From contig JAAFHZ010000003.1 of the NCBI GenBank assembly GCA_013297675.1, positions 33,790 to 97,789 of the forward strand: a DNA stretch of 64,000 nt. The letters are read 5' to 3'. This stretch comes from Synechococcales cyanobacterium bin59.metabat.ball.084. GTDB lineage: Bacteria; Cyanobacteriota; Cyanobacteriia; Cyanobacteriales; Chamaesiphonaceae. Below, in pieces: positions 1-64,000 of the stretch; within the stretch, counting starts at the first letter, position 1; every line of letters starts with the position of its first letter. Under the pieces are notes generated by a model, which saw only the letters and a list, made by a program, of their open reading frames with translations, was not told the origin of the DNA and ran no database searches. A program made the translations under genes and the position numbers.

Positions 1-3000
1 TTCAGAAGGCCCATAGAGATTCCAAACCTGCTGAATATGGGGCAGTTGGTACAAGGCGGTCACGCTATGAGCAGGCAAAGCTTCTCCGGCTAAGTTTACG
101 GTAGTGACATTCGGAGGAATAGCCTGCTGCCGGAGTAATTCGGCGATCGCTGCTGGGACTGTATTAATTAGCGTTATCTGACCTTGGATAGCTGCCGGTA
201 ACTGGGGCAAAGCCAAGGCATTATCAGCCAAAATTACCGTGCCACCGCTACAAAGAGGCACAAAAATCTCAAACACAGAAAGATCAAAACAAACCGAAGT
301 GCTAGCCAACACTCCAGCTAGTTGTGCAGTGCTATATACTTGCTGTGCCCAGTGAATTAAGGCTGCTGGACTATGTTGTTCGATCGCCACTCCTTTGGGA
401 ATGCCCGTTGAACCAGAGGTATATAGTACATAGGCCAAATGGTGAGGACTGACCAAATTAATCGTGTTGCCAGCAGACTGTTGTTTGATCAGTGCGCCAT
501 CTCGTTCGAGGCAGATAGTCTGCGGCACAGTCAGAGTGTCTCCTAAGCCAGGAGTAGTAACTAGCAAGGCAACCTTAGCCTCAGTCACAATCAACTGCTG
601 TCTCGCCAGAGGATAATTAGGGTCGATCGGTAGATAGGCTCCTCCGGCTTTAAGAATGCCTAAGATTCCTACCACGAGGTCAATAGAACGCTCTAAACAA
701 ATCCCCACCAAAACATCAGGAGCAACCCCTTGTGCCTGAAGATAATGAGCCAGTTGATTAGAGCGAGAATGTAGCTGACTATAAGTAATCTGCTCATGCT
801 GCCAGATAATTGCCGTTGCATCAGGAGTACGCAAAACTTGTTCATTAAAGAGTTCTGCGATGCAGTCGATCGGCCAGTGTTCGCCCTGAGTTGGTTGCCA
901 GTAACTGGCAGCCTGAGCTGGTGTGAGCAGAGATAAATCTTGGAGGTTGGAGTACTCCATCAGCGCCGTCAAGATATACTGAAACTGCTCCAAGAGTCTT
1001 TCGATCGCTACATTAGTATATTGGCTGGCATCGTACCCCAACTTGATCAGCAGTTCTTTTCCTGGCAACACCGCGACAGTAATTGGGTAACTAGTTTGTT
1101 CTAACCCTTGAATTTGATCGATGCTCAAGAGATCTGTCTGATCTTGAAGCGACTCTTGAATCGGGAAATTCTCAAATACCACAATGGTTTCAAATAGCGA
1201 TTGTCCCTGGGGCAGCTCCGACCATTTTTGCACATCAATCAAAGGTGTGTAAGCATACTGAGCGCTGGTAATCTGCTGTGACTGTAGTTGTTGTAGCCAG
1301 GGTACTATTTCTTGCTCATTGGGCACAGTTATGCGCACCGGCAAGGTGTTGATAAATAGACCCACCATCTGCTCAACCTGAGGAAGTGCCGGTGGTCTTC
1401 CTGATACTGTTGCCCCAAAAACCACATCTCCTAAACCACTGTATCGCGATAGCAGCACAGCCCAAGCTCCTTGCACCAGAGTATTCATGGTCAGTTGGTA
1501 CTTTTGAGCAAAAGCCTGCAAGCTGGCTGTCAATGAAACTCCTAAATTAGCCTGCTGCTGACGATAACAGGGTTCACCGATCGACTGTTGGCTAATGGGC
1601 AGAGTGGTAGGGGCGGTGACTCCTTGGAGCTGCTGCCGCCAATAGCTTTCGGCCTGAGTTAAGTCTTGTTGCTGTAGCCAAGCAATATAGTTGCGGTACG
1701 GTGGCAAGCTCCCGGCTTGAGTATTGGCAGTGGATAATTTGCCAGCACACAGCGCACTATAGTTATTTAATACTTCCGCTAGGACCAAAGGCATCGACCA
1801 ACCATCTAATAAAAGATGATGGTGCGTCCACACCAGTTGATGCACCGTAGGAGCTAGTTGAATCATGGTCAGGCGCATCAGCGGTGCTACGTTAACTGCG
1901 ATGCCCTGGAGCTGCTCTGCGGCTAAAAATTCTTGCAGGGCTGTTTCTTGATCAGCAGTCGTTAGTGATTGCCAATTTTGGGTGGCAATGGGTAAAGACA
2001 CCTGCTGGAGAACACACTGTACTGGACTAGCTTGATGCTCCCAGCAAAAAGCGGTACGTAGAATTGGATGCCGATCGAGTAATAATTGCCAAGCTGTGGT
2101 GAAGGCCGCATCATTTAACTCTCCGGTGAGGCGATAGGTGTGAACTTCAATGTAAGCCCCATCGGCTGGGCGATCCAAGCTGTGGAACAACATGCCCTGC
2201 TGCATGGGAGACAATGGATAAATATCCGCCACATTACGCCAAGGAAAATAGCTCAAAACCTGTGCTAAACCAGCAGCAGAAAGATCTGCTAAGGGAAAAT
2301 CACTAGGGCTATAGCCCCCGGCTGTGGGCTGGGTGCAGTGCTCAATTAAAGCCGTCAGGGCTTGCCCAAACCCTTGGGTTAACTGGTGAATTGTGTCAGA
2401 ATGGTATTGTTGATTGCTATAACTCCAATTGATGTGCAACTGGTCTGCGGCCACCCAGCAATTGATTTCCCATAAATAACTACGGGAATTCTGTGGACTA
2501 GCTTCGGCTCCAGCAAATTCGCTGGCCAGTTGAAAACCGGGTGGAAAATCATTTGGGAGGCGATCGAGTTGACCTAAGTAATTAAAGCTAATTGCAGCAT
2601 CACACTGTAGTTGTTCGGCCAATTCTTGCCCCAAATAACGCAGTATTCCATAGCCCACACCTTGATGAGGAATACTGCGCAGTTGCTCTTTAATGGCCAA
2701 AATGGCTTGACCCCAGTCTGTAAAATCTGGCAGGGTCAAACAGACTGGATAAATGCTGGTAAACCAGCCAATAGTGCGAGTTAGATCCAAATCGGCAAAT
2801 AGCTCAGATCGACCATGACCCTCTAATTCTAAGAGTAGTTGCGATTGACCAGTCCATTGACTGATCGTGTGAGCTAGAGCCGTTAGCAGCAAATCATTAA
2901 TCTCGGTGTGGTAAACAGCCGGGATGGTCTGAAGCAGGGTCTGGGTTGCCGCCGCATTCAGGGTAAAAGTCTCAGTTTGCACAGTCTCAGTTTGCACCAT

Positions 3001-6000
3001 CTCAATGGTGTTATCACCCCCGCTCAAATCGATCGGCAAAGATGGCAGTAACTGCTGGCTGAGAGCAGACCAATAGGGGATTTCGGCGGTTAGTGAGGGC
3101 AGGTAGTCGGTTAACCGTTCTGCCCAAGCCTGAAAAGAGCTGGTCTTGGGTAAGAGAGCAATGGCTTGTCCTTGGACAAGCTGCTGATAAGCTGTGACCA
3201 AATCGGTCAGTAAAATTCGCCAAGATACCCCATCGATCGCCCAATGATGCACCACAATGAGTAGGCGATCGGCAGAGCCACCCAAGCGAAAAAGAGTCGC
3301 TTTGATCAAAGGGCCTTGCTCGATCGGTAAACTAGCTTGTAACTCACCGCCCACAGTGGCGATCTGCGCAGTTTGTTGTTCGATCGATAGTGCCGATAAA
3401 TCTATCACCGGTAACTTAATATTGGCACTCCAGTCTGCATGAGTTTGCTGCCAACCCTTGGCATCAGCAGTTGGGAAAAAACGTAACCGCAGGGCATCAT
3501 GATGCCAAAGCAATTGCTGCAAGACTTTTTCTAGTAACAGGGGCTGTAAATCGCTGGGCACCTGCAACAACACAGACTGGTTGAAATGGTGAGGAGCGGG
3601 AGAGTTCTGAGCCAAAAACCACTGCTGAATTGGGGTTAAAGGCACAGCTCCAGTCACTAAGCCTTGTTGAGCCACAATGGGACTACTGGTGCCGACTAAA
3701 GGCGCTAAAGTGGCGATCGTGGGCTGGCCAAAGAGCTGGCGGGGGGTCAGATGCAAACCGGCTTGATTGGCACGGGCAATTATTTGCAAACTGAGAATAG
3801 AGTCGCCACCTAGCTCAAAGAAGTTGTCATGAATACTCACTGAAGACACCCCCAGGGTTTGACTCCAGATCGCTGCCAAAGAATGTTCGATCGCCGTGCG
3901 GGGAGCCACGATTGTTTGATCAGCGCGCTCAAAATTAACCACCGGCAATGCCCGTCGATCGATTTTGCCACTAGGAGTGAGGGGAAGCTGGGCTAGCGAT
4001 ACAAACTGGGCTGGTACCATATATGCTGGAAGCCGTGCTTGCAGAAAGGTTTGCAGATCGTTGCAATCTGCACTGCTAACTACATAAGCCACGAGCATTG
4101 GCACATGATGGGTCTGTAAAACGACCACGGCTTGTTGGATGGCAGAATGCTGAGAAAGCACATTTTCAATTTCTCCCAACTCCACCCGAAAGCCCCGAAT
4201 TTTTACCTGTTCATCTAGACGGCCAAGATATTCAATTTGACCATCGGGGAGATAGCGCACCAAATCACCAGTTCGATAGAGGTGTTCACCACAAATAAAT
4301 GGATTGGCAATAAAACGTTCAGCGGTCAATTCAGGTTGATATAAGTAGCCTCTACCCACTCCCGCGCCTCCAATGTAGAGTTCGCCAGGAATCCCGATCG
4401 GCACTGGCTGCTGCCGACTATCTAAAATATAGGTTTGGACATTGGCCAAAGGCCGACCAATAGGAACCTCGGGACTGGTTAGAGGGTGATCAGAAAGCGG
4501 ACAAAGAGTAGCCACAACGGTTGTTTCGGTCGGACCGTAAGTATTCACCAAAAGTGGATAGTTGCCGACTAGTTTTTGCCACAGCCGCACTTGGCTAGGC
4601 AAGACCTTTTCGCCCCCAATAATCACCAATCGGATACTAGAAGGCAGGGTGAGTTCGGTTAATTCATTGGTCAACTGTTGCCAATAGGCAGTAGGTAAAT
4701 CCAGAATAGTGAGCTGGGCGCGATCGCAATGAGTCAAAAACTGCGCTACCGAGTCGAGCATGTCGGATGAACGCAGATACAGGGTAGCTCCCTGGGTGAG
4801 AGTGGGATAAATTTCTTCAATCGCGATATCAAAGCTAATCGAAGAAAACTGCAACACCCGATCGAGTGGAGTAATAGCGTAAGCCTGAGTCGCTGCCGAG
4901 CAAAAATGCCCTAAATTTTGCTGGGTAATCATTACTCCCTTGGGAGTGCCGGTCGAACCAGAGGTAAAAATAACATAAGCCAAATTGGCCGGACTGACGC
5001 AGCTTTTCAGATTTGTTTCACTGTAAACATCCAGTTGAGGTGCAATTTCATCCAGGCAAATAGCTAGAGCTGCCGTCTCTGGCAGAGTTGGTCGCAGTGT
5101 AGAATGAGTCAGTAAATAAGAGGCTTGGCTGGTAGCAAGCATCTGCTCCAGACGAGCGATCGGATAGTTTGGATCAAGCGGTAGATAAGCACCACCTGCT
5201 TTCAGAATTCCCCAGAGACTTACTATCAAGTCGATCGATCGCTCTAAGCAAAGACCCACCAAGCTTTCTGCTGTTACCCCCTGTTGTTGTAAATAATGTG
5301 CCAGTTGATTGGCACGAGCATTGAGTTGGTGATAGGTGAGCTGTTCATCACCACAAATCACCGCAATTGCCTGCGGTGATCGGGCAACTTGAGACTCAAA
5401 TAGCTCATGAATACAGCGATCCTGTGGGTAGGTGCTGCTGGTGTAGTTCCAATCGTAAATCAACTGCTGATATTCTGGAGGAGTGAGGAGAGATAGTGAC
5501 GATACCAAAGAGTCTGGTTGCTGGACGATTTGGCTGAGCAAAAGCTGAAGTTGAGCCAGCAGCCGCTGCACATTATCCTCATTAAATTGGCTCTGGTCAT
5601 AGCTAATTTTGAGTTCTAATGCTGCTCCTGGCAGCACTGCTAAATCGATCGGATAATTGGTTTGCTCTAAGCCCTGAATTTGACTAATCTTCAAATCGCT
5701 GGCCTGATCTTGAAGTGCGGCATCGATCGGATAATTTTCAAATACTACCAAGGTGTTGAAGAGTGCTTGTCCAGGGGGCAGATCTGACCAACCCTGAATT
5801 TCGGTCAAAGGGGTGTATGCATAGTGGTCACAGGCAATCTGTTGTGCTTGAACAGATTGCAGCCAGGGCAAAATCGCAGTTTGATCTGGAATCGTTAAGC
5901 GCAATGGCAGCGTATTAATAAATAGACCCACCATATTTTCCACCCCGGCTAGAGCGGGTGGCCGTCCAGAAACTGTAAACCCAAACAAAATATCGTCCGA

Positions 6001-6819
6001 GCCACTATAGCGGGCAAGCAACACAGCCCACGCGGCTTGCACTAGGGTATTGAGGGTGAGTTGATGCTGACGAGCAAAGGTCTGCAAATGGGCAGTATCG
6101 CCTAGAGAAAGTTGCTGTTGCTGAGTCCCCCGACCAGCCTGAGGATAACGACTAGCACCCGGTAGACCAGTGGGCGTGGTAAAGCCTTGTAGTTGCTGTT
6201 GCCAAAAGACTTTAGCTGCGGTCATATCCTGTTTTTGCAGCCAGTCAATATATTGCTCATAAGAGCGCACTGGCGGCAGCACCAAAGTTGTCCCGTCGCA
6301 CAAGGCTTGATAATACGCTAAGACTTCTTGAATAATTTTGGATAAAGACCAACCATCTACCAGCAAGTGATGATAGCTCCAGATAAATTGATAGGTATCA
6401 GCAGCAGTCCGCAGCAGGGCACAGCGGATCAGCGGAGCCTTGCTCAACAAAAAACCTTCCGCCCGATCGGCCTGCAAAAAACTGACCAACCGTGCTTGCT
6501 GCTCGACCACCGACAGCGATCGCCAATCTTGCTGCTGCCAAGCCAGATCTACAGTCTTGCGCACCACTTGCAAAGGCTGAGGGCGTTTCTCCCAGGTAAA
6601 CAGGGTGCGCAAGACTGGGTGTCGTTGCACAACCTGCTGCCAAGCTTGCTGAAAAACAGCGACATCTAAAGCTCCTTGCAACTGACAAACCAACTGCTGA
6701 AAATACAGGCCAGCGGCGGGGTCATAAACCGCATGAAACAACATGCCCTGCTGCATTGGTGACAGTGGATAAATCGCTTCAACATTTTGAACTTTAGCGG
6801 GTCTATTAGTAGTTGTCAT
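1..6819 (-). CDS. Non-ribosomal peptide synthetase, C-A-T-E-C-A..., partial at left edge
   Basis: This gene starts at 6819 (MTTTNRPAKVQN...) and is still open at base 1, giving 2273 visible residues. Order: C domain with LSPMQQGMLFH near residue 20 and HHLLVDGWS near 153; A domain (TSGSTG near 623); carrier domain LGGDS near 1004; epimerase domain (HHWAIDGVSWRIL near 1193, then the SPSDFP linker); second C domain (HHHLLLDGWS near 1668); second A domain, cut at its NLYGPSE motif. The E domain predicts a D-residue for the first module, and the following C domain should be of the DCL type. Hand-read specificity residues of A1 are D-I-E-D-I-G-T-V-V, which I cannot assign. Those of A2 begin D-L-F-N-N-A, an alanine-like pattern, but the rest is outside the window. 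It starts 17 bp after the preceding NRPS and is surely in the same operon. No terminal thioesterase or release domain is visible. Confidence 0.95.
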   Translation of the reverse strand, partial: MTTTNRPAKVQNVEAIYPLSPMQQGMLFHAVYDPAAGLYFQQLVCQLQGALDVAVFQQAWQQVVQRHPVLRTLFTWEKRPQPLQVVRKTVDLAWQQQDWRSLSVVEQQARLVSFLQADRAEGFLLSKAPLIRCALLRTAADTYQFIWSYHHLLVDGWSLSKIIQEVLAYYQALCDGTTLVLPPVRSYEQYIDWLQKQDMTAAKVFWQQQLQGFTTPTGLPGASRYPQAGRGTQQQQLSLGDTAHLQTFARQHQLTLNTLVQAAWAVLLARYSGSDDILFGFTVSGRPPALAGVENMVGLFINTLPLRLTIPDQTAILPWLQSVQAQQIACDHYAYTPLTEIQGWSDLPPGQALFNTLVVFENYPIDAALQDQASDLKISQIQGLEQTNYPIDLAVLPGAALELKISYDQSQFNEDNVQRLLAQLQLLLSQIVQQPDSLVSSLSLLTPPEYQQLIYDWNYTSSTYPQDRCIHELFESQVARSPQAIAVICGDEQLTYHQLNARANQLAHYLQQQGVTAESLVGLCLERSIDLIVSLWGILKAGGAYLPLDPNYPIARLEQMLATSQASYLLTHSTLRPTLPETAALAICLDEIAPQLDVYSETNLKSCVSPANLAYVIFTSGSTGTPKGVMITQQNLGHFCSAATQAYAITPLDRVLQFSSISFDIAIEEIYPTLTQGATLYLRSSDMLDSVAQFLTHCDRAQLTILDLPTAYWQQLTNELTELTLPSSIRLVIIGGEKVLPSQVRLWQKLVGNYPLLVNTYGPTETTVVATLCPLSDHPLTSPEVPIGRPLANVQTYILDSRQQPVPIGIPGELYIGGAGVGRGYLYQPELTAERFIANPFICGEHLYRTGDLVRYLPDGQIEYLGRLDEQVKIRGFRVELGEIENVLSQHSAIQQAVVVLQTHHVPMLVAYVVSSADCNDLQTFLQARLPAYMVPAQFVSLAQLPLTPSGKIDRRALPVVNFERADQTIVAPRTAIEHSLAAIWSQTLGVSSVSIHDNFFELGGDSILSLQIIARANQAGLHLTPRQLFGQPTIATLAPLVGTSSPIVAQQGLVTGAVPLTPIQQWFLAQNSPAPHHFNQSVLLQVPSDLQPLLLEKVLQQLLWHHDALRLRFFPTADAKGWQQTHADWSANIKLPVIDLSALSIEQQTAQIATVGGELQASLPIEQGPLIKATLFRLGGSADRLLIVVHHWAIDGVSWRILLTDLVTAYQQLVQGQAIALLPKTSSFQAWAERLTDYLPSLTAEIPYWSALSQQLLPSLPIDLSGGDNTIEMVQTETVQTETFTLNAAATQTLLQTIPAVYHTEINDLLLTALAHTISQWTGQSQLLLELEGHGRSELFADLDLTRTIGWFTSIYPVCLTLPDFTDWGQAILAIKEQLRSIPHQGVGYGILRYLGQELAEQLQCDAAISFNYLGQLDRLPNDFPPGFQLASEFAGAEASPQNSRSYLWEINCWVAADQLHINWSYSNQQYHSDTIHQLTQGFGQALTALIEHCTQPTAGGYSPSDFPLADLSAAGLAQVLSYFPWRNVADIYPLSPMQQGMLFHSLDRPADGAYIEVHTYRLTGELNDAAFTTAWQLLLDRHPILRTAFCWEHQASPVQCVLQQVSLPIATQNWQSLTTADQETALQEFLAAEQLQGIAVNVAPLMRLTMIQLAPTVHQLVWTHHHLLLDGWSMPLVLAEVLNNYSALCAGKLSTANTQAGSLPPYRNYIAWLQQQDLTQAESYWRQQLQGVTAPTTLPISQQSIGEPCYRQQQANLGVSLTASLQAFAQKYQLTMNTLVQGAWAVLLSRYSGLGDVVFGATVSGRPPALPQVEQMVGLFINTLPVRITVPNEQEIVPWLQQLQSQQITSAQYAYTPLIDVQKWSELPQGQSLFETIVVFENFPIQESLQDQTDLLSIDQIQGLEQTSYPITVAVLPGKELLIKLGYDASQYTNVAIERLLEQFQYILTALMEYSNLQDLSLLTPAQAASYWQPTQGEHWPIDCIAELFNEQVLRTPDATAIIWQHEQITYSQLHSRSNQLAHYLQAQGVAPDVLVGICLERSIDLVVGILGILKAGGAYLPIDPNYPLARQQLIVTEAKVALLVTTPGLGDTLTVPQTICLERDGALIKQQSAGNTINLVSPHHLAYVLYTSGSTGIPKGVAIEQHSPAALIHWAQQVYSTAQLAGVLASTSVCFDLSVFEIFVPLCSGGTVILADNALALPQLPAAIQGQITLINTVPAAIAELLRQQAIPPNVTTVNLAGEALPAHSVTALYQLPHIQQVWNLYGPSE

Positions 6820-6836
6820 AAGATCTATTTCCTGTA

Positions 6837-9800
6837 TTAATCAATATCTGCAAGCAGGTCATCTAATTCGGCTTGACTCATATCTACCTGAGGAAAATCA
6901 GAAGGTGTAAATCCTCCGACCTCGGGTGATTGGCAATGTAAAATCAGGGCTTTTAGAGCGCTAATCGATCGATTGGCTAGCTCTTGAATAGTGCTAGGGC
7001 GATGTAGCAGGTTGCTGTAGCTCCAAGTTAGCCGCAGCTCTTCGGCCACGATTGAGCCGTTAATATCTAACAGATGAGAGCGCAAACCAGCCAGCCCATA
7101 TTCTCTGCCCACGGCCTCGGGAGCTAATTGCCAGCCGCTAGATTCAGTGTTGAGCTGACCCAAATAGTTAAACCCAACCACCGGAACTCCAGCTAGTTGC
7201 CTACCATGAGGGCTAAGATAACGCAGCATCCCAAAACCTATCCCCCGTTGGGGAATACCTCGGAGCTGTTCTTTAATCGTCTTCAGCTCTGCACCCAAAT
7301 CGTTAACTTCTCCTAAATCTAACTGAAGCGGAAAAGCAGCCGTAAACCAGCCCACTGTTCGAGATAAGTCTAAATCAGCAAACAATTCTTCCCGACCATG
7401 ACCCTCCAGTTCGATCGCCAGAGACCGCTGGCCAGTCCAAGGGGCGAAAGCTTGGAGAACAGCCGTAAGCAATACATCGTTAATTTGGGTGTGGTAAACA
7501 GCCGGAACCTGGCGCAACAGCAAATTGGTATCAGCGGCACTGAGCGAGACAGTTACTTGTTCTACCGTCGCCCAGCTATTGCTGTGGGGCTGCGCTGGAT
7601 AGTCTAGGGGTAACTCTGTCAACCTGAGCTGTGATTGCCAGTAGTCCAGTTCTGGCAATCGATCGAGTGCAGTACTGTTTAAGCGTCTGGCCCAATCTTG
7701 AAAAGAAGATGTTTTGCGAGGCAGGTCAATTTCTTGGCAAGCTTTTTGCAAATCCTCCACCAAAATACGCCACGACACGCCATCCACCACCAAATGATGA
7801 ATGATTAATAGCAGGCGAGCTGGTTGCTGGTGGCCCAGAGTAAACAAAGCTGCTTTTGCTAGGGGTGCAGCCGCCAGTTGGAAACTCTCTTGTAGTTCTT
7901 GCCCTCGGCTGCTGATTTCTGCTGTTTGGACTGCTGTGGTTAAATCAGTTAAATCAATCACCTGGAGTGGCCAGAGTGTGACCGACTCCCCTGCCTCCTG
8001 TCGCCAGCCTTGGGGGGTAGAGACAAAACACATTCTCAGAGCATCATGGTGATGCAGTACTTTATTTAACGCTGTTTGTAGTTGATCTGGTGAGAGTTCG
8101 GCAGGCACTTCTAGCAACACCGACTGATTAAAATGGTGTTGTTGTGGTAGCTGTTGCTCAAAGAACCAGTGTTGAATCGGAGTCAAGGGCACTGCTCCCA
8201 CTACCAAGCCCTGCGGAGCTTGAATAGGGGCAATTTTTCCGGCCACCGCTGCCAGTTCCTGAATTGATTGATGACTAAAAAGCTGTTGGGCAGTGAGTTG
8301 AATTCCGGCTTGATGTGCTCTGGCAATAATCTGCAAACTCAAAATAGAATCTCCCCCTAGCTCAAAGAAGTTATCCTGAATGCCGATTTCTGATATTCCT
8401 AACACTTCTGACCAAATTGTAGCTAATGTCGATTCCACTACATTACTGGGCGCGACAAATTCATGACTACTTTGCCATTCTGGCCATGGTAGTGACCGTT
8501 GATCTACTTTGCCGTTGGTGGTGAGGGGCAAGCTATTCATATTGACAAAAGCGGCTGGCACCATATAATCGGGCAGCTTGGCTTGCACAAATGCAGTTAG
8601 CTCGCTGCCAGAGATATCTGTTACTACGTAAGCAACCAGTCGTTTATGGCCTTGGTCATTTTGCTGCATGACTACCAACGATTGCTGAACAGCAGAATGC
8701 TGATCTAGTACCGCTGCAATTTCGCCTAACTCAATCCGAAAACCACGTATTTTTACCTGTTGGTCAATGCGACCTAGATATTCAATTTCGCCAGTGGGCA
8801 AAGAGCGCACTAAATCACCACTGCGGTAGAGGCGACCAGTACCTTGAAACGGATCAGGGATAAACTTACTGTTTGTCAACTCCGGCTGGTGCAAATACCC
8901 CAGCGCTAATCCTGCTCCTCCAATATAGAGTTCTCCTGGAACACCACTAGGTACCGGCTGCTGATGCTGGTCTAAAACGTAGATATAGGTATTGCTGATC
9001 GGACGACCGATCGGAATATTAGTAGCGGTGGGATCTACTTCACCGACCTCATGCCAGGTGGCAAATGTGGTGCTTTCGGTCGGGCCATAACCATTCAAAA
9101 GATGCTCTGGGGCACCAGCTTGTAAAACTGTCCGCACAGCCTGAGGCTCTAAAGCTTCTCCGCCCAAAATCAAATAACGCAAATCTCGGAAAGCCGTAGG
9201 TACTAAGCGAGCCATCTGGTTAAAGAGTGCTGGGGTCAAAAACATTACCGTCACCTGAGCTTGTTGAAGGTGAGCAGCAAAGTCTGGGGGTGACATTAAA
9301 ACTGGCATAGGCACGATCGAAACACTTGCCCCATTCAACAGTGCTGCCCACACTTCAAAGGTGGTGGCATCAAAAGCACTATTGGCTGCTTGTGCAATAC
9401 AGTCGCTGGGCTGAATTTGCACATAGTTTGTAGCTAGCACCAACCGACTGATCGCTTGGTGAGGAACAACCACCCCTTTCGGGATGCCAGTCGAACCAGA
9501 GGTGTAGATAACATAGGCTGGATCGTTTCCGGCTACTGGTTGAAGCTGAAATTGCCCAGGATCGGCAGCAATAGGACGCTCCGCAAGGCGATCTAGACAA
9601 ATTACCTGAGCCATTGTGGGAGGCAGTCGATCGAGCAAAGAAGATTGTGTCAAAACTACAGAGACTTGGGTATCTGCCAAAATTAGAGCAAGTCGCTCGG
9701 CAGGGGCACTCGTATCGCAAGGAACATAAACCCCACCAGCCAACAAAATAGCCAACATGCCCACAATCATTTCGGGGGAACGCTCGATCAGCAGTCCCAC

Positions 9801-12800
9801 CATGCCTTGGGGGGGTAAGCCTTGCCGCTGTAGATCCTGAGCCAGCCCTTGGGCTTGGCTAGCAAGAGCAGCATAGGTGATTTGCCGATCGAGATATTTA
9901 ATGGCGATGGCTTGGGGTGTCTGCTCAGCCTGAGTCAAAAATAATTGATGAATACCCTGCTGATCAGGATAGGGTGTTGGTTGCCAGGGAGCCAAAAAAG
10001 TTGCTAGATCAGCGTCAGTTAACAGCGAAATTGCCGTAATTGATCGATCGGGGTTGGCAATGAGTCCCATGAGCAGAGTATGTAAATGGCTCAACATCAT
10101 CTGAATAGATTCAGAGGTAAAGCGTTGCCAATCGTAGCTAATATGTAGCTCTAAGGTGTCACCAGGAATAGCTGTAACCACGATCGGATAATTGGTTTGC
10201 TCTAGGGCAGTTACTGCCGAAATGCGCAAGTCTGACTCATCAGATTCAAGAGCTACAGGGTAATTTTCAACTACTACAATACTTTCAAAAAGTGGCAGGC
10301 TATTAGGTACATCACTCCAGCCTTGAATTTGGACTAAGGGCGTATAAGCATATTTCTCTATCTGTAGCTGCTGATCTTGGAGTTTTTTCAACCAGGGAAC
10401 AACTGGGCTGTCTTCCACTATTACCCGCAGAGGCAAGGTATTAATTAGTAGACCTACCATGGTTTCTACACCGGGCAAAGTCGGTGTTCTGCCCGAGCAA
10501 GTTACCCCAAAAACCAAGTCATTTTCACCAGCGTATTTAGCTAGTAACAGGCTCCAAGCCCCCTGCACCAAATTGTTCAGCGTCAACTGTTGCTCTTTAG
10601 CAAAATTTTGGAGTTGTTTAGTCTCAGCTATAGTTAACAGCTTGTAATGTTCTCTACTGCTGGCATTATCTTGTCCGGTCTTCACGGCAGAGGGGCGGGC
10701 AATACGCAGATCAACCGGAGCCAAGAACCCTTGCAATTGACTACGCCAAAATGTTTCGGCCTCTGCTAAATTCTGTTGCTGCAACCAGCCAATGTAATGC
10801 CGATATTCGGGGGCAGGGGTTAAAACTTGCCCCTGGGTCAGGGCTAAAACTTCTTGTAACACCACCGGTACTGACCAGCCATCTAGCAACAAATGATGAT
10901 GGCTCCAAACTAGCTGATATCGATTTTGTCCTACAGAAGTTTCGCTGTCAGAAGCTTCGCTGTCAGCAGCTAGCTGAATCAGTTTAAGTCGCATCAAAGG
11001 AGCTTGAGTCAAATCAAATCCTTGTTGTTGTTCGGCTACTAATAAATCAGCTAGTTTTTGCTGCTGTTGGGCAGGGGGCAGCGCTTGCCAATCGTCTAGG
11101 TCGCAGCTCACCGATTGCTGACGATACACCACTTGCTGTGGTTGTTCTTGACCTTCCCACCAAAAAGCGGTGCGAAATACAGCATGGCGATCGGCCACTT
11201 GCTGCCATGCTTGACAAAATAGTTCTGGGTTGAAGCTGCCCTGAATTTCACAGGTCAGCACTTCAACATACACCCCATCTCCAGGCTGGTAGAGGCTGTG
11301 AAACAGCATTCCTTGCTGGGTAGGAGACAGAGGATAAATATCGGCAATATTGCGCCAATGGCTATGGGGCAAACTATTTCCTAGCCGATCGAGTTGGGTT
11401 TGAGAAAGTCTCGCCAGCGGAAAATCGCTGGGAGTACAGCCCCCTTGCTCACTATTCACACAATGGTCTATCAGGTCACGCAGGGCTTGCATCGTAGCCG
11501 TAGCCAACTTGGTAATCGTTGCGGGTAGATGTAGTTGATCACTAAAAGTCCAAGCCAATTGCAATTGACCAGCATCGATCCATCCACTGATATCAATCAA
11601 ATGAGGGCGGCGCTCTTGGGGCGACTGCTCAAATCCCTGAAATTCAGGGTGGAGGGCAAAGCCAGCAGTTTCATCCCAAGTTTGATCAAACTGACCTAAA
11701 TAGTTAAAACTAATCTGTGGAGTGGGCACCATAGAAAGGTCTGCATCTGGGTGCAGATAGCGCAGCAATCCATAACCAATGCCTTGCTGAGGCACTTGGC
11801 GAAGTTGTTCTTTAATAGATTGCAGCAGGGCAACGGGTGCCAACTGTCGATCGAGACGCAGGCACACCGGAAAAATAGTGGTAAACCAACCTATTGTGCG
11901 CGTTAAATCTACCTCAGGAAACAGGTCAGCCCGACCATGGCCTTCTAGATTGATTAGTAGTAACTCAGAGCTTAACCAATCTTGCAGACCCAAGCTGATC
12001 GCACTCAGCAACAGATCATTAATTTGGGTGCGGTAAGCTGCCGGAACTGTTTGTAGCAGAGCTTGGGTTTCGGTAGTGGTCAAAGACTGAGCAATTGTTT
12101 GGGTGCTCTGCACCAAGTTTATTCCCTGAGCCAAATCAACCGGGATATCTGCTGCTGGCACTGTTTGCCAATAAGCTAGCTCTGATGTCATCGCGGTCGA
12201 TCGAGCATATTCGGTTAAGCGACTTGCCCAATATTGAAATTCGGTGCTTTTGGCTGGTAGCTTAATCATTTGCCCCCGGCGCTGCTGCTGATAAGCTGTC
12301 TCTAAATCTGCTAGTAATATGCGCCAAGAAACACCATCGATCGCTAGATGATGCACCACTATTAGTAGCTGCTGAGGCTGGTGATTGATTTGAAATAGAG
12401 CTGCTTGCAACAAACAGCCGCTGTGCAGATGAAAGTTGGCCTGAAGCTGACGATCAACCTGGGCAACTAGGTCTGGCATAGTTGTAGCATCTTGAACCTC
12501 AACCACTTGTAAATGCAGCCGATCGGTAAAAGGAGCGTTACTCTGCTGCCAGCCTTTCTCCGTAAAGCTAAAGCTCAGACGGAGAGCATCGTGATGAAGA
12601 TAAATATGTTGCAAAACTTGTTCGAGTAACTCTGGCCGAAAATCTGCCGGTATTGTTAACAACACCGATTGATTAAAATGCTGGGGCGTAGTTAGTTTTT
12701 GCCCAAACAACCAATGTTGAATTGGGGTGAGTGGCACCGAGCCAGTAATAGGCGTTTGAGTGGCTCGAATTGGTATTCCGGTATTAGCAACAGCAGTTAA

Positions 12801-15800
12801 GGTGGCAATCGTCGGCTGCTCAAACAACTGTTTAGGGGTGAGGAGCATTCCAGCTTGATTAGCACGAGCAACAATTTGCAGGCTCAGAATTGAATCGCCA
12901 CCCAACTCAAAGAAATTATCATAAATACTTACCTGTTCTAAACCCAACACCGCCTGCCAAATTTGGGTCATTTTTTCTTCTTGATCAGTACGAGGCTGTA
13001 CTATTTCAGAAGAGTTGTTTGGGGCTTGGGGTGCTGGTAAAGCAGCGCGATCAAGTTTGCCATTGGTAGTCAAGGGCAAAGCTGCTAACTGAATAACGGC
13101 TGATGGCAGCATAAATTCTGGTAGCTTACTGGTCAAGTAAAAACGCAAATCAGCACTGATGATCGTCGATTCAGCCACTATATAAGCCACAATCTGCTGG
13201 TGACTAGCGATATCTGTGCGTACAATCACCGCGCTCTGGCGAATCTCGGGGTAGGTGTTAATTGCTGCTTCAATTTCTCCTAGTTCAATCCGAAACCCCC
13301 GCACCTTTACTTGCTGATCAATTCGGCCTTTGTATTCTAAGTCGCCATTGGGCAAGCGACGGGCTAAGTCGCCAGTTCGATAGAGACACAGGGTGGGATC
13401 TTCACTAAATGGGTGATTAATAAAGCGCTCAGCGGTGAGTGATGGCCGGTTTAAGTATCCTCGGGCTAAGCCTGCGCCACCCACATAAATTTCCCCTACC
13501 ACCCCGATCGGCTGAAGTCGCTGGGCGGGGTCTAACACATATAGCTGAAGATCTGGAATTGGCTCTCCCACTACCGAGCCTTGAGATCGATCGAGGTCGG
13601 CAATGCTTAAGGGTCGATAGGTGACATGTACCGTTGTTTCAGTAATACCATACATATTAACTAACTGGGGCTGCTGATCGCCATGGCGCTCAAACCATGG
13701 GCGCAGGCTGGCTATATCTAACGCCTCACCCCCAAAAATCACCCGACGCAGTGCTAGGCTATTAGTTATTGGAGCTTGGGCTTCTATAGCCATCAACTGT
13801 TGAAAAGCAGCAGGAGTCTGATTGAGAATAGTTACTCGGTGACGTTGCAGCAGCTCATAAAAATCTTGGGGCGATCGACTGACCCAGTATGGCACTACCA
13901 CCAGTTGACCACCATGTAATAAGGCACCCCAAATCTCCCATACCGAAAAGTCAAATGCACAAGAGTGAAAAAGAGTCCAAACATCTTGGCGATCGAACCC
14001 AAACCAATGAGCCGTCTCACTAAACAAACGATAAACATTACTGTGCGGAATTAATACTCCCTTCGGTTGACCAGTTGAACCAGAAGTATAAATCACATAG
14101 GCCAAATCGCTGGCGCGATTAATCAAAGAGGGGTTGTGCAACGGTGCCGCAGTTGGCCAATTGGTATCGATCTCCACTACTGGTATTTCTGAAACTGGTA
14201 ACGACAAATCAGATCGGGTCAATAGGACAGCCACTTGAGCATCGGCCATAATAAAAGCCAGCCGCTCTGGAGGGTACTCGGGGTCGAGTGGCACATAAGC
14301 CCCCCCGGCTTTGAGTACAGCTAAAATAGCCACAATCAATTCAGGTGATCTGGCCAAGCCAATTCCCACCAAAATATCTGGACCAACACCTAAATCTCGC
14401 AGGTGATGGGCAAGCTGGTTAGCTTGCTGGTTCAGTTCTTGATAGGTAATTTGCTGTGCTTCGTAAACCAGGGCGATCGCTTGAGGGTAGAGACTAACTT
14501 GCTGTTCAAAAAGCTGCTGAATACAAGCTGTACTTTGCTCTGGCAAATGAATAGCGGCCTGTTTAAGGGGGAGAGATGCCAAAGAAATTTGATTGATGCT
14601 AGCCGTTGCTTGTTCTACAATTTGGCAAAGTAGTATTTGTAAATGAGTGAGCAGCCGCTCCATGTCACCTGCATCGTAGCGACGACTATCATAGCTAATT
14701 TTAAACTCTAGTTTGGCACCAGGCATGACCACTAGGGTCAAGGGATAATTTGTCTGCTCCAAACTACGGATGTCTGTAATACCCAAATGCTGTAGCTGAT
14801 CAGTCACTGAGTTATGAATCGGATAATTCTCAAAAACCACAATTGTGCTGAAGAGCGGCAGGCCATGGGCGATTTCACTTTCTGCTTGAATATCGACCAA
14901 AGGGGTGTGGGCATAATTATCCTGAGCAACCTGCTGACCCTGGAGCGATCGCAGCCAATCTAAAACCAATCCCCCAACGGGTAATTGTACCCGCACCGGG
15001 AGGGTATTAATAAATAGCCCAACCATCGATTCTACCCCAGCAAGAGCCGGTGGGCGACCAGCAACTGTGGCTCCAAACAATACATCGCTCGTACCACTAT
15101 ACTGTGCTAGCAGCAGTGACCAAGCCCCTTGGATGATCGTATTGAGAGTTAGCTGATACTCTTTGGCAAAGTTTTGTAGCTGGCTAGTGAGCTGAGTAGT
15201 GAGACTGAGATGCTGCTCACCGTATTGGGCAGACTGAGTTAAATCTATTGCTGAACGCTCGATGCGTAAACTGGTTGGGTCAGTAAAACCCCGAAGTCGA
15301 TCACGCCAAAACTCTTGCGCCTTGACCACATCTTGTTGCTGTAGCCATTTGATATAGTCTTGATAAGGACGAGCCTGAGCCAATAGCGGTTGTTCTTGGG
15401 CACAAAGGGCTTGATAACAGGCTAAAACCTGTTGAATGATCGTAGATAGCGACCAGCCATCGATCAAAATATGGTGATAGCTCCAGACCAAATAATAACT
15501 ATCAGCGCCGGTCTGAATCAAGGTGAAACGCATTAACGGAGCTTGGTTGAGTAACAATCCTTGCAGGCGGTCAATTTGCAAAAAAGTCTCAAACCGTTTG
15601 GCTGTAAATTGATCTTGCCAGTCGTAGTGTTGCCAGGGCAACTTAACTTTTTTACAGACTATTTGCAGTGGTTGATTGCCTTTGTCCCACACAAAGGCAG
15701 TCCGTAGAATAGGATGCTGATCAACTACCCGCTGCCAAGCGGCTTCCCATTGAGGAATACGCAAATTTCCCTGTAGGCGACAAGTCATTTGCTGAAAATA

Positions 15801-15908
15801 CATCTCCGAATTCTGGAGACTGTGGAATAGCATCCCCTGCTGGGTTGGAGACAATGGATAAATTGCGGCAATATTTTGCTGGTTGCTGGTGGGATTGGCA
15901 ATAGTCAT
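6837..15908 (-). CDS. Non-ribosomal peptide synthetase, C-A-T-E-C-A-T-E
   Basis: This 3023-residue protein holds two complete modules, both with epimerases. Order by residue: C (LSPTQQGMLFH near 20, HHILIDGWS near 147), A (TSGSTG near 610, LPLTTNGKLDRAALP near 960), carrier (LGGDSILSLQI near 1005), E (HHLAIDGVSWRIL near 1187), C (HHHLLLDGWS near 1673), A (TSGSTG near 2138), carrier (LGGDS near 2518), E (HHLVVDGVSWRIL near 2706), ending in a TPSDFP tail. The hand-read code of A1 is D-F-W-N-I-G-M-V-H, the textbook threonine code. That of A2 is D-A-F-F-I-G-G-T-F, one step from the valine code. Both residues should be D-configured. The N-terminal C domain directly follows an upstream E domain, which fits in-trans transfer from the 5247-residue protein. 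It lies 34 bp downstream of that gene. Confidence 0.95.
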   Translation of the reverse strand: MTIANPTSNQQNIAAIYPLSPTQQGMLFHSLQNSEMYFQQMTCRLQGNLRIPQWEAAWQRVVDQHPILRTAFVWDKGNQPLQIVCKKVKLPWQHYDWQDQFTAKRFETFLQIDRLQGLLLNQAPLMRFTLIQTGADSYYLVWSYHHILIDGWSLSTIIQQVLACYQALCAQEQPLLAQARPYQDYIKWLQQQDVVKAQEFWRDRLRGFTDPTSLRIERSAIDLTQSAQYGEQHLSLTTQLTSQLQNFAKEYQLTLNTIIQGAWSLLLAQYSGTSDVLFGATVAGRPPALAGVESMVGLFINTLPVRVQLPVGGLVLDWLRSLQGQQVAQDNYAHTPLVDIQAESEIAHGLPLFSTIVVFENYPIHNSVTDQLQHLGITDIRSLEQTNYPLTLVVMPGAKLEFKISYDSRRYDAGDMERLLTHLQILLCQIVEQATASINQISLASLPLKQAAIHLPEQSTACIQQLFEQQVSLYPQAIALVYEAQQITYQELNQQANQLAHHLRDLGVGPDILVGIGLARSPELIVAILAVLKAGGAYVPLDPEYPPERLAFIMADAQVAVLLTRSDLSLPVSEIPVVEIDTNWPTAAPLHNPSLINRASDLAYVIYTSGSTGQPKGVLIPHSNVYRLFSETAHWFGFDRQDVWTLFHSCAFDFSVWEIWGALLHGGQLVVVPYWVSRSPQDFYELLQRHRVTILNQTPAAFQQLMAIEAQAPITNSLALRRVIFGGEALDIASLRPWFERHGDQQPQLVNMYGITETTVHVTYRPLSIADLDRSQGSVVGEPIPDLQLYVLDPAQRLQPIGVVGEIYVGGAGLARGYLNRPSLTAERFINHPFSEDPTLCLYRTGDLARRLPNGDLEYKGRIDQQVKVRGFRIELGEIEAAINTYPEIRQSAVIVRTDIASHQQIVAYIVAESTIISADLRFYLTSKLPEFMLPSAVIQLAALPLTTNGKLDRAALPAPQAPNNSSEIVQPRTDQEEKMTQIWQAVLGLEQVSIYDNFFELGGDSILSLQIVARANQAGMLLTPKQLFEQPTIATLTAVANTGIPIRATQTPITGSVPLTPIQHWLFGQKLTTPQHFNQSVLLTIPADFRPELLEQVLQHIYLHHDALRLSFSFTEKGWQQSNAPFTDRLHLQVVEVQDATTMPDLVAQVDRQLQANFHLHSGCLLQAALFQINHQPQQLLIVVHHLAIDGVSWRILLADLETAYQQQRRGQMIKLPAKSTEFQYWASRLTEYARSTAMTSELAYWQTVPAADIPVDLAQGINLVQSTQTIAQSLTTTETQALLQTVPAAYRTQINDLLLSAISLGLQDWLSSELLLINLEGHGRADLFPEVDLTRTIGWFTTIFPVCLRLDRQLAPVALLQSIKEQLRQVPQQGIGYGLLRYLHPDADLSMVPTPQISFNYLGQFDQTWDETAGFALHPEFQGFEQSPQERRPHLIDISGWIDAGQLQLAWTFSDQLHLPATITKLATATMQALRDLIDHCVNSEQGGCTPSDFPLARLSQTQLDRLGNSLPHSHWRNIADIYPLSPTQQGMLFHSLYQPGDGVYVEVLTCEIQGSFNPELFCQAWQQVADRHAVFRTAFWWEGQEQPQQVVYRQQSVSCDLDDWQALPPAQQQQKLADLLVAEQQQGFDLTQAPLMRLKLIQLAADSEASDSETSVGQNRYQLVWSHHHLLLDGWSVPVVLQEVLALTQGQVLTPAPEYRHYIGWLQQQNLAEAETFWRSQLQGFLAPVDLRIARPSAVKTGQDNASSREHYKLLTIAETKQLQNFAKEQQLTLNNLVQGAWSLLLAKYAGENDLVFGVTCSGRTPTLPGVETMVGLLINTLPLRVIVEDSPVVPWLKKLQDQQLQIEKYAYTPLVQIQGWSDVPNSLPLFESIVVVENYPVALESDESDLRISAVTALEQTNYPIVVTAIPGDTLELHISYDWQRFTSESIQMMLSHLHTLLMGLIANPDRSITAISLLTDADLATFLAPWQPTPYPDQQGIHQLFLTQAEQTPQAIAIKYLDRQITYAALASQAQGLAQDLQRQGLPPQGMVGLLIERSPEMIVGMLAILLAGGVYVPCDTSAPAERLALILADTQVSVVLTQSSLLDRLPPTMAQVICLDRLAERPIAADPGQFQLQPVAGNDPAYVIYTSGSTGIPKGVVVPHQAISRLVLATNYVQIQPSDCIAQAANSAFDATTFEVWAALLNGASVSIVPMPVLMSPPDFAAHLQQAQVTVMFLTPALFNQMARLVPTAFRDLRYLILGGEALEPQAVRTVLQAGAPEHLLNGYGPTESTTFATWHEVGEVDPTATNIPIGRPISNTYIYVLDQHQQPVPSGVPGELYIGGAGLALGYLHQPELTNSKFIPDPFQGTGRLYRSGDLVRSLPTGEIEYLGRIDQQVKIRGFRIELGEIAAVLDQHSAVQQSLVVMQQNDQGHKRLVAYVVTDISGSELTAFVQAKLPDYMVPAAFVNMNSLPLTTNGKVDQRSLPWPEWQSSHEFVAPSNVVESTLATIWSEVLGISEIGIQDNFFELGGDSILSLQIIARAHQAGIQLTAQQLFSHQSIQELAAVAGKIAPIQAPQGLVVGAVPLTPIQHWFFEQQLPQQHHFNQSVLLEVPAELSPDQLQTALNKVLHHHDALRMCFVSTPQGWRQEAGESVTLWPLQVIDLTDLTTAVQTAEISSRGQELQESFQLAAAPLAKAALFTLGHQQPARLLLIIHHLVVDGVSWRILVEDLQKACQEIDLPRKTSSFQDWARRLNSTALDRLPELDYWQSQLRLTELPLDYPAQPHSNSWATVEQVTVSLSAADTNLLLRQVPAVYHTQINDVLLTAVLQAFAPWTGQRSLAIELEGHGREELFADLDLSRTVGWFTAAFPLQLDLGEVNDLGAELKTIKEQLRGIPQRGIGFGMLRYLSPHGRQLAGVPVVGFNYLGQLNTESSGWQLAPEAVGREYGLAGLRSHLLDINGSIVAEELRLTWSYSNLLHRPSTIQELANRSISALKALILHCQSPEVGGFTPSDFPQVDMSQAELDDLLADID

Positions 15909-15942
15909 AGTATTTCTGTAGTTAGTAGTGCTTGCTGAAGAT

Positions 15943-18900
15943 TTAGGAATTAAGCGCGGTAAATGATGCTATCAAGTCGTCTAGTTCTGCTTGATTTAAG
16001 CCAGCCTCTGGGAAGTCTGAAGGTGTATAAGCCCCAGCCTGCGGGTCTTGGCAATGTTCAATTAAGCCTCGCAAACAAATCATGAACTGGGTAGATAACT
16101 GCTCTACATCGACAACCTCAGTAGCGTCATAAGACCAGCTTAGCTGGAGCTGCTCGTCTACGACTAAGCTACTCACCGCCAGAGAATAACTACAAAGCTG
16201 TTCAGAATGCTGTTCTGCTCCGCCAGATTCATTGGCCAAAGCCCAGTTCCCCTCACTATCTAGCGTTTGCTCAAATTGACCCAGGTAGTTAAAGCTAATA
16301 TCTGCTGTATAAGTTGGCAGAAGGTGTTTCTGTGGGCTGAGATAGCGCAGTATCCCATAGCCAATACCTCGTTGGGGGATTTGACGTAGTTGTTCTTTTA
16401 CGGTTGTCAATTGGCGACCAAGATCATCTTCATCAGACAAGGATAAACAAACCGGGAAAATAGTGGTAAACCAGCCCACAGTCCGCGATATATCTAAGTC
16501 ACTAAATAACTCCTCCCGACCATGGCCTTCTAATTCAACTAGGAGAGATCGATTCCCTGTGCAATCAGCCCAAGCTTGCAGCAAGGCCGTGAGCAGCACA
16601 TCATTAATTTGAGTGTGGTAAACCGCTGGTACTACTTGCAGCAGTAGTTGGGTTTCTGGCGCACTGAGGCTGGTAGTGATTTTGCGCAGAGTAGCGACGG
16701 TCGATCGAGGACGTACTGGGGGGTCAAATACCGGAAGCTGGTTTTGCCACCAAGTTAATTCAGAGTCTAAAGCGGTTGTTTGACTATATGCTGCCAAGCG
16801 CTCTGTCCAAGTTTGCCAAGCCGTAGTTTTAGGTGGCAATTGCACCGCTACCCCCTGGCAACATTGTTGATAGGCAGTCAGCAGGTCTGCCAACAAAATA
16901 CGCCACGAAACCCCATCTACTACCAAATGGTGAATAATCAGTAACAAGCGACCTGGTTGCTCTGAGCCAGCTTGATATAAAACAGCTTGTAGGAGTTTAC
17001 CAGTAGCTAGATCTAAACATGCCTGAAATTTTTGACTTTGTTGTTCAATGGCTGTTGCTAAATCATTTGGAGACAGAGCAGAGAGATCAATCACCGCAAG
17101 TGGCCAAATTGGCAGGGGTTCGGTATGGCACGGCTGCCAGTTGGTAGCAAATTGTAAGCGCAGCGCATCATGATGAGCCAACACTGCCTGCAAAGCGCGA
17201 TCAAGCTGCTGAATCTGTATATTGGCAGGCACCTGTAACATCACCGACTGATTAAAATAGTGCGGCTCAGTCAACTGTTGAGCAAAAAACCACTGCTGAA
17301 CCGGAGTTAAAGATGCTTCTCCAGTTACTAGACCCTGAGGAGCTAATATCTTTTGGGTAAATTGATCAGCCACTTGATTAGCCGCTTGATCAGCCACGGT
17401 GGCCAAAGCTTGAATCGACTGGTGGTTAAAGAGCTGCTGAGCCGTAATTTGAATTCCAGCCTGCTGTGATCGAGCAATGATTTGCAAACTTAAAATAGAA
17501 TCACCACCCAGTTCAAAGAAATTATCTTTGATCCCGATTTCAGCAATACCCAATACCTCCGACCAAATGCTAGCTAAGGTAGATTCTACCGGGTTACTGG
17601 GGGCCACAAACTCTTGACTACGCTGCCATTCTGGTAGTGGCAACGCTCGCTGGTCTACTTTGCCATTGGCCGTGAGGGGCAAATGAGCCATAGTCACAAA
17701 GGTAGCCGGTACCATGTAATCGGGCAGTTTGGTGCGAATAAATTTATCTAGCTCCTGAGCGGTGGCTTCAGTTACTACATAAGCAACTAAACGCTTATGA
17801 TTTTGAGCATCTTTTTGGACAATTACAACCGCTTCCTGAACCAGCGGATGCTGGGTAATTAATGCTTCAACCTCACCCAACTCAATCCGAAAACCTCGAA
17901 TTTTGACCTGTTGGTCAATCCGACCCAGATACTCAATTTCACCGGTTGGTAAGTAGCGCACTAAGTCCCCTGTGCGGTAAAGTCGTTGCCCAGCAGCGAA
18001 TGGGTCTATCACAAATTTACTGGCAGTCAGTTCGGGTTGATGCAAGTACTCCAAAGCCAGCCCAGTACCACCAATGTATAGCTCTCCCGGCACCCCGATC
18101 GGCACCGGTTGTTGGTGTGAGTCAAGAACATAGATATATGTATTGCTTAACGGATGACCGATCGGAATATTGGTAGCCGCAGCATCTATATTGGTGATTT
18201 CAAACCAAGTAGCAAAAGTAGTGCTCTCAGTAGGGCCATAAACATGCAGTAAATGCTCGGGTGCCCCCGCAGTAAGAATTGCCTTAACCCATTGTGGATC
18301 GACTGATTCTCCGCCAAATAGGAGGTAGCGCAATTGCTGAAATACTGTGGGTACAATGCTTGCCAGCCGATTAAAAAGAGCTGTGGTCAAAAATAGGGTA
18401 GTGACCTGATCTTGTTGCAGATGAGTAGCAAACTCCAGCGGCGACATTAATACGGCTGTCGGGACGATCGAAATACTCGCCCCGTTCAACAGCGCTGCCC
18501 AAACCTCGAAAGTAGTGGCATCAAAAGCGCTGTTGGCTGCTTGGGCAATGCAATCACTCGGATCAACCTGGATGTAGTTAGTATCAATCACCAACTGACT
18601 GATTGCTTGATGAGGAATTACTACCCCTTTAGGCTTGCCCGTAGAGCCAGAGGTGTAGATAACATAGGCTGGATCATTGCCGGTGATTGACTGTGGCTGA
18701 AACAAGTCTACAGATGTTGGCCAGCTCGAACGATCGCCTGCCCAGTCATCTAGACAAATTACTGACGCGGTGGTTGTAGGCAATCGATCGAGCAAGGCAG
18801 ATTGAGTTAAGAGTAACGATAGTTGGGTGTCTGCCAAAATTAAAGCTAGCCGATCAGTAGGAGCGCTGGTATCTAATGGCACATAGGCTCCCCCCACCAT

Positions 18901-21900
18901 CAAAATTGCCAGCATACCCACAATCATTTCGGGAGAACGATCTACCAATAGCCCCACCAACTGAAGAGAAGCTACTTTTTGTTGTTGGAGATGAGCCGCC
19001 AAACTCGTCGCCCGCTCGGCCAACTCCTGATAGGTGATCTGATTATTTAGATGTTTAATAGCAATTGCTTGAGGTGTACGCGCTGCCTGTGCCCAAAAGA
19101 GTTGTGGTAAACCCACCTGATCGAAATCAGGATTGGGGCACAGGTCGGTATTTTGACCGCCGGTCAATAAGCGCTGGTGCTCGGTAGCCGTCAACATCAT
19201 CAGGGTCGTAATGGGCTGATCGGGGTTAGTAACTACTGCGGTCAATAATTGCTGATAGTGCAATGCTAGTTGCTTAATGGTCGCAATCTCAAACAGGTCG
19301 GTACTATATTCCCAAGTGCCTACATATCCTTGATCGGTGAGATCAATAGTCAAAGTTAAATCAAACTTAGCCGTGCCGTTATCAACCAAGCTAGGAGTAC
19401 AAACCAAATCTGGCAGTACCAAATCGGTGAAAGGAGTATTTTGCAGCGCGAAAGCCACCTGAAAAACCGGACTGTAGCTTAAATCACGCTCTGGCTGTAG
19501 TGCCTCCACTACTAGCTCAAACGGCGTATCCTGATGGGTGTAAGCCTCCAGAGTGGTTTCTCTCACCCGCCCGAGTAATTCCCGAAAACTGGGCTGATCG
19601 GCAAGATCCGTGCGGAGCACTAAAGTATTGACAAAAAAGCCGATCGACTTTTCGAGTTCTTGGAAATTACGGTTAGCGATCGGAGTCCCCACAACCAAAT
19701 CAGTCTGACCAGTATAGCGATATAGCAAAATATCAAAAATCGCTAATAATGCCATAAACATAGTAGTACCAGCAGTCTGACTCACCTGTTCTAATTCGAT
19801 CGTGAGCTGTAGCGGCAGTAGCTGTTGATACTGTCTTCCCTGGCCACTGGGAACTGGTGGGCGGGGGTGATCGGTCGGTAAAGCTAAAATTGCCGGAGCA
19901 TCGGCCAATTGTGTTTGCCAGTAAGCAAGCTGAGTTTTGCCACTGTTACCAGCCAAATACTGGCGCTGCCAGTGGGCAAAGTCAGCATATTGAATTGTCA
20001 ATGGTGGTAAGGAAATAGCATCACCCCTCAGGAGCGCCGGGTAAATGCTGGCAATTTCTTGTACCAGTACCCCCACCGACCAGCCATCTGCAGCAATATG
20101 GTGCAGGGTCAGTAACAAAGCATAGTGATCATGGCTAATTTGTAAGAGGGTCGCACGCAAGGGCAAATCTGCACTGAGATCAAAAGGCTGTTGCGCTGAG
20201 CGTTGCACATAATCATCGACGGCTCGTTGAGGATCAACATGATGCTGAAAATCGAGCACTTCCATTGACCAATCAACTGCTGTTTGGATAGTTTGTATCG
20301 CTTGACCATCTTGTTCTTGAAAGGTTGTCCGCAGAGCCTCATGTCGATCGAGCACTAGTCGGAGTGATTCTTCTAATACAGCAGGTGCTACCGCTCCCCG
20401 GATGTATAGCCTAGTAGGAATATTATAAGAGGCTTGATTGGTGGCCAGTCGATCTAAAAACCACAAACGTTGTTGGGCAAAAGAGAGCGGCAGGGGAGTG
20501 GTGCGATCTACCGGCTGTAAAGAGATTAAGTCATTCCTGGGTTGAGCTGTAGCTATTTCGATCATCAGCTCAGCAATAGTGCTAGCTGTAAACAAACTGC
20601 GCACCGGCAGTTCTACCCCCAGGGCAGAACGAATTCGTGACACAAGCTGGGTTGCTAATAGCGAATGCCCACCTAACTCAAAAAAGTTGTCATGAATACC
20701 TACCCGATTCACCTGGAGCAATTCGCACCAAATCTCTGCCAACAACACTTCATCAGCGGTCTGAGGAGGCACATAATCCACCGTCTGCAATACTTCTGGC
20801 CGGGGCAAAGCGCGGCGATCAACCTTGCCATTGGGGGTGAGAGGAATTTCGGCCAAGAACAGACAAATATTGGGAATCATATATTCCGGCAATTTTTTCT
20901 GGAGCACACGGCGCACCTCTGCTGTAGTCAGGGTGATTTCAGGTTGGCAAACAATATAGGCTACCAACTGCGACTGACCAGGCCGATCTTCCCAGACCAA
21001 AACCGTCGCCTGTTGAATTTCTGCTTGAGCCTGCAAAACAACTGCAATTTCGGCTAGCTCAATGCGTAAGCCTCGGATTTTCACCTGTTGGTCGATGCGG
21101 CCTAAATATTCCAAATCACCCGTGGCATTGTAACGGGCTAAATCGCCAGTTCGATATAGTTTGGCTGCTGGCTGGTTACTAAATGGATCAACAATAAAGT
21201 GGTCGGCGGTCAGATCTGGTCGTCCATCATATCCTTGGGCAACACCTACGCCTCCGATATACAATTCACCGGGTACACCAATGGGTGAGGGCTGAAGCGT
21301 TGGCTCTAAAACATAGAGCTGCACATTGGGGAACGGTCTGCCTACCGGTACCAGCGCCTCATGGGGTAAGTCTGCAATAGTTTTGGTTTCAAAATAACAA
21401 CTATCGATCGTGGCTTCACTCACTCCATAAGAGTTGATCAAGCGAGTGTGGGCACCACAGAGCTGCTGCCATTGTTGATATTCCTGCACATACCAGCGAT
21501 CAGAACCCACTGCTATTAAATGCATTTGGCTTAAGTTTTGCCCGGTATTAACCAAATATTCTGCCAAAAGTCGCATCACAGCAGGCACAAACTCGGCGCA
21601 GTCGATTTTTGCCCGTTGAATTAAACCATAGAGTTGTGCTGGCTCTAAGAGATAATCCCGAGGACAGATCACTAGTTGAGCGCCGCTGGCTAAGGCGCGA
21701 ATGTAGTCTCCTGCAAACACATCAAAAGAGAAACTAGCCATTTGTAAATGACTACGGGTATCTCGGAGTTGGTAGGCCGATTCCCAGCCATGGTAGGCAT
21801 TCACTAAGCTGCGATGGCTGACCATTACGCCCTTGGGATTGCCGGTAGACCCAGAGGTATAAATGACGTAGGCCAAACTAGCCGGGTCGATCGAGCATTC

Positions 21901-24900
21901 CAAATTGGTGGTGGGCGAAAGGGCGATTGTCGGCCAATCTCGGTCTAAATAAACAATGGCGACAGGGGCTTGTGGAATGGGCGTAGTAATCGTGGTAGCC
22001 GTTAATAGGCAGTTGACCTGACCATTGCTCAGCATATAGGCCAGCCGATCGACTGGGTAGCTAGGATCTAGAGGCACATAAGCAATGCCTATTTTTAGCA
22101 CAGCCAAGACCGCCACTAAGGTATCGCCAGAGCGTTCCAAATAAATGCCGACTCGTCCGGTCACGCCCTGGGACTGTAGATAATGTGCTAACTGATTAGC
22201 ACGGTTGTTGAGTTCTTGGTAGGTCAGACATTGATCATCCCAGACCACTGCTAAAGCTTGAGGGGTACGAGCAACCTGAGCTTCAATCACCTGATGTAAG
22301 CATTGATCGGCATAGTGTTGCACGGTGCCCCGTGACTGTGCTAGCAGTTGCTGCTGGGCAGTTGTGGTCAGTAGTGGTAACTGCTCGATCGGCAGTTTGG
22401 GGTTAGCTACAATCGCCGTCAACAAATGCTCAAACTGCTCGGCCATCCGCACAATTGTAGCTCGATCAAACAAGTCGGTGTTGTACTCCCAATCACCCAC
22501 CAAACCCGTTGGTTGATTTTCTAAGGTCAGGGTCAGATCTAGCTTCGCAGTAAAATTCTCGACCGCTAAGGTTTCAATCACCAAGTCTGGCAAAGGTTGA
22601 GACTCGATCGGATTAGCTTGATCTAAAATTAGCATCACCTGAAATAGTGGCGAATGGCTGAGATCTCGCTCTGGTTGCAAGACTGCTAGCAACTGCTCAA
22701 AAGGCACATCTGGATGGGTGTAGGCATCTAAAGTTACTCGACGCACTTGATGCAATAGTTCTTGGAAACTGGGGTTGCCAGCCAAGTCAACTCGGAGCAA
22801 TAAGATATTCAAAAACAAGCCAATTAACTGCTGAGTAGCTGGTTGGTTGCGACTAGCAATTGGTGATCCCACTAAAATATCAGTCTGGCGAGTATGACGA
22901 TAGAGCAAAATATCAAACGCAGTCAATAGGGTCATAAACAGCGTGACACCCATTTTTTGACTCAGTTTTTGGAGTTGATCAGTTAACTCCACCGCAAGCC
23001 TGAACTGGTAGTGAGCGCCATTGACAGTTTGAATTGCTGGGCGCGGTCGATCGATCGGCAGTTCTAACACCGTAGGCACATCAGCCAATTGCTGCTGCCA
23101 AAAATCTAGTTGGGTTTGCAGTGTTGCTCCTTGTAGCCATTGCCGTTGCCACAGGGCAAAATCAGCATACTGAATAGCTAAAGGGGGCAAGGGGTGTGGT
23201 TGGTTGAGACAAAGCGCTGGGTAAATCGCGGCAATTTCTTGCACTAGTACAGCCATCGATAACCCGTCGGCAATAATGTGATGCAGAACTAACAGCAAAA
23301 TTGATTCTGTCGGTGAAACTTCCCACAGAATTGCTCTGATCAAAGGATCGCTGTCTAATTGAAACGGTCGCTGTGCTTCATTAGTGATGAGTTGCTGTAT
23401 CTCTGCGGAGCTTTGGCCGACGGTGATTTCTGTAGCTAATCGCCAATCTAACTGAGGATGAATAACCTGTACTGGCTGACCTTGCTGGCTGACAAAATTA
23501 GTCCGCAATATTTCATGGCGCTGAATAATCGTTTGGAGCGTCTGCTCTAAAATCGCCGTCTGTACCTGTCCCCGGAGACGAACGGCAGCAGGCATATTGT
23601 AAAACGCACTATGAGGTTCTAGTTGATCTAAAAACCATAAACGCTGTTGGGCCAAAGAAAGTGGCAAGTTTTGTCGATCAATAACCGCTTTTATGTCTAA
23701 GGTGTCATTGGGTAAAAGATCTACAGCAGTTGCTGCTGGAGTATTTACCCATAATTTAGCACCGCGCATTTCTTGAATAGCAGCTTGCACCGCTTGCACA
23801 ATTTGATCTAGATCGGCATCTGTATGAGCAGTGGAGAGAAAGCAGTTGCGCCCTTCCCACACATAAACTCCATGGAGTAACAAATGTTGGAAAAAGATAT
23901 CAAAATTACCACTATAGGTAAAGCGGAACAAAGAGCCAAAATACACTATCTGCATCGGGATAGCCTGCTCAGCAAAATATTTATTCAACCGTTCCGCCAA
24001 GGTGGCGGTGCGTTGGTTGAGTTGCTGATAAAGTTCTGGGCCAGCATCTTGCAGATATTGTAGTACTGCTGCGGCTACAGCCATTCCTAAATGATTTTTA
24101 TTGAAGGTGCCAGCAAAAAATGTCCGCTCAGCACTGGGATAAGAGCTATCGCCATACTGCCACCAACCACCGTCAATGCCATCTAGGTAGTTTGCGGTGC
24201 CAGCCACTACGCCGATCGGTATCCCGCCACCTACGATCTTACCGTAGGTGACAATATCAGCCTGAACCCCAGCCCAAGCTTGGGCACCACCAGCCTGAAT
24301 CCGAAAACCCACCAAAACTTCGTCAAAGATAAGTGCAATTCCGGCTGCTGTAGTTAATTCTCGTAGCTGCTGCAAAAATTCACGAGGTTGCAGATCGGGG
24401 CGACGCGCTTGGACTGGTTCCACTAAAACCGCTGCCAAATCCTGAGCATGTTGCTGAAGCATTGCTAGCGAACCTGCGGGATCATCATAATTTAGCACCA
24501 ACACATCAGCAACAGTACCGGGCAAAATACCAGGTGCGCTCGGCAGTCCTTGCTGCTCCAAACCTGCTTTGGCCAAAATGCCATCAAAATGTCCATGATA
24601 AGAACCGGCAAACAGAGCAATTTTGGGACGACCACTGGCTGTGCGGGCAAGGCGAACAGCAGTCATTACTGCTTCTGTGCCAGAGTTACAAAAGGCTACT
24701 CGTTCTACTCCAGTCAATTTGCAAATTAGCTGGGCAACAGTCCCTGCATGATTGGCTTGGGGACCAATTTGTATTCCCCGTTGACACTGTGCTGCAATTG
24801 CTGCGGCGACAAAATCAGGGTTGTGGCCAAATAGCAATACCCCAAACCCCATGGTTAAATCGATGTATTCGTTGCCATCAATATCCCAAAACCGCGCACC

Positions 24901-27900
24901 CTGAGCACGCTCGCCAACAATTGGATAAATCAGCTCTTTGGTAGAAGGCCGAAAACCAGCCGTAGCACGACTATCTGCCAACATCGCTCGATCGGCCTGA
25001 GCGCGTTGCTTAGAAGCGGCTGTTTGCTGATTATATTTAGCCACAAAACTCGCTGATAGAGGCGCTACTGGTAAGCGATTGGGAGGTGTTTCTGGCGGAG
25101 TGCTGAAGCTTTTAACTGCTACTGGCAGAGCATCCGGTGAGGATGGAGGTTGCGCCGGTAATTTAATAGCAGTTTCTAAGCTATTGACTCCCTGTAGTAG
25201 CTCCAACTGTTGAGCAAACAGGCTAGACATACTAGCAATTTGCTGCTGCATAACTGTCGTAATTGCCGACTCGTGCTGCTGATCAGCAATTTCAACCGCA
25301 CCGGCTCCATTTCCAGCAAAATTGCTAGCGACCATGTTTTTCGATTCGTGTAAAGCAGTTTCTGCCAGCGCAGAATTAGATCTCGGAGGGGAACCCACCA
25401 GCACCGATGGGGAAAATATTTCTGGAGGTAGTTGACGATCTAGATACTCTGCCAAGGCCGCTACCGTACTTACTTCTTCAAATAACTGGCGCAGAGTGAC
25501 TTTTACTCCATAGTTGACTTCTACCTGATTTACGGCTTCCACCAACACCAAAGAATCAGCACCAATTTCTAGGAAGGGAGTGTGAACACTAATATCAGCT
25601 ACATTAGCCTTCAGCAGTCGAGCAACCATCTGATTTAAGTTGTTCAGCAGTGTAGTTAATCGATCGCCAGTAGTAATTGTGTCGGTTGGATGAGCTGTTG
25701 TCATAGGAGAACGATATTCATTAACAGAACTGGCAGGGTGAATCGGAGCAGAAGATAATGTTGCAGAACTTGAGTCGGGCATAGGTTCACCGCCCAACCA
25801 ATACCGCTGACGCTGGAAAGGATAAGTGGGCAATGAAAGACGTTGACGACCATAGTCTTGATCGAAACCCGACCAATCTATAACTACACCTTTGATCCAC
25901 AGTGCTCCTAAGCTAGTTAAGAGCTGTTCCCAATCTGCTACACCCGATCGCAAACTGGGTAGCCATAATAGCTCGGGGTCAGAAATAGACTGTTTGCCCA
26001 AGCTGATTAACGTCGGTTTAGAACCAATTTCTAGGCAAATGTGGGGATGTTGCTGTTGCAAGGTGGCCAAACAGTGGGTATATTGCACTGGTTGCACAAG
26101 ATGCTGTACCCAATATTCAGCATCAATGGTGGTAACTAGTTGACCAGTAACGTTAGAAATTAACGGAATTTGCGGCTGTTGATAAACAATCTTTTGAGCA
26201 ACAGCACGAAACTCTGCCACCATGGGCTTTAGTAAAGGCGAGTGAAAGGCCCGAGTGCTAGCGAGTTTCTGAGTTCGAATTCCATTCGCTGCCAAGGTTT
26301 CACAAATGCTGGTCAGCGCCGCAGCATCTCCTGAGAGTACGGTATTTTCGGCGCTATTATAAGCTGCAATCACTACTTGCTGACCAGTAATAGTTACCAG
26401 CGCAGCAATAGCTGTTGGGCTGGCAAAAACTGCAACCATTTCGCCCGGGGGAGTAAGTTCTTGGGCATAACGAGCACGTTGTACCACTAGTTTTAAAGCA
26501 TCAGCTAAACTAAACACCCCAGCTAAGCAGGCAGCTACATATTCACCCAAGCTATGACCTAAGAGTAATGTGGGCCGAACGCCCCAATTAGCCCAAACTT
26601 GAGCGATCGCATACTCAATGGCAAAAATGGCTGTTTGACTATATAAAACTCGATCCAACAAATTTTCCCCCACAGATGTGGGATAGAGAGCCTCCAATAG
26701 TGAATGCTCTAGTTCAGGCTGTAAAAGCCGATCGCACTCTAACAATGCCTGTCGAAATATTGGCTGAGTTTCATACAGAGTGCGCCCCATATTCACATAT
26801 TGAGATCCCTGACCAGTGCAGAGATAGGCGATCGAAAGCGCTGTACTGCGGCTAGTCTGACCGGTTTGGATGGCTGAATCCGCCGCATTTTGTCGGTAAG
26901 ATCGTAAATGCTGGGCTAAGTCTGCACCTGTTGCCCCCCAGACACTCAGGCGATCGGCAAAAGCATTGCGGCCACTGTTGGCAGTAAAACAAATATCTGC
27001 AATCTGCTCTGAACCAGTTAAAACCGGCAGATAGCGATCGACTAATTCATGTAAAGCCGCCGAATTTTTGGCGGACAGATTCAGAATATGCAAAGGACGC
27101 TCGACTGCTGAGTTTTGCCGCGCCCGCACTGGTGGTGTCCCCAAAATTAGATGGGCATTAGTACCCCCAATACCAAAAGAACTCACTCCTGCATACTGTA
27201 CACCTGACCAATTGGTGAGTTGAGTATTTACCATAAACGGAGTTTCAGCAAAAGGAATTAAAGGATTCGCCTGGTTGAAATGCAGGCTGGGAGGAAGTTG
27301 GCCATGCTTCATCGCCAATAACACCTTTAAGAGCTGAGCAATGCCCGCAGCGGCTTCCAAATGTCCAATGTTGGTTTTCACCGAGCCAATCCGACAAAAC
27401 TGCCGCTGGGGAGTGTATTTGCGAAATGCCTTGGTCAGACCTTCAATTTCGATCGGGTCGCCCAAAGCCGTTCCTGTCCCGTGAGCTTCGATGTAGCTAA
27501 TGTCTGCGGCACTTAATTGAGCAGATTGCAATGCCTGCTCAATTAGCTCAGCCTGAGAACGCGGGTTAGGAGCCGTCAGGCCATTAGTCTGACCATCATG
27601 ATTCATGGCCGAACCCTTGATCACACCATAAATCTGATCGCCATCTGCCACCGCCTGAGCCAGCGGCTTCAGCAAGACCGCACCCGCACCCTCGCCCAAT
27701 ACAATCCCATTGGCCGCCGCATCAAAAGTCTTGCATTGACCATCAGGAGAATGCATCTTCATCCGGCTCATGCCCGCATAGTATTCTGGTGATAGTTGCA
27801 GGTTTACGCCGCCCACGATCGCTCCGGTACAGTCTCCTTGGCGGATACTTTGACAGGCCAAATGTATTGCTACCAGTGACGAAGAACACATGGTATCCAC

Positions 27901-30900
27901 CAGCATCGAAGGGCCGCGCAAGTTCAACAAGAAAGACAAACGATTGGCAATAATGGCATTTTGATTGCCAATCCCCGCACCGTAATCACTCGCTGCCAAA
28001 AATGGCTCAATGCGCCGATAGTAACCATTGTTACTACAACCCACAAAAACCCCGATCGGCTGTTGAGCTAACCGGTCAGCAGCATATCCGGCATCTTCGA
28101 GAGCTTCCCAGGCTACCTCTAAAAATAAGCGCTGTTGAGGATCCATCAAGGCTGCTTCGCGGGGCGAAATTTGGAAAAACAAAGGATCAAACTGATCTAT
28201 ATCAGCCACAAAGCCCCCCCAGCGGGAAGAAGTCTGTAGCGCCGTAGTGGGCTGGGCTGAGTACCAGTCCGCATTCTGCCAACGGTGAGCGGGCACTTCG
28301 GTAATAGCATTACCACCTCGCTGCAACAATTCCCAAAATGCCGATAAATTTGGAGCCTGGGGAAACCGTCCAGACATCCCAATAACAGCAATATCCATAT
28401 CGGCTACTCTGTCTGCTGGGTTCTCATTATGGGGAACAGCACTGAGAAATGGTGTGCCCAGACCAGCGCCGATCGGCTCTGCAAACCCATAAGTCTCAAT
28501 TAAATGGGCTGCTAATTGCCGTGGAGTAGAATATTCAAACAGCAGGGTAGGAGATAAAGAAATTTCTAGATGTGATTCTAAAGCAGTAATTACTTCTACT
28601 GCTTTAAGTGAATCGATGCCAAAGCTATGAAAATTTTGATCAACTGCAATCTTTTCTGGAGGCTGCTTGAGAGCGATCGCCAAATATTTCACAATCGTGG
28701 CGCTCAGAGTTTGCTGATCAATGGCCATGATTCCAGACTTAACTGCCGGAGCTGCTGGGACAGGGGCAACTGATGGTAGCCAACTAGCCGCAGTAGTGGG
28801 TAAAGCTGTTGCTGGTGTCTGCGGCGGTAGTGGTGCCGCTGGTTCTCCATTGATCAAATTCTTTAACCGATTCAGCGATGGCAGATGGTTCAAAACAGTC
28901 TCGGCAGGTACCCCAAAATCAATCAGACAGGCGATTTCATTGACCCCGATCTGCTGTAATTTTTTGACCATCTCCAAACAAGATTCAGGTGTACCAAACA
29001 AAGCACTAGTTTGGTAATAACGTTCGAAGGCATAATCGAGCAATTTTTGTTGTTCGGCCAAACTGAGCTGCGCCAAATCTTGTGAACTCTGCTGCCATAG
29101 ATTTACCGAACTCTTAATATATTCAATAAATGGTTCCTTTACCAGGTGGCGAACTACCGCCAAGTCTTCACCCACAAAGGTATGCAGCATCAAAGTTACT
29201 TGGCCAGTAGCCGGATCATGACCATGACGGGCGCGAGCTTCACGGTACAAAACAATTTTTTCTGCCAGATCGGCCACTGGCTGAAATAGTAAGGCCGTTA
29301 AAATATTTAAACCGCGCTCTCCAGCTTCAATAAAGCGCTCTTTCCCCCCAGTACAAGTCACCCAGACAGCGAGATCAGTCTGTTGGGGCAAAGGATAAAT
29401 CTGTACTTCTGTCAATGCTCCGACCCCATTAGGGCGGCTGACTTTGCCCCCTTTCCACAAGTGCTGTACTTCGGCAATTCCGGCAAACAAAATCTCGGCA
29501 CTATCAGCATAAGCATCTGGAGCCAAAACAAAATCGTTAGGATTCCATCCCCGAGCAAAAGCCAAATCTACCCGACCGTGAGAAAGGTTATCGACAACTG
29601 ACCATTCTTCCGCCACCCGCAGCGGATCATGCAGAGGCATCACAACACTGCCAGCCCGCAAGCGCAATCGCTCGGTAGTTAAAGCCAAAGCCGCATTCAC
29701 TACCGAAGGGTTAGGGTATAGTCCCCCAAAGGCATGAAAATGACGTTCCGGAGTCCAAACTGCGGTAAAGCTATGTCGATCGGCAAACTTAGCCCCGGCC
29801 AAGAGCAACTTATATTTATCATCAGCAAATTCAGCTTCGTCACTAGAAAAATATAATAGACTAAACTGCATTTCTGGAGTAACCGGAGTAGCTACTTCCT
29901 GCATAGTAGCACCCGTATCATGGACTATTTGCAAACTCCCTTCTAAAAATGCTTTCTTACAAGCCTGACGCTGAATTTTGCCACTCGATGTCTTCAAAAT
30001 ACTGACGGGCTTCAATAAAACAATGCGGTGAACTAGCAATTCATGATCTTGAGAAACCGCCGCTCGGATGGCCGCAAGAACCGCCTCGATCGGTAGCTGG
30101 CGCAGGTACTGGCGCTCTACCTCTTGCACGATCACCAATTGCTCTTCACCTGCTACTTCAACGCTAAATGCTGCGCTGGCAGAAGCTTTTAAAGCAGGGT
30201 GACTACCTGCGACCGTTAATTCAATATCTTGAGGGTAGTGGTTGCGCCCACGCACAATGATCACATCTTTTAAGCGACCGGTGACATACAATTCGCTATC
30301 TTGCAAAAATCCTAAATCCCCAGTTCTTAGAAATTGCGGTTTAGTTGATTCCTGCAACAGAGCATCTGCACCAACCGAGTCTCCCGGTATAAAGCAGGCT
30401 GCGCTGGCCTCGGGCATCTGCCAATATCCCTGTGCCACACTGGGTGAAGATACCCAAATTTCGCCAACTCGATCGATCGGACAAACCTGTAAGGTTTCGG
30501 GATCTACAATAGTGATAGTAGTATCTAGCCCCCTGTGCCCAGCACTTACCAGCCGACGATGATTTTTGCTGTTGCTGTCCACCAGTAATATTTGGTTTTT
30601 CTCTAAAGCCGCACTCTCAACCTGACAGATTGCAGGTGCCGTAACATGATCTCCCCCAGTCACAAATAAAGTTGCTTCTGCCATTCCATAGCAAGGATAA
30701 AACATTTCCCGGCGAAAACCACAAGGAGCAAATGCTGCGGTAAAGCGCTCTAGTGTTTCTGCTCTTACCGGTTCGGCACCATTAAAAGCCACCTTCCAAG
30801 TGCTTAAATCCAGTTCAGTACGCTGAGCCTCAGTTATTTTTTCTACGCAAAGATCATAGGCAAAATTAGGACCCCCACTCGATGTAGCACCATAGTCAGT

Positions 30901-31686
30901 GATTGCTTGCAGCCAACGCCAAGGCTTTTGCAGAAAGTTTACAGGCGACATTAATACCGCTGGAAATCCGCCATATAAAGGCTGCAAAACTCCCCCAATC
31001 AAGCCCATATCATGGTAGAGCGGTAGCCAGCTAACTACGCGACTTTGATTGTCGTGGCCAAACGCTTGATAAATTGCGCTGGAGTTGTGTAACAAGTTGC
31101 GATGACTGACCATCACCCCCTTAGGCGCAGCAGTAGATCCCGAAGTATATTGCAAAAAAGCCAGATCTGCAGGTTGCAACTGGGGAATGCGCCATTCCTG
31201 GGCCAAGTCAGAATTAATATTGTCAGTGGTAATGCACTCGATCGCAGCCAGCGCCGGAACAAAAGATAAACTCTGTTCAATTACTGACAAGGTATCTACA
31301 GTAGTTAAAGCAAACCGGGCATCAGCACTTTGAATTGCTCCCTGCAAACGGTTAGCTCGCTGATTGCGGCGAGGTGGATACATTGGTACGGCCACTACTC
31401 CAGCATACAAACACCCCATGAACGCTGCAATAAAATCCAATCCGGGTGGATACAGTAACAAGGCTCTGCTCCCAGTGGCTTGGCGCTGTTGTAGTAGTGC
31501 CGCAATTGCCCTGGCTTGCTGAGCCAACTGGCCATAGGTCATACTAACTGGTGCGGCTGCCCCATCTGACAAAAAAGTGTAGGCAATAGTTGTCGGCTGA
31601 CTAATTGCTCGCTGCTGTAGTAGTTCAACTACCGTTAAACAATGGCGTAGATCGAAATTATTATCGTTCATTATAGACTCCGTCAT
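15943..31686 (-). CDS. Hybrid FAAL-PKS-aminotransferase-NRPS, lipopeptide starter enzyme
   Basis: This 5247-residue protein loads and modifies a fatty acid, then adds two amino acids. Order by residue: fatty acyl-AMP ligase (about 20-600, YTSGSTAAPKG near 185); luciferase-like FMN monooxygenase (about 615-960, TPERHFHAFGG, ARGWNPNDF); ACP (FGIDSLKAVE near 1024); KS (DTMCSSSL near 1266); AT (GHSLGEY near 1711); ACP (IGADSLVLVE near 2044); class III PLP aminotransferase (TYGKIVGGG near 2484); C (HHIIADG), A, carrier (LGGHSLL near 3675); C (HHIAADG), A, carrier (LGGDS near 4730); E (HHLVVDGVSW near 4925). KS-AT extension followed by the aminotransferase predicts a beta-amino fatty acid, as in mycosubtilin-type and puwainaphycin-type pathways. 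The monooxygenase may add a hydroxyl. Hand-read A codes are D-V-G-E-I-V-S-I-D (near a known ornithine code) and D-A-F-F-L-G-V-T-F (branched aliphatic). The placement of the monooxygenase between FAAL and ACP is inferred from the motifs. Confidence 0.95.
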   Translation of the reverse strand: MTESIMNDNNFDLRHCLTVVELLQQRAISQPTTIAYTFLSDGAAAPVSMTYGQLAQQARAIAALLQQRQATGSRALLLYPPGLDFIAAFMGCLYAGVVAVPMYPPRRNQRANRLQGAIQSADARFALTTVDTLSVIEQSLSFVPALAAIECITTDNINSDLAQEWRIPQLQPADLAFLQYTSGSTAAPKGVMVSHRNLLHNSSAIYQAFGHDNQSRVVSWLPLYHDMGLIGGVLQPLYGGFPAVLMSPVNFLQKPWRWLQAITDYGATSSGGPNFAYDLCVEKITEAQRTELDLSTWKVAFNGAEPVRAETLERFTAAFAPCGFRREMFYPCYGMAEATLFVTGGDHVTAPAICQVESAALEKNQILLVDSNSKNHRRLVSAGHRGLDTTITIVDPETLQVCPIDRVGEIWVSSPSVAQGYWQMPEASAACFIPGDSVGADALLQESTKPQFLRTGDLGFLQDSELYVTGRLKDVIIVRGRNHYPQDIELTVAGSHPALKASASAAFSVEVAGEEQLVIVQEVERQYLRQLPIEAVLAAIRAAVSQDHELLVHRIVLLKPVSILKTSSGKIQRQACKKAFLEGSLQIVHDTGATMQEVATPVTPEMQFSLLYFSSDEAEFADDKYKLLLAGAKFADRHSFTAVWTPERHFHAFGGLYPNPSVVNAALALTTERLRLRAGSVVMPLHDPLRVAEEWSVVDNLSHGRVDLAFARGWNPNDFVLAPDAYADSAEILFAGIAEVQHLWKGGKVSRPNGVGALTEVQIYPLPQQTDLAVWVTCTGGKERFIEAGERGLNILTALLFQPVADLAEKIVLYREARARHGHDPATGQVTLMLHTFVGEDLAVVRHLVKEPFIEYIKSSVNLWQQSSQDLAQLSLAEQQKLLDYAFERYYQTSALFGTPESCLEMVKKLQQIGVNEIACLIDFGVPAETVLNHLPSLNRLKNLINGEPAAPLPPQTPATALPTTAASWLPSVAPVPAAPAVKSGIMAIDQQTLSATIVKYLAIALKQPPEKIAVDQNFHSFGIDSLKAVEVITALESHLEISLSPTLLFEYSTPRQLAAHLIETYGFAEPIGAGLGTPFLSAVPHNENPADRVADMDIAVIGMSGRFPQAPNLSAFWELLQRGGNAITEVPAHRWQNADWYSAQPTTALQTSSRWGGFVADIDQFDPLFFQISPREAALMDPQQRLFLEVAWEALEDAGYAADRLAQQPIGVFVGCSNNGYYRRIEPFLAASDYGAGIGNQNAIIANRLSFLLNLRGPSMLVDTMCSSSLVAIHLACQSIRQGDCTGAIVGGVNLQLSPEYYAGMSRMKMHSPDGQCKTFDAAANGIVLGEGAGAVLLKPLAQAVADGDQIYGVIKGSAMNHDGQTNGLTAPNPRSQAELIEQALQSAQLSAADISYIEAHGTGTALGDPIEIEGLTKAFRKYTPQRQFCRIGSVKTNIGHLEAAAGIAQLLKVLLAMKHGQLPPSLHFNQANPLIPFAETPFMVNTQLTNWSGVQYAGVSSFGIGGTNAHLILGTPPVRARQNSAVERPLHILNLSAKNSAALHELVDRYLPVLTGSEQIADICFTANSGRNAFADRLSVWGATGADLAQHLRSYRQNAADSAIQTGQTSRSTALSIAYLCTGQGSQYVNMGRTLYETQPIFRQALLECDRLLQPELEHSLLEALYPTSVGENLLDRVLYSQTAIFAIEYAIAQVWANWGVRPTLLLGHSLGEYVAACLAGVFSLADALKLVVQRARYAQELTPPGEMVAVFASPTAIAALVTITGQQVVIAAYNSAENTVLSGDAAALTSICETLAANGIRTQKLASTRAFHSPLLKPMVAEFRAVAQKIVYQQPQIPLISNVTGQLVTTIDAEYWVQHLVQPVQYTHCLATLQQQHPHICLEIGSKPTLISLGKQSISDPELLWLPSLRSGVADWEQLLTSLGALWIKGVVIDWSGFDQDYGRQRLSLPTYPFQRQRYWLGGEPMPDSSSATLSSAPIHPASSVNEYRSPMTTAHPTDTITTGDRLTTLLNNLNQMVARLLKANVADISVHTPFLEIGADSLVLVEAVNQVEVNYGVKVTLRQLFEEVSTVAALAEYLDRQLPPEIFSPSVLVGSPPRSNSALAETALHESKNMVASNFAGNGAGAVEIADQQHESAITTVMQQQIASMSSLFAQQLELLQGVNSLETAIKLPAQPPSSPDALPVAVKSFSTPPETPPNRLPVAPLSASFVAKYNQQTAASKQRAQADRAMLADSRATAGFRPSTKELIYPIVGERAQGARFWDIDGNEYIDLTMGFGVLLFGHNPDFVAAAIAAQCQRGIQIGPQANHAGTVAQLICKLTGVERVAFCNSGTEAVMTAVRLARTASGRPKIALFAGSYHGHFDGILAKAGLEQQGLPSAPGILPGTVADVLVLNYDDPAGSLAMLQQHAQDLAAVLVEPVQARRPDLQPREFLQQLRELTTAAGIALIFDEVLVGFRIQAGGAQAWAGVQADIVTYGKIVGGGIPIGVVAGTANYLDGIDGGWWQYGDSSYPSAERTFFAGTFNKNHLGMAVAAAVLQYLQDAGPELYQQLNQRTATLAERLNKYFAEQAIPMQIVYFGSLFRFTYSGNFDIFFQHLLLHGVYVWEGRNCFLSTAHTDADLDQIVQAVQAAIQEMRGAKLWVNTPAATAVDLLPNDTLDIKAVIDRQNLPLSLAQQRLWFLDQLEPHSAFYNMPAAVRLRGQVQTAILEQTLQTIIQRHEILRTNFVSQQGQPVQVIHPQLDWRLATEITVGQSSAEIQQLITNEAQRPFQLDSDPLIRAILWEVSPTESILLLVLHHIIADGLSMAVLVQEIAAIYPALCLNQPHPLPPLAIQYADFALWQRQWLQGATLQTQLDFWQQQLADVPTVLELPIDRPRPAIQTVNGAHYQFRLAVELTDQLQKLSQKMGVTLFMTLLTAFDILLYRHTRQTDILVGSPIASRNQPATQQLIGLFLNILLLRVDLAGNPSFQELLHQVRRVTLDAYTHPDVPFEQLLAVLQPERDLSHSPLFQVMLILDQANPIESQPLPDLVIETLAVENFTAKLDLTLTLENQPTGLVGDWEYNTDLFDRATIVRMAEQFEHLLTAIVANPKLPIEQLPLLTTTAQQQLLAQSRGTVQHYADQCLHQVIEAQVARTPQALAVVWDDQCLTYQELNNRANQLAHYLQSQGVTGRVGIYLERSGDTLVAVLAVLKIGIAYVPLDPSYPVDRLAYMLSNGQVNCLLTATTITTPIPQAPVAIVYLDRDWPTIALSPTTNLECSIDPASLAYVIYTSGSTGNPKGVMVSHRSLVNAYHGWESAYQLRDTRSHLQMASFSFDVFAGDYIRALASGAQLVICPRDYLLEPAQLYGLIQRAKIDCAEFVPAVMRLLAEYLVNTGQNLSQMHLIAVGSDRWYVQEYQQWQQLCGAHTRLINSYGVSEATIDSCYFETKTIADLPHEALVPVGRPFPNVQLYVLEPTLQPSPIGVPGELYIGGVGVAQGYDGRPDLTADHFIVDPFSNQPAAKLYRTGDLARYNATGDLEYLGRIDQQVKIRGLRIELAEIAVVLQAQAEIQQATVLVWEDRPGQSQLVAYIVCQPEITLTTAEVRRVLQKKLPEYMIPNICLFLAEIPLTPNGKVDRRALPRPEVLQTVDYVPPQTADEVLLAEIWCELLQVNRVGIHDNFFELGGHSLLATQLVSRIRSALGVELPVRSLFTASTIAELMIEIATAQPRNDLISLQPVDRTTPLPLSFAQQRLWFLDRLATNQASYNIPTRLYIRGAVAPAVLEESLRLVLDRHEALRTTFQEQDGQAIQTIQTAVDWSMEVLDFQHHVDPQRAVDDYVQRSAQQPFDLSADLPLRATLLQISHDHYALLLTLHHIAADGWSVGVLVQEIASIYPALLRGDAISLPPLTIQYADFAHWQRQYLAGNSGKTQLAYWQTQLADAPAILALPTDHPRPPVPSGQGRQYQQLLPLQLTIELEQVSQTAGTTMFMALLAIFDILLYRYTGQTDLVVGTPIANRNFQELEKSIGFFVNTLVLRTDLADQPSFRELLGRVRETTLEAYTHQDTPFELVVEALQPERDLSYSPVFQVAFALQNTPFTDLVLPDLVCTPSLVDNGTAKFDLTLTIDLTDQGYVGTWEYSTDLFEIATIKQLALHYQQLLTAVVTNPDQPITTLMMLTATEHQRLLTGGQNTDLCPNPDFDQVGLPQLFWAQAARTPQAIAIKHLNNQITYQELAERATSLAAHLQQQKVASLQLVGLLVDRSPEMIVGMLAILMVGGAYVPLDTSAPTDRLALILADTQLSLLLTQSALLDRLPTTTASVICLDDWAGDRSSWPTSVDLFQPQSITGNDPAYVIYTSGSTGKPKGVVIPHQAISQLVIDTNYIQVDPSDCIAQAANSAFDATTFEVWAALLNGASISIVPTAVLMSPLEFATHLQQDQVTTLFLTTALFNRLASIVPTVFQQLRYLLFGGESVDPQWVKAILTAGAPEHLLHVYGPTESTTFATWFEITNIDAAATNIPIGHPLSNTYIYVLDSHQQPVPIGVPGELYIGGTGLALEYLHQPELTASKFVIDPFAAGQRLYRTGDLVRYLPTGEIEYLGRIDQQVKIRGFRIELGEVEALITQHPLVQEAVVIVQKDAQNHKRLVAYVVTEATAQELDKFIRTKLPDYMVPATFVTMAHLPLTANGKVDQRALPLPEWQRSQEFVAPSNPVESTLASIWSEVLGIAEIGIKDNFFELGGDSILSLQIIARSQQAGIQITAQQLFNHQSIQALATVADQAANQVADQFTQKILAPQGLVTGEASLTPVQQWFFAQQLTEPHYFNQSVMLQVPANIQIQQLDRALQAVLAHHDALRLQFATNWQPCHTEPLPIWPLAVIDLSALSPNDLATAIEQQSQKFQACLDLATGKLLQAVLYQAGSEQPGRLLLIIHHLVVDGVSWRILLADLLTAYQQCCQGVAVQLPPKTTAWQTWTERLAAYSQTTALDSELTWWQNQLPVFDPPVRPRSTVATLRKITTSLSAPETQLLLQVVPAVYHTQINDVLLTALLQAWADCTGNRSLLVELEGHGREELFSDLDISRTVGWFTTIFPVCLSLSDEDDLGRQLTTVKEQLRQIPQRGIGYGILRYLSPQKHLLPTYTADISFNYLGQFEQTLDSEGNWALANESGGAEQHSEQLCSYSLAVSSLVVDEQLQLSWSYDATEVVDVEQLSTQFMICLRGLIEHCQDPQAGAYTPSDFPEAGLNQAELDDLIASFTALNS

Positions 31687-31757
31687 GAGAATGCATTGTT
31701 ACAGCCTTAAAAAAATATTTTTCTGAGAGATAAATAGTTGTTAGCCAGCAACCAAAA

Positions 31758-32546
31758 CTATAGCGTTATTAATTTTCTGTCTGAGCAGTGATCGGCGATA
31801 TCAAGTTGCTGGTGAATTGCCTGCAAAATTTCGGCTTGCGCCCCATGTAGAAAAAAATGATTGCCACTAAATAATTGCAGTTTAAACTTATCAGTAGTGT
31901 ATTGTCGCCAACTTTCCAGAGTTACAACATCTACCCCCCGATCTTGTAACCCACCAAACACAGTAATCGAACAATCAAGCGGCAAGCCGGGCTGATATTG
32001 GTAGGTTTCAATAACTTGAAAATCAGCTCGGAGAGCCGGAAAAACCAATTCGCGCAATTCAGCATTAACTAAAACACTTTCTGGCGTACCCTCTAGTAGT
32101 CGAACTTCCTTGATAAACTCCGCTTCTGGCAAGTCATGAATAGGGGGGCGCTCCGATCCAATATGGGGTGCGCGGTACCCCGAAAGAAATAAGTGTTTTG
32201 GGCCAGGATGCCCTTCACTACGTAATAATCGGGTAATTTCAAAACACAATAATGCTCCCATACTATGGCCAAAAAAAGCAAATGGCTGATCTAAGTAAGG
32301 TCTAATATTTGTAGCTATCTCCTGCACAAGTAAGGAGAAATTCTTAATCGGAGCTTCGCACAAGCGCGGCCCTCGACCAGGAAGCTCAATTAAGCATAGT
32401 TCTATCTCATTAGATAAAAGATCATTCCATGGACGGTAAATCTGTGACCAACCACCTGCATAGGGCAGGCAAAATAGCCGCATTTTTGTTCCGAGACCTG
32501 GCCTGCTTTTGACCCAGGCCGTATTTTTTGGGGTTGTATTTAACAT
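31758..32546 (-). CDS. Type II thioesterase of the lipopeptide cluster
   Basis: This is an alpha/beta hydrolase that removes misloaded acyl groups from carrier domains of the adjacent synthases. The core is typical: LFCLPYAGG near the N-terminus, the nucleophile elbow GHSMGALL, a late Asp, and a catalytic His in SGNHFFLHG near the C-terminus. I chose the start MLNTTPKN at 32546 (262 residues). A longer in-frame reading to 32612 adds 22 residues with no family counterpart. It is the first gene of the leftward operon, 71 bp upstream of the hybrid FAAL gene. The long divergent spacer beyond it should hold the operon promoter. Confidence 0.9.
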   Translation of the reverse strand: MLNTTPKNTAWVKSRPGLGTKMRLFCLPYAGGWSQIYRPWNDLLSNEIELCLIELPGRGPRLCEAPIKNFSLLVQEIATNIRPYLDQPFAFFGHSMGALLCFEITRLLRSEGHPGPKHLFLSGYRAPHIGSERPPIHDLPEAEFIKEVRLLEGTPESVLVNAELRELVFPALRADFQVIETYQYQPGLPLDCSITVFGGLQDRGVDVVTLESWRQYTTDKFKLQLFSGNHFFLHGAQAEILQAIHQQLDIADHCSDRKLITL

Positions 32547-33327
32547 TTTTCCAGACAAATCTAGCAAGACAATTTCATGCAGCCATGATTCATAGCTGCG
32601 CTTATAAATCATGGCTAAACCAATGAAGTTTTTTTAATTTTAAGTGAAGCCAGTGAATACGTTGAAAGTTTCCCCCCGAAAACATAGGGAGGTGAAATTT
32701 CAGGAAAATATTTGAGGATAATTACCTAAAGTACAACTAATTTATCTAAAGGCAAATATGTTTGGCCTGAAGAAAAGTCAAAGTAGGAGTGTATATATAG
32801 TAACAACGATGATTAATCATGACCGCCAGTGATTGAGGCACACTAACGATTACGCTAGACTTTGCGTTGTAATAACACTATAAGATACAGCTATATGTAA
32901 CATAGATGTGAACTATGTCGCACCAACCACAACCTATCATAGAAATATTTCCTTTGCAATCTTTTACAATTTATTTATTGATGTTAAGTATCACTTGCTA
33001 CCAAAAAATAAACTATGGAAAAAAACAAATAGTTTATGGGGTTCTTTGAGTTTTGCTTCATAAGAGATAACCTTCCATTTGAAAATATGTGCAAGTAGTG
33101 ACAAACAGCTACTTCACGACCCTACACTAAAGATACGCACGATATTAGTATTTGGATTCAATAATAGTAAAATTGATCAGCAGAATCACCCCAAAGCTGC
33201 TGCATAAGCTGATTTAAGGTTTTTCGATACTGAACATGACTAAGGTCATGTCAACTTATGACCTTGGCCAGTATAAATAGCCATCAGTTGTCAGTTATGC
33301 TTACTTTACGGAAGTAGCACACACACC
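32547..33327. other. Divergent intergenic region between thioesterase and exporter operons
   Basis: This AT-rich spacer of about 780 bp separates the leftward biosynthetic operon from the rightward exporter operon and should contain both promoters. I see no credible coding region. A TATATATAG stretch lies near 32794, and a palindrome cluster lies at 33235-33265, listed separately. Confidence 0.6.
33235..33277 (+). promoter_or_regulatory. Palindromic operator-like cluster and promoter upstream of the exporter operon
   Basis: Two nested inverted repeats are visible. CATGAC at 33235-33240 pairs with GTCATG at 33245-33250, and AAGGTCAT at 33242-33249 pairs with ATGACCTT at 33258-33265. A TATAAA box follows at about 33272-33277, roughly 55 bp before the exporter start. 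No good -35 box stands at the right spacing, and the palindromes occupy that position, which suggests an activator-dependent promoter. The neighbouring NarL-type response regulator is the obvious candidate ligand, but this is inference. Confidence 0.4.
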
Positions 33328-34788
33328 ATGAAATCTTACCTGATACAGCTCATTACTTGTCTGTCTATAACCTTACTGTATGGCTGTGGCAACAAAACAT
33401 CTGCTCAAGATGAGATAATTCCAGCTACCCCAAATTCGGTTGTGGCGTTAGGTCGAATCCAACCCTATGGTGAAGTTATTAAACTATCAGTGGCTAACGC
33501 CCAGGATAGCCGCGTTGATCGTATCTTGGTAAAAGAAGGTGATCGTGTTGAAAGTAATCAGGTTATTGCGGTGCTGCAGGGAATCGAGCGCAAGCAAGCC
33601 GATTTGCGTGACGCGCTTACCGATGTGAAATTACGGCAGATTGAATTGGCCAGAGTGGCTCGCATTGATGTTAAAAAATCGCAAATTGTGGCACAAAATG
33701 CGGTTATTACTAGACTTCAAGCCCAATTAACCAATACCAAAAAGCAACGAGAGGCCGCAATAGTTAGTGCAACGGCTCGACTGCGTAATGCTGAAACAGA
33801 TTATCAGCAACGGGATAAATTATATAAAACTAATGTAGGCTTACTCAGTGTGCGAGCCAAATTATCTAATGCCGCATCTGAGCTTAAACGTCGCCAGCAG
33901 TTTGAGCAAACTGGTGGCGCGATTTTAGGTGCTAAGGCAAAATTAGTCAATGCTCAAGATGAATATCGGCGTAGTCAAATGCTCTACCGCTCTGGAGGAA
34001 TTAGTAGATCGCAACTGGATAAAGCCCTAGAATCCTTAACCTCTGCTCAAGCTGCTGCCCAAGAAAAGCAAATCGATACCCAAACCCAATTAAATAAAGC
34101 TGCTGAAGAATTAGCCTCAGCACAAGCAGCAGTCCGCGAAAAAGAAATTGAAACTAAAATTCAACTAGATAAAACCAAAGCTGATTTGCTGGCGGCTCAG
34201 CAAACACTCCAAGAAAGACAAGCCGAACTAGTCCAAACTATTCAGACTACAACGGCTGAAATTCAGCAAGAGCAAGCAAAACTAACAGAATTGCAAGAAG
34301 TACGCCCCTCCGATGTCAGTCTGGCTCAAACCCAACTGGAAAAAGCCCAGATTGCAGTGACCCAAAAGCAAGCTGCTGTGAGAGATTCAGAAGTACGGGT
34401 GCCCATTGCTGGCCAAATTCTCAAAATTAATACTCGCATTGGTGAGCAGGTTAACACTGCCCAGGGGATTGTAGAACTAGCCCAAACAGATCAAATGTAT
34501 GCATTAGTTGAGGTTCCAGAAATTGACATCAGCAAAATCCAAATAGGCCAATCAGCTACTATTACTAGCGAATACAATAGTTTCACCGGTAAGCTTGCTG
34601 GCGTGGTAGAACAAGTTGGCTTACAAGTGGGGCGCAAGCAATCACAAGAAGTTACTGGCATAAATCCGGCCTCAGATAAAGAAGCCCGCATTGTAGCTGT
34701 AAAAGTTCGAATCACGCCAGCCGACAGCGCTAAAGTAGCCAAGTTAACTAACATTCAAGTACGAGTATCTATCCCTATAAAATCATGA
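33328..34788 (+). CDS. devB-like: DevB/HlyD-like ABC exporter membrane fusion protein (lipoprotein)
   Basis: This 486-residue periplasmic adaptor links an inner-membrane ABC exporter to an outer-membrane channel. It begins with a lipoprotein signal (hydrophobic ITCLSITLLYGC, lipobox Cys near residue 20). A biotinyl-lipoyl-like half motif follows (VDRILVKEGDRVESNQVIAVL), then a very long coiled coil rich in Ala, Gln, Lys and Glu (about residues 95-345), and the returning half with VRVPIAGQILKINTRIGEQV. This is the DevB family layout known from heterocyst glycolipid export. The next gene overlaps it by 4 bp. Because it diverges from the lipopeptide operon, export of the lipopeptide is a reasonable but unproven role. 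Confidence 0.88.
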   Translation: MKSYLIQLITCLSITLLYGCGNKTSAQDEIIPATPNSVVALGRIQPYGEVIKLSVANAQDSRVDRILVKEGDRVESNQVIAVLQGIERKQADLRDALTDVKLRQIELARVARIDVKKSQIVAQNAVITRLQAQLTNTKKQREAAIVSATARLRNAETDYQQRDKLYKTNVGLLSVRAKLSNAASELKRRQQFEQTGGAILGAKAKLVNAQDEYRRSQMLYRSGGISRSQLDKALESLTSAQAAAQEKQIDTQTQLNKAAEELASAQAAVREKEIETKIQLDKTKADLLAAQQTLQERQAELVQTIQTTTAEIQQEQAKLTELQEVRPSDVSLAQTQLEKAQIAVTQKQAAVRDSEVRVPIAGQILKINTRIGEQVNTAQGIVELAQTDQMYALVEVPEIDISKIQIGQSATITSEYNSFTGKLAGVVEQVGLQVGRKQSQEVTGINPASDKEARIVAVKVRITPADSAKVAKLTNIQVRVSIPIKS

Positions 34789-35957
34789 AAAAATTAAATA
34801 AACTATGGCATCAGGTAGAAAGACCATTGGCTTGGGCACAGCTTTCCCATCAAAAAACTCGGATGTCGGTGGCAATGGGAGGCATTGCTTTTGCTAACGT
34901 GTTGATTTTTATGCAGTTAGGGTTTGTCAATCTTTTTGCTGGCGGTGCAACTGTCTTACCCGAACACTTACAAGGAGACTTGTTTGTCATGAACCCTGAG
35001 TCTAAATATATTAGTGCTAATACATTTGATCGATCTCGCCTCTATCAAGCAGCGGCTTTTGCCGGGGTAATATCTGCAGAGCCATTATATGTTGGTGTTG
35101 CTAGTTGGGCTTATAACAAGGAGCAGGTTTCATACAATACTCGTATTTTTGCCTATAACCCGAAAATTCAGGTGTTTGATTTACCCGAAATTAATCGCCA
35201 ACAGTTAAAACTGGCCGAACCATTTACTTTTTTGTTCGATCGATTAGCAAAACCAGAGTTGGGACCAATCCCAGAAGTTTTCAAGACTAATCCCAAAGTA
35301 CCAGCTTTTTTAAACAACCGTAACGTGGTTGTTAGTGGCTTGTTTAGCTTAGGGTCTTCTTTTTTTCTTGGTGATGGAAATGTGATAACTAGTGATTCTA
35401 CCTATGCCGAAATTTTTGGGGTTTCATCTTTAGATAATGTAGCTTTAGGCATTATTCGTGTTCACCCCGGTACTAATATAATGGCAATAAAAAAGGGTAT
35501 CGAAAAGTATGTGCCTGGATTAGAAGCCCTTACTTATCAGGAACTCAAAGAAAAAGAACTCAGATATCAAGATGAAAATCCTACCAGCGTAATTTTCGGT
35601 TTTGGTGCAGCGATGGGTTTTGTCGTAGGGGTAGCAATTGTCTACCAAGTGTTATACAGCGATGTCAGTGACCATTTAGCAGAATATGCAACACTTAAGG
35701 CCATTGGTTTTTCAGGACGAACACTGTTGCTCGTTATCATCCAAGAAGCTGCCTTACTAGCGGTACTCGGTTATATTCCTGGCTTTGTGGCATCTTTAGG
35801 TATGTATCAACTTCTCACTGTGCTAACTCGCCTAGAACTACTAATGCAGTGGGATTTAGCACTAACAGTCTTCGGTTTAACCCTAGCAATGTGCTTGATC
35901 TCGGCGGCGATCGCCTCCAAAAAACTTCACTCAGCCGATCCAGCTGATGTATTTTAA
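34785..35957 (+). CDS. devC-like: DevC-like ABC exporter permease
   Basis: This 390-residue inner-membrane permease has the DevC/MacB-type topology. One N-terminal membrane segment (about residues 27-50, MGGIAFANVLIFMQLGF) precedes a large periplasmic domain. Three C-terminal membrane segments follow (about 265-290, 315-345, 355-380), ending in SADPADVF. It overlaps the adaptor gene by 4 bp (ATGA) and lies 8 bp before the ATPase gene, so the three are translationally linked. Confidence 0.88.
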   Translation: MKKLNKLWHQVERPLAWAQLSHQKTRMSVAMGGIAFANVLIFMQLGFVNLFAGGATVLPEHLQGDLFVMNPESKYISANTFDRSRLYQAAAFAGVISAEPLYVGVASWAYNKEQVSYNTRIFAYNPKIQVFDLPEINRQQLKLAEPFTFLFDRLAKPELGPIPEVFKTNPKVPAFLNNRNVVVSGLFSLGSSFFLGDGNVITSDSTYAEIFGVSSLDNVALGIIRVHPGTNIMAIKKGIEKYVPGLEALTYQELKEKELRYQDENPTSVIFGFGAAMGFVVGVAIVYQVLYSDVSDHLAEYATLKAIGFSGRTLLLVIIQEAALLAVLGYIPGFVASLGMYQLLTVLTRLELLMQWDLALTVFGLTLAMCLISAAIASKKLHSADPADVF

Positions 35958-35965
35958 GGTTCATT

Positions 35966-36643
35966 ATGTCAATATTACCTATTATTCAAGTTCAAAACCT
36001 CAATCATAGTTTTGGTGAAGGCAATTTAAAAAAACCAGTACTGATTGATATCAATCTAGATATTTATCCTGGTGAAATCATTATTCTCACTGGGCCTTCG
36101 GGCAGCGGCAAAACAACGCTTTTAACCTTAATTGGAGCTTTGCGCTCTATGCAAGAAGGTAGCTTAAAGATTCTTGAGCAAGAATTGTATGGTGCTAGTG
36201 CAAAGCAATTAGTAAAAATTCGTAGCCGCATTGGATTTATCTTTCAGGCTCACAACTTACTTAAAAGTTTGACAGCTTGGGAAAATGTGACAATGCCTCT
36301 TAAACTTCAACCTCACATCAAAAATCGTCAAGCCCTAGCCGTAGAGATCTTAACCTTGGTCGGCTTGGCAGATCGCACCCACTATTATCCTGATAGCTTA
36401 TCTGGCGGCCAAAAACAACGGGTAGCGATCGCGCGTGCTCTAGTCAGCAAACCTCAACTTATTTTAGCCGATGAGCCTACTGCTGCTTTAGATAGTAAAT
36501 CAGGAAGAGAAGTGGTAAATTTAATGCAAACTTTGGCACAAGAAAAAAAATGTACCATTTTAATGGTGACTCATGATAATCGAGTTTTAGATGTAGCTGA
36601 CCGAATTATTAAAATGGAAGATGGCTGTCTAATACCTAAATGA
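35966..36643 (+). CDS. devA-like: DevA-like ABC transporter ATP-binding protein
   Basis: This is the 225-residue ATPase of the exporter. Walker A is GPSGSGKTTLL near residue 40, the signature is LSGGQKQRVAIARAL near 146, Walker B is LILADEPTAALD near 168, and the switch His is in MVTHD near 200. It belongs to the MacB/LolD/DevA group, which energises tripartite export. It is third in the devBCA-like operon, and a sensor kinase gene starts 10 bp downstream. Confidence 0.92.
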   Translation: MSILPIIQVQNLNHSFGEGNLKKPVLIDINLDIYPGEIIILTGPSGSGKTTLLTLIGALRSMQEGSLKILEQELYGASAKQLVKIRSRIGFIFQAHNLLKSLTAWENVTMPLKLQPHIKNRQALAVEILTLVGLADRTHYYPDSLSGGQKQRVAIARALVSKPQLILADEPTAALDSKSGREVVNLMQTLAQEKKCTILMVTHDNRVLDVADRIIKMEDGCLIPK

Positions 36644-36653
36644 GACTCTCAAA

Positions 36654-37814
36654 ATGCATTTTTTCGATCCCACTGTTCACTCAATGAACAAAGTACTCCA
36701 GCGTATAGAATTAACACTTTTAGGAGTTACAATCTTTCTCAAATTTATCAATGACTACGATCTAGAGTTTAGTAATAGCAATTTGCATTTTGCCATTTTC
36801 TGTGGTCTAGTCGTCTTTTTCAGTATTTGCATTCCTTTAGGAAAGTCAATTTGGTCTCGGCAGATTTATGCTGGCATTAACATGGCCGTCATTATTTTGG
36901 CTAGTGTCACAGGCAATGGCTCAGAAATTTTGCTGTATTGGACGATTATAAAAATTTCTTTCTTTTTAGATTTGAGTAAAGTCTTATTTACTATTTTATT
37001 TAGTAGTATTGCTCATGCTGCTGGCATAGTTTTAAACTATAAACACATAATGATTTCGGCATCCCAAAAAGGTATCACCTTGCCCGTTACACCACATCTC
37101 CTCGTAGCGGAGCAAGTCAGCTACTATATCGGGGCAACCATATTTTGTATTTTACTAAGTAACTTAGTACTGTCAGAGCAGCGAAGTCGCATTACAACAT
37201 CTTTGCTAACGGAAGAAGTCAAACAATTAGCAGCAAATCTAGAGCGTCAACGCATTGCACGAGAAATTCACGATTCTTTGGGGCATAGCCTCACAGCGTT
37301 AGATATTCAGCTTGAACTCGCTCAAAAACTCCAAAAGCGCGATTCTTTACAAATGGTAGAAGCAATTAATCAAGCTAAAAGTTTGACTAGCCAATGCCTA
37401 CAAGATGTCCGTTGGGCGGTACAAAACTTGCGCAGCGAGCCGTTCGATCTCAAGCAATCCTTAGAAACTTTAATTGCTCAGTTTCGCCCTGCTTTTAATA
37501 TTCAGGCACAAATAGATTTGCCTAATTTACCTCTTCAGCCTAGCCATCAACTGTACTGTATTTTACAGGAAGGATTTACAAATATTCAAAAACATGCACT
37601 TTCAACCGAAGTCTGGTTGCGCAGTGGTTATGATGAACATAATTTATGGATCAACTTACAAGATAATGGTCGTGGTTTCGAGCCAACAGTTATTGCTAAA
37701 GGTTTTGGGCTACGGAACATGGCAGAACGTGCTCAGTTAATGGGTGGATACATCCAAGTAGAGAGTAGTCCTGAGCACGGCACTAATATTGCCATCTCAC
37801 TTCCACTTATTTAA
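36654..37814 (+). CDS. Membrane sensor histidine kinase, NarL/DegS type
   Basis: This 386-residue kinase has about five or six N-terminal membrane segments (residues 20-185). A HisKA_3 dimerisation helix follows, with phospho-acceptor His in REIHDSLGHSL near residue 205. The C-terminal HATPase domain has an N-box (QEGFTNIQKHA) and G-boxes (DNGRGF, GFGLRNMAERA). The lack of a large extracellular loop suggests it senses within the membrane, as kinases beside ABC exporters often do. It follows the ATPase gene by 10 bp and is probably in the exporter operon. Its likely partner is the convergent response regulator downstream. A start at 36684 (MNKVLQ) is also possible. Confidence 0.88.
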   Translation: MHFFDPTVHSMNKVLQRIELTLLGVTIFLKFINDYDLEFSNSNLHFAIFCGLVVFFSICIPLGKSIWSRQIYAGINMAVIILASVTGNGSEILLYWTIIKISFFLDLSKVLFTILFSSIAHAAGIVLNYKHIMISASQKGITLPVTPHLLVAEQVSYYIGATIFCILLSNLVLSEQRSRITTSLLTEEVKQLAANLERQRIAREIHDSLGHSLTALDIQLELAQKLQKRDSLQMVEAINQAKSLTSQCLQDVRWAVQNLRSEPFDLKQSLETLIAQFRPAFNIQAQIDLPNLPLQPSHQLYCILQEGFTNIQKHALSTEVWLRSGYDEHNLWINLQDNGRGFEPTVIAKGFGLRNMAERAQLMGGYIQVESSPEHGTNIAISLPLI

Positions 37815-37942
37815 AAATAAGTAATCTGACCCACTGGCAATTACCCCGTCAGGCTGCATGGAGAGCTTTTATTAATTCTCCTCTCTTGAAAGGGTGGGGC
37901 AGTGGCTGTTTTCTTTCGTTGCAAATTTGTCCGAACTATTAA

Positions 37943-38587
37943 TTAAGAATCTGGCAAATGTTCTTTACTCCAAAGTGCTGCTTGGGTACGATCGCGTAGT
38001 TGCAACTTACTTAAAACTTGAGTGACGTGATTTTTCACAGTTCCTTCAGTCAAATTTAAACAGCTAGCAATTTCACGATTACTAAATCCCTGTCCAATTA
38101 ACAATAAGATACCTCGTTCTCGTTGGCTTAACTCAGCGAGTTTATCAGATTGATTATTGTTTGCGATCAAAGGATTAACTTGAGCGAAAACTTTAGGCGC
38201 AATGGTTGGGCCAAGCTGACTGTAACCTTGTTGCAGTGACCGAATTGCATTTGCCAACTGCTCGGAGGGAGTGCTTTTTAGCAAATACCCCAACGCACCG
38301 GCCTGTAATGATTGCCAAATATATTCATCTTCATCAAAGGTTGTCAACACCAAAACCCTGATCCAGGGATAGTGCTGATGAATATGCCGAGTAGCTTCTA
38401 CTCCGTTACAAATGGGCATCCGTACATCCATCAAAATTACATTGGGTTGCAATTGCCCAGCTAAAGTCATGGCTTCTTGACCATTACTAGCTTGACCAAT
38501 CACCTGTAAATCGTCTTCTAGGTTAAGTAGTGTAGCTAATCCTTGACGAAACAAGTCCTGATCGTCAACTACTAAAAGATTAATCAT
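37943..38587 (-). CDS. NarL/LuxR-family response regulator
   Basis: This 214-residue two-component regulator has a receiver domain (MINLLVVDDQDLFRQG; phospho-Asp in VILMDVRMP near residue 54; Lys in LLKSTP) and a C-terminal LuxR-type helix-turn-helix (LSQRERGILLLIGQG...NREIASCLNLTEGTVKNHV). I chose the start at 38587. The 28 residues in frame upstream are Cys-rich and not part of the family. It faces the kinase gene tail to tail across about 130 bp, so it is made from its own promoter. It may act on the palindromes at 33235-33265. Confidence 0.9.
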   Translation of the reverse strand: MINLLVVDDQDLFRQGLATLLNLEDDLQVIGQASNGQEAMTLAGQLQPNVILMDVRMPICNGVEATRHIHQHYPWIRVLVLTTFDEDEYIWQSLQAGALGYLLKSTPSEQLANAIRSLQQGYSQLGPTIAPKVFAQVNPLIANNNQSDKLAELSQRERGILLLIGQGFSNREIASCLNLTEGTVKNHVTQVLSKLQLRDRTQAALWSKEHLPDS

Positions 38588-38930
38588 ATAAATATTACTA
38601 ATTTGGCAATGGTTACAGCTATCGCGGAGCTTAGAGCCGCATAGAAAACAGTATTTAGCTCTCACTTCCATCCAGAGAGGATCTGGAGGTGTTCCAGGAG
38701 TCCCACAGGGCGCACAGAATTTGAGTTTAGAAACAGCCAGAAGGGGTGAGAGTTCCGAGAAATTTGGGTGCCAAATGGTTGAGATTCTTTTTAAGCACCT
38801 CGATCATAATTTTACCGCAGATTTTCAATTACAGATAATTGACCTTATCTGTAATTGGATAATTCTCAGACGAAGTATTGATTTACGGTAAGATAAACAC
38901 AGCCAAATCGATGCCTAACCGGGATGACCA

Positions 38931-39482
38931 ATGGCAAAAAGTAAATCTGACCCAGCCCCAAAATCTCCCAGTGGTCGGTCTATTCCACTCAAATGCAAAA
39001 AATGTGCCGCGCTGTCGGCAGCTCAGGCACAAGAATTACATGGTGTGGAGGGCGATGGCTGCTGGAATCCCAAAGTTTGCCACAGCCGCCGATCCTATGC
39101 CCGTCATCACGATCGGATCAAGCAGCAGCGCAACCGGCAGCGTCAAGAAACTGTCCTAGAACTGCCCCCCGATGATACTGCGGCGTTTCAGGATTTGCAG
39201 TACGCGGTTTTGGTGGTGTACCGCGAGGCTGGAACAGAGTCGATCGTTCATGCTATTTCTGCCCAGGTCTGGCAGGGACAAAAACGAATTGCGATCGTCC
39301 AGCCAATTCACTGTGTGGGGTTGATGCCCAGCCAAATCCATCAGTATGTGAAAAAGCTGCTCGCATTACTGGAATCAAACTTTGAGATTCGCAAGTTTGC
39401 AGCTTTAGAACGGCTAGATCCTTACCTCTGCCCGATTAGACCCTGCCTTCATCATTTGGAGGTCGATTGTGCCGCAGTTTGA
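38931..39482 (+). CDS. Conserved cyanobacterial hypothetical protein with Cys cluster
   Basis: I do not recognise a function for this 183-residue protein. Its N-terminus is basic. Residues 22-52 carry a Cys/His-rich segment (CKKCAALSA... GCWNPKVCHSRRSYARHHDR) that could bind zinc. A compact alpha/beta part follows, ending in a stretch with Cys. The next gene overlaps its end by 14 bp, so the two are a translationally coupled pair. The start has an in-frame ATG (MAKSKSDPAPKS). Confidence 0.65.
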   Translation: MAKSKSDPAPKSPSGRSIPLKCKKCAALSAAQAQELHGVEGDGCWNPKVCHSRRSYARHHDRIKQQRNRQRQETVLELPPDDTAAFQDLQYAVLVVYREAGTESIVHAISAQVWQGQKRIAIVQPIHCVGLMPSQIHQYVKKLLALLESNFEIRKFAALERLDPYLCPIRPCLHHLEVDCAAV

Positions 39483-40167
39483 ATGGATCGACCTCCCCGT
39501 ATGGGATGTAATTAAAGTGGCCGCTGCCGACCCCGAAGGTGCCAATCTGACAATTTTGTGGCAGGAGGTAGACGCGGCGATTCTGAATCTGGATTGCCTT
39601 GGTGGGTTACAGGTGGCCGGGGAAGCGATTTCTAAAATTACCGATGTGTTTGAATTACGCTCGCAATTAGCTTTTGAGTCGATTCAAGCGATCGGGAGTG
39701 ATGATGGCCCAGTTATGTCTGAGGATGCCTTCGATCGGTATGTGCGACAGACAATGCAAATTGACTTTGACATCTACATAGAGCCACTGGCCAGCTTGCA
39801 GCGCAAGGAGTATCAATTTCAAGAAGATAAAGGTGAGATGCAGCCACAGGTAGCTGAGGTCGATCGCGAAGCGTCGGCTTTGCCGAATCGGCAGGTATTA
39901 CTTGAAGCAATTTTATCCGAGCCAATCGACCCGAAAACGGCCTATCGAGAGGCCATCGCCCTGGCTCACGACGAAGATGTATCCAGTTGGGGTGCCACCA
40001 TTTCAGCCCGGTTAGACGAGTGGAATCGTCCTGTGTCGTTGATAGATTTACAGAGTTCGATCGAGATGCCGCTGGTGCAAGTTTGGCTGGCTTTGTTGCT
40101 AAATGGCATACCACTGGAACAACGCGGCGAGTTTTACCAGACAGAGCAGATTTGGATCTTGCGCTGA
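39469..40167 (+). CDS. Hypothetical protein coupled to the preceding gene
   Basis: This 232-residue acidic protein has no domain I recognise. It begins MPQFEWIDLP and is rich in Asp and Glu. Its C-terminal part (LIDLQSSIEMPLVQVWLALLLNG) could be a small helical domain. It overlaps the upstream gene by 14 bp, which implies a joint function. The neighbourhood downstream is mobile and defence DNA. Confidence 0.6.
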   Translation: MPQFEWIDLPVWDVIKVAAADPEGANLTILWQEVDAAILNLDCLGGLQVAGEAISKITDVFELRSQLAFESIQAIGSDDGPVMSEDAFDRYVRQTMQIDFDIYIEPLASLQRKEYQFQEDKGEMQPQVAEVDREASALPNRQVLLEAILSEPIDPKTAYREAIALAHDEDVSSWGATISARLDEWNRPVSLIDLQSSIEMPLVQVWLALLLNGIPLEQRGEFYQTEQIWILR

Positions 40168-40257
40168 TGCCAGACAAGCAGTTGTTATGAATTATAAAAT
40201 AGCTTAAAATTGTGAAAGAAAATTAATATTGTTAAGTTTTTTAGGTAAAGTCCGATC

Positions 40258-40542
40258 ATGACAAAAGCAATTTGGAACGGGGCTGTTTTAGCCGAAAGTA
40301 ACAGTACTATAATCGTGGAAAGAAATCACTACTTTCCGGCAGATTCTATTAATAAGGAGTACTTCCAGGAAAGTGATACTCATACCACATGTTCTTGGAA
40401 GGGTGTAGCTAGTTACTACAGCATCGAGGTTAATGGAAAAGTGAATAAAGATGCTGCTTGGTACTATCCAACTGCTAAGGAAAAAGCAAAAGAGATTGAG
40501 GGTTATGTGGCTTTTTGGCGTGGGGTAGAAGTGGAAGGATAA
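40258..40542 (+). CDS. DUF427 family protein
   Basis: This 94-residue single-domain protein matches the DUF427 pattern: AIWNGAVLAES near the start, YFPADSIN, a central TTCSWKGVASYY, and the closing AAWYYPTAKEKAKEI...VAFWRGVEV. The biochemical role of the family is not established to my knowledge. Length is normal. It stands alone, 90 bp after the preceding gene. Confidence 0.85.
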   Translation: MTKAIWNGAVLAESNSTIIVERNHYFPADSINKEYFQESDTHTTCSWKGVASYYSIEVNGKVNKDAAWYYPTAKEKAKEIEGYVAFWRGVEVEG

Positions 40543-40659
40543 ATCTATCTGTGGAAGATGGCGATTTCGCAGAACTTTAAGCCTTTTTGTTCAATGCCAA
40601 AATCTGTCTTCTCCAATTATGCTTAACCAGCTTATTTGGCCAATTTAAGAAGCTCCACT

Positions 40660-41667
40660 CTATAAAGTGGATACTTCAAATTCAGTCAAGACTTTGGCTT
40701 GTTCAAGAACTAGCTCAGTGGCGAGGGCCGACATATCTGGAGAATAGCCGTATTCTCGAAGAAGGCGTTTAACCGCTACCTTCATGCGCGATCGAACACT
40801 CTCTTTCAGGTTCCAATCGATCGAAGAGCCATCCATTCCAATCACATAATCATTTGCGGTTAAAAAATAATCTGCATATAAATTTAGATCGTGTTCCCAT
40901 CTTTTCTATGTATCCCATTTCAAGAAACCTAATGAGACATTTTCACCTCTAACTACTCTCATTCCAGATTCAAAAGTATATAAGTCACTTTTGAATGGAT
41001 AACCCATAAATACTTCTACAATATCCCCCAAATTCCCAATATTCCAACCTTCAGGTATATCGCCTAACTCCGATCGAACCATCGCCTCCCCAGAAGACTT
41101 ATAGGGTTTGCCGTCAGCGTTGGGAAACTCGAAATTTATAAACCAATGCTTGAAGATCGATCGGGCGATTTCTTCTAGGGTTTCGTTCTGTTTTCTGAGG
41201 TTTTCAATCTTTCGATCAAGGCTGTTAAGAAGTTTCGTAATTCCTATTCGCTCTTCCCTTTCTGGCATGAAAATAGAGATAGAAAGAAGATTCTCCAAGT
41301 TTAACTTAGGTTGTACAGCACCAGTAATGAAGGGATTGATATCTAGATTTTGAAAGTAGTAAGTAATAAATTCGTTCATTAACTCATCATTCCCTTTGAG
41401 AATATGAGCATGGTTATTCACCCAAAACTTGCCATTTACAGTGAATGCAATTGGTGTTTTCCTACTTTTAAGATTTTCTCCATCTTCAGAGATCAAAACA
41501 TATTGACCATCAAAAATATAATCATTTATGTGATCGACTATGCCGGAAGCTCCATAATATGGATACTGTCCTCGCATATTTTCTCTTTGCTGAGAATTTA
41601 ATGGGATTCTCTTTCTATTTTGAACGACGGCAATGTCAGCTAACTTGTTCTCTTTCCACTCACTCAT
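40660..41667 (-). pseudogene. hsdS-hsdR: Fused remnant: hsdS 5' part joined to hsdR 3' end, with internal stop
   Basis: Read leftwards, the first 253 codons are the N-terminal two thirds of a type I specificity subunit. They contain one target-recognition domain, the conserved helix ending EEIARSIFKHWFINFEFP, and the start of the second domain (VVRGENVSLGFLKWDT). A TAG stop at 40906-40908 interrupts the frame. Reading continues in the same frame through KRWEHDLNLYADYFL... to VIGMDGS, a normal HsdS motif. It then changes abruptly to DWNLKESVR...LLREYGYSPD, which resembles the extreme C-terminus of the HsdR restriction subunit. An in-frame deletion between hsdS and hsdR explains this. No functional restriction enzyme can be made from it. 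Confidence 0.75.
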
Positions 41668-41747
41668 AACTCAAACCCCACCTTCGCCAACTGCACCCTA
41701 ATCTCCAAATCCAAAGCCTCTGCCTCCCTCATCTCCAAACTCCGCAT
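41664..41747 (-). pseudogene. hsdM: Possible 3' remnant of hsdM
   Basis: A 27-codon reading (MRSLEMREAEALDLEIRVQL...) ends at TGA 41664-41666 and overlaps the hsdS start by 4 bp, as hsdM-hsdS junctions often do. The alpha-helical, acidic sequence resembles the extreme C-terminus of type I methyltransferases. The rest of hsdM is absent, because a RelE-type gene abuts directly upstream. The assignment rests on position and a short sequence. Confidence 0.4.
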
Positions 41748-41757
41748 TTTGAAACCA

Positions 41758-42039
41758 TCAATAAACCTCATCATGGGAACCTATATTAATCAATAAAATA
41801 AACATTTCTAATATCTCCTCATCTTCAGAAAGGCTGAAAATAATTCGACAATCATAAGCGACAGAACAAGACCAAAGTCCCGCCAACCTACCCCCAAGTC
41901 GATGAGATCTTAATGATGGGGTGAATGGATCGTCGGCTAGTAGAACTAGCACTTCAATAATTTGATCCTTTAATTGAGGGTTCTTTCTAACGATCTTCTT
42001 AAAAGCTCGTCTAAATCCATTACTCCAAACAATTTTCAT
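41758..42039 (-). CDS. relE-like: RelE/YafQ-type toxin
   Basis: This small basic protein of about 93 residues has the fold signature of RelE-family mRNA interferases: MKIVWSNGFRRAFKKIVRKNPQL, then SLRSHRLGGRLAGLWSCSVAYDCRIIF, with a C-terminal IGSHDEVY in which His and Tyr are typical of the family. Members cleave mRNA at the ribosome and are held inactive by the upstream antitoxin. The start is at one of three consecutive Met codons around 42039-42045, and the antitoxin frame overlaps it by about 20 bp. It sits where hsdM has been lost. Confidence 0.82.
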   Translation of the reverse strand: MKIVWSNGFRRAFKKIVRKNPQLKDQIIEVLVLLADDPFTPSLRSHRLGGRLAGLWSCSVAYDCRIIFSLSEDEEILEMFILLINIGSHDEVY

Positions 42040-42247
42040 CATCATCTTCCAGTAGATAAGCAATCAAATCTTGGGCGCTGCCCTTCTTTGCCGTTCCATC
42101 CCGAATCGCCCGCTGTAACTCTCGATACTTAGCCAAAATTTCCGCCTCTTGCTCCTCAATTCTTTGCTGGCGCATTAGATCGAATAATCGATCGCGGTCT
42201 TCAGTCGATAGACTGCCAATTGAATTTACTATGTCTTGAAAAGTCAT
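42020..42247 (-). CDS. Antitoxin partner of the RelE-like toxin
   Basis: This protein of about 75 residues (MTFQDIVNSIGSLSTEDRDRLF...) is helical, highly charged and ends acidic (LLEDDDENCLE), typical of the toxin-neutralising tail of small antitoxins. It precedes and overlaps the RelE-like gene. An upstream Met at 42268 would add seven residues. Confidence 0.75.
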   Translation of the reverse strand: MTFQDIVNSIGSLSTEDRDRLFDLMRQQRIEEQEAEILAKYRELQRAIRDGTAKKGSAQDLIAYLLEDDDENCLE

Positions 42248-42315
42248 CATCCTGGGAACCTGTATCAATTAACGTAGATCTTCAAACTTTTTGAAAACAA
42301 ACCAAGTCTCGATCG

Positions 42316-42840
42316 CTATGCTTCCAGATTACATCGATCGTCACTAGACGACACGCAAGCTTCGAGCCTTTCGATTTCACCTTTCGCCGATGCCAGTAAC
42401 TCATCCCAATCATTAGGTGGACAACCGCGATCGAGCATCTTCTTAAAAACTAAATAAGCATCGGTGTTACTATCGTAAGCTCGCTTAGTACCCTCATCAT
42501 TAACCCAGCCATAAACGATAATTTTACTATCTTGATGGAATCTAAAAAACAGCCGATACTGCTGAAAAAACTTAGCTCTAAACCAGTGTTTGTAATCATC
42601 TCCCAGGGTTGCGCCCTGTCGATATACAGGCAGATTCGGATCTTGCGGAATAACATCAAATGCTAACTTAGCGATCGCTGCTAACCGCTTAAAAGCATTT
42701 TTCTTACGATAATCCTGCGGATACTTCAGCCGGAGATTTGCAACTTGGGTTAAAAGTTCTTCAACCTGCAACAGAAACAGATCGTGAGCAAATATAGTCC
42801 ATTCATTAATTACTAGTAGCTGCGGTTCGGGCGCACTCAT
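42316..42840 (-). CDS. yhaV: YhaV-type toxin
   Basis: This 174-residue RelE-superfamily ribonuclease toxin resembles E. coli YhaV. Motifs are INEWTIFAHDLFLLQVEELL, the basic KNAFKRLAAIAKLAF, then FRAKFFQQYRLFFRFHQDSKIIVYGWVNDEGTKRAYDS, the hallmark of the family. Its start overlaps the stop of the PrlF-type antitoxin gene by 4 bp, the usual prlF-yhaV arrangement. Length is normal. Confidence 0.9.
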   Translation of the reverse strand: MSAPEPQLLVINEWTIFAHDLFLLQVEELLTQVANLRLKYPQDYRKKNAFKRLAAIAKLAFDVIPQDPNLPVYRQGATLGDDYKHWFRAKFFQQYRLFFRFHQDSKIIVYGWVNDEGTKRAYDSNTDAYLVFKKMLDRGCPPNDWDELLASAKGEIERLEACVSSSDDRCNLEA

Positions 42841-43169
42841 TCGTCTTCAGCCGCTAAAGGTGCGTCCAGATCTAGATCGACGTTGCCAACTAACGCTCGA
42901 ATTCGATCGAGCAAATCAGAGCTAACCGGTTTTATATGCTGGGGGTTTTGTTGAATATCTGTAGCTAAAAAATGTAGAAACTGTCCCAACAGCGGATCGT
43001 TATTGGCATCCTCCGCCCGTGAGATCGTCACCCGACCATCAGACCCAATCGTATAGGCAATCCGATCGCGCTTATTTAGACCCAATACCTTTCGCACGGG
43101 GTCAGGAACAGTCGTCTGATATCGATCGGTTAAAGTAGATTCCGAGCAGGGGGCTGATGGTGTGACCAT
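42837..43169 (-). CDS. prlF: PrlF-type antitoxin (AbrB-like)
   Basis: This 110-residue antitoxin pairs with YhaV. Its N-terminal swapped-hairpin DNA-binding motif is clear (STLTDRYQTTVPDPVRKVLGLNKRDRIAYTIGSDGRVTI). The C-terminal half, which binds the toxin, contains DPLLGQFLHFLATDI. I chose the Met at 43169. A longer reading to 43229 adds residues outside the family. It probably autorepresses the pair from the region just upstream. Confidence 0.88.
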   Translation of the reverse strand: MVTPSAPCSESTLTDRYQTTVPDPVRKVLGLNKRDRIAYTIGSDGRVTISRAEDANNDPLLGQFLHFLATDIQQNPQHIKPVSSDLLDRIRALVGNVDLDLDAPLAAEDE

Positions 43170-43752
43170 AACAACGTCTCGACTGATAAGGTAAACTCTA
43201 TCTCCAGAGTAATGCAACCGCATTGTCATGTCAATTTAATCGATCGTGAACGCCACTGAGATCTTCAAGGATCGACCAACCATTCGATCGACCATCAAAA
43301 CGTGCGAAGCTATAGCTACAAGAGTAATGATTCTGATCGATAGTTTTTCATTTCTGGGCATCAAATCAGTTATGACAAGCTATGAGATTTTCATTCAAGT
43401 TTAATGCTAACAACTGCTTATAGCGTTTTCTTAGTCTCTATCAATTCAGGTGTGATCGGGGAACTGCATACATACTCGATACCCTTTTTGAATTGTTAAA
43501 AAAAATTATCGTAACGGTAGATCGATCGCCTGATCTGTTGTATTCTGATCTGTATAGATTCTGGCTTTATATTCCGCGCCGCTGTGACAACGGCAAGGAT
43601 ATTTAACTATGCAAGATAAACCAAAATAATATATAAAGGAAAGCCCAGGAGCCGATATTATCGATTGAAGGAATTCAGACGGAATTAGCTAAAAGTGACA
43701 ACGCCGCTCAACCCATAGGATTAAACGGCGATGACATCGAAAAAGTTTTTAA

Positions 43753-43780
43753 GATTTGAGAGAGTGAGAAATCTCAAATC
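43753..43780. repeat. Inverted repeat, 9-bp arms
   Basis: GATTTGAGA at 43753-43761 pairs with TCTCAAATC at 43772-43780 across a 10-nt loop. Confidence 0.6.
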
Positions 43781-43911
43781 AGCGAAGCTGGGAAAAATAC
43801 GGACACAAACAATATGTCCATATCTTACCCTAATTTGTCATGGCCGTACAGTACCCCTAAAGGATTTCTGTGATTTTTTTCAAAAGATCATGCTTTTCTC
43901 GTACTTGTCGC

Positions 43912-43933
43912 GCTGGCTAAAGCTTTAACCAGC
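43912..43933. repeat. 22-bp near-perfect palindrome
   Basis: GCTGGCTAAAG and CTTTAACCAGC form a continuous palindrome with one mismatched pair. It could be an operator or a terminator stem, but no T-run follows on the plus strand. Confidence 0.55.
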
Positions 43934-44018
43934 ACTTATATCTAAGAAATTGAGCGGTCTATCCCCAAATAGACCCGTGAATCTAACCCGCATCGCATCT
44001 GCCAAAGTAAACCATATA

Positions 44019-44046
44019 GCCGCTTAAACCAGAGAGTTTAAGCGGC
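44019..44046. repeat. Inverted repeat, perfect 11-bp arms, 6-nt loop
   Basis: GCCGCTTAAAC at 44019-44029 pairs perfectly with GTTTAAGCGGC at 44036-44046 around CAGAGA. It is the strongest hairpin in the region. No T-run follows, so it may act as an RNA structural element or protein site and not as a simple terminator. Confidence 0.65.
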
Positions 44047-44103
44047 CAGAACTGTATTATTCCCCACAATCCAATCGTACCGGGCTAATGCAATCGATCC
44101 TCA

Positions 44104-44314
44104 AGGCCACCCTTGGCCATCAAGATCCCCTCATTACCCCCTCGATCGATCCCTCAAAACCCAAGGAAAACGCCACCGATCCTCCTGATTACTCAGGTCA
44201 CGACGATCGCCTCGTTACCCCTTGAACCCCCGGAATAATGCACCGATCTCAATAACCGCCCTCGGCCACAGAGATCACCTCGACCCCTTAAACCTCAGGA
44301 ATACAGCGGCTCTC
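44104..44314. repeat. Three imperfect direct repeats before the replication gene
   Basis: Units near 44123-44184, 44204-44250 and 44272-44314 share the order GATC(n)CCTC, a (T)TACCCC or GACCCC block, AACC or AAACC with GGAAT or GGAA, then a GC-rich close with CGATC or GGCTC. Units 1 and 3 are each preceded by CCCT(T/C)GGCCA. They end 23 bp before the ATG of the CyRepA1-like gene, so they are candidate iterons or leader elements. Confidence 0.45.
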
Positions 44315-44336
44315 ACCAAAATACATAGAGAGAGCC

Positions 44337-47300
44337 ATGACTAACACCAACACCGCATCGACTATCAACTTCAACCAAACCACCCCTGATTCCACCAAGT
44401 CCAACATACTCGCCATCCCCCAGCTCACCCAGAACCAAAAACAGCAGCAGTTCAAAGAATCCTTTGAACTAGCCGGTGGCGCTGAAGCTTGGGTCGCAAA
44501 GATTGAGCACGAATGTATCGAAGGCAGCGCCATTAGCCCCGCCCTCGTTGATCTCAACGTGCAATTTGTCCAAGATACTGGCTGCTGGGAAATCAACGAT
44601 CGACTCAACCAAACCATCGTGCGCTTCCCCGAAGGCAACCTAGAAACCGGCGAATGGAACCGGTTCAAGAACCACAATTACCTCGCCGCCGCCTTCTTCA
44701 CCAGTGAAAACGGCGAAATCTTCAATGCCAAAGTGGCCAACCCCAAAGAAAACTTCGAGAAAACCTTCAAAGGCTTTGGTGAAAAACCTGAATATAAGGC
44801 CACCGGCAAAATGCGCCGCTATGAAGCTGTCAAGGATGGGGGCAATAGGGTCTTTTACCCGGCGCTGGACGAATTAACCAGACAACAGATCAGTCTTATA
44901 TATGATGTTGAGCTGCCCTTAGATGGTGACGCTTGGCCGTGGATACTGGCACACCCCAACATCCCCGTTGGTATTACCGAAGGAGCCAAAAAAGCTCTAT
45001 CCCTTTGCTCTCAAGGTTTCTTGTGCGTTGCCGTACTGGGGATCGCTAACTGGTCGGTACCCAAAACCAAAGATCCTGAAACCGGTGAGACTGACCCCAA
45101 CGAAGCCAGAATCTTGATGCCTGAGCTAGCTGAATTGGCCACAGGGGGGCGCTTGATCCCGATTTGGTATGACCAGGACGATGCTGAAACCAAGCTGAGA
45201 GCTTTGATGAACGCCAAGTATGAAGGAAATTTATTGGCCACTGCTCTGAAAGCTGCTGGTGCCACCAAAGGCACCGACTTAATGTGGTGGCCAGCTTATC
45301 TGGGTAAGGGCATCGATGATGTGATTGTTAAACTTGTTAAGAATTGTGAATCGGTCAGTAACTGGATTGAAGAAACGATCGCCGGTTCTAAAAATGCTGC
45401 CATGTATGCCCAAATCCAACGCATGTATGCTGTATCTCCCCATCGCTCGATCGAAAGCCGTACCAAAGGCGGCTACCTTTCTGACCACCTCAGTCTCAAA
45501 CTAGAGCAGGGCAAAATTCACGCCATCATTGCTGGCACTGGCGCTGGTAAAACCACTGTCACCAAAGAACAAATCGCTTGTTGGATCTCCACAGGTGGTT
45601 ATGTCCTAATCGTCACTCCTACTAACAACCTGGGTAAACAAATCGCCGAAAATGTGCAACTTCCTCACCGCCATGATTTTTTTAGTGAAGAATTATTACA
45701 AACTCATGCTCAACATGCTGGTGGTTTTGTTTGTTGCATTGATTCTCTGCCCAAGCTGATCAAATTTATTCCGAAAGATATGCCTCTGTTGGTGGTCTGT
45801 GAAGAAGCCGACCAAGTGGCCAACCACGCCACCAATGGCCAAACTCTCAAGAGCAAAAATGGCAAGTACTCCGCTGCTCAAGATGCTTTGGCCTGTGTTC
45901 TCACCCAAGCCAAAGCCGTCATTTTGAATGAAGCCCGCATTCCTGAAAACACTTTGCGCTATGTGGAACAACTATCAGATAAACCTACCAGAGTATTTAT
46001 TCACGAGCTAGAAATTCTCAAGCGCCAAGTCACCTGCTATGGCGGTCAGGTTTCTGGCTTTGAAGCCCTGTTCTTACAGCGCCTCAAAGCCGGTGAGCGG
46101 ATTCTGTTTACTTCTGATTCTCAAAAGGAAATAGAAAAAATGACCCGCTTGGTCAAACAGGAAATGCCCCACATTAAAATAATGCGCAACGATCGGCACA
46201 CTGCCTGGTTAGCCGAAATCAAGGAGCTGACTATTTCCCCTAACCAAGTATTGGCCAGAGAACAGCTTCAGGTGCTGTTCTATTCTCCTAGCTGTAAATC
46301 TGGCTGGGACTTAACCGGTCAGGATCAAGGAGGTAATAAATATGAGTTCGATCGAGTGATGGCCATTTTCCGGGTGCTGCCTACTTCTGACCAAATTCAA
46401 ATGATTGCCCGGTATCGCCCTGATTGTCCTTGGGATATTTATTTGGTGGAAACTATTCAAGTCCAAGGCAATGAAGCCAATGGCAGTCCTTGGAAGCTTT
46501 CTCGCCACCTGGAGGAAGAAGCCAGAAATATTGCTCAAGCTTGGAATATTGCTTATGACCCTGCTAATCGCTCTCCTTTGGAGAAAATCGCTCGCGATCA
46601 TTATGTGGTGGCTACTGCAAGGGCTGGTCTGGAGAAGCGGATTAATCGCTATTCGATGGTGCAGCGGCTGATTGAGGATGGCCACCATGTTACTGAAGTG
46701 CAGTTAGGCTATCACAAGAAGATGGCCGATCGAATGAGGTTGATTACTAATGAGATGGAGCGGGAATGGGCTGATCTGATCGCTTCTATTCAGTTAGATC
46801 CTATTTACGACACGATCGATGTTGCTCAAAAGCTAGATCTCATCGAGGCTCCCACTCCTGAGCAAAGAGCCAAGGCAGAAAAGATTCGGTTGGTTGCCCA
46901 GTTTCCGGGGGTTGATTTTGACAACTCAGAGATTTGTTATCAGGCGACCCGCAGTTACAAGGCTTTGGCTAAGGGGGTCGATCGGGAGGTGGCAGCTCGT
47001 AATCTGCTGGCAGTCGGTGAAAGTCAGAGAAAGGCTACTGTTGAGCAGTTTGAGCAGCCCATTTTGGCGGTGCATCATTTGCCTCACAAAGCCGATCAGG
47101 CTGCTTTGATTATGAGTTCTGGAGTTTTGGAGCTGCTGGCCGATGTCTCTAAACTCTATTCTTCGCTTTCACCACAGGTGCTGGAGCTAAAGCAGAAGAT
47201 TTTGGCTGATGCTGAGCTGTGGCGGCGCTATTTTGGCTTTCACTTTGAGGCTCACCAGACTCCGATTAGTTTCTTGACCAGGGCGGGGAAATGTTTGGGG

Positions 47301-47804
47301 GTTTCTTTCCATACTACTCGGCCTGGGACTAAGGGGCGGCTGCGTCATTATCAGGTCTGTACTGTTGAGTCGATCGATCAGCGATTGGCTGAAAGCATGG
47401 AGAAGCTAGATGAGCTGCGGGCTAAGTATGCCGGTCTGACTGAAGGGGAGCTGGACAAGATTATTGATGATAAAACTCAGAAATCTCGCATGAAGTTCAT
47501 TCGCAAGCATGGTCGGACTCCTGATGAGTTTGATCAAGAGCAGATCTTTAATGAGGTTATTTACTCAGAGCGGGCTAATCCCGTCGATGTTCTGACGGCT
47601 GAGCATCAGATGCGGATTGATAAGTTGCTGGATCTAAGGAGTCAGGTGGAGATTCGTCAATCTTTGCTGGAGGCTGCTCTTGGTAAGTATGCTGCTGCGT
47701 CCACTGTTTCTATTAATGGTGATTCTGATATAGAAAGTGTGGACATGGAAGGGATTTGTGAAGGAGGAGGTGATCGATCGACTCTAGATTTAGCTACCGG
47801 GTGA
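44337..47804 (+). CDS. CyRepA1-like plasmid replication protein (primase-like plus helicase)
   Basis: This 1155-residue protein has the layout of the cyanobacterial CyRepA1 group. An N-terminal DUF3854/Toprim-like part contains VGITEGAKKALSL near 220 and LIPIWYDQDD near 282. A helicase-like ATPase part has Walker A IAGTGAGKTTVTK near 400, a Walker B-like MPLLVVCEEAD near 485, and later motifs including FYSPSCKSGWDLTGQ. Slr7037 of Synechocystis plasmid pSYSA is the best-known relative. The expected role is replication initiation of a plasmid or integrated element. The 5' leader is structured, and no partner gene is obvious. The family assignment is from memory of its motifs. Confidence 0.75.
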   Translation: MTNTNTASTINFNQTTPDSTKSNILAIPQLTQNQKQQQFKESFELAGGAEAWVAKIEHECIEGSAISPALVDLNVQFVQDTGCWEINDRLNQTIVRFPEGNLETGEWNRFKNHNYLAAAFFTSENGEIFNAKVANPKENFEKTFKGFGEKPEYKATGKMRRYEAVKDGGNRVFYPALDELTRQQISLIYDVELPLDGDAWPWILAHPNIPVGITEGAKKALSLCSQGFLCVAVLGIANWSVPKTKDPETGETDPNEARILMPELAELATGGRLIPIWYDQDDAETKLRALMNAKYEGNLLATALKAAGATKGTDLMWWPAYLGKGIDDVIVKLVKNCESVSNWIEETIAGSKNAAMYAQIQRMYAVSPHRSIESRTKGGYLSDHLSLKLEQGKIHAIIAGTGAGKTTVTKEQIACWISTGGYVLIVTPTNNLGKQIAENVQLPHRHDFFSEELLQTHAQHAGGFVCCIDSLPKLIKFIPKDMPLLVVCEEADQVANHATNGQTLKSKNGKYSAAQDALACVLTQAKAVILNEARIPENTLRYVEQLSDKPTRVFIHELEILKRQVTCYGGQVSGFEALFLQRLKAGERILFTSDSQKEIEKMTRLVKQEMPHIKIMRNDRHTAWLAEIKELTISPNQVLAREQLQVLFYSPSCKSGWDLTGQDQGGNKYEFDRVMAIFRVLPTSDQIQMIARYRPDCPWDIYLVETIQVQGNEANGSPWKLSRHLEEEARNIAQAWNIAYDPANRSPLEKIARDHYVVATARAGLEKRINRYSMVQRLIEDGHHVTEVQLGYHKKMADRMRLITNEMEREWADLIASIQLDPIYDTIDVAQKLDLIEAPTPEQRAKAEKIRLVAQFPGVDFDNSEICYQATRSYKALAKGVDREVAARNLLAVGESQRKATVEQFEQPILAVHHLPHKADQAALIMSSGVLELLADVSKLYSSLSPQVLELKQKILADAELWRRYFGFHFEAHQTPISFLTRAGKCLGVSFHTTRPGTKGRLRHYQVCTVESIDQRLAESMEKLDELRAKYAGLTEGELDKIIDDKTQKSRMKFIRKHGRTPDEFDQEQIFNEVIYSERANPVDVLTAEHQMRIDKLLDLRSQVEIRQSLLEAALGKYAAASTVSINGDSDIESVDMEGICEGGGDRSTLDLATG

Positions 47805-48466
47805 CGGAATTAAGCCTTGTAGCTGGATGAATTAATTGTTTGATTTGGTGTTTTGAACCTGTTGGTGACGGTGGGTTGAGCTGCTGCATTGGGTGACATC
47901 TCCCAACACCTCCCTTTCGGGTAGGTATGGGCTTCCCGCCAGACATCCCTAGAGATGTGTGCGGCTTCCTTGAGGATCTTATCAATCCTTACGGCGTTTT
48001 ATAGTGAGGAACATGCCCAGCCCCACTCTTGGTTTTCAAGAAGAAAAACTCAAGTACCTATGTACCTTGAATATTTTACTTGCAGGAGGTAGAAACCCGG
48101 ACTAGCTTGTCAGTCTCATTTTCCCTGCAAAACCCTATATATTCAGTTGTTTAGGTGCAGATAATCATGCCAGCATTTTCGGCTTTGCAATGATGGTTCT
48201 ATTGTATCAAAAATACTGCATTTTGCTCGTTTCTTCATCCACCTTTCCGCTGCTTTGTTGTACAAAAGTTTTGCTCTAGGTGGAATCATCAACTCGCGCG
48301 CATTCCTCTCAACACCTCCCGAAGCGGGTAGGTCTGAGGCTCCTGCTGTTTAAGCTGAATAACCTGAAGATCTTGGCTCAAGTTAGGAAAATTCAAGATG
48401 TGTGAATAAATCTTAAAATTTGTTAAGGTAAATGTACCTATCAAATTTATTTTCTCTAACTCTTCA
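47805..48466. mobile_element. Gene-free stretch, probable IS200/IS605-like debris
   Basis: About 660 bp shows no real gene. Two diverged copies of one motif are present: 47900-47935 and 48306-48343 both read CTC(C/T)CAACACCTCCC, then CGGGTAGGT. The motif can fold as ACCTCCC...GGGTAGGT. The flank GGCTTCCCGCC and the nearby short hairpins resemble non-coding ends of cyanobacterial IS200/IS605 elements. That resemblance is from memory and weak. Confidence 0.3.
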
Positions 48467-48532
48467 ATGGGAAGTAAGTCTAGGAAGGCAATCAGCCTTA
48501 ATTTTCATAACCACAAATCTGGAGTAGATATC

Positions 48533-48694
48533 ATGGACAGCTCTAAAAAAGTAATAGCCCCGATCGATCGCAATGAATGGGTTTGGGGCTTCACCCCTCA
48601 AGCCGAAATCTGGAATGGTCGGCTAGCAATGTTGGGATTTTCATCGGTTCTATTGATTCAGTACTTGTCTCGCCTAGGAGTTTTGCACTTTTAA
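48533..48694 (+). CDS. hli: High-light-inducible (Hli/SCP) protein
   Basis: This 53-residue single-helix protein of the chlorophyll a/b-binding superfamily has the diagnostic FTPQAEIWNGRLAMLGF followed by a membrane helix (SVLLIQYLSRLGV). Such proteins protect photosystem assembly and bind chlorophyll under stress. I chose the start MDSSKK at 48533. An upstream in-frame Met at 48467 would add 22 unconserved residues. A ferredoxin gene follows after 63 bp and may be cotranscribed. Confidence 0.9.
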   Translation: MDSSKKVIAPIDRNEWVWGFTPQAEIWNGRLAMLGFSSVLLIQYLSRLGVLHF

Positions 48695-48757
48695 GGCTGA
48701 TTGCATACGACAGAAGTAGTTACATCGAAAGAAGAAAATCACACTGGAATCCATACT

Positions 48758-49084
48758 ATGCCTCAAGTTACAGCTCAAGGAAAAAGTTTTACCTGCGAAA
48801 CAGGGGCAAATCTTCGGCAGGTTTTACTGGAGCAGGATATCGACCTCTACAATGGCAAGGCTAAATTCATTAACTGCATGAGCATTGGTACTTGTGGAAC
48901 TTGCGCAGTACAGATTGAAGGCGAAGTATCAGCGGTTAATTGGAAAGATACGGCTCGAAGATCTTTGCCGCCCCATTCGATCGATCGAAATCTTCGTCTG
49001 GCGTGTCAGACCAAGGTTTTAGGAGATGTCAAAGTCACGAAATTTGATGGTTTTTGGGGACAGGGGAACGAATTAGTTTGGTAG
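48758..49084 (+). CDS. 2Fe-2S ferredoxin-like protein
   Basis: This 108-residue protein has a plant-type ferredoxin fold. The cluster ligands are the Cys residues of CMSIGTCGTC and the late Cys of RLACQTKV. The first loop is spaced C-x5-C-x2-C, slightly different from the C-x4-C-x2-C of photosynthetic ferredoxins, so this is a specialised electron carrier. I chose the start MPQVTAQGKSF. An upstream Met at 48701 would add 19 residues. It lies directly after the Hli gene. Confidence 0.82.
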   Translation: MPQVTAQGKSFTCETGANLRQVLLEQDIDLYNGKAKFINCMSIGTCGTCAVQIEGEVSAVNWKDTARRSLPPHSIDRNLRLACQTKVLGDVKVTKFDGFWGQGNELVW

Positions 49085-49797
49085 TTTGTTGAATGAGTAA
49101 GTAATTTAGGGATGTTTGAATCAATTAACTGATGAATCTTGGGTGGGTCAATCCTTTGGCTTTTTTGTAGGTTGATGATTTTGCGTAGTGAGGGGGAGGT
49201 TCGGAAGGGTTTCTTTATCCCGTTCTTGCAGAGAAAGAGTAACGGCAATTCCTTTACGTGTCATATATCTAAAGTGTACGGACACTAAATACTTTCACTC
49301 AGTATTTTAGCTGTTAATATGGGTTTAATGAAAGTTTCACATATAAAAAAACACAAACCTTTCTGGTGAACGTCATCAGAGAAATTGGGTGGAAACCCCG
49401 TCCTTTTAGGACGGCTTGATAGGAGTAACTGAAAGTTAGTGCGCTGTGAATTAAGCTTGACAGCTTTGGATCTGGTACGATGAATGTGGTCGTTGACCCA
49501 CCCGCGACAATGGAGACATAAAGCCTAACACCAAAGCTTGCCAGGACTCTGGCAACGGCGAGGAAAAATTGGTAGACCGGGAAAAGCTTGAGAGGCAATG
49601 GTAAACATCCTTAAAAGACATAGTTAAATTGTTCGATTGTTTTTAAAAACCGCAGGGCTTGCGGGGTTAGTCTGTGGAGCGAACGTAAGACCAAATCTCT
49701 TTCGAGAGTGGAGGCAGTTGCTATGAAGCAGAAAAGCCAGGAAGTGATTCTTGGAATCTTCGTGCGTTTACTCCGAGGAGGATGTCAATTGAACTCC
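49085..49797. mobile_element. IS200/IS605-type remnant between ferredoxin and cas3'
   Basis: No complete gene is present in 713 bp. A hairpin lies at 49398-49414 (CCGTCCT/AGGACGG, 3-nt loop), inside a sequence that looks like an IS200/IS605 end (GGAAACCCCGTCC). Further right is a short TnpB-like C-terminal remnant, listed separately. The insertion history probably removed or replaced the original cas3' promoter region. Confidence 0.45.
49655..49726 (+). pseudogene. tnpB: TnpB C-terminal remnant
   Basis: The frame at 49655-49726 reads GLAGLVCGANVRPNLFREW and then stops. GL...L.CG..VRP is the usual closing pattern of IS200/IS605-family TnpB proteins. Neighbouring frames continue with similar tail-like sequence, consistent with decay by frameshifts. 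The rest of tnpB is missing. Confidence 0.5.
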
Positions 49798-51972
49798 ATG
49801 AATTACTCAATCGACCTTAAAGCCATCTACTCCAGTCCGGCAGAAACCACACCTAAAAATCTGCGCTTGCCACTAGGGTGGTCATTAGGTTGGCATCAGG
49901 TTGCAACCTTAGAAGCTCTGCGCAACCCAGAGATTGATGTGGTGATAAATACTGCAATGACCGGGGATGGCAAAAGCTTGGCTGCTCAGCTTGAATTACT
50001 TCAAGGAGAATGCACGGCGATCGCGTTATATCCCACCAACGAGTTAGCCAGAGATCAAGAATCTCAGACTCGCCAATATATTGCTGATTTTCAGCCTCCT
50101 AACAATCCGCGCGTAACTAGGTTGAGTGGTGCAGACCTGGAAATTTATGCTGAACAGGAGGGTCTGCGTAAACAAGCCGCTATTGCTACTCGAACTGGTC
50201 AGTCAGAAATTTTACTGACCAACCCTGATATTTTTCACTTTTTACATCGTGGTGCTTATACCTTTGCAGGTGATAGCCCAGATAAGCTCTGGGGAAGAAT
50301 TGATAAGGATTTTGACCTATTTATTTTTGATGAGTTTCATATTTATGCTGCGCCTCAAGTTGCCAGTGTGATCAACACTATGTTGTTGATCAAAGCCACT
50401 AATTGTACCAAAAAGTTTTTATTTCTATCGGCCACACCAGATCTACAACTACTCGATCGACTAAAAAAAGCTGGGTTTCGCTGCCATGTCATTGATCCCA
50501 ATGCCCAGCAAAAGTATCGATTTCCTAGCCAAATTGCAGAGCAACAGCAGCTTAAAGAAGCCGGTTGGCGACAAGTAGCGCGACAGATCCGACTTAACTT
50601 TATATCTCTGGAGTCCAGTCCCAAAGCCTCAGAAGCATGGCTAAAAGAAAATGCTGAGCAGATTCTAGACCATTTTCAGCAGCACCCTGGTAGCAAAGGA
50701 GCCATAATTCTCAATTCAATCGTGGCTGTAAAGCGATTGATGCCTTTTTTCCAAGAGCTGTTTCGCCCGCATGGGTTATCGGTAGGGGAAAACACTGGTT
50801 TGTCTGGTAAGACCGAGCGGAATCGATCTTTGGATGCTGACTTGGTTTTAGGGACTAGCACGATCGATGTGGGGGTAGATTTTAAGATAAATTTCCTGAT
50901 ATTTGAATCTGCTGATGCCGGAAACTTTGTGCAGCGGTTGGGTAGATTGGGGCGGCATGATGGCTGGATACGTGATGGGGAAAAAGTTTTGTTTGATGGT
51001 TTTACGGCTTATGCTTTGATGCCTAACTTTTTACTGGAGCGGTTATTTTTAGGCGAAGATCCGCCATTGGTTGCTGGAGAAAGCTATGAGCGTCCTTTCT
51101 TTAATATTGCCATCAAAGAAAAGTATCGAGTGATCAATGATTTCAATGGCTATTACAAGCGTTGGGGTGCAGTACAGTCACTTAAACTCTGTCGTGACTT
51201 AAATAACAAAACGATTAAGCAGCAATATGCGGGCAGTGTTGAGGAGTTTCAGTCGGCTTGTGAGCTGGTGTTTGATACAAGTCTCAAACAGGTGGCTGGT
51301 CGAGTGCGGGGGTGGGCGCAAGATTGGCAGAAGTTATCTGGGCAAAAAGATGGGAATCCGATCGCCGAGGATGCTTGCAGTTTTCGAGGCTCTAGTGGTT
51401 TGCAGTGCGGTATTTATGATGAGACAGAATCTAATGAGGCTGATCGATATAAAACCTATGATTTGCCGGGGATTCTGGGCAATTTGGAGATTGAGCTGTG
51501 GACAGAGGCGGCGTTTATGAGGTCGATCGAGGCCACTGTTCAACGGACTGGGCAACCGATCGCAAAAGGGCGCTTTAAGCATTGCTTGGCTTTTATGAAG
51601 TTGAGGGCATATCGAGAAGAGCGGTTGAATTGGCAGTTGCAGTTTCCGGGCAAGCTGGAGCCGATTGCTGATGCTTGGCAGGTGCAGGTATTAAAGGGTT
51701 TGGAGGTTTGGCAGCCAAATAATCCTTGGGCAACCGAGATTAATAAAAAGCTTCGCAGTCAGGCGCTGGTGAGCTACGTGCTGAATCGTCCGGTGGCGGA
51801 GGTGCGCCAGCGATTGCGACTGCCGATGCACTTTCAGATTTACCCGATCGGTGACAGTTCCAGTTTTCATGAAGCTGCGACTTACTCGGTGGCTTTTGGC
51901 CAGAGTGCGCTGCTGTTGGATACTTTGGCTTATTGGCTCAAAGGCAAAGGAGGCGAAATATGGATCGCTTAG
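49798..51972 (+). CDS. cas3': Cas3' helicase, type I-D
   Basis: This 724-residue superfamily 2 helicase unwinds target DNA for the type I-D interference complex. Motif I is TAMTGDGKSLAAQ near residue 60, motif II is FIFDEFHIYA near 180, and motif VI is NFVQRLGRLGRHDG near 380. There is no HD nuclease domain, as expected for type I-D, where HD belongs to Cas10d. I chose the start MNYSID at 49798. The frame is open further upstream to an ATG at 49708, but that extension is TnpB debris. GAGGAGG at 49776-49782 may serve as ribosome site, with an in-frame TTG at 49789 as alternative start. Unlike the usual order, cas10d is 3 kb away. Confidence 0.92.
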   Translation: MNYSIDLKAIYSSPAETTPKNLRLPLGWSLGWHQVATLEALRNPEIDVVINTAMTGDGKSLAAQLELLQGECTAIALYPTNELARDQESQTRQYIADFQPPNNPRVTRLSGADLEIYAEQEGLRKQAAIATRTGQSEILLTNPDIFHFLHRGAYTFAGDSPDKLWGRIDKDFDLFIFDEFHIYAAPQVASVINTMLLIKATNCTKKFLFLSATPDLQLLDRLKKAGFRCHVIDPNAQQKYRFPSQIAEQQQLKEAGWRQVARQIRLNFISLESSPKASEAWLKENAEQILDHFQQHPGSKGAIILNSIVAVKRLMPFFQELFRPHGLSVGENTGLSGKTERNRSLDADLVLGTSTIDVGVDFKINFLIFESADAGNFVQRLGRLGRHDGWIRDGEKVLFDGFTAYALMPNFLLERLFLGEDPPLVAGESYERPFFNIAIKEKYRVINDFNGYYKRWGAVQSLKLCRDLNNKTIKQQYAGSVEEFQSACELVFDTSLKQVAGRVRGWAQDWQKLSGQKDGNPIAEDACSFRGSSGLQCGIYDETESNEADRYKTYDLPGILGNLEIELWTEAAFMRSIEATVQRTGQPIAKGRFKHCLAFMKLRAYREERLNWQLQFPGKLEPIADAWQVQVLKGLEVWQPNNPWATEINKKLRSQALVSYVLNRPVAEVRQRLRLPMHFQIYPIGDSSSFHEAATYSVAFGQSALLLDTLAYWLKGKGGEIWIA

Positions 51973-51993
51973 TTTCTATCCCTGATAGGGATT
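51972..51993 (-). repeat. Degenerate CRISPR repeat 2 (3'-hairpin side)
   Basis: It matches the repeat's last 22 nt with one change (ATAGAAAC for ATTGAAAC) and keeps the ATCCCT/AGGGAT stem. It starts at the last base of the cas3' stop codon. The repeat's first 15 nt are not recognisable. Confidence 0.8.
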
Positions 51994-52044
51994 TTACTAG
52001 GTTTACTAGTTGAGGGCATTATAATTCAAACATAAGAGAATGAA

Positions 52045-52068
52045 GTTTCAATCCCTAAAGTAAGGATT
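52045..52068 (-). repeat. Degenerate CRISPR repeat 1 (5'-handle side of the crRNA-like RNA)
   Basis: Its last 12 nt on the minus strand, AGGGATTGAAAC, are identical to the 3' end of the array repeat. The 5' side keeps AATCC, and the middle is changed. A Cas6 cut here would leave the normal 8-nt handle ATTGAAAC on the guide. Confidence 0.75.
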
Positions 52069-52074
52069 AAAAGG

Positions 52075-52105
52075 CTAATAACTGATGCCTTAGCCCTCAA
52101 GTCAA
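52075..52105 (-). promoter_or_regulatory. Candidate promoter of the crRNA-like RNA
   Basis: On the minus strand TTGACT (52105-52100) is followed after 18 nt by TTATTA (52081-52076), or after 19 nt by TATTAG. Transcription would start a few bases later, at the edge of the first degenerate repeat. The -35 is good and the -10 is poor. Confidence 0.4.
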
Positions 52106-52175
52106 AATTGTACAACAATCATAATGAAATCTCGTGGAACTTCTCGGTTTTCAAAAGAAAGAGCATTTTAAAATG

Positions 52176-52193
52176 GTCTTCATACTCTTATGT
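52176..52193 (+). promoter_or_regulatory. Predicted target site of the crRNA-like RNA: GTC PAM plus 15-nt seed match
   Basis: GTC at 52176-52178 is followed by TTCATACTCTTATGT (52179-52193). Compared with guide positions 1-15 the only difference is A for T at position 6. In type I effectors every sixth guide base is flipped out and need not pair. Complementarity stops after position 15, which fits binding without cleavage. The site overlaps the -35 region of the promoter at 52179-52209. Confidence 0.7.
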
Positions 52194-52209
52194 AAATTTC
52201 TGCTATAGT
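52179..52209 (+). promoter_or_regulatory. Candidate promoter reading towards the small ORF, parA-HEPN and cas10d
   Basis: An extended -10 (TGC then TATAGT at 52204-52209) has TTCATA at 52179-52184 as a weak -35 with 19-nt spacing. The array leader uses a similar extended -10 (TGC then TATATT at 63637-63642). A second AT-rich box, TATAAAAT, lies near 52237. Confidence 0.45.
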
Positions 52210-52306
52210 GTTCAAAGAGGTATCAACCACCAAAGGTATAAAATTCAGCCATGTTGTCTGGTAAATTCTTAACCTGACTTCACTTCAAGATAAAATACCC
52301 CAAAAA

Positions 52307-52567
52307 TTGATGCATAGTCCACTAGTATTTAAGGTCAAAGCCATGAAAGGAGTAATCCGTAAGCATTCATCTTCTACTCACCAAGTTATTTACTCTGAGG
52401 CTGATAAAAAATCTTCAGAGGACTTATTCTTCAAATCGGGTAAATTCTTTGCTGGACATTCAAGATTGTCTATAGGAACAATGATATCCATTGGGTTGTT
52501 TATTCTATTGATACAGCTTACTCAGCATGGAATCGCGATTACGCTATCTATCAATTCTTTGAGATGA
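52307..52567 (+). CDS. Small single-span membrane protein, unknown
   Basis: This 86-codon frame (or 74 codons from the ATG at 52343) has a basic, polar N-terminal half. A strong hydrophobic helix follows near the end (LSIGTMISIGLFILLIQL), then a short tail. I recognise no family. The helix region has a faint resemblance to Hli proteins (SRLSIGTM... against GRLAMLGF), which may be chance. It is the first frame after the promoter overlapped by the predicted crRNA-like target, so a small membrane toxin or regulator is possible. No clear ribosome site decides the start. Confidence 0.4.
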   Translation: MMHSPLVFKVKAMKGVIRKHSSSTHQVIYSEADKKSSEDLFFKSGKFFAGHSRLSIGTMISIGLFILLIQLTQHGIAITLSINSLR

Positions 52568-52620
52568 ATCTAAGGATAGCAACTTAAATCAGGACAAAAA
52601 CTCCAAAGATAGCATTGAAA

Positions 52621-52778
52621 GACCCTCATCCCCCAACCCCTTCTCCCAAGGCGGGAGAAGGGGAGCCGGAGCACAAAGCAAAGTCTCTTGTCTTAAGTCC
52701 TCTACTTGGGAAAACTCCAAGACCGGATTTTGCGCTTCCCCTTTCCCCTTGTGGGAAAGGGCTGGAGTGAGGGGGTCT
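52621..52778. repeat. Palindromic intergenic element, about 158 bp
   Basis: The left part (GACCCTCATCCCCCAACCCC, then CTCCCAAGGCGGGAG) and the right part (ending GGCTGGAGTGAGGGGGTC) are imperfect inverted copies. Each also contains its own small hairpin. This is the common cyanobacterial C-rich/G-rich palindromic repeat, probably a non-autonomous mobile or folded intergenic element. It separates the small ORF from the YhcG fragment. Confidence 0.7.
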
Positions 52779-52855
52779 CAATTTTTCCCAGCTTAAGTTG
52801 TTACCAGAATCTAAAACTAAAATGATGATCGGTGAATTGATTTTATTGGAGAAAT

Positions 52856-53275
52856 ATGAAAGTAGAAACTCTTCCAAATAAGACAGGTGGTCAAGTTTGC
52901 CTTATTGGTCGTCATTACCCCTTGAAAATAGGCAATCGTAGATTTCATATTAATGCACTTTTGTATCATCGGGGACTACGTTGCTTGATAGCTATCGAAA
53001 TAAAAAATGGCAAATTCAAACCAGAATATGTAGGGAAAATGCAATTTTATCTAGCAGCTTTAGATGATCTGGAAAGAGTAGAGGGTGAAAATCCTTCGAT
53101 CGGCATTATTCTTTGTAAATCAAAAGATCGGACTATCGTTGAATATACCTTGCGTGACTCCAATAGGCCGATCGGGGTTGCGACATATCAAAGTGTTTCC
53201 AATCTGCCAAAGGATTTATCTGGAAAGCTCCCCAGCCCCGAGCAAATTGCTAAACTACTAGACTACATTGAATAA
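52856..53275 (+). pseudogene. YhcG/DUF1016 nuclease C-terminal fragment
   Basis: These 139 residues match only the C-terminal PD-(D/E)xK nuclease part of YhcG (DUF1016) proteins, which are usually about 350 residues: ALLYHRGLRCLIAIEIKNGKFKPEYVGKMQFYLAALDD, then PSIGIILCKSKDRTIVEYTLRD and GVATYQ. The N-terminal DNA-binding part is missing. The catalytic Asp normally in the ID-LLFYH strand is Asn here (HINALLYH), while the E-I-K pair is kept. It does have a plausible start and ribosome site (GGAG before ATG), so a short product may be made, but nuclease activity is doubtful. Confidence 0.75.
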
Positions 53276-53307
53276 CTGCAAATTTTCCTTTATTTACCAG
53301 AGGTTTT

Positions 53308-54339
53308 ATGACCAAGAGAATAGTTTTTTTCAATCACAAAGGAGGTGTTAGTAAAACCACCTCTGTTTATAATATTGGCTGGATGCTGTCAAAAGAGCAC
53401 AACGTTTTAGTCGTAGATGCTGATCCACAATGCAATTTATCCAGCTTAATTTTAGGGGAAGGTTTTGATCAGTACTATACAAATGAATCTACCAAACATC
53501 AAAATATTAAAGATGGTGTCCAGGTAGCATTTACTGGTAAGCCATTCCCAATTAAAGCCGTGGACTGTTTTTCACCCACAAGGGCTACTTCCCTGCATTT
53601 ACTTGCTGGGCACCCCAACTTATCGGAATATGATGCAGCATTAACATTTGCACAGAATTCTAATAACGCTATTACAACATTACAAAATTTACCAGGCGCT
53701 TTTTCTGAACTAATTAAGCTTACCGAAGAAAAGTATGATATTGAGTATACTTTGATAGATTTGAACCCTGGGCTAAGTGCAATTAATCAAAATTTGTTTT
53801 TATCGGCTCATGCTTTTATTCTGCCCACCAATCCAGATCCATTTTCTATTATGGCAATTGATGCTCTCAAGAATATTTTACCAAAATGGGTTGCATGGAA
53901 AAAGAATTCTATTCAAATCTTTGATGATACAGCATATCCATTATTACCAGGAGAGCCTAAATTTATTGGCACATTAATTCAGCGATTCAATATTCGGAAT
54001 GGAAAGGCTGCAAAACCATATAGAGACAATATTGCTGAAATCAAAAGTAAGATCAGAGAAGATTTCTTTGATTCTATTTCTCAGTCTGGTATGACATTGA
54101 ATCATGAACAATACAAAGAAACATTTGTTGAAAATGGTTACTGCCTCAGTGAAATACCGGATTTTCAAGGACTATTACCAAAATCTTATGATGTAGGAGT
54201 ACCTGTCTTTGATTTGTCAGATAGTGAAATCAATGAAAGTGGGTTCGTTTTAACTGGACTAATCAACAAAAGGAATGAGTTCAATAAACAGTTTGAAGTT
54301 TTAAATGGGCAGATTATCAACTTATTAAGCTATGCGTAA
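53308..54339 (+). CDS. ParA/MinD-like ATPase
   Basis: This 343-residue ParA-type protein has a deviant Walker A (NHKGGVSKTT near residue 10), VVDADPQCNLSSL for the second motif, and TLIDLNPGLSAIN for Walker B. It is longer than plasmid-partition ParA, with an extra C-terminal region (residues 200-343). No ParB gene or centromere-like repeats are nearby. Its last 8 bp overlap the HEPN gene, so the two are made together, which suggests a two-component defence or toxin-type module and not partition. The gene looks clearly more AT-rich than the cas genes on either side. Confidence 0.85.
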   Translation: MTKRIVFFNHKGGVSKTTSVYNIGWMLSKEHNVLVVDADPQCNLSSLILGEGFDQYYTNESTKHQNIKDGVQVAFTGKPFPIKAVDCFSPTRATSLHLLAGHPNLSEYDAALTFAQNSNNAITTLQNLPGAFSELIKLTEEKYDIEYTLIDLNPGLSAINQNLFLSAHAFILPTNPDPFSIMAIDALKNILPKWVAWKKNSIQIFDDTAYPLLPGEPKFIGTLIQRFNIRNGKAAKPYRDNIAEIKSKIREDFFDSISQSGMTLNHEQYKETFVENGYCLSEIPDFQGLLPKSYDVGVPVFDLSDSEINESGFVLTGLINKRNEFNKQFEVLNGQIINLLSYA

Positions 54340-54940
54340 TTCACTAAATCTTTTTAGGTCAAATATTACAGAAGCACGTAATTTGACTGCGCTTTATGAT
54401 TACCTAGAGGTCTCGATGAAATCTCCGTTATCCTTTGACGATTTATTACGATCGCAGATTGTCTATTCTGTCAGTGCCTTTGACAAGCTGATTCATGACA
54501 TTATCCGTATTGGCATGGTAGAGATCTTTGTCGGGAGAAGATTACCAACTCCTGCATACCTAGCCGAATCAATATCAATTTCAATTCATAATGAATTAAT
54601 TACAGCTACGATTCCTCCTCCAGCATATATATTTGAACAAGCAATTTTTCGCAAGCTTAAAACTGTCTCCTATCAAGAGCCAGGTAAAATAGCAGAGGGA
54701 TTAAGCTACATATGGGAAGAGAAACAAAAATGGCAAAAGATTTCTGCTGAAATTGGTCTAAATGATAAAGATGTCAAAACACAACTGAAGTTAATTGCCA
54801 ATAGAAGAAATACAATTGTTCATGAATCTGATATTGATATATCATCGAATTCCAAATATCCGATCGACAAAAATGATTGCAAAGCTATTACAGACTTTCT
54901 GGAACAATGTGGAGAAGCTATTGTTAGCTTAATAATTTAA
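54332..54940 (+). CDS. HEPN-domain protein (RiboL-PSP-HEPN/MAE_28990-like)
   Basis: This 202-residue helical protein has a HEPN ribonuclease signature near its C-terminus (NRRNTIVHESDI, an R-x4-H motif). The N-terminal half (YDYLEVSMKSPLSFDDLLRSQIVYSVSAFDKLIHD) matches the layout of the MAE_28990/RiboL-PSP-HEPN family. Such proteins are candidate RNases in toxin and defence systems. It overlaps the parA-like gene by 8 bp and ends 60 bp before cas10d, so read-through into cas10d is likely. The R-x4-H residues look intact. Confidence 0.8.
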   Translation: MRNSLNLFRSNITEARNLTALYDYLEVSMKSPLSFDDLLRSQIVYSVSAFDKLIHDIIRIGMVEIFVGRRLPTPAYLAESISISIHNELITATIPPPAYIFEQAIFRKLKTVSYQEPGKIAEGLSYIWEEKQKWQKISAEIGLNDKDVKTQLKLIANRRNTIVHESDIDISSNSKYPIDKNDCKAITDFLEQCGEAIVSLII

Positions 54941-55000
54941 GTGCAATTTCAGCCGATCTATGGCGCATCAGTAAACCAATTAAAATATTGATTAAATATC

Positions 55001-58000
55001 ATGAGTGATGATCTAGATTATTTAGAAGACGATGATTTGGGATTGGAGACAGCAGCCGATCGCTCTCTACCCACTGTAAAACGTGAGCTACTGACCCTCA
55101 AGTTACTGCGTAACGCCATTCAGTCCCAGCATCCCAATGATGCAGTGATGCAAGACTTCGCCGAATATGTATTACCAAATCTGCTGCGCTTGGCGATCGG
55201 GGTAACAGCCAAAGGCGGTAACTTCTTTGATGAACTAGACCAAAAAAATGCGGCTGCTGGCAAAGCCCCAGTCCGCAGAGACAATGCCGCTGACCAATCA
55301 CTAAGTACCCATCTACTTAATGGTTTGTTTCCAGCTAACTTGATCGAGCAGCGACTGGAATTACTGGATACCACCATTCAGCGAGAAGTAACGAATTATC
55401 CTTTGCGACGACGGTTATTGATAGCTGGATTTATTCTGCATGATTTTGAAAAATTCAAGTATGACTATTTCCATAGAATCTCCCAAAAATACAAAGATCT
55501 CCAAAACGACAAAGACGAGCAGATCCGAGATCTATCGATCGCCGAGCATCGAGAAATTTTGATCCCTATTGTCACGGAACTACAGCTCGATCGATTCATA
55601 TCCCCTGATGATCCAGAAGCGTGGATTGAATACATTGACGACCTGCTCTGCTTGGCTTACAACGCCCAACGGCGCTGGGGCACCAACTGGAATTTTTCGA
55701 GCTTTGATGGTCTGAATCCTAAACTCAAAGATCGAGTGCTGGGCTGCTTGGCAGACCTAACTTGTTTAGCAGATTCTCTGGCTTCGATCGTCAAACATCC
55801 CTACGATGCCGAAAACTATCGATTGAATGATTATCTGGGTAGACTCAGCGATCGACAGCTTAAGTTTACGTATCACAGCATCTCTGAAAACAGGGGAGTG
55901 TTGACCAACGTAGTAAATAATGCGCTGGTAGATGCCCACACCAGCCTCAATATACCAGAGTGCAAATATTATGAGCCACTGTTGTACTTACCTACAGGAG
56001 TGATTTACATAGCCCTCAAAGATGCTCCAACCATCGATCCAGCCAGCCTACCAGAACGAGTCGTAAACAGTATCAAAGAACTTTGTGCTGGACAACTTAG
56101 CCAGCGGCAGACCGGTTTTGGCCGGGATGGTAAGGGTATGAAATATGCTGATTACTATAATTTGTTTTTCACTGATGTTGAACTAATGAAAGTGGCTTTA
56201 GATGCTACTTTACGGATTCTGCGTGACGGCAAGGATTCGGTTGCCGGTAGTCGTAGCGAAAACCTAGTGAAGTTCCAGCAGCAGAATGTATTGCCTAGTA
56301 ACTATGATTTTAAATTTGCTGACGACTTGCGGATCGATCGAATCGCAGAATTTGGGGATGTGATCAGTCGCAAAATCTGGGGTGAGCGATTGCTGAAGAT
56401 TGAATCTCTACGCAAACAAGATAAAAAGCTAGCAGCACCAGCAGAACTGGAGTTGATTCACAAAGTAGCTGAGTTTTGGGGACTGAAAGACTGCTCTCCA
56501 GCCATCCGCGAAATTCAGCAAATTAATGAATCGCTAAAATCCCTGAAAATCAAAGGGAATACTGGTGGTGTGCCTTATGAGTGGTACTATCTGGCTGCTC
56601 AATATTTAAAACAACATCCCGGCATCGAAAGCGTTCGGGAGACAGGTTTACAAGCCATCGAATATGTGGCCGGATTAATTCAGCCCATCGTTGATCGATA
56701 TCCAATGGCTGATGGCTGGGATGATATTCGGCAGTGGTGCGATCGGGTGGTGATGTTGCCTGGAGGTCAATTTTCTGGCGATAATGCGGATATTTTCCTG
56801 AAAGAATTATCCAATTACAACAATGCTAAAAAAGCTGGGCGGGGGAGACAGCTAATTTGCTCGATTTCCCACTCCGCTTATACCGTCACCGAACAGATGG
56901 AATCCGCTGTCCTGTTCACTCCCCAGGTTTATACCAATAAGCAAATGCTGAATGGTTCTAATGCCAAACGCAATATTTCTAGTATTGCTGGCATTGAGAT
57001 GATGCTGCGGCAAATTTTAATGAACCAGACCCAAGCCGTAGGCAAACGTTTTGAAGATAGTAAGTATCGCTACTTATATTTTTACCCCACCTATTACTTC
57101 ACCCCCGAAACCAATAAATTCTTACAGCAAGCCTACAGTGGTATTGCTCAAACCCGCTTCGACACTAGCATTCGCAATCATTTCATTACCAAGGAGTTAG
57201 ATGCAGATTTTGGCCGTGGTCAATATCAAAGCGTCGATGCTTTTTTAATTGATGATGATTTGGCCAGATGTAAAGCACTAGATGAAGATGATGACGACTA
57301 TAAACGCGATACGGGAGTACCCGTCCGGCGGGATCGAACCTTCAAGCTGTCTTACCCTGACGATAAACCACTAACCTTCTACTTCATGGCACTGCCACCG
57401 GGCAAAGACCCCACTGATACAGAGTCTTGGATTATGCCAGCTTGGTTAGCCCTAGCTTTTCCGATGATCTTAGATGTGAAAACAGTGGTTTCAGAATCAC
57501 CAATTCCACCATTTAACGACGGTGCCGAGTTTGAGGAAAGCGTCTTTATTGATAGTGCTCCCCAAGCTCTGCGTACCTTGCTGGGTAAAGATCGCTTTCG
57601 GCTTGATCATATTTTATCAAGCTGGAAAACTCCCAATGGCATTAGCCGAGCGGCTCCTTTGAATACTCTGACTGCGGCCTATGCCATTCATCTGGATGTC
57701 AATGCCAAGCAGAGTAAAAGTGGCTATGACCCCAACTGGGGCAAGCTTACAGAGCTAGCTAAAGACCTGGATACGAGTCCTTTGTACGTCTGTTTTTACC
57801 TCATTAAGTGGGCACGCGGACAAAAGACTGAGGTGCCCGGAACGAAAAAAATGAAGCTATATATTCATTGTTTCTATCCTTGCTTTGACCCTTATGTTGA
57901 ATTCGACCCTCAACTGGAAACCTTAATTGTGAAAGACCCTGAGAAATCCCCCATGCATCATCCTCAAAGATTAACCGAGTTGTATCGTAAGTTTTATCGT

Positions 58001-58429
58001 GCTAAACAGCGCTATAACCCTAAGGCTAATGCCGTATTGAAGCCCATTGATATTGCTGCTGATACTTTACTGAAGGCTGACTTTGCGGCTTTTCATGGTG
58101 AAACCTTAGTCATGACTGTGGCCGCTGAAATCTGTAAATTGATGGATCGGGTGAGAAGTGCCAACGCTGACGGTCGCTGGATTATCACTGGTCGTGATGA
58201 GGAAAGATTAGCCGTAGTTGAGTTTGCTAAATACTTTGTGGTGGAGGTATTCGAGAATACTTTTGCTGGCGATCGAGCGCGGTTAGCTGGCCGTCAACTT
58301 AATCTGTTGCGAGACACTTGTGAACTACTCTACCGATTAGAAAATGATCGAGAGAATAAAGAGTATGAAGCTAATAAGAAGCCCGGAGAAGCTGTCAAGC
58401 CAGAGGAGGATGAGGAAGATGAAATATAA
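55001..58429 (+). CDS. cas10d: Cas10d, type I-D large subunit with N-terminal HD nuclease
   Basis: This 1142-residue protein is the signature large subunit of type I-D effectors. An HD-type motif (LLIAGFILHDFEKFKYDYF) lies near residue 145, consistent with the Cas3'' nuclease being fused here. The centre is the diverged Cas10 palm region, with no GGDD cyclase motif that I can see. The C-terminus is very acidic (PEEDEEDEI). The C-terminal 150 or so residues form the helical small-subunit-like domain, often also made separately (see 57953). It is followed by csc2 after about 65 bp. Confidence 0.93.
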   Translation: MSDDLDYLEDDDLGLETAADRSLPTVKRELLTLKLLRNAIQSQHPNDAVMQDFAEYVLPNLLRLAIGVTAKGGNFFDELDQKNAAAGKAPVRRDNAADQSLSTHLLNGLFPANLIEQRLELLDTTIQREVTNYPLRRRLLIAGFILHDFEKFKYDYFHRISQKYKDLQNDKDEQIRDLSIAEHREILIPIVTELQLDRFISPDDPEAWIEYIDDLLCLAYNAQRRWGTNWNFSSFDGLNPKLKDRVLGCLADLTCLADSLASIVKHPYDAENYRLNDYLGRLSDRQLKFTYHSISENRGVLTNVVNNALVDAHTSLNIPECKYYEPLLYLPTGVIYIALKDAPTIDPASLPERVVNSIKELCAGQLSQRQTGFGRDGKGMKYADYYNLFFTDVELMKVALDATLRILRDGKDSVAGSRSENLVKFQQQNVLPSNYDFKFADDLRIDRIAEFGDVISRKIWGERLLKIESLRKQDKKLAAPAELELIHKVAEFWGLKDCSPAIREIQQINESLKSLKIKGNTGGVPYEWYYLAAQYLKQHPGIESVRETGLQAIEYVAGLIQPIVDRYPMADGWDDIRQWCDRVVMLPGGQFSGDNADIFLKELSNYNNAKKAGRGRQLICSISHSAYTVTEQMESAVLFTPQVYTNKQMLNGSNAKRNISSIAGIEMMLRQILMNQTQAVGKRFEDSKYRYLYFYPTYYFTPETNKFLQQAYSGIAQTRFDTSIRNHFITKELDADFGRGQYQSVDAFLIDDDLARCKALDEDDDDYKRDTGVPVRRDRTFKLSYPDDKPLTFYFMALPPGKDPTDTESWIMPAWLALAFPMILDVKTVVSESPIPPFNDGAEFEESVFIDSAPQALRTLLGKDRFRLDHILSSWKTPNGISRAAPLNTLTAAYAIHLDVNAKQSKSGYDPNWGKLTELAKDLDTSPLYVCFYLIKWARGQKTEVPGTKKMKLYIHCFYPCFDPYVEFDPQLETLIVKDPEKSPMHHPQRLTELYRKFYRAKQRYNPKANAVLKPIDIAADTLLKADFAAFHGETLVMTVAAEICKLMDRVRSANADGRWIITGRDEERLAVVEFAKYFVVEVFENTFAGDRARLAGRQLNLLRDTCELLYRLENDRENKEYEANKKPGEAVKPEEDEEDEI
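57953..58429 (+). CDS. cas11d: Candidate internal start for the Cas11d small subunit
   Basis: In known type I-D systems the small subunit is translated from an internal start near the 3' end of cas10d. An in-frame ATG at 57953 (MHHPQRLTELYRK) would give a 158-residue helical protein of suitable size. The upstream ribosome site is weak (GAGAAA). Another in-frame ATG lies at 57851 (MKLYIHCF). The choice is tentative. Confidence 0.35.
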   Translation: MHHPQRLTELYRKFYRAKQRYNPKANAVLKPIDIAADTLLKADFAAFHGETLVMTVAAEICKLMDRVRSANADGRWIITGRDEERLAVVEFAKYFVVEVFENTFAGDRARLAGRQLNLLRDTCELLYRLENDRENKEYEANKKPGEAVKPEEDEEDEI

Positions 58430-58494
58430 CTAGAGCAAATATCCAAACTTCCCAACCATTGACACAATATCTACATTTTTTCAGGAGAACTAAA

Positions 58495-59502
58495 ATGACC
58501 ATTCTTAAATCGATCGACAGCACCAAACTATTTCACAGCGAAATCCCTTACAAGCCAATGGGCAAGTATGTTCATTTTCTGACTATGCGTATTACCGAGT
58601 CTTACCCTCTGTTTCAAACCGATAGTGAGCTGAACAAAGCACGAGTCAGCGCTGGAATTGTTGATAAGACTCCGATTAGTCGGCTAGCAATGTTCAAACG
58701 GAAGCAATCTACACCTGAACGCTTAGTTGGACGTGAGTTACTACGCAACTATGGATTGATGACTGCGAAAGAATGTGAGTATAATGTCAGCTTCGCAATG
58801 AATAACCCAGATTGTATTATTTACGGCTTTGCGATCGGTGATTCTGGCTCAGAGAAATCTAAAGTAGTAGTAGATACTGCTTTTTCGATTAACTCCTTTG
58901 ATGCAACTCATGAAACATTTACTCTAAATGCCCCTTTTGAACATGGCACTATGAGCGAAAAAGGATCGGTCACTAGCCGCATTAATCAGCAAGACCACAT
59001 CAAACCCCAGGTGTTTTTCCCAAGTATTGTTACCCTCAAAGATCCCACCGAAGCTAATTTCTTGTACGTGTTCAACAATATTTTGAGAACCAGACACTAT
59101 GGGGCACAGACTACCCGTACAGGCCGAGTACGTAATGAATTGATAGGGGTCATTTTTGCTGATGGCGAAATTGTGAGTAATTTACGCTGGACTCAGGCAA
59201 TTTACGACGTGATGAAAGAGAGCCATAACTTTGACTCTACCGATCCGCTCAACGAAGAATCAGTTTTGACTGCGGCCACCAGCACCATAGAGGCTCTCAT
59301 GACCAAAGAATTTATTGTGCATACAGATTTGTTAGGCGCAAAATTCACTCCGCTATTAGATGAAGTTAAAACTTTATTGGGGAATGAAGACAGCTTGAAG
59401 CAAGTTTTACAGCAAGCTGACCAAGAAGCTAAAGTATATTTCAAGGCTCATATTGAAAAGCCGAAGAAAGCCGACAAAGATAAAGAAAAAGCTGCTAAAT
59501 AG
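58495..59502 (+). CDS. csc2: Csc2 (Cas7d), type I-D backbone subunit
   Basis: This 335-residue protein forms the backbone along the crRNA. I chose the start MTILKSIDS at 58495, which has a good AGGAG site. The frame is open to 58459. Family features include FLTMRITESYPLFQTDSELNKARV, RLAMFKRKQSTPERLVGRELLRNYGL and LRTRHYGAQTTRTGRVRNEL. The Lys-rich tail is typical. It lies 9 bp before csc1. Confidence 0.92.
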   Translation: MTILKSIDSTKLFHSEIPYKPMGKYVHFLTMRITESYPLFQTDSELNKARVSAGIVDKTPISRLAMFKRKQSTPERLVGRELLRNYGLMTAKECEYNVSFAMNNPDCIIYGFAIGDSGSEKSKVVVDTAFSINSFDATHETFTLNAPFEHGTMSEKGSVTSRINQQDHIKPQVFFPSIVTLKDPTEANFLYVFNNILRTRHYGAQTTRTGRVRNELIGVIFADGEIVSNLRWTQAIYDVMKESHNFDSTDPLNEESVLTAATSTIEALMTKEFIVHTDLLGAKFTPLLDEVKTLLGNEDSLKQVLQQADQEAKVYFKAHIEKPKKADKDKEKAAK

Positions 59503-59511
59503 GTAATTTGT

Positions 59512-60225
59512 ATGACCCACATTTACCATTGCTCGATCGAACTACATGACAGCCTTTATTACGCCACCCGCGAAATCGGTCGGCTGTATGAGACTGAACC
59601 TATCTTGCATAACTACGCCCTCTGCTATGCCCTGGGCTTAGTAGATAGCGATCGCTATGCCACCCGTGTCTCAGAAGAGCATGAGTATCGTTACTTTTGC
59701 CCAGAGCAAGTACCTAAATATGAGGAACACCTCACCCCGCTCAACCAGCAGGGTATTTACGTCACACCAGCTAAAGCCATCCGTCATAGCGCAGTGTTGC
59801 ATACCTGGAAATATGCTAACAACCATTACCATGTGGAAATGGGAAAAACTCAGAAAAACATTCCCAGCTTTGGCCGTGCCAAAGAGATTGCGGCAGAAAG
59901 CCAATTCGAGTGCTTCGTTATTGTCAATCAGCCAATTGAATTACCAAAGTGGATTCGACTTGGTAAATGGATGAGTAAAGCCGTTCTAACTGTTAGTGAG
60001 CCATTAAAGTTCGATCGATATACTAGCGACTTTATCTGTGAACATCCTCTTAACCCCCTAGATGTGATGTTTACACAGCAAGTAGTTAGCTATGACACCT
60101 TAAACATGCCTCCAGTTAGCTTGATTCGGAACGTGCGATTTCTAAATGGGTCACACTATCGCTGCAAGTTAGGGACGGCAACCTTTAACCTGCCAGCTAA
60201 TATGCAATACCGTTTTAGCGGATAA
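59512..60225 (+). CDS. csc1: Csc1 (Cas5d-type), type I-D subunit
   Basis: This 237-residue protein caps the 5' end of the crRNA complex. It opens with IYHCSIELHDSLYYATREIGRLYETEPILHNYALCYALG, the recognisable Csc1 N-terminus, and contains GRAKEIAAESQFECFVI. It is the last gene of the first effector block. The usual next gene, cas6, is separated by a convergent insertion of about 540 bp. Confidence 0.9.
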   Translation: MTHIYHCSIELHDSLYYATREIGRLYETEPILHNYALCYALGLVDSDRYATRVSEEHEYRYFCPEQVPKYEEHLTPLNQQGIYVTPAKAIRHSAVLHTWKYANNHYHVEMGKTQKNIPSFGRAKEIAAESQFECFVIVNQPIELPKWIRLGKWMSKAVLTVSEPLKFDRYTSDFICEHPLNPLDVMFTQQVVSYDTLNMPPVSLIRNVRFLNGSHYRCKLGTATFNLPANMQYRFSG

Positions 60226-60237
60226 TAGTCAGTATTT

Positions 60238-60266
60238 AATTTCTGCCACTATTGGTGGCAGAAATT
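60238..60266. terminator. Perfect 12-bp hairpin between convergent csc1 and DUF6887 gene
   Basis: AATTTCTGCCAC (60238-60249) and GTGGCAGAAATT (60255-60266) pair fully around TATTG. It lies between converging genes, suiting a bidirectional stop, although no clear T-run follows. Confidence 0.5.
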
Positions 60267-60287
60267 GGTAGAAAGTCTAAAAAGCAT

Positions 60288-60485
60288 TCATTTCCCTAGC
60301 TTTTCCCGAATTGCCTTTTTCGTGATTTCTACGTTTTCTGGTGTATTTGGGCAAGGATAGCTCTTTGTTGCTGGCCGAGAATTCAACTGATCCATTAGAG
60401 CGTTAAACGCTTCTTGGTCATCTCTATGTTCCAGTACATAGCTACGAAGTTGGGCGACATCCATTGTTTTAAAATCGGGCTGCAT
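60288..60485 (-). CDS. DUF6887-like small protein
   Basis: This 65-residue cyanobacterial protein (MQPDFKTMDVAQLRSYVLEHRDDQEAFNALMDQL...) is found as the second member of DUF6888-DUF6887 pairs. I chose the Met at 60485, which overlaps the preceding stop as ATGA. A Met 15 bp upstream is possible. Function is unknown. The small size and paired overlap resemble toxin-antitoxin modules. It is antisense to the cas genes. Confidence 0.75.
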   Translation of the reverse strand: MQPDFKTMDVAQLRSYVLEHRDDQEAFNALMDQLNSRPATKSYPCPNTPENVEITKKAIREKLGK

Positions 60486-60685
60486 CACAAAAACCTCCAA
60501 TTTCCATTCTGTTCAATTATAACTTCGGTTTCAACTCCTGCCAAAATAACCAATTTCTTATCACGCTCATCTAGTCTGACCAGATAGACAGGAATATAAA
60601 AGCTCGTCAAATCCAGACAAACCCGGACACAGCTCATGCATTGCTCGACTGTAGGCAAAACGGACTTACTCTCAAAGTGATACAA
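60485..60685 (-). CDS. DUF6888-like small protein
   Basis: This 66-residue protein has LPTVEQCMSCVRVCLDLTSFYIPVYLVRLDERDKKLVILAG near its start and closes with NGNWRFL, the DUF6888 pattern. It overlaps the DUF6887-like gene by 4 bp and is transcribed first. Its promoter must lie near 60685-60764, facing away from the start of cas6. Function is unknown. Confidence 0.72.
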   Translation of the reverse strand: MYHFESKSVLPTVEQCMSCVRVCLDLTSFYIPVYLVRLDERDKKLVILAGVETEVIIEQNGNWRFL

Positions 60686-60763
60686 CGTCCCAAATTTAAC
60701 ATATGTTCAGGTCTATTCAATAGCAATGCCTTTACAAACAGCAACTTTACCCTGAATTTTCTT

Positions 60764-61573
60764 ATGCCACATAGTTTAGTTCTAAATTTAACGCCGATCG
60801 CCCCTATCCAACCCGGATACCTGAGCGGCAAACACGTCCACGCTCTATTTCTAACCATCATCAACTCCGTAGACCCGGCACTCGCTACCCGTCTTCACGA
60901 ACAAACTACCGATAAAGCCTTTACCCTCAGCCCGATTCAAACCGGCAGACCCGACAAAGTGCGCTGGCAACACGATCGAGCAATTCCCGCTGAAACCCCT
61001 TGTTGGTGGCGAATTTCATTATTAGATGATGCTCTTTTTGGCCACTTAACCCCCCTCTGGCTGAACCTAAACCCCAAACATTCTTGGCACTTAGGAGCCG
61101 CTGACTTGCGGATCACCAGCGTGCTGGGCACCCCCCAACCACGTCAGCCCTGGGCAAACTTTGCCAGCTATGGGCAGCTCTATGAAGAAGCCAGCGATCG
61201 AACCCACATCGATTTGATTTTTGCCACTCCTACCGCTTTTCGTCAACAAAACTTCGATACTTCTCTACCCAGTCGAGACTTGGTATTCAAAAGCTGGCTG
61301 AAAAAATGGAACCAATATAGCGGCATAGAATTTGACCCAGCCATTTTAGAATGTATTTTTCCTAGCTACTTCAATATTTACACCGAGATCGTGGAAGACT
61401 CTCGCAGCAAATTTATTGGTTATCTAGGTGAGATGACCTTTAGAATTATGGGCAAGATAGAACCAGAAGTAATTAAACAAATTAATACCCTGGCGGATTT
61501 TGCTCTCTATGCTGGCACCGGGCGCAAAACACCAATGGGCATGGGAATGACTAGAAGACACTATGGAAAATGA
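60764..61573 (+). CDS. cas6: Cas6 crRNA-processing endonuclease
   Basis: This 269-residue RAMP nuclease cuts the array transcript at each repeat to leave the ATTGAAAC handle. It begins MPHSLVLNLTPIAPIQPGYLSGKHVHALFL and ends with a Gly-rich loop, LYAGTGRKTPMGMGMTRR. I chose the Met at 60764. The frame is open to 60641 but that part has no family match. Cas4 overlaps its end by 11 bp. Because of the antisense pair upstream, cas6 onwards probably has its own promoter. Confidence 0.9.
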   Translation: MPHSLVLNLTPIAPIQPGYLSGKHVHALFLTIINSVDPALATRLHEQTTDKAFTLSPIQTGRPDKVRWQHDRAIPAETPCWWRISLLDDALFGHLTPLWLNLNPKHSWHLGAADLRITSVLGTPQPRQPWANFASYGQLYEEASDRTHIDLIFATPTAFRQQNFDTSLPSRDLVFKSWLKKWNQYSGIEFDPAILECIFPSYFNIYTEIVEDSRSKFIGYLGEMTFRIMGKIEPEVIKQINTLADFALYAGTGRKTPMGMGMTRRHYGK

Positions 61574-62150
61574 TTACATCCCGATCGCTGCACTGAATCA
61601 ATATAGCTACTGCCCCCACCGCTGTTGGCGGATGTTCTGTGCTGGGGAGTTTGTTGATAACCAATACACGATCGAGGGCACTGGTTTACACGAGCGGGTG
61701 CATACCGTAGGCGATGGTAATCAGGGTGAAACCTATCAGGTGCGGGCTATTTGGCTAAAGTCTGACCGCTATGGTTTGGTGGGGAAATCGGACTTAATTG
61801 AAGAGATGGATGGTTGTTGGTATCCGATCGAATACAAGAGAGGCAACCGGGGTGAATATGATAATGACGAGTTGCAGGTCTGCGCTCAGGCGCTGTGCTT
61901 GGAGGAAATGACCGGGCAGGAAATTAGGCAAGGATACATTTACTATGCTCATTCGCACCAGCGGGTGCTGGTAGAAATTGATGAGCCGTTACGACAGATG
62001 GCGATCGAGACTATTGCTGCGGTGACGAATTTGTTGACGACGGGCAAGATGCCAACTCCACGCTATTCGCCCCGCTGTAAGGGCTGTAGTTTGGTAGAAC
62101 ACTGTTTGCCGAAGGCAGTGGAAAAAGTAGGCAAATATCGGGAAGACTAG
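61563..62150 (+). CDS. cas4: Cas4 exonuclease for spacer acquisition
   Basis: This 195-residue PD-(D/E)xK nuclease with an iron-sulphur cluster trims prespacers and helps select the PAM. Cluster Cys residues are in the early SYCPHRCW and the late SPRCKGCSLVEHC. The nuclease motif is GLVGKSDLIEE and YPIEYKRGN, with QVCAQALCLEE as the QhxxY-like segment. Length is normal. It overlaps cas6 and lies 26 bp before cas1. Confidence 0.92.
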   Translation: MENDYIPIAALNQYSYCPHRCWRMFCAGEFVDNQYTIEGTGLHERVHTVGDGNQGETYQVRAIWLKSDRYGLVGKSDLIEEMDGCWYPIEYKRGNRGEYDNDELQVCAQALCLEEMTGQEIRQGYIYYAHSHQRVLVEIDEPLRQMAIETIAAVTNLLTTGKMPTPRYSPRCKGCSLVEHCLPKAVEKVGKYRED

Positions 62151-62176
62151 ACCTATCACAAAACGAGGAATCGATC

Positions 62177-63184
62177 GTGGGAACTTTGTATATCATGCAA
62201 GATGATGCCTTCATTGGCAAAATCGATGAGCGGCTGAAGGTGACTCACGAGCATCAGGTGTTGCAAGATGTGCCGCTGATTAAACTTGATGGGGTAGTGG
62301 TGATGGGCAGAGCGACAGTTTCGCCAGCGGCTTTGATGGAGCTACTAGAGCGCAAGATTCCGCTGACTTTTCTACACAAGACCGGGCGGTATTTGGGTAG
62401 CTTGGAGGCTCCACTGGGCAAAAATATTTTCATTCGATCGGCACAGTGGTCAGCAGCCAAGGGCGATGAAGAGAAGGTACTGCATGTGGTGCGGGGTTTT
62501 ATTCGGGGAAAGCTGAAGAATTATCGCAACAGTTTACTGCGGGCGCAGCGCGAAAATGAGGGTTTGGATTTAGGGAAGGCGGTGGAGCTAATTAGAGATT
62601 CGATCGATGCCCTGCCCACCACGATGAATGTGGATTCTTTGCGAGGTTTGGAGGGATTAGGAAGTGCGGCGTATTTTGGTTGTTTCGATCGGCTGCTGAG
62701 AAATCCAGATTTTGAGTTCAAAAGTCGTAACCGCCGTCCGCCGCTAGACCCGGTGAATGCGCTGTTGAGTTTTGGTTATGCTTTGCTGTTGCATGATGTG
62801 CAGAGCGCGGTGAATATTGCGGGGTTTGACCCTTATTTGGGTTATTTGCATGTGGAACGCTATGGTCGTCCATCTTTGGCATTAGATTTGATGGAAGAGT
62901 TTCGGCCATTGGTGGTGGATGCGATCGTATTGACGGCTATCAACAGGAAATTGTTGACGTTGGATGATTTCACGACGGAGCCAGTGAGTGGGGCGGTATC
63001 GTTATCAGATGAGGGTCGAAAGACTTTTTTGCGGCTGTATGAACAGAAAAAGCAGTCGGAGTTTAAGCATCCGGTAATGGAGAAGAAGTGCAGCTATCAG
63101 AAAGCTTTTTTGATTCAGGCGCGGCTATTGGGTAAGTATTTGATGGCTGAGACGGAGCTGTATCCGCCATTGGTGTTGAAATGA
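62177..63184 (+). CDS. cas1: Cas1 integrase
   Basis: This 335-residue integrase inserts new spacers. It starts with GTG at 62177 (GTLYIMQDDAFIGK). The catalytic metal ligands fall in RGLEGLGSAAYF (Glu), YLHVERYGRPSLALDLMEEFRP (His, then Asp or Glu). The sequence is full length and intact. Its stop overlaps the cas2 start by 4 bp. Confidence 0.95.
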   Translation: MGTLYIMQDDAFIGKIDERLKVTHEHQVLQDVPLIKLDGVVVMGRATVSPAALMELLERKIPLTFLHKTGRYLGSLEAPLGKNIFIRSAQWSAAKGDEEKVLHVVRGFIRGKLKNYRNSLLRAQRENEGLDLGKAVELIRDSIDALPTTMNVDSLRGLEGLGSAAYFGCFDRLLRNPDFEFKSRNRRPPLDPVNALLSFGYALLLHDVQSAVNIAGFDPYLGYLHVERYGRPSLALDLMEEFRPLVVDAIVLTAINRKLLTLDDFTTEPVSGAVSLSDEGRKTFLRLYEQKKQSEFKHPVMEKKCSYQKAFLIQARLLGKYLMAETELYPPLVLK

Positions 63185-63459
63185 ATAATTTGGTGGTTTC
63201 GTATGATATTCCAGATGATAAGCGGCGGACGAAGGTGCATAAGATGTTGAAATCTTACGGGCAGTGGATGCAATATAGTTTGTTTGAGTGTCATGATCTG
63301 ACTGATGCGCAGTATGCGAAAATGCGGGTAAGGTTGGATAGGTTGATTAAGCCAGATGAAGATAGTGTGCGGTTCTATTTTTTGTGTGGATGTTGTGTGG
63401 GTAAGGTAGAGCGGGTTGGGGGTGAATTGGTGAGGGATGATTCTATTTTTTTTGCTTGA
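63181..63459 (+). CDS. cas2: Cas2, spacer acquisition subunit
   Basis: This 92-residue ferredoxin-fold protein pairs with Cas1. It starts MNNLVVSYDIPDDKRRTKVHKML, with the conserved YDIPDD, and ends in a strand (GELVRDDSIFFA). Length is typical. It overlaps cas1 by 4 bp and is followed by the array leader. Confidence 0.95.
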   Translation: MNNLVVSYDIPDDKRRTKVHKMLKSYGQWMQYSLFECHDLTDAQYAKMRVRLDRLIKPDEDSVRFYFLCGCCVGKVERVGGELVRDDSIFFA

Positions 63460-63712
63460 GGTTTTGCGCGGGAGGGTGGGTGTTGAAAGAGCAGGGGTGA
63501 AAAAAACGGCTGAGTTAGATGGCTGGTAATGGTTTGAGGCTTTTTTTTGAAAAAATGAGCCGCGCAAACTCTCAAACTGTTTGGGGATAAAGTTTTCGAG
63601 GTTTTAACTTTTTGAATAAAATGGATATTTTCATGCTATATTTGACTTTGTTGGCTCAGCCGCGCAAACGCACCTTGAAAACCTTATATACCAGTGTCTT
63701 CAAGATGCCGGG
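63460..63712 (+). promoter_or_regulatory. CRISPR leader with array promoter
   Basis: AT-rich leader between cas2 and the first repeat. A promoter is visible: TTGAAT (63612-63617), 19 nt, TGC and TATATT (63637-63642), giving a start near 63649. The word AGCCGCGCAAAC occurs at 63558-63569 and again at 63658-63669, exactly 100 bp apart. An inverted partial copy (TTTGCGCGG) lies at 63463-63471. These may guide leader-end integration. Confidence 0.65.
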
Positions 63713-64000
63713 GCAACAACACCACCGAATCCCTATCAGGGATTGAAACTTAATTACAGTGCCTCTACGCCCATTCCGTTGCTTAGCAACAACACCACCG
63801 AATCCCTATCAGGGATTGAAACTTTTTGAGTCGGAGATTTTACCGATGGCGGCAATTAATTGCAACAACACCACCGAATCCCTATCAGGGATTGAAACGT
63901 CTAACAGATTTCCGCAGGCAATACATACAGAAACCGGGCAACAACACCACCGAATCCCTATCAGGGATTGAAACAAAACCCCAACAGCGTGAAGTTTCCG
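63713..64000 (+). CRISPR. Type I-D CRISPR array, start; four repeats visible, open at right edge
   Basis: Four identical 37-nt repeats stand at 63713-63749, 63786-63822, 63862-63898 and 63938-63974. Each begins GCAACAACACCACC and ends AGGGATTGAAAC, and contains the palindrome ATCCCTATCAGGGAT. Spacers are 36, 39 and 39 nt, and a fourth runs off the window. Identical repeats and an adjacent leader mark this as the young, leader-proximal end. The crRNA direction is plus, giving the handle ATTGAAAC. Confidence 0.97.

Follow-up and report, generated by a model that had tools for sequence, protein, structure and literature searches.

CreR RNAs are cas-regulating RNAs that derive from mini-CRISPRs (Liu et al., 2023, Cell Host Microbe, as cited in PMC13131331, PMC12948488 and PMC12737573), and in the passages of these sources on which we draw, they are named for the I-B, I-E and V-A subtypes (PMC13131331) or placed in type I and V-A (PMC12737573). 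A CreR unit, as described there, has two degenerate repeats and yields a crRNA-like RNA whose complementarity to a cas-locus promoter is limited to the seed. In CreTA, the type VIII toxin-antitoxin system, an RNA framed by two psi-repeats, of which psiR1 is the more degenerate, is linked to the gene that it represses, and the variable partner, the toxin CreT, is an RNA (PMC8501985; PMC9458426); the CreA of a I-B system requires seed positions 1–5 and 7–11, as was shown by mutation (PMC8501985). In CrePA, a protein toxin, CreP, typically with a KilA-N domain, is repressed by CreA (PMC12737573). For type I-D, which has been adapted as an editor of human and plant genomes, the relevant passages of PMC10212523 report for Synechocystis 6803 a GTN PAM and regulation by a WYL protein, the repressor Sll7009, and state that seed pairing is required except at position 6, each sixth base being flipped out. 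No I-D CreR was found among the literature matches listed, and the original CreR survey (Liu et al., 2023) may list one.

The locus analysed here lies in a 64,000-nt stretch of a cyanobacterial contig (hereafter, the window), and its genes are all encoded on the plus strand in the order cas3', a gap with cargo genes, cas10d, csc2, csc1, cas6, cas4, cas1 and the array. It is assigned to type I-D because Cas10d/Csc3, Csc2, Csc1 and a separate Cas3' are all present above the cut-offs of their NCBIfam models: cas3' (49,708–51,972), coding for the type I-D helicase of 754 aa (TIGR03158, 5.3e-120), cas10d/csc3 (55,001–58,429; TIGR03174), cas7d/csc2 (58,459–59,502; TIGR03157) and cas5d/csc1 (59,512–60,225; TIGR03159). 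These are followed by cas6, coding for the predicted processing enzyme (60,641–61,573; TIGR01877), by cas4 and cas1 (61,563–63,184; TIGR00372 and Pfam PF01867), and by the start of the ordinary CRISPR array (63,713–64,000, plus strand), four 37-nt repeats of which are inside the window. An ORF of cas2 size is also found in the locus, its label being taken from position alone. The effector genes and the GTN type of PAM are the same as those given for Synechocystis 6803 in PMC10212523. In that model I-D system the gap between cas3' and cas10d is 13 nt, so that a mini-array of the kind described below has no room there.

In the window, this gap contains a mini-array and its predicted target directly 3' of the cas3' stop. 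Two degenerate repeats were recovered on the minus strand one 73-nt period apart, as the original prediction had it: psiR1 (52,045–52,081; 16/37 identity to the array repeat), whose upstream half is degenerate and whose 8-nt handle ATTGAAAC is intact at 52,045–52,052, and psiR2 (51,972–52,008; 24/37 identity), which abuts the cas3' stop codon. As in the CreTA described in PMC8501985 and PMC9458426, psiR1 is the more degenerate of the two. An intact hairpin had been claimed for the second repeat and a degenerate first repeat beside it, and this was borne out in sequence, yet psiR1 still folds (−10.1 kcal/mol) and a hairpin is thus formed by both; across the loci bearing a target in the survey below, the repeat stem is kept at the place of psiR2 in 58/69 and at psiR1 in 66/69. 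The repeats enclose a spacer-like guide of 36 nt (52,009–52,044, minus strand) of the predicted crRNA-like RNA, and the predicted −10 element of its promoter, TACAAT, is at 52,107–52,112 on the same strand. Throughout the genome, the repeat core, with up to two mismatches allowed, is confined to array-like runs and psiR2. A crRNA-like unit between two repeat-like elements is therefore present outside the array, as in CreR.

The guide matches a site on the plus strand (52,179–52,193) at 14 of 15 positions, with the sole mismatch at position 6, and the site is preceded by GTC (52,176–52,178, plus strand), a PAM of the GTN type; recomputation gave the same values as the original prediction. The distance of 135 nt and the upstream position, counted in the mini-array's own direction of transcription, were likewise confirmed, whereas the claim that guide and site are on the same strand side was wrong, the guide being encoded on the minus strand and the letters of the protospacer being read on the plus strand. 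No second operator was found in the window. Chance was evaluated by simulating the 258-nt intergenic stretch under a Markov-1 model, with both strands searched and a GT PAM required; a 14/15 match was reached in 0 of 60,000, 2 of 200,000 and at least 1 in 20,000 trials in three runs, and the chance of the match in the window is about 1 in 100,000.

Of 60 relatives searched at the DNA level, 14 gave matches, and by eye these indicated that psiR2 recurs beside the cas3' stop; in a family search, 211 of 388 genomes from the order yielded a cas3'. Stretches around cas3' were fetched for 148 of the 150 matches listed from a larger number (the window's own place and one at a contig end were omitted), and with 4 loci from plasmids, 26 from named genomes and the window itself the set came to 179 sequences. 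A window-like cas3', scoring above 500 bits against the window's Cas3', was present in 131; the 48 below this threshold, among them a second I-D gene order, were left out, and after removal of 7 exact duplicates and 4 with too little sequence, 120 unique loci including the window were kept. A mini-array handle antisense to cas3' and within 260 nt of its stop was recognised in 83 of the 120 loci and was absent in 37, the handle pattern being fixed, so that repeats carrying other handles are missed. When the first handle was taken blindly, a site with a GT PAM was matched by the locus's own guide at 8 or more of 10 seed positions in 67/83 loci and at 9 or more in 61, compared with 0.85% and 0.06% of 4796 swaps of unrelated guides, and shuffled guides reached at least 8 in 1.4%.

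When all handles were counted, a matching plus-strand site was found in 69 of the 83 loci, that is, in 69 of the 120 unique loci; 5 more have a site on the minus strand only, and the remaining 9 keep the repeats with no match, a pattern that the original prediction had named as telling against it. The handle of the 69 is ATTGAAAC in 31, ATTGAAAT in 21, ATTGAAAA in 13 and ACTGAAAT in 4, and 36 distinct guide seeds occur across the loci. Seed differences among near-identical guides were tracked by the target in 247 of 280 cases, in pairs that share ancestry and at sites selected for matching. Guide and target in the cas3'–cas10d spacer of relatives thus co-vary, as the alignment proposed with the original prediction was meant to reveal. 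If the mini-array were instead a decayed remnant of an ordinary array, resembling the promoter by chance or duplication, one could account for the degeneracy of its repeats, which is usual in array remnants, and for the nine loci with a handle and no site; its place and orientation are, however, fixed at the cas3' stop, the seed matches far exceed those of swapped guides, the PAM and a 6-nt periodicity are kept and guides and targets are swapped in concert, so that we consider such an origin very improbable. The guide swaps, the shuffles and the simulation led us to reject both the remnant and the chance readings.

Of the 72 best sites found without a PAM condition, 67 are preceded by GTT, GTC or GTA, which is the GTN PAM reported for Synechocystis I-D (PMC10212523). 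The match rate is at chance level at positions 6 (0.26) and 12 (0.29), 0.64–0.81 at positions 13–16 and 0.13–0.43 at positions 17–24, positions 12 onwards being outside the selection of sites. Pairing therefore spans positions 1–5, 7–11 and 13–16, as it would for a type I crRNA, and its first two blocks are those required by CreA (PMC8501985). The guide thus appears to follow a rule for repressing, not cutting. A spacer directed at phage or plasmid DNA, with an incidental match in the host, would also give an RNA that loads into the normal effector, but the match is on average lost past position 16 and the plus-strand sites lie 69–191 nt from the handle although the search reached 450 nt, which is too regular for an accident; we regard this reading as extremely improbable.

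The site would cover part of a promoter reading rightward, and its seed-only complementarity beside a PAM is what is described for CreR. The predicted extended −10, TGC-TATAGT (52,201–52,209, plus strand), belongs to the promoter at 52204 that we take as repressed and that has a poor −35. A sigma-70 scan of the window gave 10 promoter-like sites, compared with 11.1 in shuffles, and the 52204 promoter was absent from its list; the promoter call rests on the recurrence of the extended −10 across loci. The motif TGnTAnnnT is found 3' of the target in 28/69 loci, compared with 5% in shuffles, mostly 31–32 nt from the PAM (28 nt in the window), and a −35 of the TTGACn or TTGnCA type with a spaced TnnnnT in 17/69, compared with 1.5%. 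On the strand of the mini-array, the extended −10 alone occurs in 36/69 (19% in shuffles), mostly 57–75 nt from the handle, and the consensus −35/−10 signal is weak (13/69 against 6%). Both promoters of the window are thus predicted ones, weak by consensus. At least two target sites are present in 24 of the 83 loci with a handle (one, L105, is doubtful), arranged in tandem 25–32 nt apart in the GAATA class and on opposite strands in the AAATA class. Several GAATA-class loci have a minus-strand TTGAC overlapping the upstream site, and the mini-array RNA may therefore repress its own promoter also.

The original prediction had this promoter reading into the cas10d side of the locus. The next genes are a small ORF and three cargo genes, not cas10d, and what is repressed is therefore less settled than had been claimed, the promoter opening a same-strand row that usually starts with a small-protein gene and has cas10d among its later genes. 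The small ORF (52,310–52,567, plus strand; 85 aa with one hydrophobic stretch) is the first ORF 3' of the target. Two homologues from metagenomes share its length (identities of 95% and 87%), two marginal matches were found among 387 other genomes, and its coding status is poorly supported, being the weakest part of the case. The cargo genes, also on the plus strand, code for a protein with a YhcG-type PDDEXK nuclease domain that is shorter than its relatives (52,856–53,275; Pfam PF06250), a ParA-like ATPase (53,308–54,339; PF13614) and a RiboL-PSP-HEPN protein (54,332–54,940; PF18735). Between target and cas10d, the ORFs of at least 100 aa in 68 loci, picked longest first with no overlap allowed, number 98; PDDEXK is their largest cluster (23, labelled by Pfam), followed by clusters that we take, by eye, to be nucleotidyltransferase-like (22), HEPN-like (20) and PIN-like (7).

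Three observations on this row bear on whether the promoter drives a cas effector operon, as in CreR. All 98 ORFs are on the plus strand and point to cas10d. No terminator-like site was found on the plus strand of the window from 52204 to 55100, and none is present in 20 of the 21 loci where no more than 700 nt separate the end of the small ORF from cas10d; the latter count is weak evidence, since the strict test has a chance expectation of 0.05. In a locus with the second I-D gene order (L276, with csc2-csc1-cas3'-cas6-cas4-cas1 downstream), a mini-array, a matching site on the minus strand and a small ORF of family I, described below, stand right before a cas10d-like frame, which was named by eye. 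In the window, cas10d starts 2.8 kb 3' of the target, so that cas control there would act through read-through.

Small ORFs of four families (I–IV) occupy the first place in this row in most loci with a target. With four profiles built from 37 target-bearing loci, such an ORF was found between cas3' and cas10d in 64/69 loci with a target and 17/51 without, and when the loci that had supplied the profiles were left out, in 27/32 and 17/51 (Fisher 5e-6). Its start lies from 62 nt before to 300 nt after the PAM in all 64, and each of 32 guide seeds is tied to no more than one family. The families are unrelated to one another, each having its own guides. Family I (about 65 aa) is less exclusive to these loci, being found in 68/388 genomes and in some cases apart from a window-like cas3'. 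It is a predicted winged helix (model pLDDT 82.5) whose best match in the PDB has an E of 0.047, the matches being both winged-helix regulators and ribosomal proteins. Of 8 short stretches containing family I ORFs that do not adjoin a window-like cas3', 2 (L274 and L276) combine a mini-array with a site that its guide matches, and the other 6 do not. Family II (about 63 aa), whose model is disordered (pLDDT 66), matches in 14/388 genomes, in 13 of them within some 3 kb of a I-D cas3', and keeps QxxLF and QLELxL in all 30 homologues aligned of 133 matches. The resemblance of these two motifs to sliding-clamp-binding motifs, with the consensus QL[S/D]LF or QxxLF given in the cited part of PMC12309361, is suggestive only. 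Family III (80–110 aa) looks coiled-coil-like by eye, and family IV is about 105 aa long. Median dN/dS is 0.11 for family I (16 pairs), 0.51 for family II (6 pairs; up to 0.99 in one, which is weak constraint) and 0.29 for family III (14 pairs), and together with homology these values make the partners of families I–III look protein-coding; an RNA toxin may exist beside them. A scan of 9 small ORFs gave no match above Pfam or NCBIfam cut-offs, neither KilA-N nor a known toxin family. The best matches below threshold all belong to one locus (L173): HTH_91 (3e-4), HTH_39 (2e-3) and a PHROG of unknown function (1.5e-4).

The guide, the target and the small ORF appear to be exchanged together. A tree of 115 Cas3' proteins made with a quick method requires at least 43 changes of guide seed and 32 of small-ORF family, and in loci with 91–97% identical Cas3' the swapped cassettes keep guide and target matched. 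In L205/L206 (Cas3' 96.1% identical) and L101/L104 (94.5%), for example, guides, targets and small ORFs all differ and each set is internally matched. In 7 of 8 pairs the DNA ceases to be homologous no more than 27 nt from the cas3' stop, and in the eighth, L097/L185, 96 nt from it; homology is regained at the cargo or cas10d; the pairs, eight for homology and twelve for matching, were chosen by eye from the tree. The break of homology at the cas3' stop and the matched swaps indicate that guide, operator and small gene move as one unit.

These results bear on how far the RNA serves as an antitoxin. As in CreTA or CrePA, it could chiefly hold back a growth-stopping protein that loss or inhibition of the effector frees, with expression of Cas10d being secondary. 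The enrichment of the small ORF in loci with a target, its start near the PAM, the limitation of each seed to one family, the joint exchange while cas3' and cas10d stay, and the dN/dS medians all fit such a role, as do the clamp-like motifs of family II, since a toxin that targets the sliding clamp is known (PMC12795458, in the part cited). On the other hand, the predicted winged helix of family I is more regulator-like, the 9 ORFs scanned show no known toxin family and family II is weakly constrained, and we consider this role rather unlikely. A same-strand row with an exchangeable small protein first and cas10d later fits both CreR and CreTA/CrePA-like schemes, and somewhat less doubtful, though still tentative, is an exchangeable cassette of guide, operator and small effector protein held off by the complex, in which a phage that disables the complex would free the guard and also raise Cas production. 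The proteins swapped in would then, equally tentatively, include a double sliding-clamp binder, winged helices, coiled coils and, in the window, a small membrane protein.

Repression of the I-D effector's own operon through a CreR-type RNA is, in our judgement, the probable explanation and the best one: the guide pairs with its site through many different sequences in 69/120 loci, from which the complex is predicted to turn its own operon down by means of an RNA. The mini-array would be transcribed on the minus strand from the promoter near 52107, and its RNA would be processed by Cas6 to the 8-nt handle and bound by a Cas10d-Csc2-Csc1 complex, which would be guided to the promoter upstream of cas10d. 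Pairing over about 15 nt would cover the −35/spacer region and would be too short for cleavage, and transcription would thus probably be blocked without cutting. Repression would lift if the effector ran short, was taken up by ordinary crRNAs or was inhibited by phage proteins, and the small protein, the cargo and the genes from cas10d onwards would be expressed. The original reading as a I-D RNA of the CreR/CreA type is supported by co-variation across dozens of I-D loci, by type I pairing and by the I-D PAM.

By its predicted mechanism, the system is CreR-like, sharing with the described CreRs two degenerate repeats, a crRNA-like RNA and limited complementarity, in the seed, to a cas-locus promoter, whereas it belongs to I-D, a subtype outside those named in the cited passages of PMC13131331, at least two sites are present in 24/83 loci, and a co-exchanged small gene lies past the promoter. 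In being inherited together with a partner gene, it resembles CreTA as well, with which it shares the seed rule, the two psi-repeats and the linkage of the RNA to a variable repressed partner, and CrePA, in which a protein gene is under a CRISPR-guided repressor RNA; the partners here are conserved ORFs that look protein-coding, unlike the RNA toxins of CreT as described in PMC8501985 and PMC9458426, and the KilA-N domain given as typical of CreP in PMC12737573 was absent from the 9 small ORFs scanned. What seems new is a predicted I-D RNA of the CreR kind in whose operon an exchangeable small protein usually comes first. The finding would extend RNA-guided self-control of CRISPR systems to type I-D, and the 36 natural guide seeds show which pairing positions matter. 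From the cassettes, at least four protein families without annotation emerge that are predicted to be silenced by a CRISPR complex, and the cassettes make it testable how I-D loci may sense their own load or inhibition.

The arrangement of guide, target and small ORF was found also in type I-D loci with a second gene order, in which cas3' follows csc1 (csc2-csc1-cas3'-cas6). In two of eight short stretches examined around family I ORFs away from a window-like cas3', L276 (1417-1900) and L274 (reverse strand), a mini-array, a matching site with GTT/GTC and an ORF for a predicted winged-helix protein lie directly upstream of cas10d, in L276 of a cas10d-like frame. In another related locus, L249, the base corresponding to guide position 6 is absent from the target, which otherwise tracks the guide as far as roughly position 18, as would result from a deletion of the flipped base.

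Among the small proteins encoded after the target, those of family II (A4) are unannotated, 60-65 aa long and predicted to be disordered, carry two motifs resembling sliding-clamp-binding ones (30 of 133 homologues aligned), and have a type I-D cas3' nearby in 13 of 14 genome matches. Genes of HEPN-like, nucleotidyltransferase-like, PIN-like and PDDEXK types accumulate before cas10d, in the same orientation as it, both in the window (52856-54940) and in the gaps of other loci.

Both ends of the window's contig (1-920 and 97518-97789, contig coordinates) are runs of the same repeat. When cassettes are exchanged between related loci, the left border lies within or beside psiR2, the repeat-like element adjoining the cas3' stop, in seven of eight pairs (L205/L206, L091/L092, L101/L104 and others), and this repeat may therefore act as a recombination border for cassette exchange.
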